Source: an uncultured Prevotellaceae bacterium
Lineage (GTDB): Bacteria > Bacteroidota > Bacteroidia > Bacteroidales > Bacteroidaceae
Assembly: GCA_902788605.1 (NCBI GenBank)
Contig: CADAKX010000002.1
Span: forward strand, 62,001 to 126,000
DNA: 64,000 bases
Direction of reading: 5' to 3'
In this document: positions 1-64,000 of the stretch, piece by piece
How positions within the stretch are numbered: the first letter of the stretch is position 1
Layout: each line of letters opens with the position of its first letter
Notes under the pieces: model-generated
What the model was told of the DNA's origin: nothing
What the model saw: the letters and a program-made list of their open reading frames with translations, nothing else
Databases searched by the model: none
Program-made: the position numbers and the translations under genes

Positions 1-912
1 GTATTTGCGAATGAAACGGCCAACCTTTGTGATACGCGGGTCGTTTTCGATTTTTACAAAAGCATTGTTGATCTCTTCTTCTTTCTGCTTGCTGAAGTCG
101 CTTTCTGCTACCACAAAGTCATCGCCAATCAACATGACTTCCTCGTCACTAATCATCATTTCTGTCTCTGGGTCAAGCAGAGGTATGGTGGCATTGACTT
201 TTTCTTCCTGTGATTCTTGAGGGTTGGTCGTGAAGATGTCATCCTCGTTATCCTTCTCTTGCTTGCTGTACTGGTTGCTGGTCTTGCTGAGTTCTTTCAA
301 GCGTTTCTCGGCATCAGTATACATGGAACGGAATTTCAAGAATTCAAATACCTTGTAGTTCGTGCCAACACGCTTTGATTTGAAGATGGCGGGACCCTTG
401 CTTTCCAACTTGATGGCAATAACCGTCGCAATCATGATGGGAGAAAGGATGATGATAGCAAAGATAGAAAAGATGATGTCGAATAAACGTTTCCAGATGG
501 GTATCTTGAATTGAAGGACGCGGTTCTGGGTTATTTCTGTGTCGAAGAGGATGGTTTCACGGTCTTCGATAAACTGCAACTTCTTGTTGATAACCGTGAC
601 GGGCGACGTGATGTCGAGGGTGTCGTTAATACCGCTCTGCTGGTAGGCTGAGCGTTCTTCTGGACTTAACTGGTCCGTTAATAGGATAATATAGATGCTA
701 CTGCACACCTTTTTTAAATAAGTGATGGCAGTAATGTCGTCAGACTCCGTACCTTTTTCCAAGAAAAGGATGAAGTGGTCACTGCTGTTATGCGATTTGC
801 ATTCTTCAGCAGCCTCAAAATGACTCTTTGTGAACTTGACCTGTCTGCCCGGCAGATAAGTCAAACGTTCTACTGTGTGTGGATTATTTCCTAAATATAC
901 GACACCAATCAT
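1..912 (-). CDS. Sugar transferase with receiver-like N-terminal domain (3' end cut by window)
   Basis: Read directly as an open frame of 304 codons from an ATG at 912, running off the window edge. Residues 143-164 form a membrane segment. Residues about 177-198 carry the basic motif and the KFRSMY signature of bacterial sugar transferases (PF02397), which load the first sugar phosphate onto undecaprenyl phosphate for capsule or exopolysaccharide synthesis. An acidic insert of about 75 residues follows before FVKIENDPRITKVG. Instead of the usual membrane-spanning N-terminus, residues 1-115 look like a response-regulator receiver fold lacking the phosphorylatable Asp (FILFLEKG at that strand, LLTDQLSPEE later). 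It lies 8 nt after a stand-alone response regulator, so the two are probably co-transcribed. The family call is firm; the pseudo-receiver call is inference. Confidence 0.82.
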   Translation of the reverse strand, partial: MIGVVYLGNNPHTVERLTYLPGRQVKFTKSHFEAAEECKSHNSSDHFILFLEKGTESDDITAITYLKKVCSSIYIILLTDQLSPEERSAYQQSGINDTLDITSPVTVINKKLQFIEDRETILFDTEITQNRVLQFKIPIWKRLFDIIFSIFAIIILSPIMIATVIAIKLESKGPAIFKSKRVGTNYKVFEFLKFRSMYTDAEKRLKELSKTSNQYSKQEKDNEDDIFTTNPQESQEEKVNATIPLLDPETEMMISDEEVMLIGDDFVVAESDFSKQKEEEINNAFVKIENDPRITKVGRFIRKY

Positions 913-920
913 GATTGTTA

Positions 921-1289
921 TTAATTCGGCAGTATCTTTTTAACGCGAATCTTGAGCTCCATGGGGTTGAAGGGCTTTACGATATAATCTTCGGCACCGA
1001 TTTCCAACAGACGGATACGCTCGCTTGTGGAATCTTCACTGGAAAGCATGATGACGGGAATCTGACGGAACAACTCATTCTGCTTGATCCACTCCAAGAA
1101 GTCGTCACCACGCATGCCAGGCATGCGGATGTCGGAGATGATGAGGTCGGGCGTGTTGCCTGCCTGAAGCCATTTGACACCTTGTAAACCATCTGGGAGC
1201 CACTGAACATCGTAGTCGCTCATCAAATAGATAGAGAGAACCTTTGCGATTGTCTCTTTGTCGTCAAGTATTAGAATCTTCTTTTTCAT
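921..1289 (-). CDS. Single-domain response regulator (CheY-like)
   Basis: 122 residues consisting only of a receiver domain. The acidic pair is D9-D10, the phosphoacceptor is D53 in IISDIRMPG, the switch Ser is S83 or S84 in MLSSED, and the conserved Lys is K105 in VKPFNP. There is no DNA-binding or enzymatic output domain, so it probably works by protein-protein contact. An upstream in-frame start is possible, but that extension would read through the promoter, so the ATG at 1289 was chosen. The sugar transferase starts 8 nt downstream on the same strand, which suggests that phosphorylation of this protein tunes exopolysaccharide initiation. The cognate kinase is not in the window. Confidence 0.85.
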   Translation of the reverse strand: MKKKILILDDKETIAKVLSIYLMSDYDVQWLPDGLQGVKWLQAGNTPDLIISDIRMPGMRGDDFLEWIKQNELFRQIPVIMLSSEDSTSERIRLLEIGAEDYIVKPFNPMELKIRVKKILPN

Positions 1290-1322
1290 ATGAAATAGTC
1301 TTGAGTTTCCAATTTTATTCTG

Positions 1323-1352
1323 CAAAGGTAGAAAAAATTTTTTAATTGCCAA
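1323..1352 (-). promoter_or_regulatory. Bacteroidota-type promoter for the response regulator
   Basis: On the minus strand a TACCTTTG -7 box (1323-1330) is preceded by TTG (1350-1352) with a 19-bp spacer. This matches the Bacteroidota TTTG-N19-TAnnTTTG pattern except for the first T of the -33 box. The start codon lies 33 nt downstream. Confidence 0.6.
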
Positions 1353-1465
1353 CATATTGTTGGAAAAAAATCTTCTTTTCTTTGATTTTGATGCTTATTC
1401 TCTATTTTTTTTAGGGAATTTTGAGGGGTATTTCGTATTAAAGATATAGTAATTAAGTATTGATT

Positions 1466-2953
1466 ATGGCAAGATATCTTTTAGGTTTTGATGTTGGCAG
1501 TTCATCTGTCAAAGCATCTTTGGTAAACGCCGAGAGTGGCAAGTGTGTGTCTTCTGCATTCTTCCCCGAGAAGGAGGCTCCTATTATGGCCGTTAAGGCA
1601 GGATGGGCAGAGCAGGATCCTGAGTCGTGGTGGAAGTATGCCAAGCAGTCATTGCAGAAAATCATGGCTGATAGTGGTGTGAAGGGTGACGAGATTGCCG
1701 CCATTGGTATCTCGTATCAGATGCATGGATTGGTATGTGTGGATAAAAACCTCCAGCCGCTCCGTCCTTCTATTATCTGGTGTGACTCTCGCGCAGTGCC
1801 TTATGGAGAAAAAGCATTCAAGGAGTTGGGTTCAGAGAAGTGCCTTTCTCATCTGTTGAACTCGCCTGGTAACTTTACGGCTGCGAAATTGGCATGGGTG
1901 AAGGAGAATGAGCCCGACCTCTACCATAATATATATAAGGTGATGCTGCCCGGTGATTATTTGGCTATGCGCCTGTCAGGAACACCCAACACGACTGTGA
2001 GTGGTTTGTCAGAGGGCATGTTCTGGGACTTTAAGAATAATGATGTGGCGCAGTTCTTGCTGGATTACTATGGCTTCGATCGTTCGTTGATTGCAGATAT
2101 CGTTCCGACGTTCAGCGAGCAGTGCACAGTGTCTGAGGCCGCTGCCAAGGAATTGGGACTGAAAGCTGGCACGCCGATTACTTATCGTGGTGGCGATCAG
2201 CCCAACAATGCTCTGTCGCTGAATGTGCTTAATCCTGGTGAGATTGCTGCAACAGCAGGAACGTCAGGCGTGGTATATGGTGTGCTCGGTGATGTGAACT
2301 ATGATCCCAAGAGTCGTGTGAATACCTTTGCTCATGTGAACCATACGGCAGAGCAGACTCGTCTGGGTGTCCTGCTGTGTATCAATGGTACGGGTATCCT
2401 GAATGCTTGGGTTCACAGAAATATTACACCAGGAATTGGCTATGCTGAGATGAATGACTTGGCTGCTCAAGCTCCTATCGGTAGCGAAGGCGTGACGATC
2501 GTTCCTTTTGGAAATGGTGCAGAGCGTGTGCTTGAAAATAAAGAGATTGGTTGTTCTATCAACGGTCTGAACTTCAACAAGCATTCTCAGGCTCACTTGG
2601 TTCGTGCTGCTCAAGAGGGTATCGTGTTCTCGTTCTGCTATGGCATGGAGATTATGCAGCAGATGGGTATGGATATTAAGAAGATTCACGCTGGTAAGGC
2701 AAATATGTTCTTGAGTCCATTGTTCCGTGATACCTTAGCAGGTGTAAGTGGAGCAACCATTGAACTTTATGATACGGATGGTTCTGTAGGCGCTGCAAAG
2801 GGTGCTGGCATCGGTGCTGGTATCTATAAGGACCACAATGAGGCTTTTGCATCATTGGAGAAACTGCAGGTGATAGAGCCTGATGAGAAGCATCGTGCAG
2901 AGTATGCTGCCGCATATGCTGCATGGAAAGAAACACTGAAGAAGAACCAATAG
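1466..2953 (+). CDS. xylB: Xylulokinase
   Basis: 495 residues of the FGGY carbohydrate kinase family. The N-terminus has the ATP-binding LLGFDVGSSSVK motif. The central DYLAMRLSG and TPITYRGGDQPNNALS stretches and the late GAAKGAGIGAG segment match xylulokinases of Bacteroidota, which phosphorylate D-xylulose to D-xylulose 5-phosphate for the pentose phosphate pathway. A TTG two codons upstream is open, but the ATG at 1466 aligns with the family N-terminus. It is monocistronic with its own terminator. No xylose isomerase or transporter is adjacent, so the xylose genes are not clustered here. No clear TAnnTTTG box was found in the AT-rich leader. Confidence 0.9.
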   Translation: MARYLLGFDVGSSSVKASLVNAESGKCVSSAFFPEKEAPIMAVKAGWAEQDPESWWKYAKQSLQKIMADSGVKGDEIAAIGISYQMHGLVCVDKNLQPLRPSIIWCDSRAVPYGEKAFKELGSEKCLSHLLNSPGNFTAAKLAWVKENEPDLYHNIYKVMLPGDYLAMRLSGTPNTTVSGLSEGMFWDFKNNDVAQFLLDYYGFDRSLIADIVPTFSEQCTVSEAAAKELGLKAGTPITYRGGDQPNNALSLNVLNPGEIAATAGTSGVVYGVLGDVNYDPKSRVNTFAHVNHTAEQTRLGVLLCINGTGILNAWVHRNITPGIGYAEMNDLAAQAPIGSEGVTIVPFGNGAERVLENKEIGCSINGLNFNKHSQAHLVRAAQEGIVFSFCYGMEIMQQMGMDIKKIHAGKANMFLSPLFRDTLAGVSGATIELYDTDGSVGAAKGAGIGAGIYKDHNEAFASLEKLQVIEPDEKHRAEYAAAYAAWKETLKKNQ

Positions 2954-3013
2954 GTGTCAATCTCAGGTGAAAAGATTGATAGAATAAATAAGTAAGGATG
3001 ACTTTATAAGAAG

Positions 3014-3053
3014 AACGTTCGCAAGCCTTCTGCTTGCGAACGTTTATTTTTTT
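3014..3053 (+). terminator. Intrinsic terminator of xylB
   Basis: A perfect 13-bp stem (3014-3026 with 3032-3044) with a 5-nt loop is followed by a T-rich tract to 3053. It sits 60 nt after the xylB stop and abuts the stop of the converging FHA gene. Confidence 0.9.
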
Positions 3054-3585
3054 ATTCCTCTTCGTTGGTTGTCTTTAGAATAATACTGGTGGCACCAATA
3101 GTGAAGAGTGTGCCATCTTCTATGACGCGTCGCTCCCGTGGTGGGATCTCTACATTGTCGACAAATGTACCCGTGTTGCTGTTGTTATCGCGTAGGGTGT
3201 ATTTGAGTCGCCCTTGTTTGTCGCGACTAATATTCAGGGTGCAGTGGTTGAGATCAACGCTGGGGTCAACCGTTTCGAAAGGTGTGTTGATGGGATTGCC
3301 TTTCTGATATCGGCCAATGACGTTGTCGCCCATCTGAAGTGGGAGTACTTGTTTGTAGTGGAAAACGTTCTCGATGACAGTGATGGTGCCATAAGGTGAT
3401 TCGCAGTCGGTGGATTGCGTGTTGTTCTCAACCTTTTGTGTGTCACGTAACTTGGATACACCAATGCGGATGCCAAACTGTTTGCCGCATTCGGTGCATT
3501 GGAATACCAACGACTGACCTGCTGTGTATTTCGTTTCGTCGAATGTGATGTAGTTGTCACATTTGGGACAGCGTACGCGCTTCAT
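3052..3585 (-). CDS. FHA-domain protein with N-terminal zinc ribbon
   Basis: 177 residues. Residues 1-40 hold two CxxC pairs (C6/C9 and C30/C33) like an MJ0042-type zinc ribbon. Residues about 85-172 form a forkhead-associated domain, with the GxxxLNHCTL and NNSNTGTFVDN stretches typical of phosphothreonine-peptide binding. It therefore probably docks on Ser/Thr-phosphorylated partners in the cytoplasm. It starts 28 nt after the HU/SPOR gene on the same strand and is probably co-transcribed with it. No Ser/Thr kinase is in the window, so the partner is unknown. Confidence 0.8.
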   Translation of the reverse strand: MKRVRCPKCDNYITFDETKYTAGQSLVFQCTECGKQFGIRIGVSKLRDTQKVENNTQSTDCESPYGTITVIENVFHYKQVLPLQMGDNVIGRYQKGNPINTPFETVDPSVDLNHCTLNISRDKQGRLKYTLRDNNSNTGTFVDNVEIPPRERRVIEDGTLFTIGATSIILKTTNEEE

Positions 3586-3613
3586 CTCAAAATGTTTGTT
3601 GAAAAAGTGATTA

Positions 3614-4624
3614 TTATTTAACCTCCATAATCCAAGCGTCAGCGAACTGCTTGCTCTTTGAATTCAAAGCGTGCAATGCATTGTGGGCTTCGGTCTCAGA
3701 GGCATAGCTACCATAGACCACACGGAGCATCTTGGTCTTCATCAGTCGGGCTTCAGTAAAACCTTGCTTGCTGAGCTTGTTGACAAACTCAGTGGCATTG
3801 GGCTCGCTAACCTGACTAGCCAATACAATGCAATAGGTGGGGGCGGAATGGATTTCTTTTTCAGTGTCGGTGCAGTTACTTTCCTTAACAGTGCTAACTG
3901 TGGCGCTCACATTCTTGGGCTGAATCGTGTCCATGGTGATAACGGGATTCTTGGCCGGAGACGTCGCACTGTGAGTGTTGACGGGGAAGAAAGCACTCTG
4001 CTGAACTTGACTGGTGGGGTCACTATTAGAAACGGGTGAACCAATCATCAGAAAAGCTACAACAGCTGCGGCTACAGCAGCAATGTTGCGCAACCAAGTC
4101 ATCTTGATAATAATACCGTCTTCTTCTGGGACACTGTTAATCGAAACAATGTCTGCAGTTGCTTCTTCGCGAGCAAGCTCTTCCTGTTGCTTTTCCTCGC
4201 TGGCGGCGATAAACGGCATCTCAAATGAGCTTAGTCCGTAAAGACTGGGCGTCAGAATACCGGCTTCGCAAGGCTCGAAAGTGATATGGCCTTCTTCATT
4301 CAAACGAAGAATGCCGATGTCGTTCAGCTCAAAACAACCTTCCGTCTCAAGATGCTGGCGAATCTCAGTTACCTCTGCCTCAATGCGGCGCAAAGCCTCG
4401 GGGTAGCTGATGTCGTAGGCCTCGATATATGACTGCACAAGGAGTGAGTCGTTCATCTTGAGCTGTGGGTTGAAACCCAATGTGCGCAGAGGCGGCAGGA
4501 AAATGCCGTCTTCTGTGTCATAGCGCGCTTCAACATGATGCGCCATGAAACCTCCTAAATCGGGGACTATGACGCAGTCGTTGCTCAACAACAGTATTTC
4601 TATATGTCTTTCAAGTTCGATCAC
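3614..4624 (-). CDS. HU-CCDC81 and SPOR domain membrane protein
   Basis: 336 residues from a GTG start. Residues 1-130 match the paired HU-related HU-CCDC81 domains of Bacteroidota (ELERHIEILLLSNDCVIVP, then an ELNDIGILRL segment). A single membrane segment spans about 179-196, and residues 262-336 form a SPOR domain, which binds denuded peptidoglycan at division septa. The architecture suggests a cytoplasmic HU-like part anchored in the inner membrane with a periplasmic wall-binding end. An ATG at 4678 is also in frame, but a good promoter lies between it and the GTG, so the GTG was chosen; the leader would be almost absent. The FHA gene follows. Confidence 0.8.
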   Translation of the reverse strand: MIELERHIEILLLSNDCVIVPDLGGFMAHHVEARYDTEDGIFLPPLRTLGFNPQLKMNDSLLVQSYIEAYDISYPEALRRIEAEVTEIRQHLETEGCFELNDIGILRLNEEGHITFEPCEAGILTPSLYGLSSFEMPFIAASEEKQQEELAREEATADIVSINSVPEEDGIIIKMTWLRNIAAVAAAVVAFLMIGSPVSNSDPTSQVQQSAFFPVNTHSATSPAKNPVITMDTIQPKNVSATVSTVKESNCTDTEKEIHSAPTYCIVLASQVSEPNATEFVNKLSKQGFTEARLMKTKMLRVVYGSYASETEAHNALHALNSKSKQFADAWIMEVK

Positions 4625-4629
4625 GAGTG

Positions 4630-4661
4630 CAAAGGTACGCTTTTTTTCTGAGATGAACAAA
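4630..4661 (-). promoter_or_regulatory. Promoter of the HU/SPOR gene, giving a near-leaderless mRNA
   Basis: On the minus strand TTTG (4658-4661) is followed by a 20-bp spacer and TACCTTTG (4630-4637). Only 5 nt separate the -7 box from the GTG start, so transcription should begin at or next to the start codon. Confidence 0.65.
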
Positions 4662-4737
4662 TAAAAAACAGAAAACATTTTCGGATTACAATTTTATTTT
4701 ATACTTTTGCACATTGAAAATAAAGAAAAACAGCATA

Positions 4738-5286
4738 ATGGATTTTAAAGAGACCGCTATAAAAGGGGTGTACATCATCGAACCTCGGGTGTTTAATGAT
4801 GCACGAGGATATTTTTTTGAGGCTTGGAAGCAAGCTGAGTTTGAAGAACATATTGGTAAGGTGAATTTCGTGCAGGATAATGAGTCGAAGTCTTCACGTG
4901 GCGTGCTGCGTGGACTACATTATCAAAAAGGGGACTACTCTCAGGCAAAGCTGGTGCGTGTTATCAAGGGCTGCGTCTTGGATGTGGCGGTGGATATCCG
5001 TAAGAGTTCTCCTACTTTTGGCAAGCATGTGATGGTGGAATTGAGTGGTGAGAATAAACGCCAGTTCTTTATTCCTCGCGGTTTTGCACATGGTTTCCTG
5101 GTATTAAGTGATGAGGCTATCTTTACCTATAAAGTAGATAACATCTATGCACCACAGGCAGATGCTGGTATCCGGTGGAATGATCTGGCATTGGGAATCG
5201 AATGGCCTATTGATCCCAAAGAGGTTCTAACAAGTGAAAAGGACTTGAAACAGCCATTGCTCAAGGATGCAGAATGCTTTGAGTAA
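4738..5286 (+). CDS. rfbC: dTDP-4-dehydrorhamnose 3,5-epimerase
   Basis: 182 residues, normal family length. It shows the RfbC cupin signatures: FNDARGYFFEAW near the N-terminus, RGVLRGLHYQ with the catalytic His, the IKGCVLDVAVDIRKSSPTFG strand pair, and IPRGFAHGFLVL. It makes dTDP-4-dehydro-L-rhamnose in the cytoplasm for surface glycans. The ATG at 4738 gives the canonical N-terminus; an upstream TTG lies just after the -7 box TACTTTTG (4702-4709) and is unlikely. rfbA, rfbB and rfbD are not adjacent, so the pathway is split. A short scar of a sugar-nucleotide dehydrogenase gene follows 20 nt downstream. Confidence 0.95.
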   Translation: MDFKETAIKGVYIIEPRVFNDARGYFFEAWKQAEFEEHIGKVNFVQDNESKSSRGVLRGLHYQKGDYSQAKLVRVIKGCVLDVAVDIRKSSPTFGKHVMVELSGENKRQFFIPRGFAHGFLVLSDEAIFTYKVDNIYAPQADAGIRWNDLALGIEWPIDPKEVLTSEKDLKQPLLKDAECFE

Positions 5287-5305
5287 TATATTATAAGGTG
5301 TAGGT

Positions 5306-5377
5306 ATGAATATCGCCATTGTCGGAACAGGTGAAGTGCTGGGTGAAAACGGCTTTGAGTATCATTGTATAGGATAG
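5306..5377 (+). pseudogene. Scar of a UDP-glucose 6-dehydrogenase gene (internal in-frame deletion)
   Basis: An open frame of 23 codons begins MNIAIVGTG, the Rossmann start of UDP-glucose/GDP-mannose dehydrogenases. It ends GFEYHCIG followed by a stop, which resembles the usual C-terminal end of bacterial Ugd proteins (GFxYxxIG). The roughly 400 residues between are absent. The simplest reading is an internal in-frame deletion that kept the two gene ends; the junction lies near codons 9-13. It sits directly after rfbC on the same strand and its stop is 3 nt before the next start, as in a former operon. The N-terminal match is strong; the C-terminal match is from memory of the family and moderate. 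Confidence 0.55.
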
Positions 5378-5380
5378 TAA

Positions 5381-6172
5381 ATGAGGAAAATTTGTGAGCT
5401 GTTTTTATTAACGTTGATATTCGCTTCGTGCGGATGGAAGACGGGTGGCGAGGATGCTCCTCAATTGGAGGAGAATCTGGAGGCTAAGGCATTGCTGCAA
5501 GGCATCTGGATTGAGGATGAAACCGATGAGGTGTCATTTCGTGCAGAGGGAGATACCATCTACTATCCTGACTCCACGAGTCAGCCTGCTCATTTTATGA
5601 TTGTGAACGACTCGCTCTGGTTAGGCGAAGGTCGCTATGCCATCGTGAAGCAAACGGCTCATTTGTTCTTTCTGCAGAATCAAAACGGTGATGAGGTGAG
5701 GTACAGGAAGAGTGACTCTGACGAGGACTCACTGGCCTTTGTACATCAGAAGCCAGAGATTCTCTCTGTCTCGGAAGTTCTGAAGATGGACTCGGTGGTC
5801 ACTTTTGGTAGCGAGCGTTATCATTGGTATATTGCTGTGAATCCAACGAAATATCGCGTGGTGAAGACAACCTACAACAGTGATGGCGTGGGGGTGGACA
5901 ATGTATATTATGACAACATCATCCATGTGAGTCTTTACAATGGCTCTGTATGTCTGTTCTCGCGTGATTTTAAGAAACAGATGTTTGAAGACATGATACC
6001 AAAGAAATTCCTGGAACAGGCCATCTTGGGTAACATGCAGTTTGACCACGCGGATGCGCGTGGCTGCCATTTCAATGCCACTTTATGCATTCCTGATGGT
6101 GCCAGTTGCTATCTCGTGGATATCCTCATCGGAAAAGACGGACAGATTTCTATGAAACTGTTGGAGTATTAG
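5381..6172 (+). CDS. Putative lipoprotein, DUF4738-like
   Basis: 263 residues. A short hydrophobic leader ends in the lipobox-like FASC, so the mature protein probably begins at C17 and is lipid-anchored. The N-terminal part (LLQGIWIEDETDEVSFRAEG and a following Asp-Ser-rich beta region) resembles Bacteroidales proteins of the DUF4738 kind; that assignment is from memory and unverified. No catalytic motif is visible and the function is unknown. It starts 3 nt after the dehydrogenase scar, so it was probably the distal gene of a surface-polysaccharide operon led by rfbC. Its 3' end overlaps nudC by 4 bp, tail to tail. Confidence 0.7.
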   Translation: MRKICELFLLTLIFASCGWKTGGEDAPQLEENLEAKALLQGIWIEDETDEVSFRAEGDTIYYPDSTSQPAHFMIVNDSLWLGEGRYAIVKQTAHLFFLQNQNGDEVRYRKSDSDEDSLAFVHQKPEILSVSEVLKMDSVVTFGSERYHWYIAVNPTKYRVVKTTYNSDGVGVDNVYYDNIIHVSLYNGSVCLFSRDFKKQMFEDMIPKKFLEQAILGNMQFDHADARGCHFNATLCIPDGASCYLVDILIGKDGQISMKLLEY

Positions 6173-6942
6173 TCTTCGCCCAGCCAATGGTCAATAAGAC
6201 GGCGGGCGATACTCAGTTTCTCGGGAAGCTTAGGCAGGTTGGTGCGATGGAACCAACCTGCTTTTTGTAATTCCTCGCGTTGTACGTGAATATCACCACT
6301 CTCATAGTCGGCTGTAAAGCCCACCATCAAACCACTTGGGAAGGGCCAGGGTTGTGAAGCAAAGTAATGGATATTCTTTATTTTGATGCCCGTTTCCTCC
6401 ATGACTTCACGCTTTACTGCTTCTTCAAGGGTTTCGCCTGTTTCTACAAAGCCTGCAATAAGGCCATAGAAATCGCTGCGGAAGTTGCGACCACGAGCCA
6501 GAAGAATCTCATCTTCTCCTTTGCGAATCAGCACGATAACGGCGGTAGCCAGCTGTGGCCATACTTCCTTGCCGCATGACTCGCAGCGCTTGCTGATGTC
6601 GGTATGGAAATGCATGTGTCCGCCACACATGCCACAGAATTTGGTGTTGCGGTCCCAGTAGAGCAACTCGGCGCATTTTCCAGCCTTTAGGTATAGCGGA
6701 TGGGGCAGTTTATAGTAGCTCTGTCGCAGGGGACACATCTCGTAATCGGGATGGTCTGTTATAGGGGTATCTATGCTATAGGCCTTTACCTCGATATCGT
6801 CTAAAGGGGTGATGTTGAGAATCGTGGTCCATGGCTTTACATCGGTAGGAGGTTCTTCTTTAAATGGAATGGTGTATGTTCCGTCGGCCTGGCGTTGTAG
6901 CATCAGGTCATCCTTACAAAAGACAAAATAATAGCGTTTCAT
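6169..6942 (-). CDS. nudC: NADH pyrophosphatase (Nudix, NudC type)
   Basis: 257 residues. An N-terminal NudC domain leads to a zinc ribbon with C103, C106, C120 and C123. The Nudix box spans about 164-186 with the REVMEETG core and is followed by SQPWPFP (196-202), the motif that marks the NADH/NAD+ or NAD-capped RNA hydrolysing subfamily. It splits NAD(H) or removes NAD caps from RNA in the cytoplasm. All key residues are present. It is separated by 31 nt from the upstream metallophosphatase on the same strand and may share its transcript. Confidence 0.92.
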   Translation of the reverse strand: MKRYYFVFCKDDLMLQRQADGTYTIPFKEEPPTDVKPWTTILNITPLDDIEVKAYSIDTPITDHPDYEMCPLRQSYYKLPHPLYLKAGKCAELLYWDRNTKFCGMCGGHMHFHTDISKRCESCGKEVWPQLATAVIVLIRKGEDEILLARGRNFRSDFYGLIAGFVETGETLEEAVKREVMEETGIKIKNIHYFASQPWPFPSGLMVGFTADYESGDIHVQREELQKAGWFHRTNLPKLPEKLSIARRLIDHWLGED

Positions 6943-6973
6943 TATTTACTATATGATTAATTCATTTTTTCTT

Positions 6974-8710
6974 TTATTCACCAAATATATGTTTGTAGTC
7001 GCGTTTGGCTGCAGGGACAGTCCATTCTTCTGGTACAAACTTCCAGTTATTGCCTGCTTTTGGACTCATGGAGCCTTGACGCTCGATCTCTTGCATGAGA
7101 TAATGGCGCAGGTCAAGTGGCGACTGATAGATGATCCTGTCGTTTAGCTTGTCCTTGGGAATGCCTGCGCCTTTGATAATCAAATCTCCGCCACCATTAC
7201 CGCGATAGCTGTTCATGACGACTTTGTAGGTCTTGTTTTCGTCAAAGGCTTCTCCGTTCGACATCTTCAGGATTTTTACCTTCTGACCGTTGGGCTTGGT
7301 TACATCAACGAGATAGTCTATGCCTGCGGCAGAGTCGAAGTTGAAGGTGTAGTTCTTGAAACCTAAACGTTGTTGATCGCCTTTGGATTGCTCGTTGAGC
7401 AAGAGAAGGTGGTCTTCTGGGCCTTTCATCGTGTTTACCCATCGATCATAACTTTCCTCAAGATGTCCTTTGATTTCACGTCCAGTCATGTTGAGAACAT
7501 AGAGCTGGTTCTCGTAACGGTAGAGGCTGAACATGTCGGCAACAGTAATATCTCCAGCGTTGATATTGTTGTCCAGTGCCAAGGGGGCATTGATCGAAAT
7601 GTCTGCACCAGTAATCTGAAGCTGAAGGCTGTGGATGAAATCTGTGAAGGCGGCATTACCGAAAAAACAGTCGCGTGTGCTGATACTGTTTTCAAATCGC
7701 CCTATGCGCCGACTGACATACTTCTTAATACGTTCGATGTCGTTGGAAAAATGACTGCTCATGGCTTCGTCCATGGGTTCTTTCCTCACACTGACAATGT
7801 CGCCATTGATATCTTTGTGCTTAAGATGGCCGTTCTCATAGGTCATCTTGACATTCGCTACTGCCACGTTGAGAGCATTGTTGGATGGGTCGAGGGTGAG
7901 CACCTTTGATCCGTTGATGTTAGTTATCCATTCATTGTGTACAGTGTGGTCGTGACCATAGAAGATGATGTCGAAGCCTGGTACCTCACGGGCTACGCGG
8001 GCTGAGGCGTCTTCTTCGTTGTTGTCGAGAACCAATCCGCCTTCTTTTCCACTATGAAAGAGGCCTATTACAAGGTCTGCATGCTCTACGTCTTTTACGT
8101 GTTTGACCCATTTCTTGGCACTAACAACCATGTTCTCGAATGCAAGACCTGCATACTGTTTTTCATTCAGCCAACAGGGAATGGTGGGGGTGAGCAGACC
8201 GATGACGGCAATTTTGACACCATCGCGCATGAACATGGTGTATGGCTTGAGATAGGGTAGGTTTGTGTTCTTATCAATCACATTAGCACCTAATACGGGG
8301 CAGTTGACTTCGTTTACCCATTTGTCATAGACGGAATGGCCAGTCTCTACATCGTGGTTGCCAATGGTCTGGGCATCATATTTCATGTAGTTAACCACTT
8401 TTGCGGCAATATTCTGTTCGTTGGTCATGACATAGTTGGACCAATAGCAGATGGGTTGTCCTTGAAGGATGTCACCGTTGTCGAGGAGTAGAACGTTTCT
8501 TCCCAGCTTTTGGCGCGCTTGTTCTACGTAGTGATGAATACGTACCATAGAACCGTCCATGGGCTTACCTGTTACGAAGTTATAGGGGAAGAAACAACCA
8601 TGCACATCGCTGGTTTCAACGAATTGCAGACTGACGGTCTTTGTCTGTGACATGACGGACTGTGTGGTCAAAAACGTGAGGCATAATGCCGTAAAGAGTA
8701 TATTCTTCAT
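6974..8710 (-). CDS. Exported 5'-nucleotidase / 2',3'-cyclic phosphodiesterase family metallophosphatase
   Basis: 578 residues with a cleavable signal peptide (about 1-21). The calcineurin-like metal site is complete: DVHG (35-38), DNGD (77-80), GNHD (117-120), a GLFHSG stretch and YGHDH. The C-terminal half is the substrate-binding 5_nucleotid_C domain (GNGGGD near the end). This is the UshA/CpdB architecture, a periplasmic enzyme releasing nucleosides and phosphate from nucleotides. A TAACTTTG -7 box lies on the minus strand at 8731-8738, 20 nt before the start. Substrate choice between 5'-nucleotides and 2',3'-cyclic nucleotides cannot be settled from sequence. Confidence 0.88.
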   Translation of the reverse strand: MKNILFTALCLTFLTTQSVMSQTKTVSLQFVETSDVHGCFFPYNFVTGKPMDGSMVRIHHYVEQARQKLGRNVLLLDNGDILQGQPICYWSNYVMTNEQNIAAKVVNYMKYDAQTIGNHDVETGHSVYDKWVNEVNCPVLGANVIDKNTNLPYLKPYTMFMRDGVKIAVIGLLTPTIPCWLNEKQYAGLAFENMVVSAKKWVKHVKDVEHADLVIGLFHSGKEGGLVLDNNEEDASARVAREVPGFDIIFYGHDHTVHNEWITNINGSKVLTLDPSNNALNVAVANVKMTYENGHLKHKDINGDIVSVRKEPMDEAMSSHFSNDIERIKKYVSRRIGRFENSISTRDCFFGNAAFTDFIHSLQLQITGADISINAPLALDNNINAGDITVADMFSLYRYENQLYVLNMTGREIKGHLEESYDRWVNTMKGPEDHLLLLNEQSKGDQQRLGFKNYTFNFDSAAGIDYLVDVTKPNGQKVKILKMSNGEAFDENKTYKVVMNSYRGNGGGDLIIKGAGIPKDKLNDRIIYQSPLDLRHYLMQEIERQGSMSPKAGNNWKFVPEEWTVPAAKRDYKHIFGE

Positions 8711-8862
8711 AGAACAATTGTTTGATTTGGCAAAGTTACAAAATTTCTATGGAATCTTTGCAAATCTGACGAAAAATGTTTTGTATGGCGGGTTAGGGGA
8801 GTCGTTCTTAGTTAGGCACGAAATTTGCAGGGTGTATTGTAGATATAAAAATAGAAAGAATT

Positions 8863-9516
8863 ATGGCATTCGTAGATTATTACAAGATTCTTGGAGTTGA
8901 TAAAACAATTCCACAGAAGGATGTGAAGAAGGCCTACCTGAAAAGGGCAAAGCAATTCCATCCTGACTTGCATCCTGATGATGCGAAAGCCAAAGCAAAG
9001 TTCCAGGCTTTGAATGAGGCTTATGATGTGATTGGTGATCCGGAGAAACGAAAGAAATATGACCAGTATGGAGAGCAATGGAAACAAGCCGACGCTTTTG
9101 GTGCTGGCGGTTTCTCTGGTGGTGCTCGAGGTGGTTCGCCTTTCGAGGGCTTTGACTTCTCTGGCTTCTCGAATGGTGGTGGGTCAGAAGGATTCAGCTC
9201 TTTCTTTGAAAACCTCTTTGGAGGTGGAAGAATGGGGCGTAGGGGTGGCTTTGGCCAGAGACAACCCATGGATACTCAGGCCAGCATTGATATTGATATG
9301 TATACGGCCTTGCTGGGTGGTGATATCATTGTGCAAACACAAGATGGCCGGAGACTGAAACTAAAAGTAAAGCCCGGCACACAGCCAGGCTCTAAAGTAC
9401 GTCTACGTGGGAAGGGACAGAATGGCACAGACTTAATCGTCACGCTAAATGTGACGTTGCCAGGCTCATTGTCGCCCCGTCAACAAGAACTGCTCAGACA
9501 GATGCAGCAAGGATAA
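8863..9516 (+). CDS. Compact DnaJ/CbpA-like co-chaperone
   Basis: 217 residues. A J domain (about 3-68) has the HPD tripeptide at 33-35, needed to stimulate DnaK. A Gly/Phe-rich linker follows (about 75-140), then one beta-sandwich client-binding domain ending LNVTLPGSLSPRQQELL. CbpA-type proteins usually have about 300 residues with two such domains, so this one appears to lack the first, and it also lacks the DnaJ zinc finger. The reading frame is continuous with no sign of frameshift. dnaK and grpE are not nearby. It converges with kdsB, overlapping its end by 23 bp. Confidence 0.85.
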   Translation: MAFVDYYKILGVDKTIPQKDVKKAYLKRAKQFHPDLHPDDAKAKAKFQALNEAYDVIGDPEKRKKYDQYGEQWKQADAFGAGGFSGGARGGSPFEGFDFSGFSNGGGSEGFSSFFENLFGGGRMGRRGGFGQRQPMDTQASIDIDMYTALLGGDIIVQTQDGRRLKLKVKPGTQPGSKVRLRGKGQNGTDLIVTLNVTLPGSLSPRQQELLRQMQQG

Positions 9517-10240
9517 ACTGCTCGGCACGCGCAAGGTCCTCTGGGGTGTCGATACCCACGGTCTCAACATTTGTCAGACCAACCTTGATGCGATAGCCGT
9601 TTTGTAGCCAACGCAACTGCTCCAGACTCTCTGCTATCTCCAGCGGACTCTGGGGCAGTTTTGTAATTTGTGACAAAACTTCGCGGCGATAGGCATATAG
9701 GCCGATGTGCTTAAGGAATGGGAAATGCTGTAACCATTCGGTCTGTTCTTTACCTCTTATATAAGGTATGACGCTGCGACTGAAATAGAGGGCATAGCCA
9801 TTGATGTCGGTCACAATCTTGGGGGAGTTAGGATTCTCAACGGCCTCCATACTCTCGAAAGGTTTGCCTAAAGTGGCGATCTGTGTCTGCGGGTCGTCAA
9901 AAAGGTGCTTGACAGTCTCCAACTGACTTTTCTGGATGAAGGGCTCGTCGCCCTGAACGTTGATAATCACATCCGCATCGGTGTGCAACTTCTGGGCTGC
10001 TTCTTCAATACGGTCGGTGCCACTCTTGTGGTCGTTGCGCGTCATGACTGCACGACCGCCAAACTGTTCTACAACTTGGAAAATGCGATCGTCGTCGGTG
10101 GCAACATATGCCTCGCCAAGGACGCTGACAACCTGTTCGTAAACTCTCTGAATGACTGGCTTGCCGCCTAAGATTGCCAAAGGCTTGCCAGGAAAGCGCG
10201 TTGATGCATACCGCGCAGGAATAATTCCAATAAACTTCAT
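9494..10240 (-). CDS. kdsB: 3-deoxy-manno-octulosonate cytidylyltransferase (CMP-Kdo synthetase)
   Basis: 248 residues, typical length. The N-terminal nucleotide-binding motif GIIPARYASTRFPGKPL and the later NVQGDEPFI signature are diagnostic. It activates Kdo as CMP-Kdo in the cytoplasm for lipopolysaccharide inner core assembly. The ATG at 10240 fits the family; an upstream in-frame start is next to the -7 box TATCTTTG (minus strand, 10260-10267). kdsC, in the same pathway, is 15 kb downstream at 25038. Confidence 0.95.
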   Translation of the reverse strand: MKFIGIIPARYASTRFPGKPLAILGGKPVIQRVYEQVVSVLGEAYVATDDDRIFQVVEQFGGRAVMTRNDHKSGTDRIEEAAQKLHTDADVIINVQGDEPFIQKSQLETVKHLFDDPQTQIATLGKPFESMEAVENPNSPKIVTDINGYALYFSRSVIPYIRGKEQTEWLQHFPFLKHIGLYAYRREVLSQITKLPQSPLEIAESLEQLRWLQNGYRIKVGLTNVETVGIDTPEDLARAEQFILAASV

Positions 10241-10307
10241 ATCGTTTGTATTTTGGGCGCAAAGATACAAATATTTCTTAATTATCGGGCGTAAAACAGT
10301 CTTTTTC

Positions 10308-10338
10308 TTGTGACATTGGGCTTTTTTTCGTAACTTTG
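10308..10338 (+). promoter_or_regulatory. Promoter of the MORN-repeat gene
   Basis: TTG (10308-10310) is followed by a 20-bp spacer and TAACTTTG (10331-10338), 23 nt before the ATG. It is divergent from the kdsB promoter. Confidence 0.6.
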
Positions 10339-10361
10339 TGGTGCTAAAATAATCATTGAAT

Positions 10362-11480
10362 ATGAAATTGACACCATATATATATTCTATAGCTCTTTTT
10401 GCCTTGTCGTTGAATGCACAAGCGCAGAAAATTACGCTGGGTTCATGCGTGACAAAGGATGGGGGCGACTACAACGGAGAAATGACGGGCGGAAAGCCTC
10501 ATGGAAAAGGTAAAACCGTGTGGAAAAACGGTGATTTGTATGAGGGTGAGTATGTGAAAGGCAAGCGCGAAGGGTATGGTATCTATACCTTTATTGATGG
10601 TGAGCGCTATGAAGGACAATGGATGCAGGATCATCAGCATGGACAAGGCACGTTCTATTTCCAGAATAATAATAAATATGTGGGCCTGTGGTTTAAGGAT
10701 TATCAGCAGGGACACGGCGTGATGTATTATTTCAACGGTGACGTCTATACTGGCAACTGGCATGAGGATATGCGTGAGGGAAAAGGTAAGTATGTCTTCT
10801 CGAGTGGCGCCTATTACGACGGACAGTGGTTGAAGGATAAAAAGAATGGCAAGGGCTTCTATGACTGGGCGGATGGCTCTACTTACGATGGTGAGTGGAA
10901 AGACAATCAGCGCAGTGGAAAGGGAGTCTATAAATATGCTGACGGTGATGTCTATGTAGGTCAATGGCTGAACGATGTGCAGCATGGTAAGGGCATCTAT
11001 CGATTCCAGAATGGTGATATCTATGAGGGTGATTACCAGAATGGCAGACGTTCGGGCATGGGCATCTTTAAATTTGCGAATGGTGACCGATATAATGGTC
11101 AGTTCTTGAATGGCGACAAACACGGACATGGTACCGTGGTGTGGGCTAATGGAAATACCTATACTGGTCAGTGGAGGGCCGATGCTCCCAATGGTCATGG
11201 CAAATTGACAACGAAAGCCGGTGACGTCGTAGAGGGCGAGTTTAGAAATGGTCAACCTGAAGGCGAATGTATTGGTCATATGTCTGACGGATCTAAGTTC
11301 AAGGCGATGTTTAAGAATGGCGTTAAGAACGGCAAGGCCATAGAGGAAAACAAGGATGGCAAGCGTTTTGAAGGTAACTATACTGATGGGAAACGTGACG
11401 GTGCCTTTGTTGAGAAAGACCGTAACGGTAATATCGTTGCTCAAGGTACCTATAATAATGGCTATCGTAAGGTGGAATAA
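10362..11480 (+). CDS. Secreted MORN-repeat protein
   Basis: 372 residues. A signal peptide (about 1-21, ending AQAQ) precedes about a dozen MORN repeats of 23 residues, with the recurring pattern Y-x-G-x-W-x-x-G-x-x-x-G-x-G followed by an aromatic-rich strand and a DG turn. The repeats run from about residue 30 to near the C-terminus, the last ones more degenerate (KRFEGNYTDGKRDGAF). MORN repeats form an elongated beta-meander that binds proteins or lipids; no enzymatic domain is present. Export suggests a periplasmic or surface scaffold. A TTG two codons upstream is open, but the ATG at 10362 starts a normal signal peptide. The next gene starts 25 nt downstream. Confidence 0.85.
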   Translation: MKLTPYIYSIALFALSLNAQAQKITLGSCVTKDGGDYNGEMTGGKPHGKGKTVWKNGDLYEGEYVKGKREGYGIYTFIDGERYEGQWMQDHQHGQGTFYFQNNNKYVGLWFKDYQQGHGVMYYFNGDVYTGNWHEDMREGKGKYVFSSGAYYDGQWLKDKKNGKGFYDWADGSTYDGEWKDNQRSGKGVYKYADGDVYVGQWLNDVQHGKGIYRFQNGDIYEGDYQNGRRSGMGIFKFANGDRYNGQFLNGDKHGHGTVVWANGNTYTGQWRADAPNGHGKLTTKAGDVVEGEFRNGQPEGECIGHMSDGSKFKAMFKNGVKNGKAIEENKDGKRFEGNYTDGKRDGAFVEKDRNGNIVAQGTYNNGYRKVE

Positions 11481-11505
11481 CAATAACTTAAAAACTTGAT
11501 ATATT

Positions 11506-11952
11506 ATGATTATTGACACACTGGACAATCTTGGTAAATATGTAGCTCTGAACCCTCTTTTTGCTGAAGTCGTGGAGTTCCTGAAGAAAAACAACCTCGA
11601 GGCTATGGCAGATGGGAAATATCCCATCAAGGGACAGGATCTCTTCCTAAACTTGACAACGGCCCAAGGTAAGGGTCCGGATGAGGCTGTGTTGGAGACG
11701 CACGTAAAAATGATAGATATACAGATACCTATTGACGGTCCTGAGACTTACGGTTATACGCCCTTGGAGCATCTTCCAGAGGCTGGATATGACGAAGAGA
11801 AAGATATTACCAAGTATCCTGGCTTGATGGCAGAGAATTTCATTGATTGTCAGCCTGGCATGTTTGCTGTGTTCTTCCCTCAGGACGGACACGCCCCTTG
11901 TATATCCATGTTCCCACAGATTAGAAAGGCAATTTTTAAAATAAAGGCATAA
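11506..11952 (+). CDS. YhcH/YjgK/YiaL family protein
   Basis: 148 residues, the usual length for this cupin-like family (DUF386), also related to EbgC. Visible family features are the early KYPIKGQDLFLNL region, ETHVKMIDIQIPIDG with its metal-ligand His, and FFPQDGHAPCI with a second His. Members act on or bind sugars, and some are anomerases or sialic acid processing enzymes; the substrate here is unknown. It lies between the MORN gene and glgB, 4 nt before the latter, so a link with glucan metabolism is possible. Confidence 0.85.
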   Translation: MIIDTLDNLGKYVALNPLFAEVVEFLKKNNLEAMADGKYPIKGQDLFLNLTTAQGKGPDEAVLETHVKMIDIQIPIDGPETYGYTPLEHLPEAGYDEEKDITKYPGLMAENFIDCQPGMFAVFFPQDGHAPCISMFPQIRKAIFKIKA

Positions 11953-11956
11953 TACT

Positions 11957-14008
11957 ATGGCAACGACAAAGAAGAACACCAAAAAGGCTGCTGAACAGCC
12001 TAAGCACATTGGTCTTGTGCAAAATGACTCGTGGCTTGAGCCGTTTGAAGAGGCCATTCGTGGTCGTCATGACCATGCAGTGTGGAAGTTGAATCAACTG
12101 ACACGTAATGGAAAGAAGTCTTTGATGGATTTCGCCTCCGGCCACCTTTATTTTGGCTTGCATAAGCAGTTGCGTGGATGGGTGTTCCGTGAGTGGGCTC
12201 CCAATGCTACAGAGATTTATCTGATAGGTGACTTTAATAATTGGCAGGAAGACGAGAAATATAAGTGCAAGCGTATTGAGGGAACAGGCAACTGGGAACT
12301 GAAACTGCGTGAGCGTGACTTGAAGCATGGTCAGCTTTACAAGATGAAAGTGAAGTGGAACGGTGGTGAAGGTGAACGTATTCCAGCTTGGTGCCGTCGT
12401 GTGGTACAGGACGAGAATACGAAGATATTCTCGGCTCAGGTGTGGGATCCTGCTAAAAAATATGATTTCAAGAAGAAAAACTTCAAGCCCAAGAAGAGTC
12501 CGCTGCTTATCTATGAGTGCCATGTTGGCATGGGACAGGACGCAGAGAAGGTGGGAACATACAATGAGTTCCGTGAGAATGTCTTACCGCGTATCATCAA
12601 GGATGGCTATAACTGTATTCAGGTAATGGCTATTCAGGAGCATCCTTACTATGGTTCGTTTGGCTATCATGTATCTTCGTTCTTTGCTCCCAGTAGCCGC
12701 TTCGGTACGCCTGAAGAACTGAAGCAACTCATTGATGAGGCTCACAAGAATGGCGTGGCAGTGATTATGGATATCGTTCATTCGCATGCTGTGAAGAATG
12801 AAGTAGAGGGCTTAGGTAATCTGGCAGGCGATCCCAACCAGTTCTTCTATCCAGGTGACCGTCATGAACATCCGGCTTGGGATTCCTTGTGCTTTGACTA
12901 TGGTAAGGACGAGGTGATGCACTTCTTGCTCTCCAATTGTCGTTATTGGCTGGAGGAATTCCAGTTTGATGGTTTCCGTTTTGATGGCGTTACCTCTATG
13001 CTGTACTACAGTCATGGATTGGGGGAGGCTTTCTGCGGATATGGTGATTATTTCAATGGACATGAGGATGATAATGCTATCTGCTATCTGACATTAGCCA
13101 ACAAGCTGATTCACGAAGTTAATCCTAACGCTATTACTATCGCCGAGGAGGTGAGTGGTATGCCTGGTCTGGCTGCGAAGTTTGAAGACGGAGGTTATGG
13201 CTTTGACTATCGTATGGCCATGAATATTCCCGACTATTGGATTAAGACCATCAAGGAACAGCCTGACGAGAACTGGAAGCCTTCGAGTATCTTCTGGGAG
13301 GTCAAGAACCGTCGTCCCGACGAGAAGACCATTTCCTATTGTGAGAGTCATGACCAGGCTTTGGTGGGTGATAAGACCATTATCTTCCGTCTTATTGATG
13401 CCGATATGTATTGGCACTTTGCCAAGAAAGATATCAATGGTGTGGCAGAGCGCGGTATTGCTCTGCATAAGATGATTCGCTTGGTAACATTGGGTGCTAT
13501 TAATGGCGGTTATCTGAATTTCATGGGAAATGAATTCGGACATCCAGAGTGGATAGACTTCCCACGTGATGGTAATGGCTGGAGCTATAAGTATGCTCGT
13601 CGTCAGTGGAATCTGGTGGATAATAAGGACTTATGCTATCATTGGCTGGGTGACTTTGACCGAGAGATGATTAAAGTGGTGAAGAGCGTGCGTAACTTCC
13701 AGGATAAACCTGTTGTTGAGATATGGCATAATGATGGTGACCAGGTGCTTGCTTTCATGCGTGGTGACCTGTTGTTCGTCTTTAATTTCTCGCCCACACA
13801 GTCGTTTACGGATTATGGCTTCCTGGTGCCTACGGGGTCTTATGATGTGGTACTTAATACTGACTCGAAGGACTTCGGCGGCTTTGGCTTTGCCGATGAT
13901 AGTGTGACACATTTCACAAACTATGATCCGATGTATGTCAACGATCGTAAGGAGTGGCTTAAACTATATCTTCCAGCCCGTTCGGCTGTGGTTCTTAAGA
14001 AGAACTGA
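11957..14008 (+). CDS. glgB: 1,4-alpha-glucan branching enzyme (GH13)
   Basis: 683 residues. A CBM48 domain at the N-terminus (WVFREWAPNATEIYLIGDFNNW) is followed by the GH13 barrel: EHPYYGSFGYHV, GFRFDGVTSM with the nucleophile D343, IAEEVSG with acid/base E397 or E398, and CESHDQALVGD with the third carboxylate. It transfers alpha-1,4 chain segments to alpha-1,6 branches in glycogen. The barrel resembles eukaryote-like GH13_8 enzymes more than E. coli GlgB (RFDGVTSMLYYSHG), as is common in Bacteroidota. A Lys-rich N-terminal tail precedes the CBM. The stop overlaps the next start (TGATG), so the downstream membrane protein is probably translationally coupled. Confidence 0.95.
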   Translation: MATTKKNTKKAAEQPKHIGLVQNDSWLEPFEEAIRGRHDHAVWKLNQLTRNGKKSLMDFASGHLYFGLHKQLRGWVFREWAPNATEIYLIGDFNNWQEDEKYKCKRIEGTGNWELKLRERDLKHGQLYKMKVKWNGGEGERIPAWCRRVVQDENTKIFSAQVWDPAKKYDFKKKNFKPKKSPLLIYECHVGMGQDAEKVGTYNEFRENVLPRIIKDGYNCIQVMAIQEHPYYGSFGYHVSSFFAPSSRFGTPEELKQLIDEAHKNGVAVIMDIVHSHAVKNEVEGLGNLAGDPNQFFYPGDRHEHPAWDSLCFDYGKDEVMHFLLSNCRYWLEEFQFDGFRFDGVTSMLYYSHGLGEAFCGYGDYFNGHEDDNAICYLTLANKLIHEVNPNAITIAEEVSGMPGLAAKFEDGGYGFDYRMAMNIPDYWIKTIKEQPDENWKPSSIFWEVKNRRPDEKTISYCESHDQALVGDKTIIFRLIDADMYWHFAKKDINGVAERGIALHKMIRLVTLGAINGGYLNFMGNEFGHPEWIDFPRDGNGWSYKYARRQWNLVDNKDLCYHWLGDFDREMIKVVKSVRNFQDKPVVEIWHNDGDQVLAFMRGDLLFVFNFSPTQSFTDYGFLVPTGSYDVVLNTDSKDFGGFGFADDSVTHFTNYDPMYVNDRKEWLKLYLPARSAVVLKKN

Positions 14009-15162
14009 TGAATTACAATTATCCTGATAGAAAGAATAGCGGCACCACCACCATCAAGGTGGTGTGTGCTGTCTGTTTCTTGTTGTTTTCTTTTCTTTGG
14101 CTTTATGAGTTTCAGGCAGATATCCTGGCTGTGGCTCAGCATGTGTTGAGTGGTGGATTGACGACTTATCATCCCATGGTGGGCGCCATTATTATTACGT
14201 TGGTGCTCTTGCTATTTCAATGGCTGGTGGCTTCGTTTATCCGATTTCCGTCTCATGCCTATGCGCTGAGTTATGTGCCTTCGATGCTTGTTATCGCTTT
14301 TATATCGGCTGTCAATGCTGATATTGACGAGTCCTCTTCGTCGGGCATATGGTTTGTAGTGCCACCTGTTCTGATTGTCTGGGGAGGGCTTGTGTGGTTG
14401 ACTCGCCAGATGTCGTCTTATGATACGAATGGAAGACAGTCCATGGCTTTCTTCTCGAAACGCGTCTGGACAAACATGTTACAGATGGCAGTGATGATGT
14501 TGCTGGTGGCTGTGGCTGGTAATACCCATGCGGTGTTTCATTATAGTGCTCACGCAGAGGTGGCATTGATACATGGAGATACAGATGAGGCCTTAAGGGT
14601 AGGAGAGGAGTCGCTTGAGACCAATGAGCGCCTGACGATGTTACGTGTCTATGCCCTCTCGAAGAAAGGACTTCTGGGTGATAATCTCTTTAACTATCCT
14701 GTGATGGGGTCGAGTGAGGACATGTTGCCTATGCATACGTCTTTACAGATTCTTTCTGCGGACAGTATCTGGATACATCTTGGTGCTATTCCCTCTCGAA
14801 AATGTAGTGCAGATGAGTACTATAGGAGCTTAGAACGTGATTCGTTTGCTACTTCGGCAGTGGCTGACTATAGGTTGTGCGGCTGTCTGATAGATCGTCG
14901 TTTGGATGATTTTGTCTCTTTGCTGCCTAAATATTATGAGGTGGCAGACTCTTTGCCGTTGCCTCGTCATTATCAGGAGGCGTTGGTGCTATATCGTCAT
15001 CTGCATACCAATCCTGCGTTGGTCTATCATAACAGCGTGGTCGACGAGGATTGGGATAATCTGAAGCAGTTGGAAGCCAAATATCAACTGCGTTCAGAAA
15101 GGAAATATCGGGTCTTTGACAATTATTACGGCTCTTATTGGTATTACTATTTCTATCAATAA
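14008..15162 (+). CDS. Polytopic membrane protein of unknown function
   Basis: 384 residues. About five membrane segments fall in the first 175 residues (near 18-37, 58-77, 84-103, 113-131 and 153-172). A soluble C-terminal region follows with repeated helical stretches (HGDTDEALRVGEESLETNERL) resembling tetratricopeptide helices. It resembles the N-terminally membrane-bound Bacteroidales proteins sometimes called DUF6057, but this is not certain. The start overlaps the glgB stop as TGATG. An unusual Tyr-rich tail (YYGSYWYYYFYQ) closes it. Confidence 0.65.
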   Translation: MNYNYPDRKNSGTTTIKVVCAVCFLLFSFLWLYEFQADILAVAQHVLSGGLTTYHPMVGAIIITLVLLLFQWLVASFIRFPSHAYALSYVPSMLVIAFISAVNADIDESSSSGIWFVVPPVLIVWGGLVWLTRQMSSYDTNGRQSMAFFSKRVWTNMLQMAVMMLLVAVAGNTHAVFHYSAHAEVALIHGDTDEALRVGEESLETNERLTMLRVYALSKKGLLGDNLFNYPVMGSSEDMLPMHTSLQILSADSIWIHLGAIPSRKCSADEYYRSLERDSFATSAVADYRLCGCLIDRRLDDFVSLLPKYYEVADSLPLPRHYQEALVLYRHLHTNPALVYHNSVVDEDWDNLKQLEAKYQLRSERKYRVFDNYYGSYWYYYFYQ

Positions 15163-15198
15163 TTGTTCCGTCTAGTATATTGATATCTACAATGGAAA

Positions 15199-15240
15199 AG
15201 CAGGTTTCACAGAGGTGCTGTCCTCTTTGTGAAACCTGCT
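15199..15240 (-). terminator. Terminator between converging operons
   Basis: A 12-bp perfect stem (15199-15210 with 15229-15240), extended inward with a bulge, is followed on the minus strand by TTTTCC. It mainly serves the methylmalonyl-CoA operon and may also stop transcripts from the glgB side. Confidence 0.7.
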
Positions 15241-15262
15241 TCGCTAATACTTGTCTTGTTGT

Positions 15263-15700
15263 TTATTCAATGACTATCAAGGCATCGTCTTCCATGACAC
15301 TCTCGCCAACTTTGACACAGATGGCAGTCACCTTACCAGCCTTCTCGGCCTGAAGGTTGTTGGCCATCTTCATGGCTTCAAGCACCACAACAGTATCGCC
15401 AACGCTTACCTCATCGCCAACGGCAACCTTGATGTCGGTGATAACACCGGGCAGGGGAGCCTTGATGGCGTTGTTCTTGTTGACGGCAGCCTTGTTGGCG
15501 GCGGGTTCTGCTGATGCATTCTCTGCAGCAGCGGCAGCAGGCTTGCCAAGCACGGGCTTCTTCTTCTCGGGCTCAGCCTCCTTCTCCATTTCCACCTTGT
15601 AGGTCTCTCCGTTGACAGTGACGGTTACGATGTTTTCTTCAATGTCGCCTACGGCAACCTCGTATTTCGTTCCGTTGATAGTATACTTATATTCTTTCAT
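15263..15700 (-). CDS. mmdC: Biotin carboxyl carrier protein of methylmalonyl-CoA decarboxylase / propionyl-CoA carboxylase
   Basis: 145 residues. The N-terminal 40 residues form a small beta domain (KYTINGTKYEV). A Pro/Ala-rich flexible linker spans about 50-78, and a biotinyl domain covers 79-145 with the EAMKM motif; K111 is the biotinylated residue. It carries the carboxyl group to or from the MmdA active site. It starts 12 nt after the small 50-residue gene and is last in the operon, followed by a terminator. The membrane beta subunit that often follows in Bacteroides is absent here. Confidence 0.9.
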   Translation of the reverse strand: MKEYKYTINGTKYEVAVGDIEENIVTVTVNGETYKVEMEKEAEPEKKKPVLGKPAAAAAENASAEPAANKAAVNKNNAIKAPLPGVITDIKVAVGDEVSVGDTVVVLEAMKMANNLQAEKAGKVTAICVKVGESVMEDDALIVIE

Positions 15701-15712
15701 TTGATTTGTGAT

Positions 15713-15865
15713 TTAGGGGTGTGCTGTCATTATCTGAGCATAGCCGTTCCACTGCGTGGGATGCTCGGCAATCGTGATGATGCCGGGCTCCACGTCGTGA
15801 ACGTTATTTCCCAGATGCTCATGAAGAGCCATCGCTATGGCAGCATAGACTTCATTATTCTTCAT
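15713..15865 (-). CDS. 50-residue protein resembling the cytoplasmic tail of OadG-type subunits
   Basis: A short frame of 50 codons from ATG at 15865 to TAA. The sequence contains EVYAAIAMALHEHLG, NVHDVEPGIITI and a TQW near the end. This pattern resembles the soluble C-terminal tail of Bacteroidota sodium-pump decarboxylase gamma (OadG) subunits, but no membrane helix is present. It lies between mmdA and the biotin carrier, just where a gamma subunit is expected, 12 nt before the carrier start. It probably helps hold the complex together. The assignment rests on position and remembered motif, not a search. Confidence 0.6.
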   Translation of the reverse strand: MKNNEVYAAIAMALHEHLGNNVHDVEPGIITIAEHPTQWNGYAQIMTAHP

Positions 15866-15893
15866 AATTATCAATTATCAATTGTCAATTACA
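15866..15893. repeat. Short tandem repeat between mmdA and the small subunit gene
   Basis: Three to four 7-bp units of the AATTATC type, with one variant AATTGTC, fill the gap between mmdA and the 50-residue gene. It forms the leader of the downstream gene. Confidence 0.7.
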
Positions 15894-17454
15894 TGGGGAT
15901 GTTACCGTGCTTCTTGGCAGGCAGGGCATCACGCTTGGTGGCGAGCTGAGCCAGACCGCGACAGATGCGGAAACGGGTGTTGCGAGGCTCGATGACATCA
16001 TCAATGTAACCATACTTGGCTGCCTGATAAGGATTAGCGAAGAGCTCGTTGTACTCCTCTTCCTTCTCAGCGATGAATGCCTTAACGTCCTCACCAGCTT
16101 CCTTCTTAGCCTTTGCCTCCTTAGCATAGAGCACTGCAGCAGCACCGCTGGCACCCATCACAGCAATCTCGGCAGAGGGCCATGCGTAGTTCAGATCGGT
16201 GTGGAGCTGCTTAGAGCCCATCACGATGTGTGAACCACCATATGACTTACGCAGGGTAACGGTAATCTTGGGTACTGTAGCCTCGCCATAGGCGTAGAGC
16301 AACTGTGCACCGTGCAGGATGACGGCGTTGTATTCCTGACCAGTACCAGGCAGGAAGCCTGGAACGTCGACGAATGATACGATAGGAATATTGAAGGCGT
16401 CGCAGAAACGAACGAAACGGGCACCCTTGCGTGAAGCGTTTACATCGAGTACACCGGCGTAGCAAGAAGGCTGGTTGGCCACGATACCTACGCTCTGACC
16501 GTTGAAACGAGCGAAACCTACGATGATGTTCTTGGCGAACTTAGGCTGTACTTCAAAGAACTCGCCATTATCAACGACGGCACCAATCACCTTATACATA
16601 TCGTATGCCTCGTTGGGGTTCTCGGGGATAATCTCGTTGAGCATATCCTCCATGCGGTTGATGGGGTCTTCGCACTTCTTGCGAGGAGCCACCTCCATGT
16701 TGTTTGAAGGAATGTATGAGAGCAATGTCTTGATCATCTGAAGACCTTCTTCCTCGGTCTTGGCAGTGAAGTGGGTTACACCAGACTTGGTGGCGTGAAC
16801 GCTGGCACCACCCAGGTGCTCCTGATCGATATCCTCGCCAGTCACAGTCTTAACCACCTTAGGACCGGTCAAGAACATGTATGAAGTGCCTTCCATCATC
16901 AGGGTGAAGTCGGTCAGTGCGGGGCTGTAAACAGAACCACCGGCGCAAGGACCAAAGATACCTGAAATCTGAGGAATAACACCAGACGCGAGGATGTTGC
17001 GCTCGAAAATCTCGGCGAAACCTGCCAGAGAGTTGATACCCTCCTGGATACGTGCACCACCTGAGTCGTTGATGCCAATAACGGGGGCACCCATCTTCAT
17101 GGCCATATCCATCACCTTACAAATCTTCTGGCTCATGGTCTCAGAGAGTGAACCAGCATGTACGGTGAAGTCTTGAGCGAATACAAATACCAGACGACCG
17201 TCGATGGTACCAGAACCGGCAACCACACCATCGCCCAGGAAATTCTTCTTCTCCATACCGAAGTTGTGACAACGGTGTTCCTTGAACATATCGTACTCTT
17301 CGAAAGAACCTTCGTCGAGCAGCATTTCAATACGCTCACGGGCTGTGTATTTGCCGCGTTCGTGCTGTTTCTGAATAGCTTTCTCGCCACCACCGAGACG
17401 AGCCTGTTCGCGCTTCTCGATGAGTTGCTTGATCTTGTCTAATTGCTTTGACAT
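15889..17454 (-). CDS. mmdA: Methylmalonyl-CoA decarboxylase / propionyl-CoA carboxylase carboxyltransferase subunit
   Basis: 521 residues of the acyl-CoA carboxyltransferase family. The N-terminal half has the [18 protein letters not shown] start and the [14 protein letters not shown] motif; the oxyanion-hole glycines are seen in [11 protein letters not shown] and [16 protein letters not shown], and in the C-terminal half in [13 protein letters not shown]. It moves the carboxyl group between methylmalonyl-CoA and biotin. Gene order mce-mmdA-small subunit-biotin carrier fits propionate formation from succinate through methylmalonyl-CoA. Direction (sodium-pumping decarboxylase or ATP-dependent carboxylase) depends on partner subunits that are not here. 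Confidence 0.93.
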
Positions 17455-17481
17455 TTGTTTTTTAGTTTTATTGAAATTAAT

Positions 17482-17892
17482 TTATTCTGGATGTTCACAG
17501 AGTTCTGTCAGAATGCCACAAGTTGACTTGGGATGCAGGAAGGCGATATTCAGGCCTTCGGCACCCTTGCGGGGAGCCTGATCAATCAGACGGACGCCCT
17601 TGTCGCTGACTTCTGCCAGGGCATTGGCAACGCCATCCTCCACACAGAAAGCCACATGATGTACACCCTTATTGCCCTTGTCGAGCCATTTCTGGATGGT
17701 GCTTTCCGGTGATGTGGGCTCAAGTAGTTCGAGCTTTACCTCTCCACACTTCAGGAAAGCGGTCTTTACTTTCTGGTCTTCCACGACTTCAGTTGCATAA
17801 CACTCTAAGCCCAGCACGTTGGTGAAGAACGGCAGGCTTTCTTCAATACTCTGGACGGCAATGCCCAGATGCTCAATGTGGGAAATCTTCAT
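17482..17892 (-). CDS. mce: Methylmalonyl-CoA epimerase
   Basis: 136 residues of the glyoxalase/VOC fold. Metal ligands are visible as the His in ISHIEHLGIAV, the His in GVHHVAFCV and the Glu near the C-terminus in ILTELCEHP. It interconverts the R and S forms of methylmalonyl-CoA, linking the mutase to MmdA, which follows 27 nt downstream. A TATCTTTG -7 box on the minus strand at 17924-17931 is the likely operon promoter; no good -33 box was found. Confidence 0.93.
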   Translation of the reverse strand: MKISHIEHLGIAVQSIEESLPFFTNVLGLECYATEVVEDQKVKTAFLKCGEVKLELLEPTSPESTIQKWLDKGNKGVHHVAFCVEDGVANALAEVSDKGVRLIDQAPRKGAEGLNIAFLHPKSTCGILTELCEHPE

Positions 17893-17978
17893 AAAGCTTT
17901 AAGTTTAAACTTGAATTGTGGTGCAAAGATACAAAAGATATGTGAGATACCCATCCTTTTTTATTCTTTTTTACACAA

Positions 17979-18019
17979 AAAAGAGATTATTGCATCTCTT
18001 GATTGCAATAATCTCTTTT
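17979..18019 (-). terminator. Terminator of the DUF4842-type lipoprotein gene
   Basis: A stem of about 15 bp (17980-17994 with 18004-18018) and a 9-nt loop are followed on the minus strand by a T-run. It lies just after the stop of the gene at 18041 and insulates the mce operon. Confidence 0.88.
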
Positions 18020-18040
18020 AATGTGATTTATATCCAATAA

Positions 18041-20116
18041 TTATTCTTCTGTCTGAGCGTATTTGTTAGGATAAACGTTGTCGTTGTTGGGTGTGTTATA
18101 CCAGTCTGTGTCGATATCTCTGTTCTGAGCCCAGTTCTTGAACAAAGGATAAGCATTGATGATACTGCACTTCTCTACTGGATAGTTGAAGTTGAAAGGA
18201 ACGATGATGGCATAAGGAGGCTCACCCTGCTTAGGCATTTCAATCAGTTTGCCAGTGGTTTTGTTCTCAATCTGAATCTGCTTCATGAAGTCCTCAAGGT
18301 TCACAGACTTGTCAATGTTGAAAATCTCCGTGGCCTTGTCCTTGGTGGTGGGCTCCATCCATGGGGTGTATTTTTCAGTATTAATAAATGCTATACCAGG
18401 CTTTATTCCAAAAAATGCGTGAACTTCTTTCTTGGTCAAAACTTTTGAATCGTAGAGGTTTTTAATCCACAACTCATCATATGCACCGCAAGCAATCAGC
18501 TTTATCTGAATCTTGTCTTCATTGAGGCGAACGCCCTGAAGTACAACGTCGTTCATGTCATAGTCAGCTTCGTTCAAGCGGTCTTCGAAGCACATGGTGT
18601 AAGCCTGAGCCTCGGGCTCGATAGGATCGTTCTCTACTACAACACCGCTGTTGATTTCGATAATCATATCACTGAAGTTACAGTCGCAACCTTCCTCGAA
18701 GCACATAAATACCTTGTTGTTGGCGCTGAAGATACCAATGCGTGGGCTGTCCCATGTCATACCATAAGGTGTCTGACCAAACATCTCTTGTTGAGGTATA
18801 TTTCTAGATATGTTGTTTGATATCTGCTTGATATCTGTGCTCAATGCAGAGAAGTAGTGACCAATGATATGGTTGTTCTCGATGTTAAGCGGACCGAATC
18901 CGTAGGTGCAACCATTCATACATTCTTCTGTAGACTCACCGTTAGCTTTTTGGTTCATGAAACCAATCAGGTAACCCTCAGGAATGTTTAATTGCGTAGG
19001 AGTCGTTCCCTCAGCTACGGCGCCATCACCATAATAGGGAAGCAGATATTTCGTATCTCTCTTGAAATCTTTTTGTTCTTTACAATTGATGGCCTTGAAC
19101 TTTGGAAGCGTCTTGATGTATGCAGCCAAAGCTTCGTCAGTGGGATACTCAGTTAATTTCGACTTGGGGAAATAGTAATAGTAAATGGTGTTATACTTTC
19201 CTTCTGTTGTATTCATCTGAAGAGGAATAATCGTCAGAGGCTCACCATTACTAACGAAGTGATTCTTGTACTGCTTGAAGTAGTTAGTGCCTTCTACAAT
19301 ACTCTTCCAGTTGTTTGACTTGTTTCCTGTGCCTGTTGTGTATTCGGCGCCAGTCTTGGGCAGGTAGTAGTTTACCACCCACTTCAAAGTGGCCAGATCC
19401 ACTTTTTCTGAAACAGTCGTTTTGATTTCACCATTGGCAATAGTCCAACCGTTGAATGTGGCATCTTTAACTGCCCATAATTGATCGTTGGCCCAAGAAC
19501 CATTAGCCCAGTCAGTATATGCTCTCTTTGAACCTTTTCTTCCGCTCTGGTCGGTTATGACCACATAAGGCTTTTCTGGATCGGCTACTGAGGCCGCAGC
19601 GCGAAGCGCATTGAATGAATTTTGGGGAGCGCTCAGCACAATGGCTGATAGGTCGGGGAACGTTTCCCCACCTCTAGTCATGCGAGCATTGGCGGGCTCA
19701 GAGAAACTCACTTCCTTGTCGCCTACATTGAAGGCCTTAACGAAATAGTTGCCCTTGCTGTCAACGCAAGCTGCAAACAGTACTTCGCATGCTTTAGGAG
19801 CATCAAATACCATCTCTACTGATTCGCCCTTGCGGGTCTCTGCCTCGTTCAAAACCTTAGCATTGGGATTGCCAAAGGGGGACTCGGTCAAAATCTGAAT
19901 CTTTGCAATGTCATTGAGATCTGCATCAGCAATAATGCTGACTGAACCTTTGTTGATTGAACTCCAATCCTGATTGGCGTCAATCGTACCGAAAATCTTT
20001 TCAGCGTTTTCTATGATAGCAGCATTGTCCTGTCCATCATAGTTAGCGTCATCATGGCTCATGCAACTACAAAGGCTAATAGCGATTGTCAGTGCGGGTA
20101 AAATAAACTTTTTCAT
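18041..20116 (-). CDS. Large lipoprotein with C-terminal DUF4842/LruC-like domain
   Basis: 691 residues. The signal peptide ends in the lipobox-like SLCSC, so it is probably lipid-anchored in the outer membrane. The N-terminus has an EKIFGTIDANQDWSSIN stretch typical of Bacteroidales surface lipoproteins. The C-terminal third holds CFEDRLNEADYDMNDVVL, matching the acidic EDxxxxxDYDxND signature of DUF4842/LruC domains, probably calcium-binding. The middle 400 residues are unassigned, with several aromatic runs (YNTIYYYYFPK). It has its own promoter and terminator. The function is unknown; surface adhesion or a vesicle-cargo role is possible. Confidence 0.72.
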   Translation of the reverse strand: MKKFILPALTIAISLCSCMSHDDANYDGQDNAAIIENAEKIFGTIDANQDWSSINKGSVSIIADADLNDIAKIQILTESPFGNPNAKVLNEAETRKGESVEMVFDAPKACEVLFAACVDSKGNYFVKAFNVGDKEVSFSEPANARMTRGGETFPDLSAIVLSAPQNSFNALRAAASVADPEKPYVVITDQSGRKGSKRAYTDWANGSWANDQLWAVKDATFNGWTIANGEIKTTVSEKVDLATLKWVVNYYLPKTGAEYTTGTGNKSNNWKSIVEGTNYFKQYKNHFVSNGEPLTIIPLQMNTTEGKYNTIYYYYFPKSKLTEYPTDEALAAYIKTLPKFKAINCKEQKDFKRDTKYLLPYYGDGAVAEGTTPTQLNIPEGYLIGFMNQKANGESTEECMNGCTYGFGPLNIENNHIIGHYFSALSTDIKQISNNISRNIPQQEMFGQTPYGMTWDSPRIGIFSANNKVFMCFEEGCDCNFSDMIIEINSGVVVENDPIEPEAQAYTMCFEDRLNEADYDMNDVVLQGVRLNEDKIQIKLIACGAYDELWIKNLYDSKVLTKKEVHAFFGIKPGIAFINTEKYTPWMEPTTKDKATEIFNIDKSVNLEDFMKQIQIENKTTGKLIEMPKQGEPPYAIIVPFNFNYPVEKCSIINAYPLFKNWAQNRDIDTDWYNTPNNDNVYPNKYAQTEE

Positions 20117-20143
20117 ATGCGTATAAATTGTTCTGTATTGGCA

Positions 20144-20174
20144 CAAAAGTAGCTAATATTTGTGAAAAAGCAAA
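20144..20174 (-). promoter_or_regulatory. Promoter of the DUF4842-type lipoprotein gene
   Basis: On the minus strand TTTG (20171-20174), a 19-bp spacer and TACTTTTG (20144-20151) form a full match to the Bacteroidota consensus, 27 nt before the ATG at 20116. It excludes an upstream in-frame start at 20146. Confidence 0.75.
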
Positions 20175-20242
20175 GGAGTTGACCTATATTTCTCTACAAA
20201 ATTAAGGCTTTTTAACAAGTAGACACCTTTTTTGTAAAGGTA

Positions 20243-22615
20243 TCAAAAATCAATGGTGATTTTGCCGTTGATTTGTCTGCCCGTTAGGTAGTTGGGGACT
20301 GCCCACTGACGATTGCTGACGTCTGTCACCCAGTAGTAGCTGTTGACGTTTGAGATACCAAAGAGGTTCAGGCAGTCGGCACCCAGCCAAATGCATTTTA
20401 GTCCTATTCGGTGGCTATCGCTTGGCGCCTTGTATGCCAGGTAACTCATGCCGATGTCTGCACGCTTGTAGGCAGGTGCGCGGAAACTTTGTGTATCGAG
20501 TCCGCGATGGGGAGCGCCAAAAGGAAGTCCATCGGCGAAGGCCAGTCGGAGTGTCATCTTCCATCGCTCTGTGCCTGGGAAGTAGTCGGTGAAGTGCAGG
20601 TTGACTGCATAGCGCTGGTCTGTGGGCAAGGGAATCCATTGCCCGTCCATCTTCTGCTGGGTGCGCATTAGTGACAGTGATATCCATGAGTCGGTGCCTG
20701 GCACAAACTCGCCATAGAGTTTCAGATCCAGTCCGGCCGCATAGCCTGAGCATAGGTTCTGACCGTAATAGGTCACCTTGACGTTCTGCACATTGTAGGG
20801 AATCAGGTTTGAGAGTGCCTTGTAGTAGGCCTCTGCCGTGAACTTATATGGCCTGTCTTTCATGCGGAAACGATAGTCCATTGCTGCGATGAACTGTAGC
20901 GAGCGCTGGCTCTTGATGTTCTTGTTGAGCGTGACCACGGTGATGTTGGTGGTCTTGGTTGTGTCGCGTAGTTCTTTGTAGAACGGTGACTGATAATAGA
21001 GACCGGTGGCAAAACGAAGGGTGATATCCTGATTGAAGCTGGGTACGATGGCCAGAGACACACGCGGGGAAAGAAGTGTTTCTTTGTTGAATGACCAATG
21101 AGAGAATCGCACACCATAATTCAGCGTAAAGTGTGTGTCGTCCCTATGCCAGCGGTACAAGTCCTGCACATAGCCTTCGATGCGTCTTGACTTCAGGTCT
21201 TGCTTCGAAGAGAGTGCATAGATTAAGTCCAGCCTGTTGGCTGTATGTGGGATGGAATAGCCACTGGAATCTCGCATCTCGTATTCACGACTTTGTTCCT
21301 TGATGTGCTCCCATTTGTAGGTGAGTCCAGCTTCGATGCTGTGCTGATGTAGTTGCTTGTTCAGAATCAGTTTCAGACTCTGTACCTTACCCGTCAGATA
21401 GTTGCGGGCATGTTCGGCATAAGTGCCCACGCCCAACTGTTCAGAGTTGTCTGTCTCATTGAGCCAATACTGTCCTTGGATGTCGTAGCACTCCTGTTCC
21501 TTGGTATAGAAGCCCGACCATAAGAGTTTGATATGGGTGGAATCGCCCAGATGGCGCGTGATGGCTGCTGTGCCAAACAGCGTTCGGAAGATATCTTTCT
21601 CCTGTCCGTCGAAATAGACCTTAAACGACTTTACATCCTCCATTGTTCCAAAGGATGTCTCGCGATCCTTCGGTTTGAAATTATAGTGGTTCTCAGAGAT
21701 GTTGCCCAATAACTCAAGTGTCCATCGGCTGTTGGGCTCATAGGTGATATATGTCTGATAGTCCAGTTGGTTGGGCCGATATTCACCTGTGGTCTCTAGC
21801 GAGCCCAACAGGTAGCGGTTGGTCTTGTAGCGCAGGCCGTGACTCATCGAGAACTTCTTATTTGATGTGCCCACAAAGGCACTGGCTCCCAAGAGTGATG
21901 CTGTAGCCGAGGCCTCGAATGCTTTGGGGCGGCGATAGGTGATGTCCAGCGCACTCGACATCTTGTCACCGTATCTTGCCGCGAAGCCGCCGCTCGAGAA
22001 GCCTACCTTCTCTACCATATCGGGGTTGATGATTGAGAGACCCTCCTGTTGACCGCTCCGAATGAGCAGCGGACGATAGACCTCCACATTATTTATATAT
22101 ACGAAGTTTTCGTCAAACGAACCACCGCGTACGTTGTATTGACTCGACAGCTCGTTATGGGTCGATACGCCCGCCTGCTGTTGAATCAGTTCCTCCACCG
22201 CATTGCCTGAGGCCGACGGCACCCCCTTGATATTCTTGATGTCAAGTTGCTCCATTTGTTCTGTCTGGCGTCGCTTCTCCACGATGGTTACCTCGCCCAG
22301 TTCCATGCTGTGCAACTGTACCTGTAGGGTCTGTGTTGTCTTGGGATTCCTCAGTAGTCGGGTACGCGAGTTATAGCCTATCATCGAGAATTTGACCACC
22401 ACCGAGTCTGCTGACTGCAGTGTCATGCTGAACTCGCCTTTCAGGTTGGTCATCGTGATGGCCATCTGTTCGATACAAGACACTGTGGCCAACTCCAGGG
22501 CGTTACCCTCATCGTCGGTCACTTTGCCTTTCAGTGTAAAGGTTTGGGCAAATGTTGTAAGGCCCGTCATCATCATGACAAGCAGCAGGATATATCGTTT
22601 TGTGCGTAGTTTCAT
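20243..22615 (-). CDS. TonB-dependent outer-membrane receptor
   Basis: 790 residues. A signal peptide (about 1-24) is followed by a carboxypeptidase-regulatory-like domain (about 27-105, LKGKVTDDEGNALELATV). A TonB plug domain comes next (about 130-225, with NVRGGSFDENFVYINNVEVYRP), then a beta-barrel that ends GKITIDF with a terminal Phe. It imports a ligand across the outer membrane using TonB energy. No SusD partner or SARP-type regulator flanks it, so it is not a classical polysaccharide-utilization pair; metal chelates, vitamins or peptides are alternatives. It starts 37 nt after the acyltransferase gene on the same strand. A TTG just upstream is open, but the ATG at 22615 is preferred. 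Confidence 0.9.
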   Translation of the reverse strand: MKLRTKRYILLLVMMMTGLTTFAQTFTLKGKVTDDEGNALELATVSCIEQMAITMTNLKGEFSMTLQSADSVVVKFSMIGYNSRTRLLRNPKTTQTLQVQLHSMELGEVTIVEKRRQTEQMEQLDIKNIKGVPSASGNAVEELIQQQAGVSTHNELSSQYNVRGGSFDENFVYINNVEVYRPLLIRSGQQEGLSIINPDMVEKVGFSSGGFAARYGDKMSSALDITYRRPKAFEASATASLLGASAFVGTSNKKFSMSHGLRYKTNRYLLGSLETTGEYRPNQLDYQTYITYEPNSRWTLELLGNISENHYNFKPKDRETSFGTMEDVKSFKVYFDGQEKDIFRTLFGTAAITRHLGDSTHIKLLWSGFYTKEQECYDIQGQYWLNETDNSEQLGVGTYAEHARNYLTGKVQSLKLILNKQLHQHSIEAGLTYKWEHIKEQSREYEMRDSSGYSIPHTANRLDLIYALSSKQDLKSRRIEGYVQDLYRWHRDDTHFTLNYGVRFSHWSFNKETLLSPRVSLAIVPSFNQDITLRFATGLYYQSPFYKELRDTTKTTNITVVTLNKNIKSQRSLQFIAAMDYRFRMKDRPYKFTAEAYYKALSNLIPYNVQNVKVTYYGQNLCSGYAAGLDLKLYGEFVPGTDSWISLSLMRTQQKMDGQWIPLPTDQRYAVNLHFTDYFPGTERWKMTLRLAFADGLPFGAPHRGLDTQSFRAPAYKRADIGMSYLAYKAPSDSHRIGLKCIWLGADCLNLFGISNVNSYYWVTDVSNRQWAVPNYLTGRQINGKITIDF

Positions 22616-22652
22616 CAATGATAATAACGCAGTAAGGCGCGATTTATTATAT

Positions 22653-23630
22653 CTAATCGCGATAATACCACGATAAAAATCTGTTTATCCACCCAATGGA
22701 GCAGTGGAACCAACGATAGCCACTGGTCTGCTTGCCGCCAAAGCGCAGGATAAACTCGCGGAAGGCATTCTTGCGGAAGGGTAATCCAACGTCCATGAAA
22801 TACACATGGTCAAAGCCGCGCTGGTGGGCATCTTTGAGTACGTGCCAGATAGTGAGTATGTCGGGATGTAAAAAGGCAAACGATTTGCGCCTATAGGCTG
22901 CGTACCACAGATAGGCTTGGTTTTGGCTATAGACTACTGCCGAACAGCCGATGGTGTGACCGTTATAGCGCGTCAGGAAGAGTCTGGCGTTCGGGTCTTT
23001 CTGCAGTCCGAGAAAGAATTCATCGGCTGGGATGTAACGCTTCGGCTTCAGCCAGTTGTGTGTCCTCAGCAGGCGCATGAACGATCGGAAATCTTGGGCT
23101 GACTTTACTTCGTTGGTTACCACGCCTCGGTCGTAGGCTGTCTTGATACGCTTCTGCATCCGTTCGTTGATGCGCTCCTCGGGCGAGTGGGAGTGGAGCG
23201 AGTTGTGTATGCGTACCCATTTCACAGGGAAAAAGTGTGCCTGGCGCAGTTGTCTGTAGGCAAACATCTTACCCGACAGGTTACTCACTTCCACATAGAG
23301 CGTCCAAGGACCAATCCTGTCTGTCAGTCGTTCCAGCATCCGAGTGAACAGTTCTGTCTTGTCGTTGCCCTCAGCATAGACACCTTCGCCCAGAATACGA
23401 CAATGACGATAGAGATAAGGCGGGAACCACGATGAGTGATAGCGGACCAAGGCCAGCATCTGGGCAATCACCACACCATCTTCCGTCTCGACGGTTACCA
23501 TATAGGGCTTCTGGCGTGGCGTCTCTTTTACCAATAAAAACAACTGTGGACTGTGAAAGAAATTCTCTTCTCTCAGTCCCTTTGGCAATTGACTGCTATT
23601 AGTGTATATGTTTATGGCCCAGTTGCTCAT
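22653..23630 (-). CDS. GNAT-fold N-acyltransferase (FemAB-like)
   Basis: 325 residues. The region about 70-300 looks like a tandem GNAT fold of the kind seen in FemAB/BioF2-like acyltransferases, with a C-terminal ADEFFLGLQKDPNARLFLTRYNGHTIGCSAVV strand-helix pattern and the YLWYAAYRR motif. Such enzymes transfer amino-acyl or acyl groups to wall or lipid substrates; the actual substrate is unknown. The ATG at 23630 was chosen because upstream in-frame sequence overlaps the divergent promoter region. It precedes the TonB receptor and is probably co-transcribed with it. Confidence 0.65.
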   Translation of the reverse strand: MSNWAINIYTNSSQLPKGLREENFFHSPQLFLLVKETPRQKPYMVTVETEDGVVIAQMLALVRYHSSWFPPYLYRHCRILGEGVYAEGNDKTELFTRMLERLTDRIGPWTLYVEVSNLSGKMFAYRQLRQAHFFPVKWVRIHNSLHSHSPEERINERMQKRIKTAYDRGVVTNEVKSAQDFRSFMRLLRTHNWLKPKRYIPADEFFLGLQKDPNARLFLTRYNGHTIGCSAVVYSQNQAYLWYAAYRRKSFAFLHPDILTIWHVLKDAHQRGFDHVYFMDVGLPFRKNAFREFILRFGGKQTSGYRWFHCSIGWINRFLSWYYRD

Positions 23631-23719
23631 CGGTGGCAAAAATAATAAAACTTTCTTAAATTGCAGCTGTTTTTGCCGAAAATTGTTACCTTTGCAAGAA
23701 AATTTAATCAAAAAAGACT

Positions 23720-24247
23720 ATGACTGACTTTAAAACACTGGTGCAAGTGCGCCGTTCGCATCGCAAATTTACCGATCAGGAAATCGATGCAGAGGATGTA
23801 AAACTGATACTCCGTGCCGCTCTGATGGCTCCCACCTCTAAGGGCCAGCGCGCTTGGCAGTTCGTGGTGGTTGACAATAAGACCGACCTTGAGAAACTCT
23901 CTGATGCCAAGGAGATGGGAGGACAGCTCATCAAGGGTGCTTCGCTGGCCATCGTGGTATTGGGTGATCCCCTGCAGAACGATTGTTGGGTAGAGGACGG
24001 TAGTATAGCAGCCATCTCGATGCAGTATCAAGCAGAGGAACTGGGACTGGGGTCTTGTTGGGTGCAGATGCGTGGACGTGGACTGAGCGACGGAACCAGT
24101 GCCGACACAGTGATTCGCGGCATCCTGGATATTCCCGAGAATCTCAGCGTGCTCTGTGTTATTGCCTTGGGGCATAAGGCCGACGAGCGTCAGCCACAGA
24201 ATGAGGAAAAACTAAAATGGGAGAACGTTCACGTGGATAAATTCTGA
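23720..24247 (+). CDS. Nitroreductase-family flavoprotein
   Basis: 175 residues of the small FMN-dependent nitroreductase family. RRSHRKFTD near the N-terminus binds the FMN phosphate, MAPTSKGQRAWQFVVV matches the second flavin-contact segment, and LGLGSCWVQ is the conserved late motif. It uses NAD(P)H to reduce quinones, nitro compounds or flavins in the cytoplasm. A -7 box TACCTTTG at 23687-23694 lies 25 nt upstream. It heads a four-gene string with the Rossmann protein, kdsC and maf. Confidence 0.88.
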   Translation: MTDFKTLVQVRRSHRKFTDQEIDAEDVKLILRAALMAPTSKGQRAWQFVVVDNKTDLEKLSDAKEMGGQLIKGASLAIVVLGDPLQNDCWVEDGSIAAISMQYQAEELGLGSCWVQMRGRGLSDGTSADTVIRGILDIPENLSVLCVIALGHKADERQPQNEEKLKWENVHVDKF

Positions 24248-24257
24248 ATCGTGATTT

Positions 24258-24314
24258 CGTTATTCCGGAACCCGTTATTCCGAAATCCCGGAAAACCGTT
24301 ATCCCGTTATACCG
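24258..24314 (+). repeat. Four copies of a CGTTATNCCG element
   Basis: Copies at 24258-24267, 24273-24282, 24297-24306 and 24305-24314 fill the gap between the nitroreductase and Rossmann genes. Read in frame they would give repeated FRNP residues, but no homolog of the downstream protein is expected to have such an extension. Confidence 0.7.
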
Positions 24315-24325
24315 AAGAAAATAAA

Positions 24326-25045
24326 ATGAAAATCGTTGTTATCGGCACCGGTCGCCTGGCCACCAATCTTGTGCCAGCCTTGCTCAAGGCTGGTCATGAA
24401 GCCTTGATGGTCAACAGTCGCACACTGGAAGATTTGCCTTCCGAGGCAGATGCCTTTATCCTTTCCGTTAAGGATGATGCCCTGGCACAGGTCATCAGTC
24501 GTGTGGTGGAGGGTAGAGAAGACCAGGTCTTTTTCCATACTGCAGGCTCGATGCCTCTCGCCATCTTTGAAGGTAAGGCCCGCCATTATGGCGTGTTCTA
24601 TCCCATGCAAAGCTTTTCCAAGGAGCGTCAGGTGGATTTCGCTGATATCCCGCTCTTTCTAGAGGGCATTGACCAGCAGACCATGCGTGTGGCTCATAAT
24701 CTTGCCGACAGTCTTAGTCGACAGGTCTATGAGTTGACTACTGCCGAGCGCCGCTACCTGCATCTGGCTGCCGTCTTTGCTTGCAATTTTGCCAACCACT
24801 GCTATGCTTTGTCGGCCAAAGTTCTCGAACAGCATGGCTTGCCCTTTGACGTGATGCTGCCTCTGATTGATGAGACTGCCCGCAAGGCACATGTCATGCA
24901 TCCCCGAGACGGTCAGACAGGGCCAGCCATCCGATGGGATGAGAATGTGCTTAGCGCCCAGAAAGCGTTGTTAACAGGTGAGCCCGATATGCAGCAGATA
25001 TATGAATTAATGAGTAACAGCATACACAAACTTGCCCATGATTAA
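24326..25045 (+). CDS. Rossmann-like and DUF2520 domain protein
   Basis: 239 residues. The N-terminus has a dinucleotide-binding [18 protein letters not shown] motif (GxGxxA). The C-terminal helical part ([20 protein letters not shown], then [14 protein letters not shown]) matches DUF2520, found in proteins related to ketopantoate or pyrroline-5-carboxylate reductases. The reaction is unknown. The ATG at 24326 follows the repeat; the upstream GTG at 24251 would place the repeat inside the protein. The stop overlaps the kdsC start by 8 nt, which suggests coupling. Confidence 0.85.
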
Positions 25046-25556
25046 TTACGACTTAAAGAAGATCAAGGCCATCATCTTTGATATCGATGGCGTACTTTCT
25101 GCCGAGACCATCACGTTGGCTCCCGACGGCCTGCCTCTGCGCACTGTGAATATCAAGGACGGCTATGCCATTCAGTTGGCTGTGAAGATGGGACTTCATA
25201 TTGCTATCATGACTGGTGCCAATGTCGATTCTATCCGCGTGCGCTACGAGGGACTGGGCGTTAAGGATGTCTATGTGGGATGTGCTGTCAAAATTAAGAC
25301 CTATGAGGCTTTCCTCGAGAAATACGGTATGAAGGAAGAAGAGGTGATGTATATGGGTGACGATATCCCTGACTTGCAGGTGATGCAGCGTGTGGGGTGT
25401 CCTGTGTGTCCTAGTGATGCTTGTACTGAGGTGCGAGAAGCCAGTATCTATGTCAGCGACCGCCGCGGTGGCTATGGCTGTGGACGTGATGTCGTGGAGC
25501 AGGTGCTGCGGGCTCAGGGCAAGTGGCTGAAGAATGAAAAGGCTTTTGGCTGGTAA
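25038..25556 (+). CDS. kdsC: 3-deoxy-D-manno-octulosonate 8-phosphate phosphatase (KdsC-type HAD)
   Basis: 172 residues, the capless HAD length typical of KdsC. Motif I is FDIDGVLS with D15 and D17; motif II includes IMTG; and motif III/IV is [12 protein letters not shown]. The C-terminal [13 protein letters not shown] is the KdsC tail that shapes the tetramer active site. It dephosphorylates Kdo-8-phosphate before KdsB activates it. The start overlaps the Rossmann gene stop by 8 nt. An alternative is another small HAD phosphatase, but the tail motif favours KdsC. Confidence 0.88.
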
Positions 25557-25570
25557 TAATACGAATAATC

Positions 25571-26155
25571 ATGTTTGAGAATCTAGAGAAATACCATATT
25601 ATCCTGGCTAGTAATTCACCGCGTCGTAGAGAACTGCTAGGCGGATTGGGTATTAATTATGAAGTAAAGGTGCTGCCCGATATCGAGGAAAACTACCCTG
25701 CAGAACTTCCTGTGGCCCAAATTGCTGAGTATATCGCCAGGGAGAAGGCTGATGCTTATCGCCAGTTGATGGCTGCCAACGACCTGATTATCACTGCCGA
25801 CACCATCGTTGTGGTTGGTGATGAGGTGATGGGCAAACCCGTTGATGCTGCCGATGCCCAGCGTATGTTGCACAAGTTGAGTGGTCGTGCCCATCAAGTT
25901 ATCACTGGTGTTTGTCTGACTACCGTTGACAAGCAGCGCGCCTTTTCTGTGACCACCGACGTTACCTTCAAGTCTCTCAGCGACGAAGAGATAGATTATT
26001 ATATCCGCACCTATCGTCCCTTCGACAAAGCAGGTGCCTACGGCATTCAGGAGTGGATAGGCTACGTGGGTGTCACCGGACTCAATGGTAGCTACTTTAA
26101 TGTGATGGGATTGCCTGTTCAGCGTATCTACAACGAACTGACTACAGCATTCTAA
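25571..26155 (+). CDS. maf: Maf-family nucleotide pyrophosphatase
   Basis: 194 residues. The opening IILASNSPRRRELL is the Maf signature that binds the triphosphate. ITADTIVVVGDEVMGKP and DKAGAYGIQEW are the other conserved motifs. It hydrolyses dTTP/UTP or modified nucleotides as a house-cleaning enzyme in the cytoplasm. It is the last gene of the nitroreductase-Rossmann-kdsC-maf string, with 14 nt after kdsC, and is followed by a strong hairpin region. Confidence 0.92.
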   Translation: MFENLEKYHIILASNSPRRRELLGGLGINYEVKVLPDIEENYPAELPVAQIAEYIAREKADAYRQLMAANDLIITADTIVVVGDEVMGKPVDAADAQRMLHKLSGRAHQVITGVCLTTVDKQRAFSVTTDVTFKSLSDEEIDYYIRTYRPFDKAGAYGIQEWIGYVGVTGLNGSYFNVMGLPVQRIYNELTTAF

Positions 26156-26167
26156 AAAATACGGCAT

Positions 26168-26238
26168 TTACGAGTTGTAAATACCATATCTATATATTAT
26201 TGAAAGTGCCATATTTACAACTCGTAAATATGGCACTT
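26168..26238. terminator. Bidirectional terminator with two hairpins and complementary loops
   Basis: A 15-bp perfect hairpin (26204-26218 with 26224-26238, loop AACTC) lies between the converging maf and acidic-protein genes. A small upstream hairpin (TTTAC, loop GAGTT, GTAAA at 26168-26182) has a loop complementary to AACTC. The two sites can also pair along 17 bp. Confidence 0.75.
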
Positions 26239-26242
26239 CTTA

Positions 26243-27049
26243 TTACTCTTCACCATAGTCGGCCAGACCCTCGGCTTCCTCATCAGGATCGCCGCTACCC
26301 AGATCCATCATCGTAGAGTAGTTGTCCTCGTTGATGTCGTCGTCATCGGGATCCTCAATCTCTACGTCGTCCTCGTCGGGCTTGTTGTAGTTGTCCTCGA
26401 TCTCTACGTCGGCATCTTCGTCCTCATCGTCGCTCATGGCCGATGCAAACTTCATGCGGGGCTTCTCGGCCTCAGGCTTTACCTTGGCAAAGATGGCCTC
26501 GACCCAGCTACCCTTGGCTACCTCGAGAACCTCAAAACCGTCCTCCACCTTCTTTTCATAGAGTCCGCCCTTCTTATGCAGACGGTCCTTGGGAAGGGTG
26601 GTGGTAGAAATGTCGAAACCGCTCTCGATGATATCCTTGATGCTTTGAGATAACGAGTCCCAGCCACCGCCGAAGTTGCGGTCGAGTACCTCGATGAGCT
26701 TGGCAGCGCTAATGTGGCGGATGTTCTCGTAGGTCAGGTCGGTCACACGCATGATGGGGCGCTTCTTGATGGCCCAGGTGATGTGCTTGTTTTCGTCAAG
26801 CTTCACCTGTCCCACTTTGTAACCTTGCTTCTCGTATTTCGTTACGACGAGGGGAGAATCGGTGTTTACCTCCTCAATCATGAATGCCGAGCGGATGATG
26901 TCTACGAAACGGCGTACGTTGTCTTTCACGTCTGGATCCTTGTCTGCGCCTTCCCACATGCGGAAGATATCGTTTTCCTGAACGTCCCAAACATTGCTCT
27001 TGGTGAGCGTCTTGAGCGTAATTACCTTTTTTTCAGCTTGTTTCTCCAT
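26243..27049 (-). CDS. Conserved-looking protein with long acidic tail, function unknown
   Basis: 268 residues. Residues 1-185 look globular with mixed helix and strand; the last 70 are very acidic (runs of Asp and Glu such as DDEDEDADVEIED and DDDDINEDN) and probably disordered. There is no signal peptide or membrane helix. Not recognised as a named family; proteins of this shape occur in Prevotella-like genomes. An acidic tail suggests interaction with basic proteins or nucleic-acid-binding partners, but that is speculation. A TATCTTTG -7 box on the minus strand at 27081-27088 lies 31 nt before the start. Confidence 0.7.
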   Translation of the reverse strand: MEKQAEKKVITLKTLTKSNVWDVQENDIFRMWEGADKDPDVKDNVRRFVDIIRSAFMIEEVNTDSPLVVTKYEKQGYKVGQVKLDENKHITWAIKKRPIMRVTDLTYENIRHISAAKLIEVLDRNFGGGWDSLSQSIKDIIESGFDISTTTLPKDRLHKKGGLYEKKVEDGFEVLEVAKGSWVEAIFAKVKPEAEKPRMKFASAMSDDEDEDADVEIEDNYNKPDEDDVEIEDPDDDDINEDNYSTMMDLGSGDPDEEAEGLADYGEE

Positions 27050-27150
27050 ATAATGTTGATTCTTTTGTAGTTTATGGTTGCAAAGATATAAAAATAATAT
27101 GAAAGTTGAATTATGAATTCCGATTTTTTTTGTACCTTTGCGACAAAAAT

Positions 27151-28422
27151 ATGGCAGAACCGTTAGCAGAAAGACTGAGACCTCGCACGTTGGACGACTA
27201 TATCGGACAGCAACACCTGGTGGGCGAGGGGGCTGTGCTCCGCAGAATGATTGATTCGGGGCGCATTTCTTCGTTTATTCTCTGGGGACCGCCGGGAGTG
27301 GGTAAAACCACGCTGGCGCAAATCATTGCCCATAAGCTCGAGACGCCTTTTTATACGCTCTCGGCTGTGACCAGTGGCGTCAAGGATGTGCGCGATGTCA
27401 TTGAGAAGGCCCAGAAGGGTCGTTTCTTCAACGAAGCTTCACCTATTTTATTTATAGACGAGATTCACCGCTTCTCAAAGTCGCAGCAGGACTCCCTGCT
27501 GGGGGCTGTGGAGCGTGGCATAGTTACGCTGATTGGTGCCACGACAGAGAATCCCTCGTTTGAGGTGATTAGACCGTTGCTTTCCCGTTGCCAACTCTAT
27601 GTGTTGAAGTCGCTCGAGAAGGCTGACTTGTTGAAACTCCTTGAGCGTGCCATCTCCAAGGATGTTATCCTGCGTGAAAGAAAGATTGAACTCAAAGAGA
27701 CGGATGCCCTGTTGCGTTATAGCGGTGGGGACGCCCGTAAGTTACTGAATATCCTGGAACTGGTGGTCGAGTCGGAGAGTGGCGATGTGGTGATTACCGA
27801 TGAACTGGTGGTGGCTCGTCTGCAACAGAACCCCTTGGCTTATGACAAGGACGGTGAGATGCACTACGACATCATCTCGGCCTTCATTAAGAGTATCCGT
27901 GGCAGCGATCCTGATGCCGCTCTCTATTGGATGGCACGCATGATTGAGGGTGGTGAAGATCCGCAGTTTATTGCCCGACGCATGGTTATCTCGGCTTCCG
28001 AGGATATCGGACTTGCTAATCCCAATGCCCTTCTGCTGGCTAATGCCGCCTTTGATGCGGTGATGAAGATTGGTTGGCCCGAGGCAAGAATTGCCCTGGC
28101 AGAGTGTGCTGTCTATCTGGCCACCTCGCCCAAGAGCAACTCGGCCTATCTGGGCATTGATGCCGCGCTGGCGTTGGTGCGTGAGACTGGTAATCAGCCA
28201 GTTCCACTGCCCATCCGCAATGCACCCACGCAGTTGATGAAAGAACTGGGCTATCATGACGGATATAAGTATCCACATGATTATCCTGGCCATTTTACGC
28301 CCCAACAGTATATGCCCGATGAGTTGCAGGACAGACGTCTCTGGCACGGACAGCATAGTCCACAAGAAGAGAAACTGTGGCAGCGTATGGTGAACTATTG
28401 GGGGAAGAGGTTTGAGGATTGA
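27151..28422 (+). CDS. rarA: Replication-associated recombination protein A (MgsA/RarA AAA+ ATPase)
   Basis: 423 residues. Walker A GPPGVGKT is at 46-53, Walker B DEIH at 103-106 and sensor 1 in GATTENPSFE. The C-terminal tetramerisation region ends with GYHDGYKYPHDYPG, typical of RarA. It acts at stalled replication forks with SSB. The ATG at 27151 gives the canonical MAEPLAERLRP start. The TACCTTTG box (27133-27140) ends only 10 nt upstream, so the leader is very short. The next gene starts 12 nt downstream. Confidence 0.95.
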   Translation: MAEPLAERLRPRTLDDYIGQQHLVGEGAVLRRMIDSGRISSFILWGPPGVGKTTLAQIIAHKLETPFYTLSAVTSGVKDVRDVIEKAQKGRFFNEASPILFIDEIHRFSKSQQDSLLGAVERGIVTLIGATTENPSFEVIRPLLSRCQLYVLKSLEKADLLKLLERAISKDVILRERKIELKETDALLRYSGGDARKLLNILELVVESESGDVVITDELVVARLQQNPLAYDKDGEMHYDIISAFIKSIRGSDPDAALYWMARMIEGGEDPQFIARRMVISASEDIGLANPNALLLANAAFDAVMKIGWPEARIALAECAVYLATSPKSNSAYLGIDAALALVRETGNQPVPLPIRNAPTQLMKELGYHDGYKYPHDYPGHFTPQQYMPDELQDRRLWHGQHSPQEEKLWQRMVNYWGKRFED

Positions 28423-28434
28423 GATTTGAGGCTT

Positions 28435-29061
28435 ATGAATCAAGATATCATTATTAAGATTATTGAGTTGCTGGGCACCTTCGCCTTTGCTGTCTCGGGC
28501 ATCCGTCATGCTGCTGCGAAGCATTTTGACTGGTTTGGTGGCTATGTCTGCGGCATTGCTGTGGCCATTGGTGGCGGTACCATCCGTGACGTCATTCTAG
28601 ATGTGCCTATTTTCTGGATGACCACACCTATTTATATGATATGTACAGCAGTGGCTCTGTTGACCGTGGTATTTCTGCGCCGTTGGCTGGAACCCCTGAA
28701 GAATGCGTGGTTTGTATTCGATACCTTCGGACTAGCCCTCTTTACCATTGCGGGTATCCAGCGCAGTCTTGATGCTGGACAGGCTTTTTGGGTGGCTATT
28801 ATCATGGGTTGTATTACTGGAGCGGCTGGTGGTGTGATTCGCGATGTGCTTCTGAACAATGAACCAGTGATTTTTCATAAGGAAATCTATGCAATGGCCT
28901 GCGTCCTGGGCGGCATCGCTTATTGGGCCGGAATAGAACTGGGGATACCTGTAGGTGTTACGGCTATCATCAGTTTTGTGGTGACGTGTGTCATCCGATT
29001 CCTGGCTGTGCGCTATCATATTGCATTGCCCATATTAAAAGCAGAAAACGAAGAAGACTGA
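28435..29061 (+). CDS. TRIC/UPF0126 family membrane protein
   Basis: 208 residues with about seven hydrophobic segments arranged as two repeats. Each repeat carries a Gly-rich motif, AIGGGTIRDVILD in the first and GAAGGVIRDVLLN in the second, the hallmark of bacterial trimeric intracellular cation channel homologs (YadS/YvgT). A selective cation conductance in the inner membrane is known for family members. It follows rarA by 12 nt. The C-terminal codons form the 5' arm of its own terminator. An earlier TTG start is possible, but the ATG at 28435 is preferred. Confidence 0.88.
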   Translation: MNQDIIIKIIELLGTFAFAVSGIRHAAAKHFDWFGGYVCGIAVAIGGGTIRDVILDVPIFWMTTPIYMICTAVALLTVVFLRRWLEPLKNAWFVFDTFGLALFTIAGIQRSLDAGQAFWVAIIMGCITGAAGGVIRDVLLNNEPVIFHKEIYAMACVLGGIAYWAGIELGIPVGVTAIISFVVTCVIRFLAVRYHIALPILKAENEED

Positions 29062-29086
29062 TGACTTCTTCGTTTTCTGCTTTCTT
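29041..29086 (+). terminator. Terminator overlapping the end of the TRIC gene
   Basis: A perfect 16-bp stem (29041-29056 with 29065-29080), an 8-nt loop and TTTCTT follow. The stop codon (29059-29061) lies in the loop, so the last codons double as terminator. Confidence 0.85.
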
Positions 29087-29124
29087 GTATATCCCTTTCC
29101 TTATTGCTTCCTGTTTTTTCTTTC

Positions 29125-32100
29125 CTATTGCATCCTGTTGAGTCCTTCCCAACGCACACACCATGTACCGTCCTGTGGGAAGCCAGGATTGCAGATGTCG
29201 GGACAGCCCTCCCATCCGGCACACATCATTGCGATGGCAGTGAGTAGGGCGCCGTTGCCTGGCAGGTAGATGCGCAGGCGGTCGGCAGTCTGGAAGTTGT
29301 GTCCATTCTTCAGGTAGGTGTTCTTCTCAACGTTCATCAGCAGGGCTTGTAAAGCAATCTCTGGTTCTCCCAATCGGGCTGCTGCCATTGCCGTCATGCC
29401 GTAATCCCAGCCCCATGTTGAGGGCCAGTTCCAATGGGTCATTACCCAGGATAGGGTGGCGCGGGCAGCGACGGTGTCGCAGCTTATAGGAGAAGAAGGG
29501 AGAATGCCGAAGACACCCAGAACGGCAGGGTGGTCACTACGGCTCTTCTCGGCGTTGAGGGTTGCGTTGATTGGAGCCCCGGCGGTGTAGATGCTGTCTT
29601 GCTGAGGGATAGTAGCTATGTGGGCTGTGATGTCATCCCACAGTTCACATCGGGGCTTCCCTAGTCGTTCTCGCCATTCGTTGGCTTTGTTGAGCCCATA
29701 GTACCAGTAGGCCAGTTCGAAGGGCTGGTTGTAGGCCATGTCCTTCGAAACGCTTTCTTGCATGGCTGTGATACCTTTTAAATTGTATGTGTTCTTGTCT
29801 GCATCATAGCTTGCAAAGTCAGCCATAAACTTAGCTGTTTCTTCGACCAGTTTCCCGTATTTCTCCAAGGTGGCCCTTGTGGGGTTGGCGCGATAGAGTT
29901 CTTCCGCCATATAGATATAATGTGGCTGTTGCCAGATGAGGAAACTGCCCACGTTTGATGGTGCCTCGCCAGCCCACGGGTCGGTCATCTTCATCCATCG
30001 CAGCCCCTTGAAGCCCTGACGCTGTGCAATGTTCTTAGCTTCCTGAACAGTCGATGTGTTGTACCAGTGCATCACCTTTTCCAAGACCTCTGGCCTGTTC
30101 CAAAGGGTGAAGTCCACCATGTGCCACCATGTCATCTCCAGGTGCGGACGGCCAAACCAAGAGTTGTAGGTGAGACCTGTCTCCTGTGGCGGTAATGCGT
30201 TGGCGCAGTTGACTTGTGTGAGATATTGAGATAAGACCACACGACGTTCTAATTCGTTAGAACCCAGATTTTTGCATGCTGAGAAATCAACCATTGCTCC
30301 ATGATTCCACCATGTGTTCCATTCCTTCATCACATTCTTCAGTTCTTGGTCATACACCAGTGTGGAATTGTCTTGGGGGATGTTGGTAGAGTAGTGTGCT
30401 TTTAGCGTGAGCACGTCATCGTTGGACGACAGCAGAAATTCGTGCGAACTTGTTTCGATGATGGTAGCCTGGCCTGTCCATGATAGTTGCAGGAAATAAC
30501 GGGTGGTGTCCAAAGTGTGTTCGATGAGAGCCGAGTGACTATCCTCGCAAACAATGTGTGATTGGTGAAGCGTGGGTTTGGTCCAGTCGGCAGCATCGTC
30601 AGAATGTTTACCTGTGGGGTAGGGCAGTCGGATGCTTACCTTTGCCTGTCCGTTCTTCAGCAGGGCTGTTTTGATGTGATAGACCACAGCATCCTGATCT
30701 TGCCGTGCGATAGTGCTTACCTCCACCGCTTCGCCATCGGCTTTGAATCTTGATTCGATGACGCCGTCATATAGCTTTAGTTCCTGATGGATGTCTCTCA
30801 GGTTTGCTAGTGGAATGCGTTGTCCGCTTCTGTCTCTCAAATCCAGTCCGATAACGCCCAGGTTCAGTCGGTGAGGATTAGCACGGAAGTATTCAGTGGC
30901 CAGTTTGTGACGTCCGTCCTCAGCGTGTTTGTACTCCACGGCATATACCTCGTCGTGTCCATGACCTAAGTCCATTGTTCGTTCGCTCTCTTCGCGTTTC
31001 AGGTTCAACGGGTTGGGAAACGAGTGCCAGCCCCAGTCACTCATCGTGGTCAGGGGAATGCCGTTGGTATACTCATCAGGATAAGATTGCATTCCAGTGA
31101 CGTCGACAGTAGTAGCCAAATGACCATTGCCTACGGTGAGCGATGCCAGTGGGTCAGCCTGGGTGATGACGGGGTTGTGGCGCTGTGTCACAGCCTTGCG
31201 GTCTATGGGGTGCATCACGTCGTCGGTGGTATAGCCCATCTGCTCTATCTCTAGGCTTGCCCAGATAAAAGGACCAATTCCTTTCGCATCGTTATCGCGC
31301 TGAGGCTCAGATAGATAGTATTCGAATGTTCCATTACGCCTTCGGTTATTGTCAGGTCCTAATCCTGCTACAGAACAGCAGTGGGTTAGCGACAGACTCA
31401 GGTCATTGTCAATGCGGATGAAGTTGTTGATGATACCCCGATAGGCCTTGATGCCAGCTTCGCGATAAGGTGTACCAACATAGCCCTTTCTGTAGGCCTT
31501 GAGCAGGGCGTAGGCAAACATGCACGAGCAAGTACTCTCCAGATAGTTCTCGACTTGCGAGTGACCTTCGGCCGAGCGACTCTTGCGTCCGGGGGCATCC
31601 ATCACCTGATACCATACTCCCGATTGCTTGTCCTGCCATTTGACGATAGCCTCCAGATCCTTCTGTAGGAGTGTGATGACCTCTTGGCGTCGTGCATAGT
31701 CCTTGGGCAGTGCATCGAGAATCTCTATCAGTGCCATGGTGTACCACCCCTGCGCACGTCCCCAGCAGTGCTGACTCAGTCCCGTTTCGGGGTCTGCCCA
31801 AAACATATTCTTCGTCTCATCATAGGCATGACGATTGAGGCCTGTCTTGGTGTCCAGCGTGCGTTCGTAGGTCTTTATGAGTTGGTCTACTGCATCGTCG
31901 TAGATCTTGGTGACGTTCTTTTTATCGGTGAATGGTGCTGTCAGACAACGAAAGGGCAAACCCATGAAGATGCCATCGAGCCAAACCTGATAGGCATAGA
32001 TAGCCTTGTGCCAATAGATGTTGTCGTCCTTGGTGCGTGGTTGTCGTTCCAACTGCTTCATGAGTGTTTGCAGTGCCTTCAGGTTTTTCGTTTCGGGAGC

Positions 32101-33819
32101 CTGAGCATAGAGACGGGCCACAAAATGGCCCGTACGAATATTGTCTAAGTTGTAATCCTTCAGTTTGTAGCCCCTGATGCCTCCTTTCCTGTCTATCATC
32201 GTGTCGGTGTATTGCTGACAGTAGTCCATGATATCCTGTCCACCATAGCGTAGATACGTGTCGAGCATCGCCTCCAGTTCTATTCCCATGACATACGACC
32301 ACTTGGGACGCTTGGAGAAGTCCAGCAGAAACGACTTCGGTGTGCGAGCCATCTCAGAGCGTGTCATCCATTCAGAGTAGTGCTTGTATGGCATCTGCGT
32401 TAGAGCCAGACTGCCGTTGATGTAGAGGCGTTCGAAGTGGATGCCGGAGGTCTTGCCGGTGATAGTGTTGCCCTGTTGTATGCCGTCGAAGTGGCAGTCT
32501 CTCACGGTGATTTCTTTGACGAAGGTATCTTCATTGAGACCGATGATCTGTACACCGTAGCGTGACTTCTGGCAGGTGACCCGTTCCATCAGTACGTTCT
32601 TGACTGTGGGGTAGTAGCCACGACAGCATACCTCGTGAGACTCGTAGTCCAGATTGATTTTTAGTACCGACTCAGCACATTGTCCCACCTTAATATCCCT
32701 GACATAGACAGCTTCGATGACGCCACCTCGACATGAGTTGGTCTTGATGCGAAGTACGCGGTCCAGGTTGGGCGAGTCCATCACGCAGTCGTGGGCAAAG
32801 ATATTCTTGGCACCTCCACTGATTTCCGAACCGATGACTACGCCGCCGTGCCCATTCTTCATCTCACAGTTCCTTACGATAATGTTCTGCGATGCCATTG
32901 CCCTTTCACGTCCATCGCGGTTGCGTCCACTCTTGATGGCAATGCAGTCATCGCCCGTGTTGAAATAGCAGTTTTCGATGAGAACCCTGTTGCATGACTC
33001 CGGGTCGCAGCCATCACCATTGGGGCCTGCGTTGTTGATACGTACACCCCTCACCGTCACATCCTCCGACTTCAAGGGGTGGATGACCCAGAAAGGTGAG
33101 TCGAGCAGTGTCACCCCCTCAATGAGGATGCGCTGACATTGGTTGAGGCCTACCAGTTGGGGACGCAGGCCATCCTGAGCCTTGAAAACACGACTCTCCA
33201 CACGCTGACCCTTGTCGTTCTTCATCGGTACGCCGTCCTCACCGTTTTTCAGTAGTCGCGGTCTGGCTTCTGTCTTCTGACTCACCATTCCCTCTTTCCA
33301 GCCATACTTACTGGCACCGCACCATGGCCACCATGTCTCCTTGGAGCCATTACCGTCGATGGTGCCCTTGCCGGTGATAGCGATGTCGCTCTGTTGAAAC
33401 GCATAGATACACGGCGACAGGTTATAGCAATCGACGCCCTCCCACGATGTCTCGACGATGGGGTAGAGTGCAGGTTCGAAGGCAAACTTCAGGGTGGCCC
33501 CCTGTTCGATAACCAGGTTTACGCCACTTTTCAGGTGGATGGCTCCCGTGATGAATGTCTGTCCTGCGGGCACCACCACGCGTCCGCCCCCTTTGGTAGA
33601 GCATTGGTCGATGGCCTTCTGGATAGCCCGTTGGTTGGTGGCAGCTGTTGCGCTGGTCTTGGCACCGAAAGATGAAATGCTATAGGTGGTCGCACCCAGT
33701 TTTGGCAACTGGATGCTGCGTTCTATCTCGCGATATGTCTTCTCGTCCCAGTCGATAGCGAAGCAAAGTGTGGGGCAAAGCAGACAGAGAAGTAGAGTAA
33801 AGAGGTTTTTGTAGTGCAT
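29125..33819 (-). CDS. Trimodular secreted pectinase: GH28 + GH105 + six-hairpin-like glycosidase domain
   Basis: 1564 residues with a signal peptide (about 1-21). Residues about 35-470 are a GH28 beta-helix: NGDGCDPES near 267, GDDCIAIKSG (289-298) and NGHGGVVIGS (322-331), the polygalacturonase catalytic motifs. Residues about 501-866 are GH105 (unsaturated galacturonyl hydrolase): WLDGIFMGLPF at 613, WGRAQGWY and NYLESTCSCMFAYALLKA. Residues about 879-1564 begin SLTVGNGHLATTVDVTGMQ and look like an (alpha/alpha)6 glycosidase; family unassigned. The three activities together suit stepwise removal of uronic and other side chains from pectin in the periplasm. The frame is continuous. The ATG at 33819 fits the signal peptide; an upstream in-frame start is within the promoter. 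Confidence 0.85.
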   Translation of the reverse strand: MHYKNLFTLLLCLLCPTLCFAIDWDEKTYREIERSIQLPKLGATTYSISSFGAKTSATAATNQRAIQKAIDQCSTKGGGRVVVPAGQTFITGAIHLKSGVNLVIEQGATLKFAFEPALYPIVETSWEGVDCYNLSPCIYAFQQSDIAITGKGTIDGNGSKETWWPWCGASKYGWKEGMVSQKTEARPRLLKNGEDGVPMKNDKGQRVESRVFKAQDGLRPQLVGLNQCQRILIEGVTLLDSPFWVIHPLKSEDVTVRGVRINNAGPNGDGCDPESCNRVLIENCYFNTGDDCIAIKSGRNRDGRERAMASQNIIVRNCEMKNGHGGVVIGSEISGGAKNIFAHDCVMDSPNLDRVLRIKTNSCRGGVIEAVYVRDIKVGQCAESVLKINLDYESHEVCCRGYYPTVKNVLMERVTCQKSRYGVQIIGLNEDTFVKEITVRDCHFDGIQQGNTITGKTSGIHFERLYINGSLALTQMPYKHYSEWMTRSEMARTPKSFLLDFSKRPKWSYVMGIELEAMLDTYLRYGGQDIMDYCQQYTDTMIDRKGGIRGYKLKDYNLDNIRTGHFVARLYAQAPETKNLKALQTLMKQLERQPRTKDDNIYWHKAIYAYQVWLDGIFMGLPFRCLTAPFTDKKNVTKIYDDAVDQLIKTYERTLDTKTGLNRHAYDETKNMFWADPETGLSQHCWGRAQGWYTMALIEILDALPKDYARRQEVITLLQKDLEAIVKWQDKQSGVWYQVMDAPGRKSRSAEGHSQVENYLESTCSCMFAYALLKAYRKGYVGTPYREAGIKAYRGIINNFIRIDNDLSLSLTHCCSVAGLGPDNNRRRNGTFEYYLSEPQRDNDAKGIGPFIWASLEIEQMGYTTDDVMHPIDRKAVTQRHNPVITQADPLASLTVGNGHLATTVDVTGMQSYPDEYTNGIPLTTMSDWGWHSFPNPLNLKREESERTMDLGHGHDEVYAVEYKHAEDGRHKLATEYFRANPHRLNLGVIGLDLRDRSGQRIPLANLRDIHQELKLYDGVIESRFKADGEAVEVSTIARQDQDAVVYHIKTALLKNGQAKVSIRLPYPTGKHSDDAADWTKPTLHQSHIVCEDSHSALIEHTLDTTRYFLQLSWTGQATIIETSSHEFLLSSNDDVLTLKAHYSTNIPQDNSTLVYDQELKNVMKEWNTWWNHGAMVDFSACKNLGSNELERRVVLSQYLTQVNCANALPPQETGLTYNSWFGRPHLEMTWWHMVDFTLWNRPEVLEKVMHWYNTSTVQEAKNIAQRQGFKGLRWMKMTDPWAGEAPSNVGSFLIWQQPHYIYMAEELYRANPTRATLEKYGKLVEETAKFMADFASYDADKNTYNLKGITAMQESVSKDMAYNQPFELAYWYYGLNKANEWRERLGKPRCELWDDITAHIATIPQQDSIYTAGAPINATLNAEKSRSDHPAVLGVFGILPSSPISCDTVAARATLSWVMTHWNWPSTWGWDYGMTAMAAARLGEPEIALQALLMNVEKNTYLKNGHNFQTADRLRIYLPGNGALLTAIAMMCAGWEGCPDICNPGFPQDGTWCVRWEGLNRMQ

Positions 33820-33846
33820 TCTTAGCTTGGGGTTTTTAAGATGTTG

Positions 33847-33877
33847 CAAAGGTACAAAGATAATTCCAAAACGCAAA
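33847..33877 (-). promoter_or_regulatory. Promoter of the trimodular pectinase gene
   Basis: On the minus strand TTTG (33874-33877), 19 bp and TACCTTTG (33847-33854) match the consensus fully. A second TATCTTTG lies just upstream of it. Confidence 0.75.
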
Positions 33878-33892
33878 AAAATGTCGTCTTAT

Positions 33893-33923
33893 TTTGTTTT
33901 ACCGCAGATTTTTTGTATTTTTG
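33893..33923 (+). promoter_or_regulatory. Promoter of the mechanosensitive channel gene
   Basis: TTTG (33893-33896), a 19-bp spacer and TATTTTTG (33916-33923), 24 nt before the ATG. It is divergent from the pectinase promoter, with the two -33 boxes 15 bp apart. Confidence 0.72.
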
Positions 33924-33947
33924 CAGGGTCATCGATACTGAAAACCT

Positions 33948-35201
33948 ATGAATAAACGATTTTTGATAGATTCATTATATGCCTACAAAGAGCATCTTCC
34001 CATCAAAGCCGAGGTGGGAGAGGCAAGCGACTTGTTGCTGAACATCGCATTGCTAGTGCTGATTGTTGTGGTGCAGGCGTTATTGATAAAAGCTACCCTT
34101 TGGCTCTATAAACGCTGGAAGTTCAGTCTGACCCGCTTTACGCTGCGTAAGGCTATCCCCTTGAAAATCAAGGACTATGAAGTGCTGAACGTCCATAAGC
34201 AGGGTGTGCTGTTTCTGGTTATCTACAGACTGCTGCGTGCTGCCATCATTGTGATGCAGCTGATGGTGAGTATCCCCCTGATGTTCTTTGTGTTTCCCGA
34301 GACGAAGAAGTTTACCTTCACCATCCTGGGGTATATCTGGAACCCCGTGAAGGACCTCTTCTGGAGTGTGGTGAGCTATCTGCCTAATGTCTTCAAGATC
34401 ATCGTTCTCGTTGTGCTGACTCATTATCTGGTGAAGATCTTGCGCTATTTCTCCAACGAGGTGGCTTCTGGACATCTAAAGATTAACGGTTTCTATCCCG
34501 ACTGGGCCCGTCCCACGTTCTTCATCCTCCGATTCCTGTGCTATTCGTTTATGTTTGTGATGATATGGCCTCTGTTGCCCAGCAGTGATTCACAGGTGTT
34601 CCAGGGCGTGTCGGTGTTTATCGGTGTCATCGTGTCATTGGGTTCGATGTCTATTTTCGGCAACCTGATGGCTGGACTTGTGATGACCTATATGCGCCCT
34701 TTCCGTGTGGGTGACTTCATCCGCTTTGGCGATGTGGAAGGCTTTGTTGTCGAGAAGACGGGTCTGGTGACGCGTCTGCGTACCAGGAAAAACCTGTTGG
34801 TGACTATTCCCAACTCCACCCTGATGAGTGCCCAGACCTCCAACTACACGATGTCAGCAGAGAACTATGGCATCATCGTGCATACGAAGGTGACCATTGG
34901 CTATGACGTGAAGCACGACACCATTGAGAATCTTCTGCTCAGTGCTGCCCGTGCCACGAAACATATTGAGAAGCGTCCGTTGCCCTTTGTCATCGTGACG
35001 ACATTGGATGACTTCTATGTGGAATATGAGATTAATGCTTATACGAAGCATACGAATCAGTTGTCCACCATCTATTCAGAACTTCATCAGAACATTCTTG
35101 ATGCCTTCCATCAGTCAGGTGTCGAGATTATGTCGCCCCATATCTTTGCCCATCGCAACGATTTGGAACTCCAGATTCCGAAGGAAGATATGGGGCGTTG
35201 A
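33948..35201 (+). CDS. Mechanosensitive channel of the MscS family
   Basis: 417 residues. About five hydrophobic segments (near 30-50, 92-115, 143-162, 185-205 and 215-240) precede the MscS signature SLGSMSIFGNLMAGLVMTYMRPF, a pore-lining helix with repeated small residues. A beta domain follows (RVGDFIRFGDVEGFV) and a cytosolic alpha/beta end. It releases solutes on hypo-osmotic shock from the inner membrane. The N-terminal membrane part is longer than E. coli MscS. It has its own promoter. Confidence 0.9.
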   Translation: MNKRFLIDSLYAYKEHLPIKAEVGEASDLLLNIALLVLIVVVQALLIKATLWLYKRWKFSLTRFTLRKAIPLKIKDYEVLNVHKQGVLFLVIYRLLRAAIIVMQLMVSIPLMFFVFPETKKFTFTILGYIWNPVKDLFWSVVSYLPNVFKIIVLVVLTHYLVKILRYFSNEVASGHLKINGFYPDWARPTFFILRFLCYSFMFVMIWPLLPSSDSQVFQGVSVFIGVIVSLGSMSIFGNLMAGLVMTYMRPFRVGDFIRFGDVEGFVVEKTGLVTRLRTRKNLLVTIPNSTLMSAQTSNYTMSAENYGIIVHTKVTIGYDVKHDTIENLLLSAARATKHIEKRPLPFVIVTTLDDFYVEYEINAYTKHTNQLSTIYSELHQNILDAFHQSGVEIMSPHIFAHRNDLELQIPKEDMGR

Positions 35202-35236
35202 AGATGTTTGGACAATCGTGAAAAATCATGAATTAA

Positions 35237-35268
35237 TTTGGCTGTTTGACATGAATCAATTATCTTTG
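35237..35268 (+). promoter_or_regulatory. Promoter of the GH128-like glycosidase gene
   Basis: TTTG (35237-35240), a 20-bp spacer and TATCTTTG (35261-35268), 33 nt before the ATG at 35302. Confidence 0.7.
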
Positions 35269-35301
35269 CAAAGAATTAAAAAACTAACTAAGTGTAACTA
35301 T

Positions 35302-38300
35302 ATGAGAAAACTAACTACTTTTTGGATGCTCATCATGCTTTGCATGCCTTTGGCAATGATGGGCGGCAACACTAAGAAAACAGTGACACAGGTGACCGAC
35401 TCGGTGGCTGTGACAGATAATGTGGACTATATCATCTCGGGTGATCCCCCCTTTACCGATGATGGTAAGGTGAACATTGTGAATACCGACCATGCCGTGC
35501 TGATTATCAACAAGGTGAAGCCTTCGGTAGCCATCAGCAAATGGCTGAAAAAGGTGCTGGTCAATGGTGAACAGGCCAAGAACAACACCAACTGTCAGGT
35601 GAAACTCTATAGAAACGGCTGTATCATCCTGCCTTATGGTAATAGCTTTAAGCCCCTGACCACCTTTACGGAGCGTAACTTTGAGGGCGATTCGTGCAAT
35701 AACTATGGCTTGGGTAATACTGGTGGCTATATGAACACCCTGACCACAGCACTTCTGAACAACCGCATCCGTTCGTTCAAGTTGAAGAGAGGTTATATGG
35801 TGACCTTCTCAACTCAGGGCAGTGGTAAAGGTTACAGTCGTTGCTTCATTGCTGCCGATGCTGACCTGGAGATTAAAGAACTGCCAGCCGTACTCGACCA
35901 GAAGATTTCCTCATACCGCGTGTTTAAATGGTATGATGCCAGTAAGAAGCAGTTGGCCAGCGCCGCAGGCGACAAGAACGCCCTCTCTGCACTCCGTGTT
36001 CAGAGTAGCTATGACTGGGGCCAAGGTAACAGTTCGTTGCTACCCGACTACGAATGGGTGCCCAATCATATCTATGAGGACTGGCCCTCATCATCTACCA
36101 TCGGTGGAACCTCGCAGTCGCCACATACCAAGAACAACAATGAGCCCCGCAACTCGTCGGACGATCACCCTCAGGACCTTGAGACTATCCTTAATAACTG
36201 GGAGAACATGATGCGTACCGGTATGCGCCTGTGCTCACCAGCCTCTTGGGATGGCAGTGACTATTGGAACGCTACAGGTTTCCTGGCAGAGTTTATGGAC
36301 TCTATTGATGCACGTGGATGGCGTTGTGACATCATCGACCTGCACTGCTATTGGACCGAGGGTAACTTTGGTAATATTGCTAACTGGGCCAATAAATACA
36401 AGCGTCCCATCTGGATTTCAGAGTGGTGTTGGGGGGCCTCGTGGAATAATAATGGTGCCTTTGCTAATGGCGTGACTCAGGCTCAGGTGAAGAATGCCCT
36501 GCAAACCATCTGCTCTGGTCTTAATAATGCCAATTATGTGGAGCGTTACTATTATTGGAACAGTGAGCGCGACATCTCGAAGGTTTATAAGAATGGATCT
36601 TTGACACCTGCTGGTGAATATTATTCTGCGATGGATGCCCCGATGGCCTACAATGGCAAGTATGATTTCGTGCCTACCACACCTCGTCAGTATGGTCCTT
36701 CGAAGTTCAAGGCCGCGCTGACCAATGGCAAGATGCGCCTCACATGGCACGACTCCAACGGTGAGTACAACCAGCTGATGGAGATTCAGATGAAGGATGC
36801 CTCGGGTCGCTGGGTGGTGCTTGACACGATTGCTCAGAAGGAGACAGCAGCCAACTATACCTATGACGTGAATAATTCCGACGAGACCGTTAACTATCGT
36901 CTCCACCTGATTGACCTCAGTGGCAAGGAGTACTTTACCTCTGACGAGTTGAATGCCGGTGACGTGGTAGAGGTTGACGGACAGGTGTTCTATGCTGGTG
37001 GCAACGTCTTGCTGAACGGCGAGTTTGACCTCGGCTTCACAGACTGGACCAACGGACAGGGTAACACCCTGACAGAGCCCCAGTTCCAGGTAGTAGGTGC
37101 TGGCGGATATGATGGCGGTGCCTATCTGCAGGCCCATATGAATGGTGGCATGAACACGATTTCTGCTGTGAAGAAGACGGTGGACCTGGTGCCGAATCAG
37201 AACTATATCCTCCGCATGGCTACCATCAATTGTGGCAACTATGCGAAGATGGCACTCTCGCCCGATGGCACTACGCTGGTCAAGGAAGTGGCAAAGGCCA
37301 CCAACGGCACCTCATGGAACCTCGAGCGCTTTGTGTTTAATACCGAGACCTACGACAAGGGTATCCTGTCGTTCTATACCTTGGGTGCCAAGGCCCAGAT
37401 TGACGCCGTAGAGCTGCGTCAGCTCTTTGCTACCCGCGAGGAGGCTCTGGCTGATGATGCTGCTAAGTCACAGCTGAGAGCTCAGGCCGAGGAGGCTTAT
37501 CATGCCCAATCTACAGTCTTGACAGACCGTCTTGCCCGCTTTGCTACAACCCTCGACGCCATCAAGGATAAACCCTGTCCCGGTTACGACCAGATGAAGG
37601 AACTGCTGACCCAGGCACAGGCTGCTCAGACCTATCAGGAGAAACTGGACCTGACAGAGCAGATTCAGACGTTGATGGATACCTATCTGGCTTTCACCCG
37701 TTCGTCCAAGCAGCCTAAGTATGGTTCGTTTGCCGGTGAGAAGAGTGATGGTTGGGAGACGAAGGTAGGTACCTATAAGGATGGCGATCAGAAAGCCACC
37801 ACTAAGTTTGGCAAGACCTGCTGGAATGCCTGGTGGAGCACCACGACGAGGACCGCCACAATGGAGATTCGCCAGACGGTGACAGGTCTGCCAGAAGGCT
37901 ATTACCAGTTGGAGTGTAAGGGCACCACCGAGCACTTCTGTATCTCCGACCAGCATGGCTATCTGAAGAGTGGCAACAACGAAGCCGTGACGCCAGTTAT
38001 GACGAAAGACTTCTTCGACCTGCCTGTTTCCGATGTCTGGGAGACGCTGAAGTCAACGCCGATCTATGTCGAGCCCAATGGCTCGCTGACCCTGGGCTTC
38101 AAGAGTTCTAAGACCAATGCCCATACCAGTTGGTGGCACAGCTTCGGCAATGCGTCGGGCAGCAAGGACAACCGTGAGGGATGGTGGTGTGCCACGGGCT
38201 TTGTGCTCTATTATCACGCTATCGACGACCTGACAGGTATCTCTTCGGCAGTCTCTGCTTCACAGCCCGCCAATGGCTTCTATACCATTGATGGCCGACA

Positions 38301-38382
38301 GATGAAGGAGACAGAACATCTGAAGAGTGGCTTATATATCAAGGTGGAGAACGGACAGGCCAAGAAGGTCATCATCAAATAA
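35302..38382 (+). CDS. Secreted GH128-like glycosidase with carbohydrate-binding region
   Basis: 1026 residues. The signal peptide covers about 1-20. Residues about 200-430 match the GH128 core (glycosyl hydrolase catalytic core): NNNEP with acid/base E281, GMRLCSPASWDG, IDLHCYW, and WISEW with nucleophile E374. GH128 enzymes are endo-beta-1,3-glucanases. A Fn3-like segment is near 460-540, a CBM4/9-like jelly roll (NGEFDLGFTDWTNG) is near 565-710, and a helical stalk follows. The C-terminus ends YTIDGRQ and GLYIKVENGQAKKVIIK, a type IX-secretion-like tail seen in Prevotella secreted proteins. The extended upstream frame overlapping mscS is not coding. The next glycosidase starts immediately after the stop. 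Confidence 0.8.
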   Translation: MRKLTTFWMLIMLCMPLAMMGGNTKKTVTQVTDSVAVTDNVDYIISGDPPFTDDGKVNIVNTDHAVLIINKVKPSVAISKWLKKVLVNGEQAKNNTNCQVKLYRNGCIILPYGNSFKPLTTFTERNFEGDSCNNYGLGNTGGYMNTLTTALLNNRIRSFKLKRGYMVTFSTQGSGKGYSRCFIAADADLEIKELPAVLDQKISSYRVFKWYDASKKQLASAAGDKNALSALRVQSSYDWGQGNSSLLPDYEWVPNHIYEDWPSSSTIGGTSQSPHTKNNNEPRNSSDDHPQDLETILNNWENMMRTGMRLCSPASWDGSDYWNATGFLAEFMDSIDARGWRCDIIDLHCYWTEGNFGNIANWANKYKRPIWISEWCWGASWNNNGAFANGVTQAQVKNALQTICSGLNNANYVERYYYWNSERDISKVYKNGSLTPAGEYYSAMDAPMAYNGKYDFVPTTPRQYGPSKFKAALTNGKMRLTWHDSNGEYNQLMEIQMKDASGRWVVLDTIAQKETAANYTYDVNNSDETVNYRLHLIDLSGKEYFTSDELNAGDVVEVDGQVFYAGGNVLLNGEFDLGFTDWTNGQGNTLTEPQFQVVGAGGYDGGAYLQAHMNGGMNTISAVKKTVDLVPNQNYILRMATINCGNYAKMALSPDGTTLVKEVAKATNGTSWNLERFVFNTETYDKGILSFYTLGAKAQIDAVELRQLFATREEALADDAAKSQLRAQAEEAYHAQSTVLTDRLARFATTLDAIKDKPCPGYDQMKELLTQAQAAQTYQEKLDLTEQIQTLMDTYLAFTRSSKQPKYGSFAGEKSDGWETKVGTYKDGDQKATTKFGKTCWNAWWSTTTRTATMEIRQTVTGLPEGYYQLECKGTTEHFCISDQHGYLKSGNNEAVTPVMTKDFFDLPVSDVWETLKSTPIYVEPNGSLTLGFKSSKTNAHTSWWHSFGNASGSKDNREGWWCATGFVLYYHAIDDLTGISSAVSASQPANGFYTIDGRQMKETEHLKSGLYIKVENGQAKKVIIK

Positions 38383-41067
38383 ATGCGTATGTCTATGAAC
38401 AAGAAATATGTGATGGGAGCAGCGCTGACGCTTCTCGTGGCTGTTGGCGCTCAGGCCCAGGAACGCTCGTCGTCGAGCATCTATCTGCAGGGATTAAAGA
38501 AGGCCGATGTCAACGTGCCGTTCTATCTCTCAGCAGAGGGTAAGCGCTTCGAACCCACCTGGGGCGTCGACCTGGCGTGGATTAGTGAGCAGAACATCAT
38601 GAAGGGTGTCAACCACATGGGTAAGGAAAACATCGGCATCGGACGTATCGCCTTCCGTTTTACTGAGTCCTTGGTCAACGATTCGGCCCTCACTACCAGT
38701 TTGATTAACGTGCTGAAGCAACGCTGCACGCTGTTTAATAAGATCAGTACCACGCTTCCCCTGACCCTTACGGCAGACCAGGAGGCAGGCACCAACGAGT
38801 ATTACGTGAAAAACAAGGTGGCCAACAACGACCACTGGGCTGCCATGATTAATAGCCATGTGCACTGGGTGCAGCAGAACACCAAGCATCCTGTGGTAGG
38901 CATCTCACCCTTCAACGAGGGTGACTACTGGAGTGTGGAGGAGGGTGGTTCGCCAGCCAAGCAGTGGCAGGTGGCTAAGCTCCTGAAGGAGAACTATCCC
39001 CGCTGTGCCGACATCGCTATGGTGGGAGGTAACACCCTGAACGACGACAAGGCATTGGATTGGTATACCCCTGGCAAGCAGTACTATGACTGGGGCAACA
39101 CCCACCAGTTGGCAGGCTCGTTTGATAACTTCGCCAAATTCTTCCAGCAGTTGCAGAAGGATGGAAAGGTGGGTTATGCCGACGAGATGCACAATGTAGG
39201 GGAGGCGATGGTAGGTCTCGAGTATGGTATGACGGTGGGCATCTGGTGGGGCTTTGACAGCAGAGCCCGCGGTGAGTTCTGCGACATCTCTCGCCACGGT
39301 GACCGACTGGCTTATGCTGAGCACCGCAACAACTGGACCGCAGCATCGGTCTATCGCCATGAGGACGGACGTATCAAGGCCTTTGTGGGCAGTAGCGAAC
39401 GCCAGGCCAAGACCACCAATTATCAGTTTGTTTCCGCTGAGCGCCCCGTCTATTACGATGGATTTGGTCCCGTGCATGAGTATGTATCAACCATGCCTGG
39501 TGGTACAGGCTACCAGACAGGTCAGACCAATGCCGAGCGTGTCATCAATGTGAAGTGGGGTGAGAGTGTGCCCCCTTGCCCCATCGATGGCACCTATAAG
39601 ATTATCTGCAAGGCAGCTGGCGATAAGGAGAATGTGGTGGCCTTTACGTCGAATGGCGGTAACATTGCGCAGCAGGCCTATAAAGGCACAGCCAAGCAGC
39701 AGTGGACGGTGAAGCCCGTCACTAATCGCACTGGTGGCGACCTGAGCTTCTATGACATCGAGTCGGTGAGCAACGCCAAGGTCCACCTCAATGTGAAGAA
39801 CTACTCGTTGTCGCAGGCCGATATCATTGGCTATACCCAGGATAATCCCACAAGCAATGAGCAGTGGTATCTGGAGTATGTGGATAATGGCTTCTACTAC
39901 ATTCGCAATCGTGAGAGTGCCCTCTATCTGGCCAAGCATGCTTCCGAGGCCCGTTTCATCCAGACCAAGAAACTCACTGGTTCTGCCCAGGATCGCATGC
40001 TGTTCCGCTTCATCCCTGTGGAAGTAACCTACGACATCACAGCCCCTGCTGCGCCCAGTCAGGTGATTGCTGAGTCTTCCGCTGCTTCGGTGCGTGTGTC
40101 GTGGAAAGCTAATGAAGATGCCGACCTGAAGGACTATATGGTGGTGCGTGCCCCCAAGGGAACGGAAGAGTGGGATGTGATTGCCCGCGGATTGACAGCC
40201 ACCTATTTCGTGGACAATACCTGTCGCCCTGGCACCTCTTATATATATAAGGTGAAGGCCGTCGACCTCTCTCAGAATATCTCTGACGCCTCCGAGGTTG
40301 TTGAGGCTACCCCCAGTGGCGAGCCTTCGCTGATAGCCCGCTGGACCTTTGAGGATAATCTCTATGACGTGACCCCCAACATGATGGATGCGGCATATGC
40401 CAGTGGCGTTACAGCCAAGTATCAGGCCGACCATAAGCAGGGCGATAAGTCGCTGAACCTGGCAAACCAGTTTGCACAGCTGCCCTATAGCATTGCTTCC
40501 AGCGACGAGTTGACCATCGCCATGTGGGTCAACTGGCGTTCATCTACCACCCAGTGGCAGCGCCTGTTTGACTTTGGCAACGACACCGAGCACTATATGT
40601 TCCTGACCCCCTATAATAGCTATACCAACGTGATGCGCTTTGCCATCAAGAATGGTGGTGATGAGCAGGTGCTCGATGCTCCCACAAAGCTGACGGCAGT
40701 ACAGTGGAAGCATGTTGCTGTGGTGCTGGGTAAGGATAAGACGTCGCTCTATGTCGATGGCGAGGAGGTGGCCTCTACCACAGGCATCACCATTCGTCCC
40801 AGTGATATCCGTCCAGTGATGAACTACCTCGGACGCAGCCAGTTCCTTGCCGACCCGAACCTTTCGGCCTGGCTCGACGATGTGCGTATCTACAACTACG
40901 CCCTGACTGGCGACGAGGTCAGGGCGGTGATAGCCGAGGATCCTTCGGGTATCACTGATGTGAAGACAGAGCTGCAGAACGATGCCTACTTTGGTCTTGA
41001 TGGCATCCGCAGGGATGCGCCGCAGCGAGGCATCAATATCATCAACAATAAAAAGGTAGTCCGTTGA
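38383..41067 (+). CDS. Secreted multidomain clan GH-A-type glycosidase with RICIN, Fn3 and LamG modules
   Basis: 894 residues. A signal peptide ends near GAQAQ. Residues about 30-350 look like a TIM-barrel glycosidase: GISPFNEGD with candidate acid/base E179 and GYADEMHN with candidate nucleophile E268. A ricin-type beta-trefoil follows (about 400-550, YKIICKAAGDKENV), then a fibronectin type III domain (about 560-640) and a LamG/concanavalin-like domain (about 650-860). The CAZy family could not be named; GH30- or GH39-like is possible. It starts at the base after the upstream stop, so the two enzymes are co-produced and probably attack one glucan. Alternative ATGs at 38389 and 38395 are in frame. 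Confidence 0.75.
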   Translation: MRMSMNKKYVMGAALTLLVAVGAQAQERSSSSIYLQGLKKADVNVPFYLSAEGKRFEPTWGVDLAWISEQNIMKGVNHMGKENIGIGRIAFRFTESLVNDSALTTSLINVLKQRCTLFNKISTTLPLTLTADQEAGTNEYYVKNKVANNDHWAAMINSHVHWVQQNTKHPVVGISPFNEGDYWSVEEGGSPAKQWQVAKLLKENYPRCADIAMVGGNTLNDDKALDWYTPGKQYYDWGNTHQLAGSFDNFAKFFQQLQKDGKVGYADEMHNVGEAMVGLEYGMTVGIWWGFDSRARGEFCDISRHGDRLAYAEHRNNWTAASVYRHEDGRIKAFVGSSERQAKTTNYQFVSAERPVYYDGFGPVHEYVSTMPGGTGYQTGQTNAERVINVKWGESVPPCPIDGTYKIICKAAGDKENVVAFTSNGGNIAQQAYKGTAKQQWTVKPVTNRTGGDLSFYDIESVSNAKVHLNVKNYSLSQADIIGYTQDNPTSNEQWYLEYVDNGFYYIRNRESALYLAKHASEARFIQTKKLTGSAQDRMLFRFIPVEVTYDITAPAAPSQVIAESSAASVRVSWKANEDADLKDYMVVRAPKGTEEWDVIARGLTATYFVDNTCRPGTSYIYKVKAVDLSQNISDASEVVEATPSGEPSLIARWTFEDNLYDVTPNMMDAAYASGVTAKYQADHKQGDKSLNLANQFAQLPYSIASSDELTIAMWVNWRSSTTQWQRLFDFGNDTEHYMFLTPYNSYTNVMRFAIKNGGDEQVLDAPTKLTAVQWKHVAVVLGKDKTSLYVDGEEVASTTGITIRPSDIRPVMNYLGRSQFLADPNLSAWLDDVRIYNYALTGDEVRAVIAEDPSGITDVKTELQNDAYFGLDGIRRDAPQRGINIINNKKVVR

Positions 41068-41081
41068 GACTACCTTTTTTC
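41049..41081. terminator. Bidirectional terminator between glycosidase and fcl
   Basis: An 11-bp stem (41051-41061 with 41068-41078), a 6-nt loop and flanking A- and T-runs serve both converging units. The stop codon (41065-41067) is in the loop. Confidence 0.88.
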
Positions 41082-41098
41082 TTGTGTTTCTATGTCGT

Positions 41099-42268
41099 TT
41101 AGTTCAGACTCTCCTGATACCACTCAAAGAGTTTTCTCACGCCATCCTCGATCTCCACTTTGTGGGTCCAGCCTAGTGAGTGCAGCTTCGAAACATCGAT
41201 GAGTTTGCGCATGGTGCCATCAGGTTTCGTGGCATCAAACACCACCTCGCCCTCAAAGCCCACCGCCTTGACAACCAGTTCTGAGAGTTGGCGGATGGTG
41301 AGTTCCTTGCCTGTGCCCACGTTGATGTGGCAGTTGCGAATCTCACCCAGTGATGGGATAGCGCCGCCTCGTCCAGTGCTGTGGTTGCGGTCTACGGCGC
41401 CATCGACAGAGGCTCCATAGTGCACGCTGGAGTATTTCTCGATGCCAATGACGTCCTTGAAGTCCACGTTCAGCAATACATGTACTGAGGCATCAGCCAT
41501 GTCTTCTGACCATAGGAATTCTCGCAATGGCGTTCCTGTGCCCCAGAGCGTCACCTTGTTGTCTTCGATGCCATACTTTCGTAATACCGTCATAACCTCA
41601 TCACGAGATGCTGAACCATTGACGCCCTCTACAGGACGCTTGTTTAGGTCGATGGTAATCTTGTCCCATGCTCCATCGTGGATGAGTTTGGCCAGATACA
41701 CCTTACGCATCATGGCAGGCATCACGTGACTGTTCTCCAAGTGGAAGTTGTCATTGGGGCCATAGAGGTTGGTGGGCATCACGGCGATATAGTTCGTGCC
41801 ATACTGCAGGTTGTAGCTCTCGCACATCTTCAGGCCTGCAATCTTCGCGATGGCATACTCCTCGTTAGTGTATTCCAGGGGTGAGGTCAGCAGACAATCC
41901 TCCTTCATGGGCTGGGGTGCATTCTTCGGATAGATGCACGTGGAGCCCAGAAACAGCAGTTTCTTCACGCCGTGGGCATAGGCCTCGCTGATGACGTTGC
42001 ACTGGATCTTCATGTTCATCATGATGAAGTCTGCGCGATACAGGCTGTTAGCCATGATGCCGCCCACGAAGGCAGCAGCCAATACCACTGCATCAGGCTG
42101 CTCCTCATCGAAGAACTTCTTCACCGCCACTTGGTCAGTCAGATCCAGTTCTTGGTGGGTTCGGCCCACCAAGTTAGTGTACCCTCTCTGCAAGAGGTTA
42201 TTCCAAATAGCGGAGCCCACCAGTCCGTGATGCCCCGCTACATATATTTTCGAGTTCTTATCTAACAC
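41099..42268 (-). CDS. fcl: GDP-L-fucose synthase
   Basis: 389 residues from a GTG start, chosen because LDKNSKIYVAGHHGLVGSAI is the family N-terminus; an upstream TTG is open. The NADPH-binding GHHGLVGSAI loop, the catalytic Ser in LGSTCIYP and the YxxxK pair in YAIAKIAG are present. It converts GDP-4-keto-6-deoxymannose to GDP-L-fucose in the cytoplasm. The protein is about 70 residues longer than E. coli Fcl because of an insert near 210-330 (NGSASRDEVMTVL, SVHYGASVDGAV). It follows gmd by 19 nt and is last in the unit. Confidence 0.93.
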   Translation of the reverse strand: MLDKNSKIYVAGHHGLVGSAIWNNLLQRGYTNLVGRTHQELDLTDQVAVKKFFDEEQPDAVVLAAAFVGGIMANSLYRADFIMMNMKIQCNVISEAYAHGVKKLLFLGSTCIYPKNAPQPMKEDCLLTSPLEYTNEEYAIAKIAGLKMCESYNLQYGTNYIAVMPTNLYGPNDNFHLENSHVMPAMMRKVYLAKLIHDGAWDKITIDLNKRPVEGVNGSASRDEVMTVLRKYGIEDNKVTLWGTGTPLREFLWSEDMADASVHVLLNVDFKDVIGIEKYSSVHYGASVDGAVDRNHSTGRGGAIPSLGEIRNCHINVGTGKELTIRQLSELVVKAVGFEGEVVFDATKPDGTMRKLIDVSKLHSLGWTHKVEIEDGVRKLFEWYQESLN

Positions 42269-42287
42269 AATTCTCAAATTCTTGACC

Positions 42288-43382
42288 TTATTTCACGATA
42301 CCCTTCTCCAGGTACTCCTCCAGATTGGTGCGCACCTTGGCAGCGGCGCCGTCGGCAGCCACCTTGGCCATGTCGCTGTCAACCATGATTTTCACCAATT
42401 CTTCAAACGAGGTCTTCGAAGGATCCCATCCCAGCTTCGTCTTCGCCTTGGTGGGATCACCCCACAGGTTGACCACATCGGTGGGTCGATAGAAGTCGGG
42501 CGACACCTCGATGAGCACACGGCCTGTTGCCTTGTCAATGCCCTTCTCGTCGGCACCCTCGCCAACAAACTCCAGTTCGATGCCCACATGCTTGAAGGCA
42601 TAGTAACAGAACTCGCGTACCGAGTGCTGCACACCTGTGGCGATGACGAAGTCCTCGGGCTTCTCCTGTTGCAGGATGAGCCACATACACTCAACATAGT
42701 CTTTGGCGTATCCCCAGTCGCGCAGGCTACCCAGGTTACCCAGGTAGAGCTTGTCCTGCTTGCCTTGTTTTATGCGTGCTGCAGCCAGTGTAATCTTACG
42801 GGTGACGAAGGTCTCGCCTCGGCGCTCACTCTCGTGGTTGAAGAGGATGCCCGAGCAGCAATACATGTTGTAGGCTTCGCGATACTCCTTCACAATCCAA
42901 AAGCCATACTGTTTGGCTACCGCATAGGGCGAGTAGGGGTGGAAGGGTGTATCCTCGTTCTGGGGCACCTCTTCTACCTTGCCATACAGCTCAGATGTTG
43001 AGGCCTGATAGATGCGGCACTGGTCTTTGAGTCCCAGCTGTCGCACAGCCTCCAGGATACGCAGTACACCCACGGCATCCACATCCGCTGTAAACTCAGG
43101 CGAGTCGAAGCTCACCTGCACGTGGCTCTGTGCTGCCAAGTTATAGATCTCTGTGGGGCGCACCTTTCCGATGACGCCGAGGATAGACATCGAATCGCCC
43201 AGGTCAGCGTAGTGTAGGTGGAAGTTTGGCTTGCCTTCCAGGTGGGCGATGCGTTCGCGGTAGTCCACCGACGAGCGGCGTATGGTGCCATGCACCTCGT
43301 AGCCTTTGGCCAAGAGGAACTCGGCGAGATACGAGCCGTCCTGTCCGGTGATACCGGTGATGAGTGCAATATTTTTATTCAT
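42288..43382 (-). CDS. gmd: GDP-mannose 4,6-dehydratase
   Basis: 364 residues, canonical length. The Rossmann motif [15 protein letters not shown], the catalytic STSELYG with Thr/Ser and Glu, the YxxxK pair in [11 protein letters not shown], and the substrate-binding [16 protein letters not shown] are all present. It oxidises and dehydrates GDP-mannose with bound NADP+. It starts 4 nt after manC. Confidence 0.97.
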
Positions 43383-43386
43383 AGGG

Positions 43387-44454
43387 TTAGTTTTCGCCCG
43401 AGAACTGCTTGATGCGCTGTTCCTCGGACAGTTTGCATATTAATAATGTATCGTCGTTTTCTGCCACGATAAAGCCATCCAGTCCCTGGATCACCACCTT
43501 CTTCTCCTGTGTGGCGTGCACCATACAGTTGTGGCTCTCGATCATCTGGATGTTGTCGCCGATGCAGGCGTTGCCATAGATGTCGCGTTTGGTCTGCGTC
43601 TGCAGAGAGCCCCATGTGCCCAGGTCGCTCCATCCGAAGTCGGCGGGACATACAAAGATCTCCTCAGCCTTCTCCATGATGGCATAGTCCACCGAGATGT
43701 TCTCGCACTGTGGGAACTTCTCGTTGATGACCTCCTGCTCCTGAGGTGTGCCATAGATGGGCAGCATCTGCTCGAAGATCTTGTTCATCTTGGGCTGATA
43801 GATGCGGAAGGCGTTGACGATGGTCGACACGTTCCAGATAAAGATGCCTGCATTCCAGAAATAGTAGTTCTTCTTGATATACTGCTGAGCTGTGGCCAGG
43901 TCAGGCTTCTCGCGGAAAGAGTCCACGCGGAAGATACCCTTGTTGCGCAGCGATGAAGCCGAGAGGTCGGCCTGGATATAGCCATAGCCCGTCTCAGGAC
44001 GGTTGGGCTTCATACCCAGTGTCACGATGGCGTCGCTGTCAGAGGTGAAGTCCATACACTCTGCGATGACGCGCTGAAACTCCTGCACGTTCATCACGAT
44101 ATGATCGCTGGGAGTCACCACGATGTTGGCCTTGGGATCCTGTGCCTTGATGCGCCATGATACGTAGGCGATACAGGGGGCAGTGTTGCGTCGGCAGGGC
44201 TCGCAGAGAATGTGGTTGCGCGGCATGTCGGGCAGCTGTTCTGCCACGATGTCGGCATATTTCTCGTTGGTTACCACCCAGATATTTTCAGGCGCTACCA
44301 GATTTCCGAAGCGCTCAACGGTGAGTTGCAGCAGAGTCTTGCCAGTGCCCAATACGTCGATAAATTGCTTGGGCTTCTCGGGTGTACTCATAGGCCAGAA
44401 GCGGCTGCCCACGCCGCCTGCCATAATGACGAGGTGATTCTTTGAAGATTTCAT
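43387..44454 (-). CDS. manC: Mannose-1-phosphate guanylyltransferase
   Basis: 355 residues, the single-domain form without the isomerase part. The nucleotidyltransferase motif [13 protein letters not shown] and the [10 protein letters not shown] and [10 protein letters not shown] segments are diagnostic. It makes GDP-mannose from mannose-1-phosphate and GTP, feeding gmd and fcl directly downstream. The start lies 2 nt after the dedA stop. Confidence 0.96.
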
Positions 44455-44456
44455 AG

Positions 44457-45077
44457 CTATTTTCTTTTAATAATTGCTTTCACGATGAAATATCCCACAG
44501 CCAGTGCCAGGATGGCCAGGATGGCCCCCACGATATAGTGGTTGTAGTGCTGGATGGTGGTCTCGAGCTGGTCCTCGGGCACCACGGCATGCAGATACCA
44601 GCCCATGGCAGCGAGGATGGCGTGCCATGCGCCTGCGCCCAGTGTAGTGTATAGTAGGAACTTCCAGTAGTTCATGCGAGACAGTCCGGCAGGGATGGAT
44701 ATCAGATGGCGTATGCCAGGTACCAGTCGGCCCGTGAGTGTGGCCATGATGCCGTGGTCGTCGAAGTAGTGTTCACTCTTCTCCACCTTCTCTTGGTTCA
44801 GCAGGCACATCTTGCCCCATTTGCTGTTGGCGAACTTATAGATTACGGGTCGTCCCACGTAGAGTGCCACGAAGTAGTTGATTGATGCGCCTAGGTCGGC
44901 ACCGATGGTGGCAAATAGCACCACCAGCACCACATTGAGTTGTCCGCTGGCAGCATGATAGGCTGCGGGAGCCACGACGAGTTCCGAGGGTACGGGTATC
45001 ACCGTACTCTCCAACAGCATCAGCAGGAGTATTGTTCCGTAATTCAGGTTGCCAAGTAGTGTTGATATCCAGTTCAT
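44457..45077 (-). CDS. DedA-family inner-membrane protein
   Basis: 206 residues with about five hydrophobic segments. The ESTVIPVPSELVV stretch with an embedded Glu near the N-terminus, GADLGASINYFVA, and the GRLVPGIRHLISIPAG re-entrant segment are the DedA (SNARE-associated) signatures. Family members help recycle undecaprenyl phosphate or maintain membrane homeostasis, which fits the surface-glycan genes beside it. Its start overlaps the TPR gene stop as ATGA. Confidence 0.92.
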   Translation of the reverse strand: MNWISTLLGNLNYGTILLLMLLESTVIPVPSELVVAPAAYHAASGQLNVVLVVLFATIGADLGASINYFVALYVGRPVIYKFANSKWGKMCLLNQEKVEKSEHYFDDHGIMATLTGRLVPGIRHLISIPAGLSRMNYWKFLLYTTLGAGAWHAILAAMGWYLHAVVPEDQLETTIQHYNHYIVGAILAILALAVGYFIVKAIIKRK

Positions 45078-46501
45078 TGTCTCTTTTTGATTTCTTCTAC
45101 GGTATAATTGTAATATTCCTCAGGAGGTACGTCGTTGGGAAAATAATCGCCCAGTACCTCTTTACATTCCTTGGGATTTCGCACGCAGGCCAATTCCAGA
45201 TATTCCAGGTATTCCTCATATTTCTTCAGTGCGCGACAGCAGAACGCCATATACGCGTAGCCCCCGTTGTCTTCTTCATTGTATTGGCTGAAGAGCTCTT
45301 TGAGGAGGTCGTAGGCCTGCTCAACGAATTTGTTTTCGATGAGTGATACGACGATTTTGATGAAGGCATGGTACTTATCGTCTGAATAGAGTAAGCCCTG
45401 AGCAAAATAGTATTTTGCTTCCTTTGCTCTTTTGCCCGTCAGCAAGATATGGCCCTTGACGATGTTGATGTCGTTGTGGTCGCAGTCCAAGTCGTTCGTC
45501 TTGTCCAGTTCGGCGATAGCCTCGTCGGTGCGTCCCATATCCATGAGGATGAAAGCCATTTCCTCATAGATTTTTACGAGGTTGGGCGAGTCGGCCGGCA
45601 TGATATCCGCCGCCTGTCTCATGACGCTAAGCGCCTCCTCATTTCTGCCCAAGCGTGTCAGGCAGTATCCCTTTCGTGCCAGCGCCTCGTCGTCGTCGGG
45701 TTCTTGTTCCAGGTACCTCTCATAGAACTTCAGCGACTCCTCAAAGTTCTCCAGCCTCATTAGCGCGCTGGCCTTTGCCAGTTGGGCGTTGGGGTCGTTG
45801 GGGTCGATGGCGATGGCATATTCGCTGCTTTGCACGGATTCGCTGTATTCCCCGTTCATAAATTGCGCCGAGGCCAATGCCGTCCAGTATCGGCAGCTAA
45901 AGGGGTCGCTGTCCACCAGTTGGTTGAATATCTTGGCGCTCTCATCAAATTTCTCCATCTCAAAGAGCGACCTGGCCATCAGTTCTTTATAGGCCGTCGT
46001 GTTCTCCTGGTGTCCCTTGGTCATCCATTCCAAAGTCTTGTCGGGCAGTCCGTTGTCCGAGAAGATGCCCACGACATCCATGATAAAGTCCTGACGTTCC
46101 TCCTCGTCCTCTATCGTCTCGAGTATAGAGTTCAGATACTGCTCTGCCTCGTCCACCTTGTCCTCGTTGATCAGAATCTCGGCACGGTCATAGATATAGT
46201 CGGGCTCACTGGTCTCGATAATCTGGTCCAGCAGTTGCCATGCCTTCTGCGTGTCGCCATTATACAGCGCCTCGTGGATGCGGTAGGTTAGGGGAGCGAC
46301 GGCGCCTGGCGAGAGGCTGAGTGCCAGCGATATGGCTTTCTCGGCCTCGTCCAGTCGTTCGGTATACTGATAGTAGTCAGCGATATCCGTCAGCTCGTCG
46401 GCATCCATAAACACAGGTTCCCCTGCGTTGATGGATTTCTCATACGTGCTCAGCAGCCTTTGGAAATCAGCGCTGTCAAAATAATCGTCGCCTACTTTCA
46501 T
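45074..46501 (-). CDS. Tetratricopeptide-repeat protein
   Basis: 475 residues made of about ten TPR-type helix pairs, for example EAEKAISLALSLSPGAVAPL and SVQSSEYAIAIDPNDPNAQLA. There is no signal peptide or membrane segment, so it is cytoplasmic. A C-terminal acidic and Tyr-rich part ends in KKRQ. TPRs bind other proteins; the partner is unknown. Gene order between glnS and dedA, with 7 nt before it and a 4-nt overlap after, suggests co-transcription. Confidence 0.85.
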   Translation of the reverse strand: MKVGDDYFDSADFQRLLSTYEKSINAGEPVFMDADELTDIADYYQYTERLDEAEKAISLALSLSPGAVAPLTYRIHEALYNGDTQKAWQLLDQIIETSEPDYIYDRAEILINEDKVDEAEQYLNSILETIEDEEERQDFIMDVVGIFSDNGLPDKTLEWMTKGHQENTTAYKELMARSLFEMEKFDESAKIFNQLVDSDPFSCRYWTALASAQFMNGEYSESVQSSEYAIAIDPNDPNAQLAKASALMRLENFEESLKFYERYLEQEPDDDEALARKGYCLTRLGRNEEALSVMRQAADIMPADSPNLVKIYEEMAFILMDMGRTDEAIAELDKTNDLDCDHNDINIVKGHILLTGKRAKEAKYYFAQGLLYSDDKYHAFIKIVVSLIENKFVEQAYDLLKELFSQYNEEDNGGYAYMAFCCRALKKYEEYLEYLELACVRNPKECKEVLGDYFPNDVPPEEYYNYTVEEIKKRQ

Positions 46502-46508
46502 CTCTTTT

Positions 46509-48266
46509 TTATTTCTTCCATGTGTCCTTCAGACCCACGGTCTTGTTGAATACAGGGCTCTCGGGAGTTGAGTCGGGATCCACGTTGAAGTAGCCGATGC
46601 GCTGGAACTGCAGATAAGTCAGTGCCGGCAGCTGTGCAGCAAACGGCTCGATATAGCAGTCCTTGAGGATGTGCAGGTTGTCGGGGTTCATCATCTGGCG
46701 CAATGCGTCGGCACCCTTGATGCCCTCCTCTTCCTCCAGTCGCTTCAGTTCGTCGCGTGGGTTCTCCATCTTCCACAGGCGCTCATAGAGGCGTACCTCG
46801 GCCTTCACAGCGTTGTGGCAGCTCACCCAGTGCAGGGTCTTACCCTTGATCTTACGGTTGGCGCCGGGCAGTCCGCTGCGTGTCTCGGGGTCATAGGTGC
46901 AATAGATGGTTGTCACCTTGCCGTCGGCATCCTTGTCGCAGGGGTGCTCCTCGTCGCACTTGATGATATAGGCGTTCTTCAGGCGTACCTCCTTACCCGG
47001 AGCCAGACGCATAAACTTCTTCTCGGCCACTTCCATGAAGTCGTCGCGTTCAATCCACAGTTCGCGACTGAACTCCACCTCGTGGGTGCCGTCGGCCTCG
47101 TTCTCGGGGTTGTTGATGGCTGTGAGCATCTCCTGCTGACCTTCGGGATAGTTGGTGATAACCACCTTCACAGGGTCGAGTACGGCACTCACACGCAGGG
47201 CACGCGTGTTCAGGTCGTCGCGCAGAGCACTCTCAAACAGCGCCATATCGTTCAGGGCGTCTATCTTCGTATAGCCAATCTTCTCCATGAAGTTCTTGAT
47301 ACCTTCGGGCGAGTAGCCACGACGGCGGAAACCACAGATGGTCGGCATGCGGGGGTCGTCCCATCCGTTCACCAGTCCCTCGCTGACCAGTGTGCGCAGG
47401 TTACGCTTCGACAGCAGGATATAGTTCAGGTTCAGCTTGTTGAACTCCGTCTGGCGGGGACCTTCGAAGTCAGCAAACTTGTCGCCCATATTCTCCAGGT
47501 AGCCCAGCCATCCCACAAAGAGATCGTACAAGGGGCGGTGCTCCACAAACTCCAGCGTACACCATGAGTGTGTCACGCCCTCGAGGAAGTCGCACTGTCC
47601 GTGTGTGAAGTCATACATGGGGTAGGCGTTCCACTTCGAGCCCGTCTTTACGTGGGGGATGTTCAGCACGCGATAGATCAGCGGGTCGCGGAACAGCATG
47701 TTGCTGTGAGCCATGTCGATCTTGGCGCGCAGCACCATCTTGCCCGGCTCGCAGTCGCCGCTGTTCATATATTCAAACAACTTCAGGTTCTCCTCCACGG
47801 GGCGGTCGCGATAGGGCGAGTTTGTACCCGGACTGGTTGTTGTGCCCTTCTGCTGGGCAATCAGCTCGGCGCTCTGCTCGTCCACATAGGCGCGTCCCTG
47901 CTTGATGAGCCATACAGCAAAGTCCCATAGCTCCTGGAAATAGTCGCTGGCGTAATAGACGTGTGCCCATTCATAGCCCAGCCATTTGATATCCTGTTCG
48001 ATGTTCTCGATAAACTCGGTATCCTCCTTCACGGGGTTGGTGTCGTCGAATCGCAGGTTGCATTCGCCGCCATATTTCTTTGCCAGTCCGAAGTCGATGG
48101 CGATGGCCTTGGCGTGTCCAATGTGCAGATAGCCATTGGGTTCGGGTGGGAAACGGGTCTGCATTCTTCCGCCGTTCTTACCCTCTGCCAGGTCGTCTTT
48201 TACCATCTGTTCTACAAAACTGAGGCTTTTCTTCTCCTCTCCTTCATTCTGTATTATTTCTGCCAT
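46509..48266 (-). CDS. glnS: Glutaminyl-tRNA synthetase
   Basis: 585 residues. The class I HIGH motif is at 48-51 (PNGYLHIGHAKA) and the KMSKS-equivalent is LLSKRNL. The C-terminal anticodon-binding beta barrels follow (PGKEVRLKNAYIIKC). GlnS rather than GltX is supported by the FPPEPNGYLHIGH context and the C-terminal beta domains. It charges tRNA-Gln directly. It heads a long minus-strand unit continuing into the GDP-fucose genes. Confidence 0.97.
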   Translation of the reverse strand: MAEIIQNEGEEKKSLSFVEQMVKDDLAEGKNGGRMQTRFPPEPNGYLHIGHAKAIAIDFGLAKKYGGECNLRFDDTNPVKEDTEFIENIEQDIKWLGYEWAHVYYASDYFQELWDFAVWLIKQGRAYVDEQSAELIAQQKGTTTSPGTNSPYRDRPVEENLKLFEYMNSGDCEPGKMVLRAKIDMAHSNMLFRDPLIYRVLNIPHVKTGSKWNAYPMYDFTHGQCDFLEGVTHSWCTLEFVEHRPLYDLFVGWLGYLENMGDKFADFEGPRQTEFNKLNLNYILLSKRNLRTLVSEGLVNGWDDPRMPTICGFRRRGYSPEGIKNFMEKIGYTKIDALNDMALFESALRDDLNTRALRVSAVLDPVKVVITNYPEGQQEMLTAINNPENEADGTHEVEFSRELWIERDDFMEVAEKKFMRLAPGKEVRLKNAYIIKCDEEHPCDKDADGKVTTIYCTYDPETRSGLPGANRKIKGKTLHWVSCHNAVKAEVRLYERLWKMENPRDELKRLEEEEGIKGADALRQMMNPDNLHILKDCYIEPFAAQLPALTYLQFQRIGYFNVDPDSTPESPVFNKTVGLKDTWKK

Positions 48267-48293
48267 AATCCTATTTATATATTAATTTGGCTG

Positions 48294-48325
48294 CAAAGTT
48301 ACTAAAAGTTGATGGAAAAGCCAAA
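48294..48325 (-). promoter_or_regulatory. Promoter of the glnS-TPR-dedA-manC-gmd-fcl unit
   Basis: On the minus strand TTTG (48322-48325), a 20-bp spacer and TAACTTTG (48294-48301), 27 nt before the glnS start. No other good promoter was seen before fcl, so it may drive all six genes. Confidence 0.7.
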
Positions 48326-48442
48326 AGGAATAGGTATTTTTTCTTTTTTTGCCGAGTGTAGTAACTTCTTGAAATAAAAACGATGAAATATCATAATAAT
48401 ATCGTACCTTTGTCACCGTAATTTTAGAAAAATGTTAGCAAT

Positions 48443-49354
48443 ATGAGATACGGAATTATCGGCACCGGTGCCATTGGCGGCTATTATGGTGCCAAATTGG
48501 CTCATGCAGGCGAGGAAGTCCACTTCCTGCTGCACAGCGACTACGAGTATGTAAAACAACACGGCCTGCAAGTTGACTCCTGCGATGGCTCGTTCCATCT
48601 GGACAATGTCAACGTCTATCAGCATGCGGGCGATATGCCCCAGTGTGACGTGGTGCTCGTGGGACTTAAGTCCGTTAATAACAGTAAGTTGCAGCCTTTG
48701 CTATCACCATTACTTCACGGTGAGACGTTGGTGGTGCTCATCCAAAACGGCATTGGGGTTGAGGAGGATGTACAGAAGATGTTCCCTGGTGTGCAACTCG
48801 CTGCCGGACTGGCCTTCATCTGTTCAGCCAAGACCCAGCCCGGCCTTGTCTGTCACCAGTGTTATGGCAGCATCAACCTGGCCAACTACTCCTGTCAGGA
48901 CGAGGCGCTGATGCAGACCGTTGTCGATGAGTTCCGCGCGGCAGGCATCGAGACAGGGCTGGTGGAATATCATGAGGCACGATGGAAGAAGGCCGTCTGG
49001 AACATGCCGTTCAATGGTATGACCGTAGCCCTGCACACCCAGACCGACAAGCTGCTGAAGAACCCATCCACCCGCCAACTCATTCGCGAGCAGATGATGG
49101 AGGTGGTTCGTACTGCCCAGCACCTGGGGGTGAAGAACCTTGACGAATCGTTTGTCGCCAAGATGATTGAGACCACCGACGCGATGACCCCCTATTCACC
49201 ATCCATGCGACTGGACTACGACTTCCACCGTCCCATGGAGATCTACTATCTCTATACTCGTCCCCTCGAGATTGCCCGCGCTTCCGGCTGTCCCATGCCC
49301 AAGCTCGAGATGCTGGAGGCGGAACTGAGGTTCCTGGAGGCAGAACAGCAGTAA
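48443..49354 (+). CDS. panE: 2-dehydropantoate 2-reductase (ketopantoate reductase)
   Basis: 303 residues. The NADPH-binding GIIGTGAIGGYYGAKLA is at the N-terminus. The active-site Lys lies in VGLKSVNN, another conserved Lys in RWKKAVWNMPFNGMT, and the Asn/Ser of the C-terminal domain in SMRLDYDFHRPMEI. It reduces ketopantoate to pantoate for coenzyme A synthesis. A TACCTTTG box is at 48405-48412. The next stretch holds a remnant of an outer-membrane protein, in frame just after its stop. CoaW, a later step in CoA synthesis, is at 62172. Confidence 0.9.
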   Translation: MRYGIIGTGAIGGYYGAKLAHAGEEVHFLLHSDYEYVKQHGLQVDSCDGSFHLDNVNVYQHAGDMPQCDVVLVGLKSVNNSKLQPLLSPLLHGETLVVLIQNGIGVEEDVQKMFPGVQLAAGLAFICSAKTQPGLVCHQCYGSINLANYSCQDEALMQTVVDEFRAAGIETGLVEYHEARWKKAVWNMPFNGMTVALHTQTDKLLKNPSTRQLIREQMMEVVRTAQHLGVKNLDESFVAKMIETTDAMTPYSPSMRLDYDFHRPMEIYYLYTRPLEIARASGCPMPKLEMLEAELRFLEAEQQ

Positions 49355-49438
49355 TATCACAAAGGCTATTCCCAACTGAGCGCCCCCCGCTATCTGGGTA
49401 CCCTTTCCGTCACCCTCGGCCTGGCGTTTGGTTTTTAA
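49355..49438 (+). pseudogene. Possible relic: last beta-strands of an outer-membrane protein
   Basis: Directly after the panE stop, in the same frame, 27 sense codons run to TAA at 49436-49438. The last twelve residues (TLSVTLGLAFGF) alternate hydrophobic and small residues and end in Phe, the pattern of a closing beta-barrel strand. No start codon or rest of such a gene is present. The simplest reading is the 3' end of a deleted outer-membrane protein gene. Chance is possible for so short a stretch. Confidence 0.35.
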
Positions 49439-49445
49439 ATAACAT

Positions 49446-50135
49446 ATGCGTATGGAAAGAAAGTATCTATTCAGTCTGAGCATCCTCCTGGCTTTAGGTT
49501 TGATGCTGGCGGGATGTAAGCCTGCCAATGTTAATACGAAAACAATGGATGGCACGTTGGACGAGCCCTTTTCTCCCGATGAGACTATGGACGGATGCGG
49601 CGTCATGGTCAAGAATGGAAGCGTATCAACTATCTTCCCCCATATCCGCCACACCCGTGAGGTGCAGTCGAAATACAATGCCAAGACAGGCGACCTCTGG
49701 TTGACCAGTTCGGCGATGGAAGGTACGGGTGTTCGTGTGGAGTGGCTTCATCAGATTCGCTTTGGCGAGAACAAGACAGCATATGTAAAGACGCAGGTCA
49801 ACCCTTACGATGTACAGCAGGCCCTCTTGCAGCGTTTAGGCTACACCATCGAGGGCGAAACAATCACGCTCTATGATGGCGCCAAACTGTTGGCGACAGT
49901 CACCAACACCGTCGAGGATATGGGTGGCTTTGATGACGAACACCCTTTATGGATTGGTGAACAGCTGTACTATGATGTCAGTGGTGATGCCCCCAAGCTC
50001 ATCTTTGTTCCTGGTGTGAAGTTCACCACAGGCCTTGTCCTCATATACGACGACATGCCAGAACTCTCGGCTCCCATCACTATTGATGAAAACGGCTCGT
50101 TCACCATTCACGAAATCGGGGTGGTGGAAAATTAG
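49446..50135 (+). CDS. Putative lipoprotein of unknown function
   Basis: 229 residues. A signal peptide with lipobox MLAGC gives a lipid-anchored mature protein starting at C24. The mature part has mixed beta-rich segments (VRVEWLHQIRFGENKTAYVKTQVNPY, then KLIFVPGVKFTTGLVLIYDD) and no catalytic motif. Not recognised as a named family. It starts 7 nt after the relic stop. A second ATG two codons in is equally possible. Its 3' end overlaps the EamA gene by 4 bp, tail to tail. Confidence 0.7.
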   Translation: MRMERKYLFSLSILLALGLMLAGCKPANVNTKTMDGTLDEPFSPDETMDGCGVMVKNGSVSTIFPHIRHTREVQSKYNAKTGDLWLTSSAMEGTGVRVEWLHQIRFGENKTAYVKTQVNPYDVQQALLQRLGYTIEGETITLYDGAKLLATVTNTVEDMGGFDDEHPLWIGEQLYYDVSGDAPKLIFVPGVKFTTGLVLIYDDMPELSAPITIDENGSFTIHEIGVVEN

Positions 50136-51052
50136 TTTTTTCCTTTATTGATGATGTAGATACCAATTGCGGCGAGTCCTCCTGCAAGGGCGTATTTCGG
50201 ATGGAACGTCTCGCCAAGACAGAGACATGAGGTGACTGCACCAACTACGGGAATCAGCGAATTGTAGATTGCCACCTTCCCAACAGGATTCAGACTGAGC
50301 AGTTTGTTGTAGAGGGTGAATCCGACGGCAGAGATGGCAATGAGCAGCAATAAGCAGACGATGCCGAGCATGTTGATGTGGGGCAGCGTACCGCTAAACA
50401 ACAATCCGGGAATAATGAGCAATATGCCTCCGATGGTGAGGCCATAGCCCGTTCCCACGAAGACGTCTATCCGACGACTCAGCCCACGCGTCATCAGGTT
50501 CGAGAGTGCGCCACAGATGGCATTAAGGATGATCATACCGTCACCGAGCAAGGTAAAACGCCCACTTTCAGCCCCACCGAGATTCAATGCAAGAATGCCG
50601 CTGAAGCCTACCACACAGCCGAGCACTTTTCGTGTAGTCAGTCTGTCGCTCTTGAAACAGGCACATGCCAACAGCACCACGAGAAAGGTGCTCAGCGAGT
50701 TTAGAATAGCTGCCCGCGAACCTTCGCTGTGCGACATGCCGACATAGAAGAAGAAATAGTGGAGCGTGGTATTCATCAGCGCAAAGGCAAGGATAAACCA
50801 CCAGTCGCCTGTTTTGCCTGTTTTGAACGAACGTCCGCTGCTACGGGCAACGGATAGGACTATCAATCCAGCCACGGCAAAGCGGATGCCTGCAAACAGC
50901 ATCTTACTGCCCGTCATGTCCGCCGTGATGCCAAAGGCGCTGAATCCCACTTTAATCAGCGGAAAAGCCCATCCCCAGGCTATTGCAGCTGTCAGGGCAA
51001 ATACCACCACCCATACGGGGCGTTGGAATATGGATATTTTCGTTTGTTCCAC
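50132..51052 (-). CDS. EamA/DMT-family transporter
   Basis: 306 residues with ten hydrophobic segments in two EamA halves. The first half opens WVVVFALTAAIAWGWAFPLIKVGFSAFG and the second has ALSNLMTRGLSRRIDV and YNSLIPVVGAVTSCLCLGETF, which is the family's conserved C-terminal segment. Such proteins export amino acids or metabolites from the inner membrane; the substrate is unknown. The start codon is GTG; no in-frame ATG exists nearby. A TACCTTTG box lies on the minus strand at 51098-51105, 45 nt upstream. Confidence 0.9.
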   Translation of the reverse strand: MEQTKISIFQRPVWVVVFALTAAIAWGWAFPLIKVGFSAFGITADMTGSKMLFAGIRFAVAGLIVLSVARSSGRSFKTGKTGDWWFILAFALMNTTLHYFFFYVGMSHSEGSRAAILNSLSTFLVVLLACACFKSDRLTTRKVLGCVVGFSGILALNLGGAESGRFTLLGDGMIILNAICGALSNLMTRGLSRRIDVFVGTGYGLTIGGILLIIPGLLFSGTLPHINMLGIVCLLLLIAISAVGFTLYNKLLSLNPVGKVAIYNSLIPVVGAVTSCLCLGETFHPKYALAGGLAAIGIYIINKGKN

Positions 51053-51297
51053 TTGTTCTATTCTCTTTTTACCGTTTCTTTTATGCTAGCTCGACTGCAA
51101 AGGTACATATTTTCTCCGAATAAAATGTAAGAAAAATCTAATAACTGAGAAAACTCCTCGTTTTACTGCTACGCCATGTAGAACTTTTTCTTTGGCTATG
51201 GAGATTTTTTTTTATGGCTATGCCGTAATTTTAAGCACTTATGTCTGTTTCTTTTAAAGATAAAAATGTACGATTTGTTTATTTGCTCTGAATGCTG

Positions 51298-51409
51298 AAG
51301 TTATGCAAGTTATGCAAGTTATGCAATTATGCAATTAGGACATCTAGTTTTTTTTTACCTCTGAAGTTAGTCACTTAGTCACTTAGTCACTTTGGACATT
51401 TAGGTTTTT
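51298..51409 (+). repeat. Left arm of modular inverted-repeat array
   Basis: Two modules each begin GAAGTTA, carry three or more 8-bp tandem units (AAGTTATGC-type first, TTAGTCAC second), and close with GGACATnTAG and a T-run. The same modules occur reversed at 51574-51733. Confidence 0.9.
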
Positions 51410-51445
51410 ACTTTGATTTTGATTTCTTGTTTTTCCTAATTATAG

Positions 51446-51495
51446 AATTATTATATTATTATATATATTATAATATATATAATAATATAATAATT
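51446..51495. repeat. Perfect 50-bp palindrome of A and T only
   Basis: The 25 bases 51446-51470 are exactly the reverse complement of 51471-51495 with no spacer. It sits between the two repeat arms. Confidence 0.97.
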
Positions 51496-51573
51496 TAAAT
51501 ATAACATATTAACCATCTATCGTGGTCATTAACAAGAGGTGGTTTTTGAAGAAAGTCCCACCCGAACTGTATG

Positions 51574-51733
51574 TTCAAAAACCTAAATGTCCGAAGTGAG
51601 TAAGTGAGTAAGTGAGTAACTTCGGCATTTGCAAATGTCAGATGTCCAAAGTGACTAAGTGACTAAGTGACTAACTTCAGGGGTAAAAAACCTAGATGTC
51701 CTAATTGCATAATTGCATAACTTGCATAACTTC
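51574..51733 (-). repeat. Right arm of modular inverted-repeat array (with one extra module)
   Basis: Read on the minus strand: a TTATGCAA module, a TTAGTCAC module, then a third with TTACTCAC units not found in the left arm, each ending GGACAT. The extra module is closed by CCGAAGT/ACTTCGG. Confidence 0.9.
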
Positions 51734-51875
51734 GCTTGAACGATAGCGCAAATATGCGCTGATGCAGATTCGTATGGAATCAACAATTGTTAATATTCGG
51801 TGTAAAGATAGGAATAATTGGGATTTTTGATTAACTTTGCAAATCCGTCTATGATGGGTAATAATTAGGAATAGA

Positions 51876-53297
51876 ATGCAAGAGACACAGCGGACATATA
51901 TTGCCATCGACCTGAAGTCGTTTTACGCTTCGGTGGAGTGCGTGGATAGGGGGCTGGACCCGCTGACCACGAACCTGGTGGTGGCGGATGCCAGTAGGAC
52001 GGAGAAGACCATCTGTCTGGCGGTGTCGCCTAGTCTGAAGGCCTATGGCATCGGAGGGCGCGCAAGACTGTTCGAGGTGTATCAGAAAGCGCGAGGCGTG
52101 GACTTTATTATCGCGCCGCCTCGGATGGCCCACTATATCGAGGTGAGCAGCAGGGTGTATAGCGTCTATCTGAAGTATATCGCTCCTGAGGATATCCATG
52201 TCTATAGCATCGACGAGGTGTTTATGGATGTCACGGCCTATCTTGGTACTTACAAGATGACGGCCCACGAACTGGCTATGACGATGATACGCGACGTGCT
52301 GAAACAAACGGGTATCACGGCTACGGCTGGCATCGGCACGAATATGTATCTCTGCAAGGTGGCGATGGATATTATGGCGAAGAAGATGCCTGCTGATAAG
52401 GACGGCGTGCGTATTGCCGAACTCGATGAGATGTCGTACCGCCGCGAACTGTGGGACTATCGCCCCATCACCAAGTTCTGGCGGGTGGGCAAGGGTATTG
52501 CCAACAAACTGGCGCTGCATGGCATGGAAACGATGGGGCAGATTGCGCGCATGTCGGTTCATAATGAGGAACTGCTCTACAGACTCTTTGGCGTCAATGC
52601 CGAACTGCTGATAGACCATGCCTGGGGCTGGGAGCCGTGCACCATCGAGGCCGTGAAGGCGTATCGGCCTGAGACTAACTCGTTTAGTAGTGGGCAGGTG
52701 TTGCAGGAACCGTATGACTTTCAGAAGGCGCGTGTGGTGATACAGGAGATGGCTGAAGGCATGGCACTTAATCTGGTGTCGAAACGCATGGTGACAGACC
52801 AGATGGTGCTGACTGTAGGCTATGATGTCGAGTGTCTGACTCGTCCTGAGATACGCGAAAAATATCATGGCGAGATTGTCACTAACTATTACGGAAAGCC
52901 TGTGCCCAAGCATGCTCACGGCACGTCGAACTTCGACAAGCCCACGTCGTCGTCGCGCCTGATGATGAATGCTGCTGCAGAACTCTTTGACCGACTGGTT
53001 AATCCTGACCTGCTTATCCGCAGGATGAACATCTCGGTCAATCACGTGGTGCCTGAGTCAACTGTTGTCTCGCAGCATGAGGACCCCCAGCAGTTGGACT
53101 TGTTTATGGACTACGAGGCATTGGAGAAACAGAAACAGGAGGAACAGGCCCGTATGGACAAGGAGCGCCGCATGCAGGAGGTGCAACTGAAAATCAAGCA
53201 GCGCTTTGGCAAGAATGCCATCCTCCGTGGTCTCAACTACTCTGAGGGGGCCACAGCCAAGGACCGTAACAAACAGATAGGAGGACATAAGGCGTGA
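51876..53297 (+). CDS. Y-family DNA polymerase (UmuC/DinB-like)
   Basis: 473 residues. The catalytic Asp of YIAIDLKSFYASVE is D12 and the SIDE motif has D113 and E114, so the metal site is complete. A thumb, helix-hairpin-helix and little-finger region follow, and QQLDLF (405-410) is a beta-clamp binding motif. A charged helical tail reaches residue 473, beyond the usual DinB length. Its immediate context (a YolD-like gene 45 nt downstream) resembles the UvrX/UmuC polymerases of Firmicutes plasmids and phages more than housekeeping DinB. It inserts opposite damaged bases. The -7 box TAACTTTG ends 36 nt before the ATG. Confidence 0.9.
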   Translation: MQETQRTYIAIDLKSFYASVECVDRGLDPLTTNLVVADASRTEKTICLAVSPSLKAYGIGGRARLFEVYQKARGVDFIIAPPRMAHYIEVSSRVYSVYLKYIAPEDIHVYSIDEVFMDVTAYLGTYKMTAHELAMTMIRDVLKQTGITATAGIGTNMYLCKVAMDIMAKKMPADKDGVRIAELDEMSYRRELWDYRPITKFWRVGKGIANKLALHGMETMGQIARMSVHNEELLYRLFGVNAELLIDHAWGWEPCTIEAVKAYRPETNSFSSGQVLQEPYDFQKARVVIQEMAEGMALNLVSKRMVTDQMVLTVGYDVECLTRPEIREKYHGEIVTNYYGKPVPKHAHGTSNFDKPTSSSRLMMNAAAELFDRLVNPDLLIRRMNISVNHVVPESTVVSQHEDPQQLDLFMDYEALEKQKQEEQARMDKERRMQEVQLKIKQRFGKNAILRGLNYSEGATAKDRNKQIGGHKA

Positions 53298-53300
53298 GGA

Positions 53301-53342
53301 ATGGTTAAGGGTTAAAGATTAATGGTTAAAGGTTAAAGGTTA

Positions 53343-53346
<4 letters not shown>
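53301..53346 (+). repeat. Short tandem repeat of GGTTAAA units
   Basis: Five to six variants of a 7-bp GGTTAAA/GGTTAAT unit fill the gap between the polymerase and the YolD-like gene, reaching into its start codon region. Confidence 0.75.
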
Positions 53347-54717
<1,371 letters not shown>

Positions 54718-54755
54718 TTTATCATCATACTACAAAACTATATCCAAAAGTATCA

Positions 54756-57197
54756 ATGAACAGAAAAAGGACTATCTTACTAACTGGGGCGCTGATGACC
54801 CTCACGGGCTGGGCGCAGACGCTGCACTATGACAGGCCTGCCGACTATTTCGAGGAGGCGCTGGTGATAGGCAACGGCACCATGGGCGGCATCGTCTATG
54901 GTGGCACACAGACTGACCGTATCTCGCTCAACGACATCACGCTGTGGACGGGTGAGCCCTGCAACATGAAGATCTATTCGCCCGATGCCCACAAGACTAT
55001 TCCCGCCATACGCGAAGCCTTGCGACAGGGCGACTACAAGAAGGCTGACCAACTGCAGCGCGAGGTGCAGGGTCATTTCTCGCAGAACTACCAGCCACTG
55101 GGGCAGTTGGCTATCGAGTATCTGGACACGATGGCGGCGGTGACGGATTATCGGCGCTGGCTGGACATCGGTGATGCGACGGCACACACCAGTTATCAGC
55201 GCGGGGGCTATCGCTACACCACGGAGTATTTTGCCACGAACCCCGACTCGGGCATGGTGGTACGCATCACCACAACGAACCCCAAGGGCATCCGGGCCCG
55301 CTTCTCCTTGAGTTGTCAGCTGCGACATAGTCGCAGCATACAGGACGGGAATACCCTCATTACTGACGGCTATGCCGGCTATGCATCGCTGCCCAGCTAT
55401 TATGATGCCAAGGAGAAGTTTGCCTATGACCCTGGGCGCGGCATCCACTTCCGCACCAAGGTGCTGGTGAGTGGCAAGAACACGCGGGCTGAGGGTGAGA
55501 ACATCGTGGTGGATGGCGCACGCGAGGTGACGCTCTATATCGTCGATGCAACCTCGTTTAATGGCTATGACAAGGACCCGGTGAAGGAGGGAAAGCCCTA
55601 CAAGACGCTGGCCGACGCACGGCTGAAGCGACTCTCTGGCGTGTCGTTCAATCAACTGAGAGGACGCCACGTGAGTGACTACAAGGCTATCTATAATCGT
55701 GTAAAACTGCGCCTGGGCAAGGCGGTGGCGGATGACCGTCCCACCAACGAGGTGCTGAGGGACTATGTGGACGAGGGCCGCTTTAACCCTGAGTTGGAGG
55801 CCCTCTATTTCCAGTATGGACGCTATCTGTTGATTAGTTGTTCGCGTACGCCCAACGTGCCTGCCAACCTGCAGGGACTGTGGAACGAGTCGATACTGCC
55901 ACCCTGGTCGTGCAACTATACCAGCAACATCAACGTGGAGGAGAACTACTGGGCTGCCGAGACGGCGGGGCTGCCTGAGATGCACCAGTCGCTCTTTACC
56001 TATATGAAAGAGCTGCAGGGCTCGGGCGAGTTGACGGCGAAGGCCTACTATGGCGTGGACCGCGGCTGGTGTCTGGCTCACAATACCGACATCTGGGCGA
56101 TGACGTGTCCCGTGGGACTGCATACGGGCGACCCGATGTGGGCCAACTGGAACATGGGTGGGGCGTGGCTCTCGACGCATATCTGGGAACACTATACGTT
56201 CTCGCTCGACAAGGCCTTTTTGCGGGAGTACTATCCCGTGCTGAAGGGCGCTGCCGAGTTCTGCCTGGGATGGCTCATCTCAACGAAGGAGATGGGAGTG
56301 AACGGACAGGAGTATCTGATCACAGCACCAGCGACATCACCCGAAAACTCGTTTGTAACGCCAGATGGCTACCATGGACGCACCTGCTATGGCGGTTCTG
56401 CCGACCTGGCCATGATTCGTGAATGCCTCTTTGATGCGGTGCAAGCAGCCGAGGTGCTGGGTATCGATCAGTCTTTTATTGTCGAGGCAAATGCAGCCTT
56501 AAATCGTCTGCAACCCTATAAGATAGGTAAGAAGGGCAACCTGCAGGAGTGGTTCTATGACTGGGAGGACGAGGACCCGCACCACCGTCATCAGAGTCAC
56601 CTCTTTGGTGTCTATCCTGGTCACCGACTGGATGATGGTGTGAACACCAAGGAGGCCATCCACCGTGCTGCCGCCAAGACGCTGGAACTGAAGGGTGACA
56701 AGACCACGGGATGGAGCACAGGCTGGCGCGTGAACCTCTATGCCCGCCTGCACGATGCTAAGAACGCCTATCATATCTATCGCAAGCTGCTGAGTTATGT
56801 GAGTCCTGATGGCTATCGCGGACCTGATGCCCGACGGGGTGGTGGCACCTATCCCAATCTGCTGGATGCCCACTCGCCCTTCCAGATAGACGGAAACTTT
56901 GGTGGCTGTGCTGGCGTCATCGAGATGCTGATGCAGAGCGAATACCAGATTCCCGACTGGAGTTCATCTCGCCTGCCCATTACTAGCATCGAACTGCTGC
57001 CCGCCCTACCTGACAACTGGAAAGACGGCGAGGTGAGTGGTCTGCGGGCTCGTGGCGGCATCACCGTAGACATGACGTGGCAAGACGGCAAGGTGAAAAA
57101 AGTATCGCTCACCGCCCAACAGCCTTGCGTGGTGACGCTGCTGATGAACGGTGAGCGAAAAAAGGTGGAACTCAAACGGGGCGAAAACTACTTCTGA
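54756..57197 (+). CDS. GH95 glycosidase (alpha-L-fucosidase / alpha-L-galactosidase)
   Basis: 813 residues. A signal peptide ends near WAQ. The N-terminal beta region (RPADYFEEALVIGNGTMGGIVYGG) and (alpha/alpha)6 barrel show the GH95 residues: N391 and N393 in SNINVEENYW, acid E530 in TSPENSF and D712 in QIDGNFGG. It removes terminal L-fucose or L-galactose from xyloglucan, RG-II or host glycans; which of these is not decided. It follows the esterase by 38 nt, and its 3' end overlaps the converging GH127/GH146-type gene by 10 bp. The upstream GTG start is unlikely. Confidence 0.92.
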   Translation: MNRKRTILLTGALMTLTGWAQTLHYDRPADYFEEALVIGNGTMGGIVYGGTQTDRISLNDITLWTGEPCNMKIYSPDAHKTIPAIREALRQGDYKKADQLQREVQGHFSQNYQPLGQLAIEYLDTMAAVTDYRRWLDIGDATAHTSYQRGGYRYTTEYFATNPDSGMVVRITTTNPKGIRARFSLSCQLRHSRSIQDGNTLITDGYAGYASLPSYYDAKEKFAYDPGRGIHFRTKVLVSGKNTRAEGENIVVDGAREVTLYIVDATSFNGYDKDPVKEGKPYKTLADARLKRLSGVSFNQLRGRHVSDYKAIYNRVKLRLGKAVADDRPTNEVLRDYVDEGRFNPELEALYFQYGRYLLISCSRTPNVPANLQGLWNESILPPWSCNYTSNINVEENYWAAETAGLPEMHQSLFTYMKELQGSGELTAKAYYGVDRGWCLAHNTDIWAMTCPVGLHTGDPMWANWNMGGAWLSTHIWEHYTFSLDKAFLREYYPVLKGAAEFCLGWLISTKEMGVNGQEYLITAPATSPENSFVTPDGYHGRTCYGGSADLAMIRECLFDAVQAAEVLGIDQSFIVEANAALNRLQPYKIGKKGNLQEWFYDWEDEDPHHRHQSHLFGVYPGHRLDDGVNTKEAIHRAAAKTLELKGDKTTGWSTGWRVNLYARLHDAKNAYHIYRKLLSYVSPDGYRGPDARRGGGTYPNLLDAHSPFQIDGNFGGCAGVIEMLMQSEYQIPDWSSSRLPITSIELLPALPDNWKDGEVSGLRARGGITVDMTWQDGKVKKVSLTAQQPCVVTLLMNGERKKVELKRGENYF

Positions 57198-59665
57198 TAC
57201 AAACGGAGGTAGTAGAGACCCGGGCAGAGCGTGGTGGGCGAGGCTGTGAGGCGAACCACAAAGCGCTTGGTGCTACTCACCATCTCGGCAGGAATATCAT
57301 ATTTCATTTCAAAGAATCCGTTGGGTTCTGCACCCTCAACAGTGGCTGGTATCGTGATATCGGCCACTTTTTTGTCGTTGATGGTGAGCACCGCCATGCG
57401 ACCCTTGTCGGCCAGGTTGAAGCGCAGCATGACGCAGAGGTCTTTGCTGTCGTTCTGGTTGACCAGCGTGTACTGGATATGTCCGTTGGCACGGGCATCG
57501 CGATAGCGCTCCGAACGATAGATACCGGTGTTAGAGTCGCTGCTGTAGTTGTATTCGTGACCAGCCTCGCTCTGCTGTTCGCCAGCAGCCACGAAGTCAA
57601 CGGTGTGGCGAATCAACTCCTCGTTGCGAGCTTCGGTCTTAGCCATATCGCTCTTGGCGAAGTTCTCAGGGGTCTGCTGATACCAGTAACACATATAGCG
57701 ATCGTGGTGGATCTGGTAGAAGGGCTGCAGGGTCAGCGTGTTCCACTTATAGCTGCCCACACCGGGACGCTTGGCGTCGATGGTGAAGGTGAGCTTTGAC
57801 AGGTCGAGGGGCTTGACGAGGTTGAGCACATCGGCACGGGCACCAATGAGCAGGGGAGCAGAGAGGAGGTTCAGCTGCTTGCCCATGGCACCAGGCGAGT
57901 GGTCCATGCGGCCCTCGAAGCCGTATTCGTTCTGCAATTTCTCGCTGCCCTGGGTGGTGTTGGCGCCCAGGAGGATGGGGCCATACTTAAAGGCGATATA
58001 GTCGCCGTAGTTGGGACACTCCTCATAGCGCAGCGTCATGGGCAGACTCACCTCAATCACGTCGCCCTTCTTCCACTTATTGGTGACGGTGACATAAAAG
58101 GCCTTGCCCTCGCTAAAATCAAAGTTGATGGGCTGACCGTTGATCTTGATGGCAAAGTCGTGACTCACCCATTCTGGATGGCGGATGGCAATGTCGTACT
58201 TGCCGGCTTTGTCGATGGTGATAGTAGTCTTGGGCTCGAAGGGGAACCGGGTGGTCTGTGTCACGGCAAAGGTCTTGTTCTGGAGCTTAGCCGAGGTGAA
58301 GAGGTTCACATAGAGCGTCTTCTTGCCATCGTGGGTGAACACGAAGTGTCCGTACTTGGAGTGGTTCTCCATGCCAGTGCCCACGCAGCACCACATGCCT
58401 TTGTTGGGCACAGAGTAGATGCGATAGCCCTGAGGACGCAGGGTGGTGAAATAGACATAGCCACCAGTCTGGGGGTCCTGGGTAGAGAGGATGTGGTTCC
58501 ACATGGCCTGCTCGTAGAAATCGGCATACTTGGCATCACCGGTGCGGTCGAACAGCATCTCAGAGAACTTCAGCATGTTGTTGGTGTTGCACGACTCAGG
58601 ACCATCGGGCTGGTCGATATAGCGATTGCTGTTGGCAGCGGTGAGGAAGTGCTCGTTCACCGAGTTGCCACCGATGCAGACGGTGCGGTTGGTGGCCACA
58701 TCCTGCCAGAAGTTCTCGGCAGCGGTGATATAATTGGTGGCAGTAGCGTCCATCTCGCCAATACGCTCCATGCCAATGAACTTTGGCACCTGGGTGTTGG
58801 CGTGCTTACCATCAAGGAACGTGGTGTTGAGCGTCTGCATGCCGTTGAGCATCGCCTTGTGGGTGTACTTCTTGGCTGCCTCCAGGTATTTCTTGTCGCC
58901 AAAGAGCTGGTAGGCATCGAGCAGCGACTCGTTCATGCCACCGTGCTCGCAGTTGAGGAAACCCTCGAAGGCCTGGTCATCAACCTTGGCAATAAGGTTG
59001 GTGCTCCAGTCGGCCAACTTGCGGAACATCTCCTTGGCTTCCTTGCTGCCGGCATAGAGATAGGCATCGCGAAGACCGGCCAGAACCTTGTGCTCGCAAT
59101 AGAAGGGCACCCAGCCCCAGTTCTTGCTGATGCCTGACAGGTCGCCGGCATAGAGCTTCTTCCACGACTCGTTGATGGGCTGTCCGCCGATGAAGCCATA
59201 GAGGCCTTCGGTGTTGGTGTTGTAGGCATCCTGACAGTCCTTCATCACCTTCAGCATATAGTCCAGACGCTCCTTCAACTTGGCACGCTGGGCCTCGTCG
59301 TGACTGGCGGCATAGGCCAGAGCCAGGGCCGATACATAGTGTCCGCCCACATGGCCACTGAGGTCGAAGCCGGCATCGCCGCCCCAGTTCTTGAAGTTGG
59401 GATGGCGCTGCTCCCACTGGTAGTAGGGGCTCTGGGCGTCGGTGGTAGCCGAGAGGCCTGCCTGGCGTACGAAGGGCGTCAGCAGTCGGTCGGTGTCATA
59501 CTGCAGCAGCATGTCGATGTTCTTGTCCTGCGCCGTCCTGAAAGGGCCGTCGGTCAAGGTCACCTCATGCAGCGCGAAGTGCTTGGGGTAGAGGTCGGTC
59601 TGTGCCTGGGTGGCTTGTGTCATCCCCAAGGTCACGAGTCCTAGGAATAATAGCTTTTGTTTCAT
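57188..59665 (-). CDS. GH127/GH146-type beta-L-arabinofuranosidase
   Basis: 825 residues with a signal peptide (about 1-22). The (alpha/alpha)6 catalytic part has E357 and C359 in PESCNTNNML and C426-C427 in WCCVGTGMENH, the zinc-ligand cysteines of the DUF1680 clan. The extended C-terminal beta region (about 560-825, with a carbohydrate-binding-like DUF4986 portion and a final RYRDARANGHIQY) fits GH146 more than short GH127. It removes beta-L-arabinofuranose from plant glycoproteins, RG-II or pectic arabinan. It starts 15 nt after the metalloprotease stop on the same strand. Confidence 0.88.
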   Translation of the reverse strand: MKQKLLFLGLVTLGMTQATQAQTDLYPKHFALHEVTLTDGPFRTAQDKNIDMLLQYDTDRLLTPFVRQAGLSATTDAQSPYYQWEQRHPNFKNWGGDAGFDLSGHVGGHYVSALALAYAASHDEAQRAKLKERLDYMLKVMKDCQDAYNTNTEGLYGFIGGQPINESWKKLYAGDLSGISKNWGWVPFYCEHKVLAGLRDAYLYAGSKEAKEMFRKLADWSTNLIAKVDDQAFEGFLNCEHGGMNESLLDAYQLFGDKKYLEAAKKYTHKAMLNGMQTLNTTFLDGKHANTQVPKFIGMERIGEMDATATNYITAAENFWQDVATNRTVCIGGNSVNEHFLTAANSNRYIDQPDGPESCNTNNMLKFSEMLFDRTGDAKYADFYEQAMWNHILSTQDPQTGGYVYFTTLRPQGYRIYSVPNKGMWCCVGTGMENHSKYGHFVFTHDGKKTLYVNLFTSAKLQNKTFAVTQTTRFPFEPKTTITIDKAGKYDIAIRHPEWVSHDFAIKINGQPINFDFSEGKAFYVTVTNKWKKGDVIEVSLPMTLRYEECPNYGDYIAFKYGPILLGANTTQGSEKLQNEYGFEGRMDHSPGAMGKQLNLLSAPLLIGARADVLNLVKPLDLSKLTFTIDAKRPGVGSYKWNTLTLQPFYQIHHDRYMCYWYQQTPENFAKSDMAKTEARNEELIRHTVDFVAAGEQQSEAGHEYNYSSDSNTGIYRSERYRDARANGHIQYTLVNQNDSKDLCVMLRFNLADKGRMAVLTINDKKVADITIPATVEGAEPNGFFEMKYDIPAEMVSSTKRFVVRLTASPTTLCPGLYYLRLYQK

Positions 59666-59680
59666 ATTTTAGTGATTTTG

Positions 59681-62146
59681 TTATTTGACTGTCGTCCTTC
59701 GGTCGCGAATCAGTTTGATCTCGCGGAGCAAGTCTTCATAGTGCAACTTGTTGATGCCAGCCTCGGTCTGGGCCCTCTGTTTGCAGAAGTCCTCTACCTT
59801 TTGCAGGTTCAGCATCATATAGAGCTCAGCGTCGGAGATGCCGAAGTTGGCTGTGTTGCCATTGATGTTGTTATTGGCGGCAGGGTTCACCAGGGCGTTG
59901 GTGAACTTCAGGTAAGAGCGCTGCAGGTTGCGGCGCATCTTGGCCTGCAGGTCGTTGCCATTGACGTCTTTCCATACCTCGGCAAAGAGGTCGTCGAGAT
60001 ATTCGTCTGCGGGATAGCCGGCATTCTCAACGTTGCGGAGCTTCACGGCTGACATCAGATTTCTCAGCACGTTTTCCTGCATGTCGTTCATCATTGTTGT
60101 GACAATGGTACCTGTCTTCGACATGATATTATCGGGGAAGAGCCATGTGGGCGCCTCAAAGACGTTGCGACCGAGGTAGGCCAGTGCTTCCTTCTGGCGC
60201 TCCTTGGGTACGCCAACGAATGGCTCCAGACCTGGTGTGTTGTTGTTATAGCGTCCACCGATATTGTTGTGAACATGGTTCATATAGCGATTGAACTGGT
60301 CGCGTACGGCCATCCACATCTCGCGCAGGTCGTCATACTGGTCGTTGTCCTGCTTGGTCCATTTGGGCAGGTTCTCCATCACGCGCTTCAGGTTCTTGAT
60401 ACCATATTCCGAAGCCTTCACGGCGTCATCACCAAGGTCCTCGGTCTGGGCGCGGGGGTCTTCTCCCCAGCCTTCGCCACCTAGCCACCACAAACGGCGG
60501 TTGTTGCGCAGAACCTCAGAGGTCTCCTTCATCAGCTTCTCCTTCTCCTCGTACTCGTCCTTGAACTCAGGGCGCCACTGGTAGCCCCACTTGATGGCCC
60601 AACGATCGTAGTCGTTGATGCGGGGGAAGAGTCCCTTCTCTGAGATATGATCCTCGGGCTGAGCCACGTAGTTGAAGCGGGCATAGTCCATAATAGAAGA
60701 GGTGTGACCATTCTTCTCGACCCAGTTCTTGTCGCGCAACTTCTCAACAGGTGTAGCATTCGAGGCGCACATGTTGTGGCGCAGACCCAGGGTGTGGCCT
60801 ACCTCGTGGCTGCTGACGAAGCGGATGAGTTCGCCCATCAACTTGTCGTCGAACTTCATGGTGCGGGCACGTTTGTCCGAAGGACCACATTGCACCATAT
60901 ACCACTTGGTTAGGAGGTTCATCACATTATGATACCAGCAGATGTGTGCCTCGATAATCTCGCCAGAACGCGGGTCGATGACGTGAGGGCCATAGGCATT
61001 CTCAATCTCGGCAGGCAGATAGCGCAGACCAGAATAGCGGGCATCCTCCATGCTAACATTGGGGTCGTCCTCGGGTAGCACCTTGGCAACGATGGCATTC
61101 TTGAAGCCGGCAGCCTCGAAAGCCACGTTCCAGTCGTTGACACCCTGAATGAGATAGGGCAGCCACTTCTTGGGTGTAGCGGGGTCGATATAATAGACAA
61201 TCTGCTTCTCGGGCTCGGTGAGTTCGCCACGCAGATACTTCTTCTTGTCCTTAGGCACCAGGCGATAGCGGGCGATAAATGACTCGTGCTGCGTCTTGTG
61301 CTGATCGTCGTTGAAACGGGTAAAGCCATTGACGAAGTAACCCACACGCTCGTCCCACAGACGGCCACGCATGGGCTCCTTGGGCAGCAGCACCATACTG
61401 GTGTTCATGCCCAACGTGATGTTGCCGGCCTGAGAGGCTGGCGACTGACCATTCTGGGCACCATAGGTGCGGGTGGTCACCACCTCGATATTGGTGGGAT
61501 AGACCTTCATGGTGTCGATATAGGTGGTGTTGTTCTGAGGACCGCCCAGCTTCAGGTTGTTCTTCAGACTGCTGGCCAGTTCGGTCAGTTTGCTGGCTCC
61601 CTTGAAGAGGGGAGTCACCTCCACCAGGTTGGCATCGTTGGCCTCGTTGTGACCAATGATTTTCAGGTCCATCACAATGGGGTTGATGGTGGACTGCTCC
61701 AGTGTGCGACGGATGTTGTCGTTCTTGTCGGCTTTCTGGGTCACCACATACTGGCGAACCAGAAGTTGGGTGGTGTCGCGCTTCTCGATATAGAAGGCGA
61801 TGTCGTTGGCTTCCTCGCCGGCAAACTTGCCGAAGTTCTGGGGAACGGCGGTGAAGCGGTTGACACAGAGGATGAGGCGGCCCAGCATCGAGTCGGGCAC
61901 CTCGAAGTAGTACTTGTCCTCGATGTGGCGTACGGTGAAGAGGCCTTTCATCACGGTGCCGCCTTTCTTCACAATCTTTTCGTACTCTGTCTCTTTCTTG
62001 GGTTTCTCTACTTTAGCGGTGTCGGCAGCAATACTGTCTTGTCTGACGGTGTCTTGCTTAATGGTGTCGGACTTGGCCACATGGAACTGTCTGGCCTGTA
62101 TGGTTGTGGTCAGCATTAGTCCCATTAATAATGTAATTGTTCTCAT
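59681..62146 (-). CDS. Secreted zinc metalloprotease (DUF5117/DUF4953 family)
   Basis: 821 residues. A signal peptide (about 1-18) leads to a charged linker and then an N-terminal DUF5117-like domain. HEVGHTLGLRH at 447-457 is the HExxHxxGxxH zinc site of metzincins, and the following SSIMDYARFNY supplies the Met-turn. The family is common in Bacteroidota and its substrates are unknown; it is periplasmic or surface. It starts 25 nt after coaW and 15 nt before the arabinofuranosidase gene, an odd functional mix probably on one transcript. Confidence 0.9.
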   Translation of the reverse strand: MRTITLLMGLMLTTTIQARQFHVAKSDTIKQDTVRQDSIAADTAKVEKPKKETEYEKIVKKGGTVMKGLFTVRHIEDKYYFEVPDSMLGRLILCVNRFTAVPQNFGKFAGEEANDIAFYIEKRDTTQLLVRQYVVTQKADKNDNIRRTLEQSTINPIVMDLKIIGHNEANDANLVEVTPLFKGASKLTELASSLKNNLKLGGPQNNTTYIDTMKVYPTNIEVVTTRTYGAQNGQSPASQAGNITLGMNTSMVLLPKEPMRGRLWDERVGYFVNGFTRFNDDQHKTQHESFIARYRLVPKDKKKYLRGELTEPEKQIVYYIDPATPKKWLPYLIQGVNDWNVAFEAAGFKNAIVAKVLPEDDPNVSMEDARYSGLRYLPAEIENAYGPHVIDPRSGEIIEAHICWYHNVMNLLTKWYMVQCGPSDKRARTMKFDDKLMGELIRFVSSHEVGHTLGLRHNMCASNATPVEKLRDKNWVEKNGHTSSIMDYARFNYVAQPEDHISEKGLFPRINDYDRWAIKWGYQWRPEFKDEYEEKEKLMKETSEVLRNNRRLWWLGGEGWGEDPRAQTEDLGDDAVKASEYGIKNLKRVMENLPKWTKQDNDQYDDLREMWMAVRDQFNRYMNHVHNNIGGRYNNNTPGLEPFVGVPKERQKEALAYLGRNVFEAPTWLFPDNIMSKTGTIVTTMMNDMQENVLRNLMSAVKLRNVENAGYPADEYLDDLFAEVWKDVNGNDLQAKMRRNLQRSYLKFTNALVNPAANNNINGNTANFGISDAELYMMLNLQKVEDFCKQRAQTEAGINKLHYEDLLREIKLIRDRRTTVK

Positions 62147-62171
62147 GTTGTTTGGTTGTTGATGTTATTGA

Positions 62172-63002
62172 TTAAGTTGTTTTATCGTAGGCTAAGGCTG
62201 CACCGATGGCGGTGCAGAATTGTGAGTATTTGGGAATATGGAATCGCACGTCGTAGAGCTTTTCCAAAGCGGGGAAAATCTCCTTGCTCTGGGGAAGTAA
62301 CGACAGGTTGCCGATGAGTACCATGTCGCGACAACCAGTGCCCTGAGCTGCCAATACGGCTGCAGAACCTATGCTCTGGAGGACCATCGTGATGATGCCG
62401 CAGGCAATGTCTTCGCGCGAGGCATCGTTCTTGGCATGGGCAAAGAGTGAGGCGGTGGCTTCCATCGGCAAGCCGGGTAGGGGCTGGGCCGAGATGTCGC
62501 CAATGAGCAGGTTGATGTTCTTGATGTTGCCCTGCTTGGCTAATTCTGATACTTGTTTAATGTCGCTGGTATTCAGCATGATACGGCTAAGACCTTGAAG
62601 TGTTCCTCCACCAATGCCGATACCGCCGATATGGCTGAATTCGTCGCCACGGCACATGACAAACGATGTACCCGTGCCCATCGATACCACAATGGCGTGG
62701 TCCAGGTGACTCTCGTAGCGGGCTCCCAAGGCATCGGCTACGAACTCGTCGCAGCGACTGGTCTTAACGCCGTAGACATCACCCTTGACATAAGCAGCTC
62801 CCACACCTGTCAGCATCACGTGCTCTACTTCCTCGAGTTGCAGGTCGTTGTCATGAAGATACTTGCCAAAGGCACCATAGAGTGAAGTGATGGGGTCGGC
62901 TGCCGTGATACGTATCGGGGCAGTGGGTTTCCCGTCTTTCAGTCCTACTATTTTCGTGGTGCTGATGCCCACGTCTATTCCAATGATTATTCCCATACTC
63001 AT
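62172..63002 (-). CDS. coaW: Type II pantothenate kinase
   Basis: 276 residues of the acetate-and-sugar-kinase fold. The phosphate-1 loop IGIDVGISTTKIVG is at the N-terminus, and SMGTGTSFVM, IGGGTLQGL and the C-terminal GAALAY motif follow. It phosphorylates pantothenate, the first committed step of CoA synthesis; type II in Bacteroidota is usual. The ATG at 63002 (or 62996) is chosen because an upstream TTG lies in the -7 box. Confidence 0.88.
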   Translation of the reverse strand: MSMGIIIGIDVGISTTKIVGLKDGKPTAPIRITAADPITSLYGAFGKYLHDNDLQLEEVEHVMLTGVGAAYVKGDVYGVKTSRCDEFVADALGARYESHLDHAIVVSMGTGTSFVMCRGDEFSHIGGIGIGGGTLQGLSRIMLNTSDIKQVSELAKQGNIKNINLLIGDISAQPLPGLPMEATASLFAHAKNDASREDIACGIITMVLQSIGSAAVLAAQGTGCRDMVLIGNLSLLPQSKEIFPALEKLYDVRFHIPKYSQFCTAIGAALAYDKTT

Positions 63003-63014
63003 GAATTTTGTCCG

Positions 63015-63045
63015 CAAAGTTACAATTATTTATTCACAATCCAAA
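63015..63045 (-). promoter_or_regulatory. Promoter of the coaW-metalloprotease-arabinofuranosidase unit
   Basis: On the minus strand TTTG (63042-63045), 19 bp and TAACTTTG (63015-63022) match the consensus. The start codon lies 12 nt downstream, so the leader is very short. Confidence 0.75.
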
Positions 63046-63061
63046 ATACATCATTCATTAT

Positions 63062-63092
63062 TTTGCTGCATGAAAGGTTTTTTGTACCTTTG
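63062..63092 (+). promoter_or_regulatory. Promoter of the deoxynucleoside kinase pair
   Basis: TTTG (63062-63065), a 19-bp spacer and TACCTTTG (63085-63092), 19 nt before the ATG. It is back to back with the coaW promoter. Confidence 0.75.
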
Positions 63093-63111
63093 CCCTCAGA
63101 AACCTTAGAAA

Positions 63112-63732
63112 ATGCATATAGCAGTAGCAGGAAATATTGGAAGTGGAAAGTCGACGCTCACACGCATGCTGGCCCGCCACTATGGCTGGGAGGCACGCTT
63201 CGAGGCTGTCGACCATAATCCCTATCTGGAAGATTACTACCGGGATATACACCGGTGGTCGTTTAATATGGAGGTGTTCTTTCTCAAAGAGCGCTTCCGC
63301 GATTTGATTGATATCTCGAAGGCTGACCATACCATCATTCAAGACCGCACCATCTTTGAAGGCGTCTATGTCTTTATGCAGAACAATAAAGCCATGGGTA
63401 ACCTGAGTGACCGCGACTATGAGACCTATATGGAACTCTTCGAGCAGATGATGACGGTGGTTCACTATCCCGACTTGATGATCTATCTGCGGGCTTCGGT
63501 GCCGCATCTGGTGGGAAACATTCAGAAGCGTGGGCGAGACTATGAGCAGAGTATGAAGCTGGAATATCTTGAGAACCTGAATCGCCGGTATGACGAGTTT
63601 ATATATAAGATGTATAAGGGTCGCGTGATGGTGATCGAGAAGGACGATTTGGATTATCTGAATAATCCCAAGGATTTTGCCCAGATCGTGGACCGTATTG
63701 ACGCGACACTTTTCGGACTCTTCCCAGAATAA
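63112..63732 (+). CDS. Deoxynucleoside kinase (dGK/dAK-like)
   Basis: 206 residues. The P-loop is GNIGSGKST (7-15), the ERS-type motif appears as QDRTIFEG, and an LID-like RGRDYEQ near residue 142 completes the deoxynucleoside kinase family. It salvages deoxynucleosides to monophosphates. A second, very similar gene follows 15 nt downstream, as in the paired dGK/dAK operons of lactobacilli. Base specificity cannot be set by eye. Confidence 0.9.
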   Translation: MHIAVAGNIGSGKSTLTRMLARHYGWEARFEAVDHNPYLEDYYRDIHRWSFNMEVFFLKERFRDLIDISKADHTIIQDRTIFEGVYVFMQNNKAMGNLSDRDYETYMELFEQMMTVVHYPDLMIYLRASVPHLVGNIQKRGRDYEQSMKLEYLENLNRRYDEFIYKMYKGRVMVIEKDDLDYLNNPKDFAQIVDRIDATLFGLFPE

Positions 63733-63747
63733 AATAACATCAAGAAT

Positions 63748-64000
63748 ATGCACATCGCAATAGCAGGAAACATTGGAAGTGGTAAGACAACGCTTACCAA
63801 GATGCTGGCCCATCGGTATGGATGGACGCCAAGGTTCGAACCCGTTGACAACAACCCCTATCTGGAGGACTTCTATGCCGACATGAAGCGCTGGTCGTTC
63901 AACCTTCAGATTTACTTCCTGAACAAGCGTTTCAAGGAGGTGGTGGAGATTGCCAACTCACAGGATACGATTATTCAAGACCGCACCATCTTTGAGGATG
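63748..64000 (+). CDS. Second deoxynucleoside kinase (3' end cut by window)
   Basis: 84 codons from ATG at 63748 to the window edge. The P-loop is GNIGSGKTT, and QDRTIFED matches its upstream paralog position for position. The two differ at flanking residues (HRYGWTPRFEPVD against the first copy's HYGWEARFEAVD), so they are diverged tandem duplicates, perhaps with different base preference. Confidence 0.85.
   Translation, partial: MHIAIAGNIGSGKTTLTKMLAHRYGWTPRFEPVDNNPYLEDFYADMKRWSFNLQIYFLNKRFKEVVEIANSQDTIIQDRTIFED

Follow-up and report, generated by a model that had tools for sequence, protein, structure and literature searches.

The locus considered here raises two linked questions: what a large inverted repeat built of short tandem units does between two genes, and what keeps its two arms alike. 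The window (the whole 64,000-nucleotide stretch analysed) holds this array between an EamA-family transporter gene and a Y-family DNA polymerase gene, both of which are transcribed away from it (Table 1).

Layout of the window array

The array (51297-51733) consists, as the original prediction stated, of five modules with about three 8-bp units each, two modules reading rightward and three leftward, and the three unit types, TTATGCAA, TTAGTCAC, and TTACTCAC, are the ones it named. Small corrections concern module B' (GGACATCTGACATTTGC), which lacks the T-run, and module A, whose repeat period is partly 9. The claim that left and right copies of a module agree held for the A/A' and B/B' pairs (98% complementarity over 48 and 49 nt, respectively), but not for C', which has no left partner bearing its own unit and is 91% complementary to B over 47 nt. 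Two features were absent from that description, a perfect AT palindrome between the arms and a leader-like sequence to the left of the array. When the array was folded as single-stranded DNA, a check that had been proposed for this stretch, the energy was −133.1 kcal/mol, compared with −33.7 kcal/mol (sd 4.3) for 100 shuffles (z = −23), which is far beyond chance.

Table 1. Positions of the array modules and neighbouring features in the window.
Feature	Position	Strand	Remarks
EamA-family transporter gene	50132..51052	-	left neighbour; PF00892
Leader-like sequence, ~80 bp	51153..51232	-	77% to C10 copy
Module A	51297..51353	+	rightward: GAAGTTA, TTATGCAA-type units, GGACATCTAG, T-run
Module B	51363..51409	+	rightward: GAAG, TTAGTCAC x3, GGACATTTAGG, T-run
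Perfect 50-bp AT palindrome	51446..51495		between arms of the array
Module C'	51577..51623	-	leftward: TTACTCAC x3, GGACATTTAGG, T-run
Module B'	51642..51678	-	leftward: TTAGTCAC x3, GGACATCTG; without T-run
Module A'	51685..51733	-	leftward: TTATGCAA-type units, GGACATCTAGG, T-run
Y-family DNA polymerase gene (impB/mucB/samB family)	51876..53297	+	right neighbour; PF00817, PF11799

The leader-like sequence resembles the stretch that lies elsewhere between the promoter and the start codon of HU-HIG genes (PF18291), and no HU-HIG gene follows it in the window. It has relatives at three other places in the same genome, and its copies stand beside arrays on contigs C2, C10, C21, and C60; on C60, an HU-HIG gene comes next. 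The sequence is conserved in the window and at L009 5510-5600, L010 5251-5338, and L029 8869-8956; an imperfect inverted repeat is visible in it by eye, and at two sites the leader persists where the HU-HIG gene is absent. The element is possibly a structured 5' leader, and an HU-HIG gene may have been lost at the window site. No gathering-level Rfam match was found in the window, the one weak match (E 0.64, below gathering) falling outside the array, and a search of the window for tRNA genes returned none. Directly after the polymerase gene (53300-53351), there is a 7-bp tandem repeat with the consensus AATGGTT.

The original prediction was to be abandoned if related genomes held no copies with the same frame and the orthologous gap showed no conservation. 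The search of related genomes was run and copies proved abundant, which counts against abandoning it; the gap is not conserved, which counts for it, a tandem-armed inverted repeat being present in 0 of 29 polymerase/EamA loci fetched from relatives. Three of these loci (L279, L290, and L293) have inverted repeats of another kind. Among the matches listed, the polymerase and EamA genes of relatives were not adjacent, and the nearest two lay ~2.5 kb apart (G106).

Related arrays in the genome and the genus

The source genome (3.26 Mb, 90 contigs) contains further arrays on C10 (three module pairs), C21 (one pair), and C60 (one pair), and a lone module on C83. The 25-nt arm of the window palindrome recurs unchanged in the palindrome of the C10 array (L009 5201-5250). 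There are 17 PF18291 matches in this genome, 12 of which were inspected: arrays were seen upstream of those on C6, C66, C33, C46, C38, C17, and C60, no clear array upstream of those on C3, C53, C7, and C34, while the upstream sequence on C72 was too short.

The association was followed in relatives using the best 80 of 564 HU-HIG loci, 58 of which had 700 bp of upstream sequence. A strong inverted repeat was found upstream of 46 of these 58 genes, whereas 174 dinucleotide shuffles gave none and 47 downstream stretches gave 2. The frequent order is array, promoter motif TAnnTTTG (which we take to be the Bacteroidetes-type promoter motif), leader, and HU-HIG gene. In 50 parsed arrays, the loop between the arms measures 72-183 bp (median 137) and in 37 cases contains a perfect palindrome 16 bp or more in length, as opposed to 0 of 50 shuffled loops; TAnnTTTG occurs between the array and the ATG in 49 of the 50, but in only 8 over the same length upstream of the array. 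Examination by eye of HU-HIG loci from other genera revealed tandem-unit arms in 0 of 28.

Dozens of intergenic sites in genomes of the genus have the same architecture, near HU-HIG genes and unrelated genes alike. A census with a three-unit pattern gave a match in 53 of 348 genomes; since a reversed control pattern produced more matches than the census pattern itself, the counts alone are no evidence of enrichment. We think that other octad arrays explain part of the reversed-control matches. Among 20 census loci, chosen from genomes that hold several loci of one code, 18 were without an HU-HIG match at 1e-5, and the neighbouring genes, judged by eye, resemble those for malate dehydrogenase, ClpB, polynucleotide phosphorylase, and alanine dehydrogenase, among others. 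An HU-HIG gene as the defining neighbour, suspected from the 46 of 58 loci above, was therefore rejected.

Any gap between divergent genes should contain outward promoters. Around 72 arrays, TAnnTTTG was sought within 220 nt: on the right, 52 of 71 had it facing outward and 12 of 71 inward; on the left, 40 of 70 had it facing outward and 8 of 70 inward. These are consensus matches only, and the right-hand count is favoured because HU-HIG set the orientation of many of the loci. Where the outward motif is present, its median distance from the array is 88 bp on the right and 110 bp on the left.

Five multi-module arrays were examined, and only the window copy is fully nested. In L343, L344, and L345, two types of module are arranged as a-b, then a'-b' across the loop, and the C10 array has the order X-Y-Z, then Y'-Z'-X'; in neither arrangement is full nesting possible. 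One large hairpin is thus not the general function. The window copy is an enlarged array: it would combine three types of site, next to a leader of the kind found elsewhere ahead of HU-HIG genes.

Several other features were observed near arrays. L116 (G094:C38) contains four inverted repeats within 9.5 kb whose tandem-unit arms differ in sequence. In L154, a second, shorter tandem array (5658-5778) with AAGTTAAAAGG-type units in both orientations and GGACAT lies between the HU-HIG gene and a small peptide ORF. Such hydrophobic ORFs follow the HU-HIG gene in L084 (5361-5477, 38 aa) and L154 (from 5813, 30 aa); both have a cysteine near the end, and the L084 peptide weakly matches DUF6486 and the NCBIfam smalltalk family. 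SAM-I/IV riboswitch matches (L080 934-1046 and L083 1095-1213) lie near arrays of one genome. The array family is widespread and apparently undescribed, no description of it having been found in a literature search of open-licence papers. The arrays mark a large class of promoter-proximal elements.

Arm agreement and switching of the unit code

Units vary between arrays, while the two arms of one array agree. In the commonest class, an arm can be written as (TT W NN CA S)n followed by a dinucleotide and GACA, so that each octad has a constant TT...CA frame, a variable triplet (WNN), and a C/G position (S). We collected 45 arrays by the frame, ignoring the triplet, and found that the majority triplet was the same on the left and on the right in all 45; paired operators would likewise be expected to repeat a single site sequence in each cluster. 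Compared unit by unit, triplet agreement between the arms was 0.985, as against 0.137 when right arms were shuffled among arrays (maximum of 2000 shuffles, 0.356). The junction dinucleotide behaved similarly (0.893 compared with 0.470 shuffled; 42 arrays), but the C/G position did not: its agreement was 0.770 compared with 0.738, a level reached in 277 of 2000 shuffles. The same contrast between triplet and C/G position was seen in an earlier, overlapping set of 17 arrays. Covariation along the stem thus involves the triplet and the junction, but not the C/G position. Within arms, all three triplets were identical in 88 of 102 cases (0.9% expected if they were independent), and the remaining 14 arms were mixed. 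Copying of one arm from the other, or selection for pairing, should hold the C/G base as firmly as the adjacent triplet; since this was not seen, both readings are disfavoured.

Comparison of closely related arrays revealed a change of units in both arms. L108 (G193) and L109 (G098) share two left-hand genes (one of them hisG, by eye) and have nearly identical flanks; the identity of their loops is 94% over aligned columns, or 82% relative to the longer loop. Both arms of one array are built of TTTCCCAC and both arms of the other of TTATTCAC, and the junction goes from TG to AT, again in both arms. Two C/G bases also differ, and the right arm of L109 is one unit shorter; the TT and CA frame bases are unchanged throughout the unit blocks. 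In L150 and L152, which are 89.6% identical over 568 bp, the units likewise differ in both arms. L162, L171, L186, and L195 are 79-81% alike (five pairs among the matches listed), with wholly different units. Among the 17 array pairs whose loop identity reached 80% or more, the code was the same in 11 and different in 6.

Distant loci of one genome share the triplet far more often than loci of different genomes: in 102 census loci from 53 genomes, sharing was found in 47 of 74 same-genome pairs compared with 351 of 5074 between-genome pairs, and 5000 permutations gave a mean of 5.8 and a maximum of 16 for the within-genome count. It was also incomplete. Of the 30 genomes with several loci, 15 were uniform and 15 mixed; several codes occur in the source genome, G083, G417, and others, and in genome bin G098 the loops of L102 and L109 are 94% identical while their triplets differ. 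The mixed genomes and the L102/L109 difference imply either several readers per genome or a locus-specific one. Within-genome loops of the same code are 97% identical in G037 and 94% in the G079b/d pair, while the other compared pairs lie at 71-92% by the longer loop and 83-93% in aligned columns, with G369c/d at 94%; part of the sharing may therefore be due to duplication.

Three accounts of the code were set aside. The first 80 loci suggested that every locus carries a unit peculiar to it, a view that the census overturned by showing that loci of one genome frequently have the triplet in common. A local template for the unit was unconvincing, arm 10-mers recurring within their own locus in 13 of 50 cases compared with 130 of 750 for the arms of other loci. 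The adjacent HU-HIG protein, the obvious candidate for code reader, does not clearly track the code: near-identical N-terminal domains stand beside different triplets in L127 (TTC), L131 (ACT), and L133 (ATT), and the column associations are scattered. Of 400 permutations, 2 reached the association of column 103 with the triplet, 4 that of column 30 with the first base of the triplet, and 1 that of column 102 with the code, all uncorrected for relatedness or column number. By eye, the C-terminal tails of the HU-HIG proteins look low-complexity or Ig-like.

Candidate explanations and known systems

We favour, with a probability of about 0.5, the reading that the array represents a pair of operator-site clusters, recognised by a sequence-specific protein that changes its specificity over evolutionary time. 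The pattern fits six binding sites for one protein: all are alike at the bases that would be read, the C/G base floats, and all sites change together. The reading draws on the architecture and spread of the arrays, on arm agreement at the triplet and not at the C/G position, on the change of units in both arms, and on within-genome sharing, all of which were observed; nearness to promoters enters through consensus matches only. The array would be a cis-regulatory DNA element of two inverted clusters, usually with three binding sites each, placed mostly ~70-180 bp apart across an AT-rich palindrome and typically some 60-140 bp from outward-facing promoters. One sequence-specific protein may bind both clusters, probably bridging them into a loop, rather like lambdoid OL/OR, and would thereby control transcription. 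In the commonest class, the protein would recognise the triplet within the fixed TT...CA frame without distinguishing C from G at the last position, and a shift in its specificity would drive the units of both arms to a new triplet in place. Among the three guesses of the original prediction, the protein-binding array is thus the one preferred, and of conversion and selection, between which it left the agreement of the arms, the data favour selection.

The arms could instead evolve in concert with no reader at all, slippage homogenising each arm and template switching or ectopic gene conversion copying arms or loci. Tandem and inverted repeats are hot spots of such processes, the within-genome sharing of triplets fits conversion or duplication between loci, and mixed arms do occur (14 of 102). 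Copying, however, should carry along the C/G base of every 8-bp period, which agrees between arms no better than in shuffled sets, and the differences between the L108 and L109 unit blocks are confined to triplets, junction, two C/G bases, and one lost right-arm unit, with TT and CA kept. The constant frame and the proximity to promoters would also be left unexplained, and we consider this account doubtful. The idea of a structural element, a cruciform or RNA hairpin in which arm pairing is the sole constraint and a structure-binding HU-like protein the ligand, gains from the strong folding of the window copy and the central palindromes, and from the preference of Porphyromonas gingivalis HU PG0121 for a 77-bp inverted repeat, bulges, and loops (PMC3969353). 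Yet the C/G position is free of pairing constraint, pairing needs no likeness of units within an arm although the units are alike, the module orders of L343-L345 and C10 cannot nest fully, and in HU-HIG loci the array stands upstream of the promoter motif. The long cruciform or structured RNA that had been proposed is therefore unlikely.

A non-autonomous mobile element, the remaining early guess, would be a MITE- or BIME-like transposable element with internally repeated ends bound by a transposase encoded elsewhere. Copies are indeed dispersed and intergenic, and Foldback/Galileo elements are described as having internally repetitive ends. L154 contains a 3.5-kb region (an HU-HIG cassette and a transposase-like gene) where, in L321, the flanking genes lie ~26 bp apart, and HU-HIG cassettes may thus be gained or lost; of the 19 other loci set against L154, L321 alone gave a match to its left gene, and no target-site duplication was established at this candidate empty site. 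The ends and interior of a MITE move together, but in closely related arrays, including one pair with the same neighbour genes, loop and flanks stay as they are and the two ends change. Beside the C10 array, a 447-aa gene on the minus strand (L009 3648-4991, start ~30 bp from the array) resembles a REP-associated tyrosine transposase and carries the motif LMPDHLHAV; it has no Pfam match and only a weak NCBIfam match (NF047646), far below the cut-off. The REP/RAYT origin suggested by this gene and by four PF01797 matches in the source genome, three of them over the cut-off, was rejected after a scan for the REP-type transposase motif, which was found in 1 of 80 HU-HIG loci, 0 of 48 control loci, and nowhere in the window. 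Transposition is, on balance, quite improbable as the explanation. Still harder to credit is a dedicated enzymatic process, for example RNA- or array-templated, that rewrites the units of both arms in place; were it true, each genome or locus would possess a matched, renewable recognition code, and bacteria a system for the coordinated reprogramming of dispersed regulatory sites.

If a single protein does read the arrays, as the operator reading has it, the genus supplies many natural repeats of one process, in which a regulator alters what it recognises and its sites follow; if no protein does, something rewrites matched repeats in place, which would be stranger still. In either case, the three-base code of each array, compared among close relatives, provides a read-out for finding the factor.

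Among the closest known arrangements is that of the lambdoid OL/OR operators, two clusters of three sites bridged by one repressor, whose sequence is shared within a phage and differs between immunity types. The arrays likewise have two three-site clusters of shared sequence. The lambdoid repressor gene is adjacent and tracks its operators, whereas the adjacent HU-HIG gene does not clearly track the code, and the array clusters are tandem octads around an AT palindrome. REP/BIME elements are also dispersed intergenic inverted repeats, associated with RAYT transposases; the arrays lack a consistent transposase link, and their arms are tandem octads. Within the Bacteroidales, P. gingivalis HU PG0121 prefers its own 77-bp inverted repeat over a control 77-mer (PMC3969353), so that there too a large inverted repeat is tied to an HU-family protein. 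That repeat occupies one locus at the 5' end of a capsule operon and encodes an antisense RNA, and the available portions of its descriptions (PMC3969353, PMC8757827) present it without tandem octads or coordinated switching. The BrickBuilt MITE of P. gingivalis (PMC4596501) resembles the arrays in being dispersed and always intergenic, with tandem repeats, inverted-repeat ends, and reported promoter activity; it is, however, made of 23-nt repeats in a single block that has small inverted ends, whereas the arrays are two inverted blocks of octads that vary by locus and genome.
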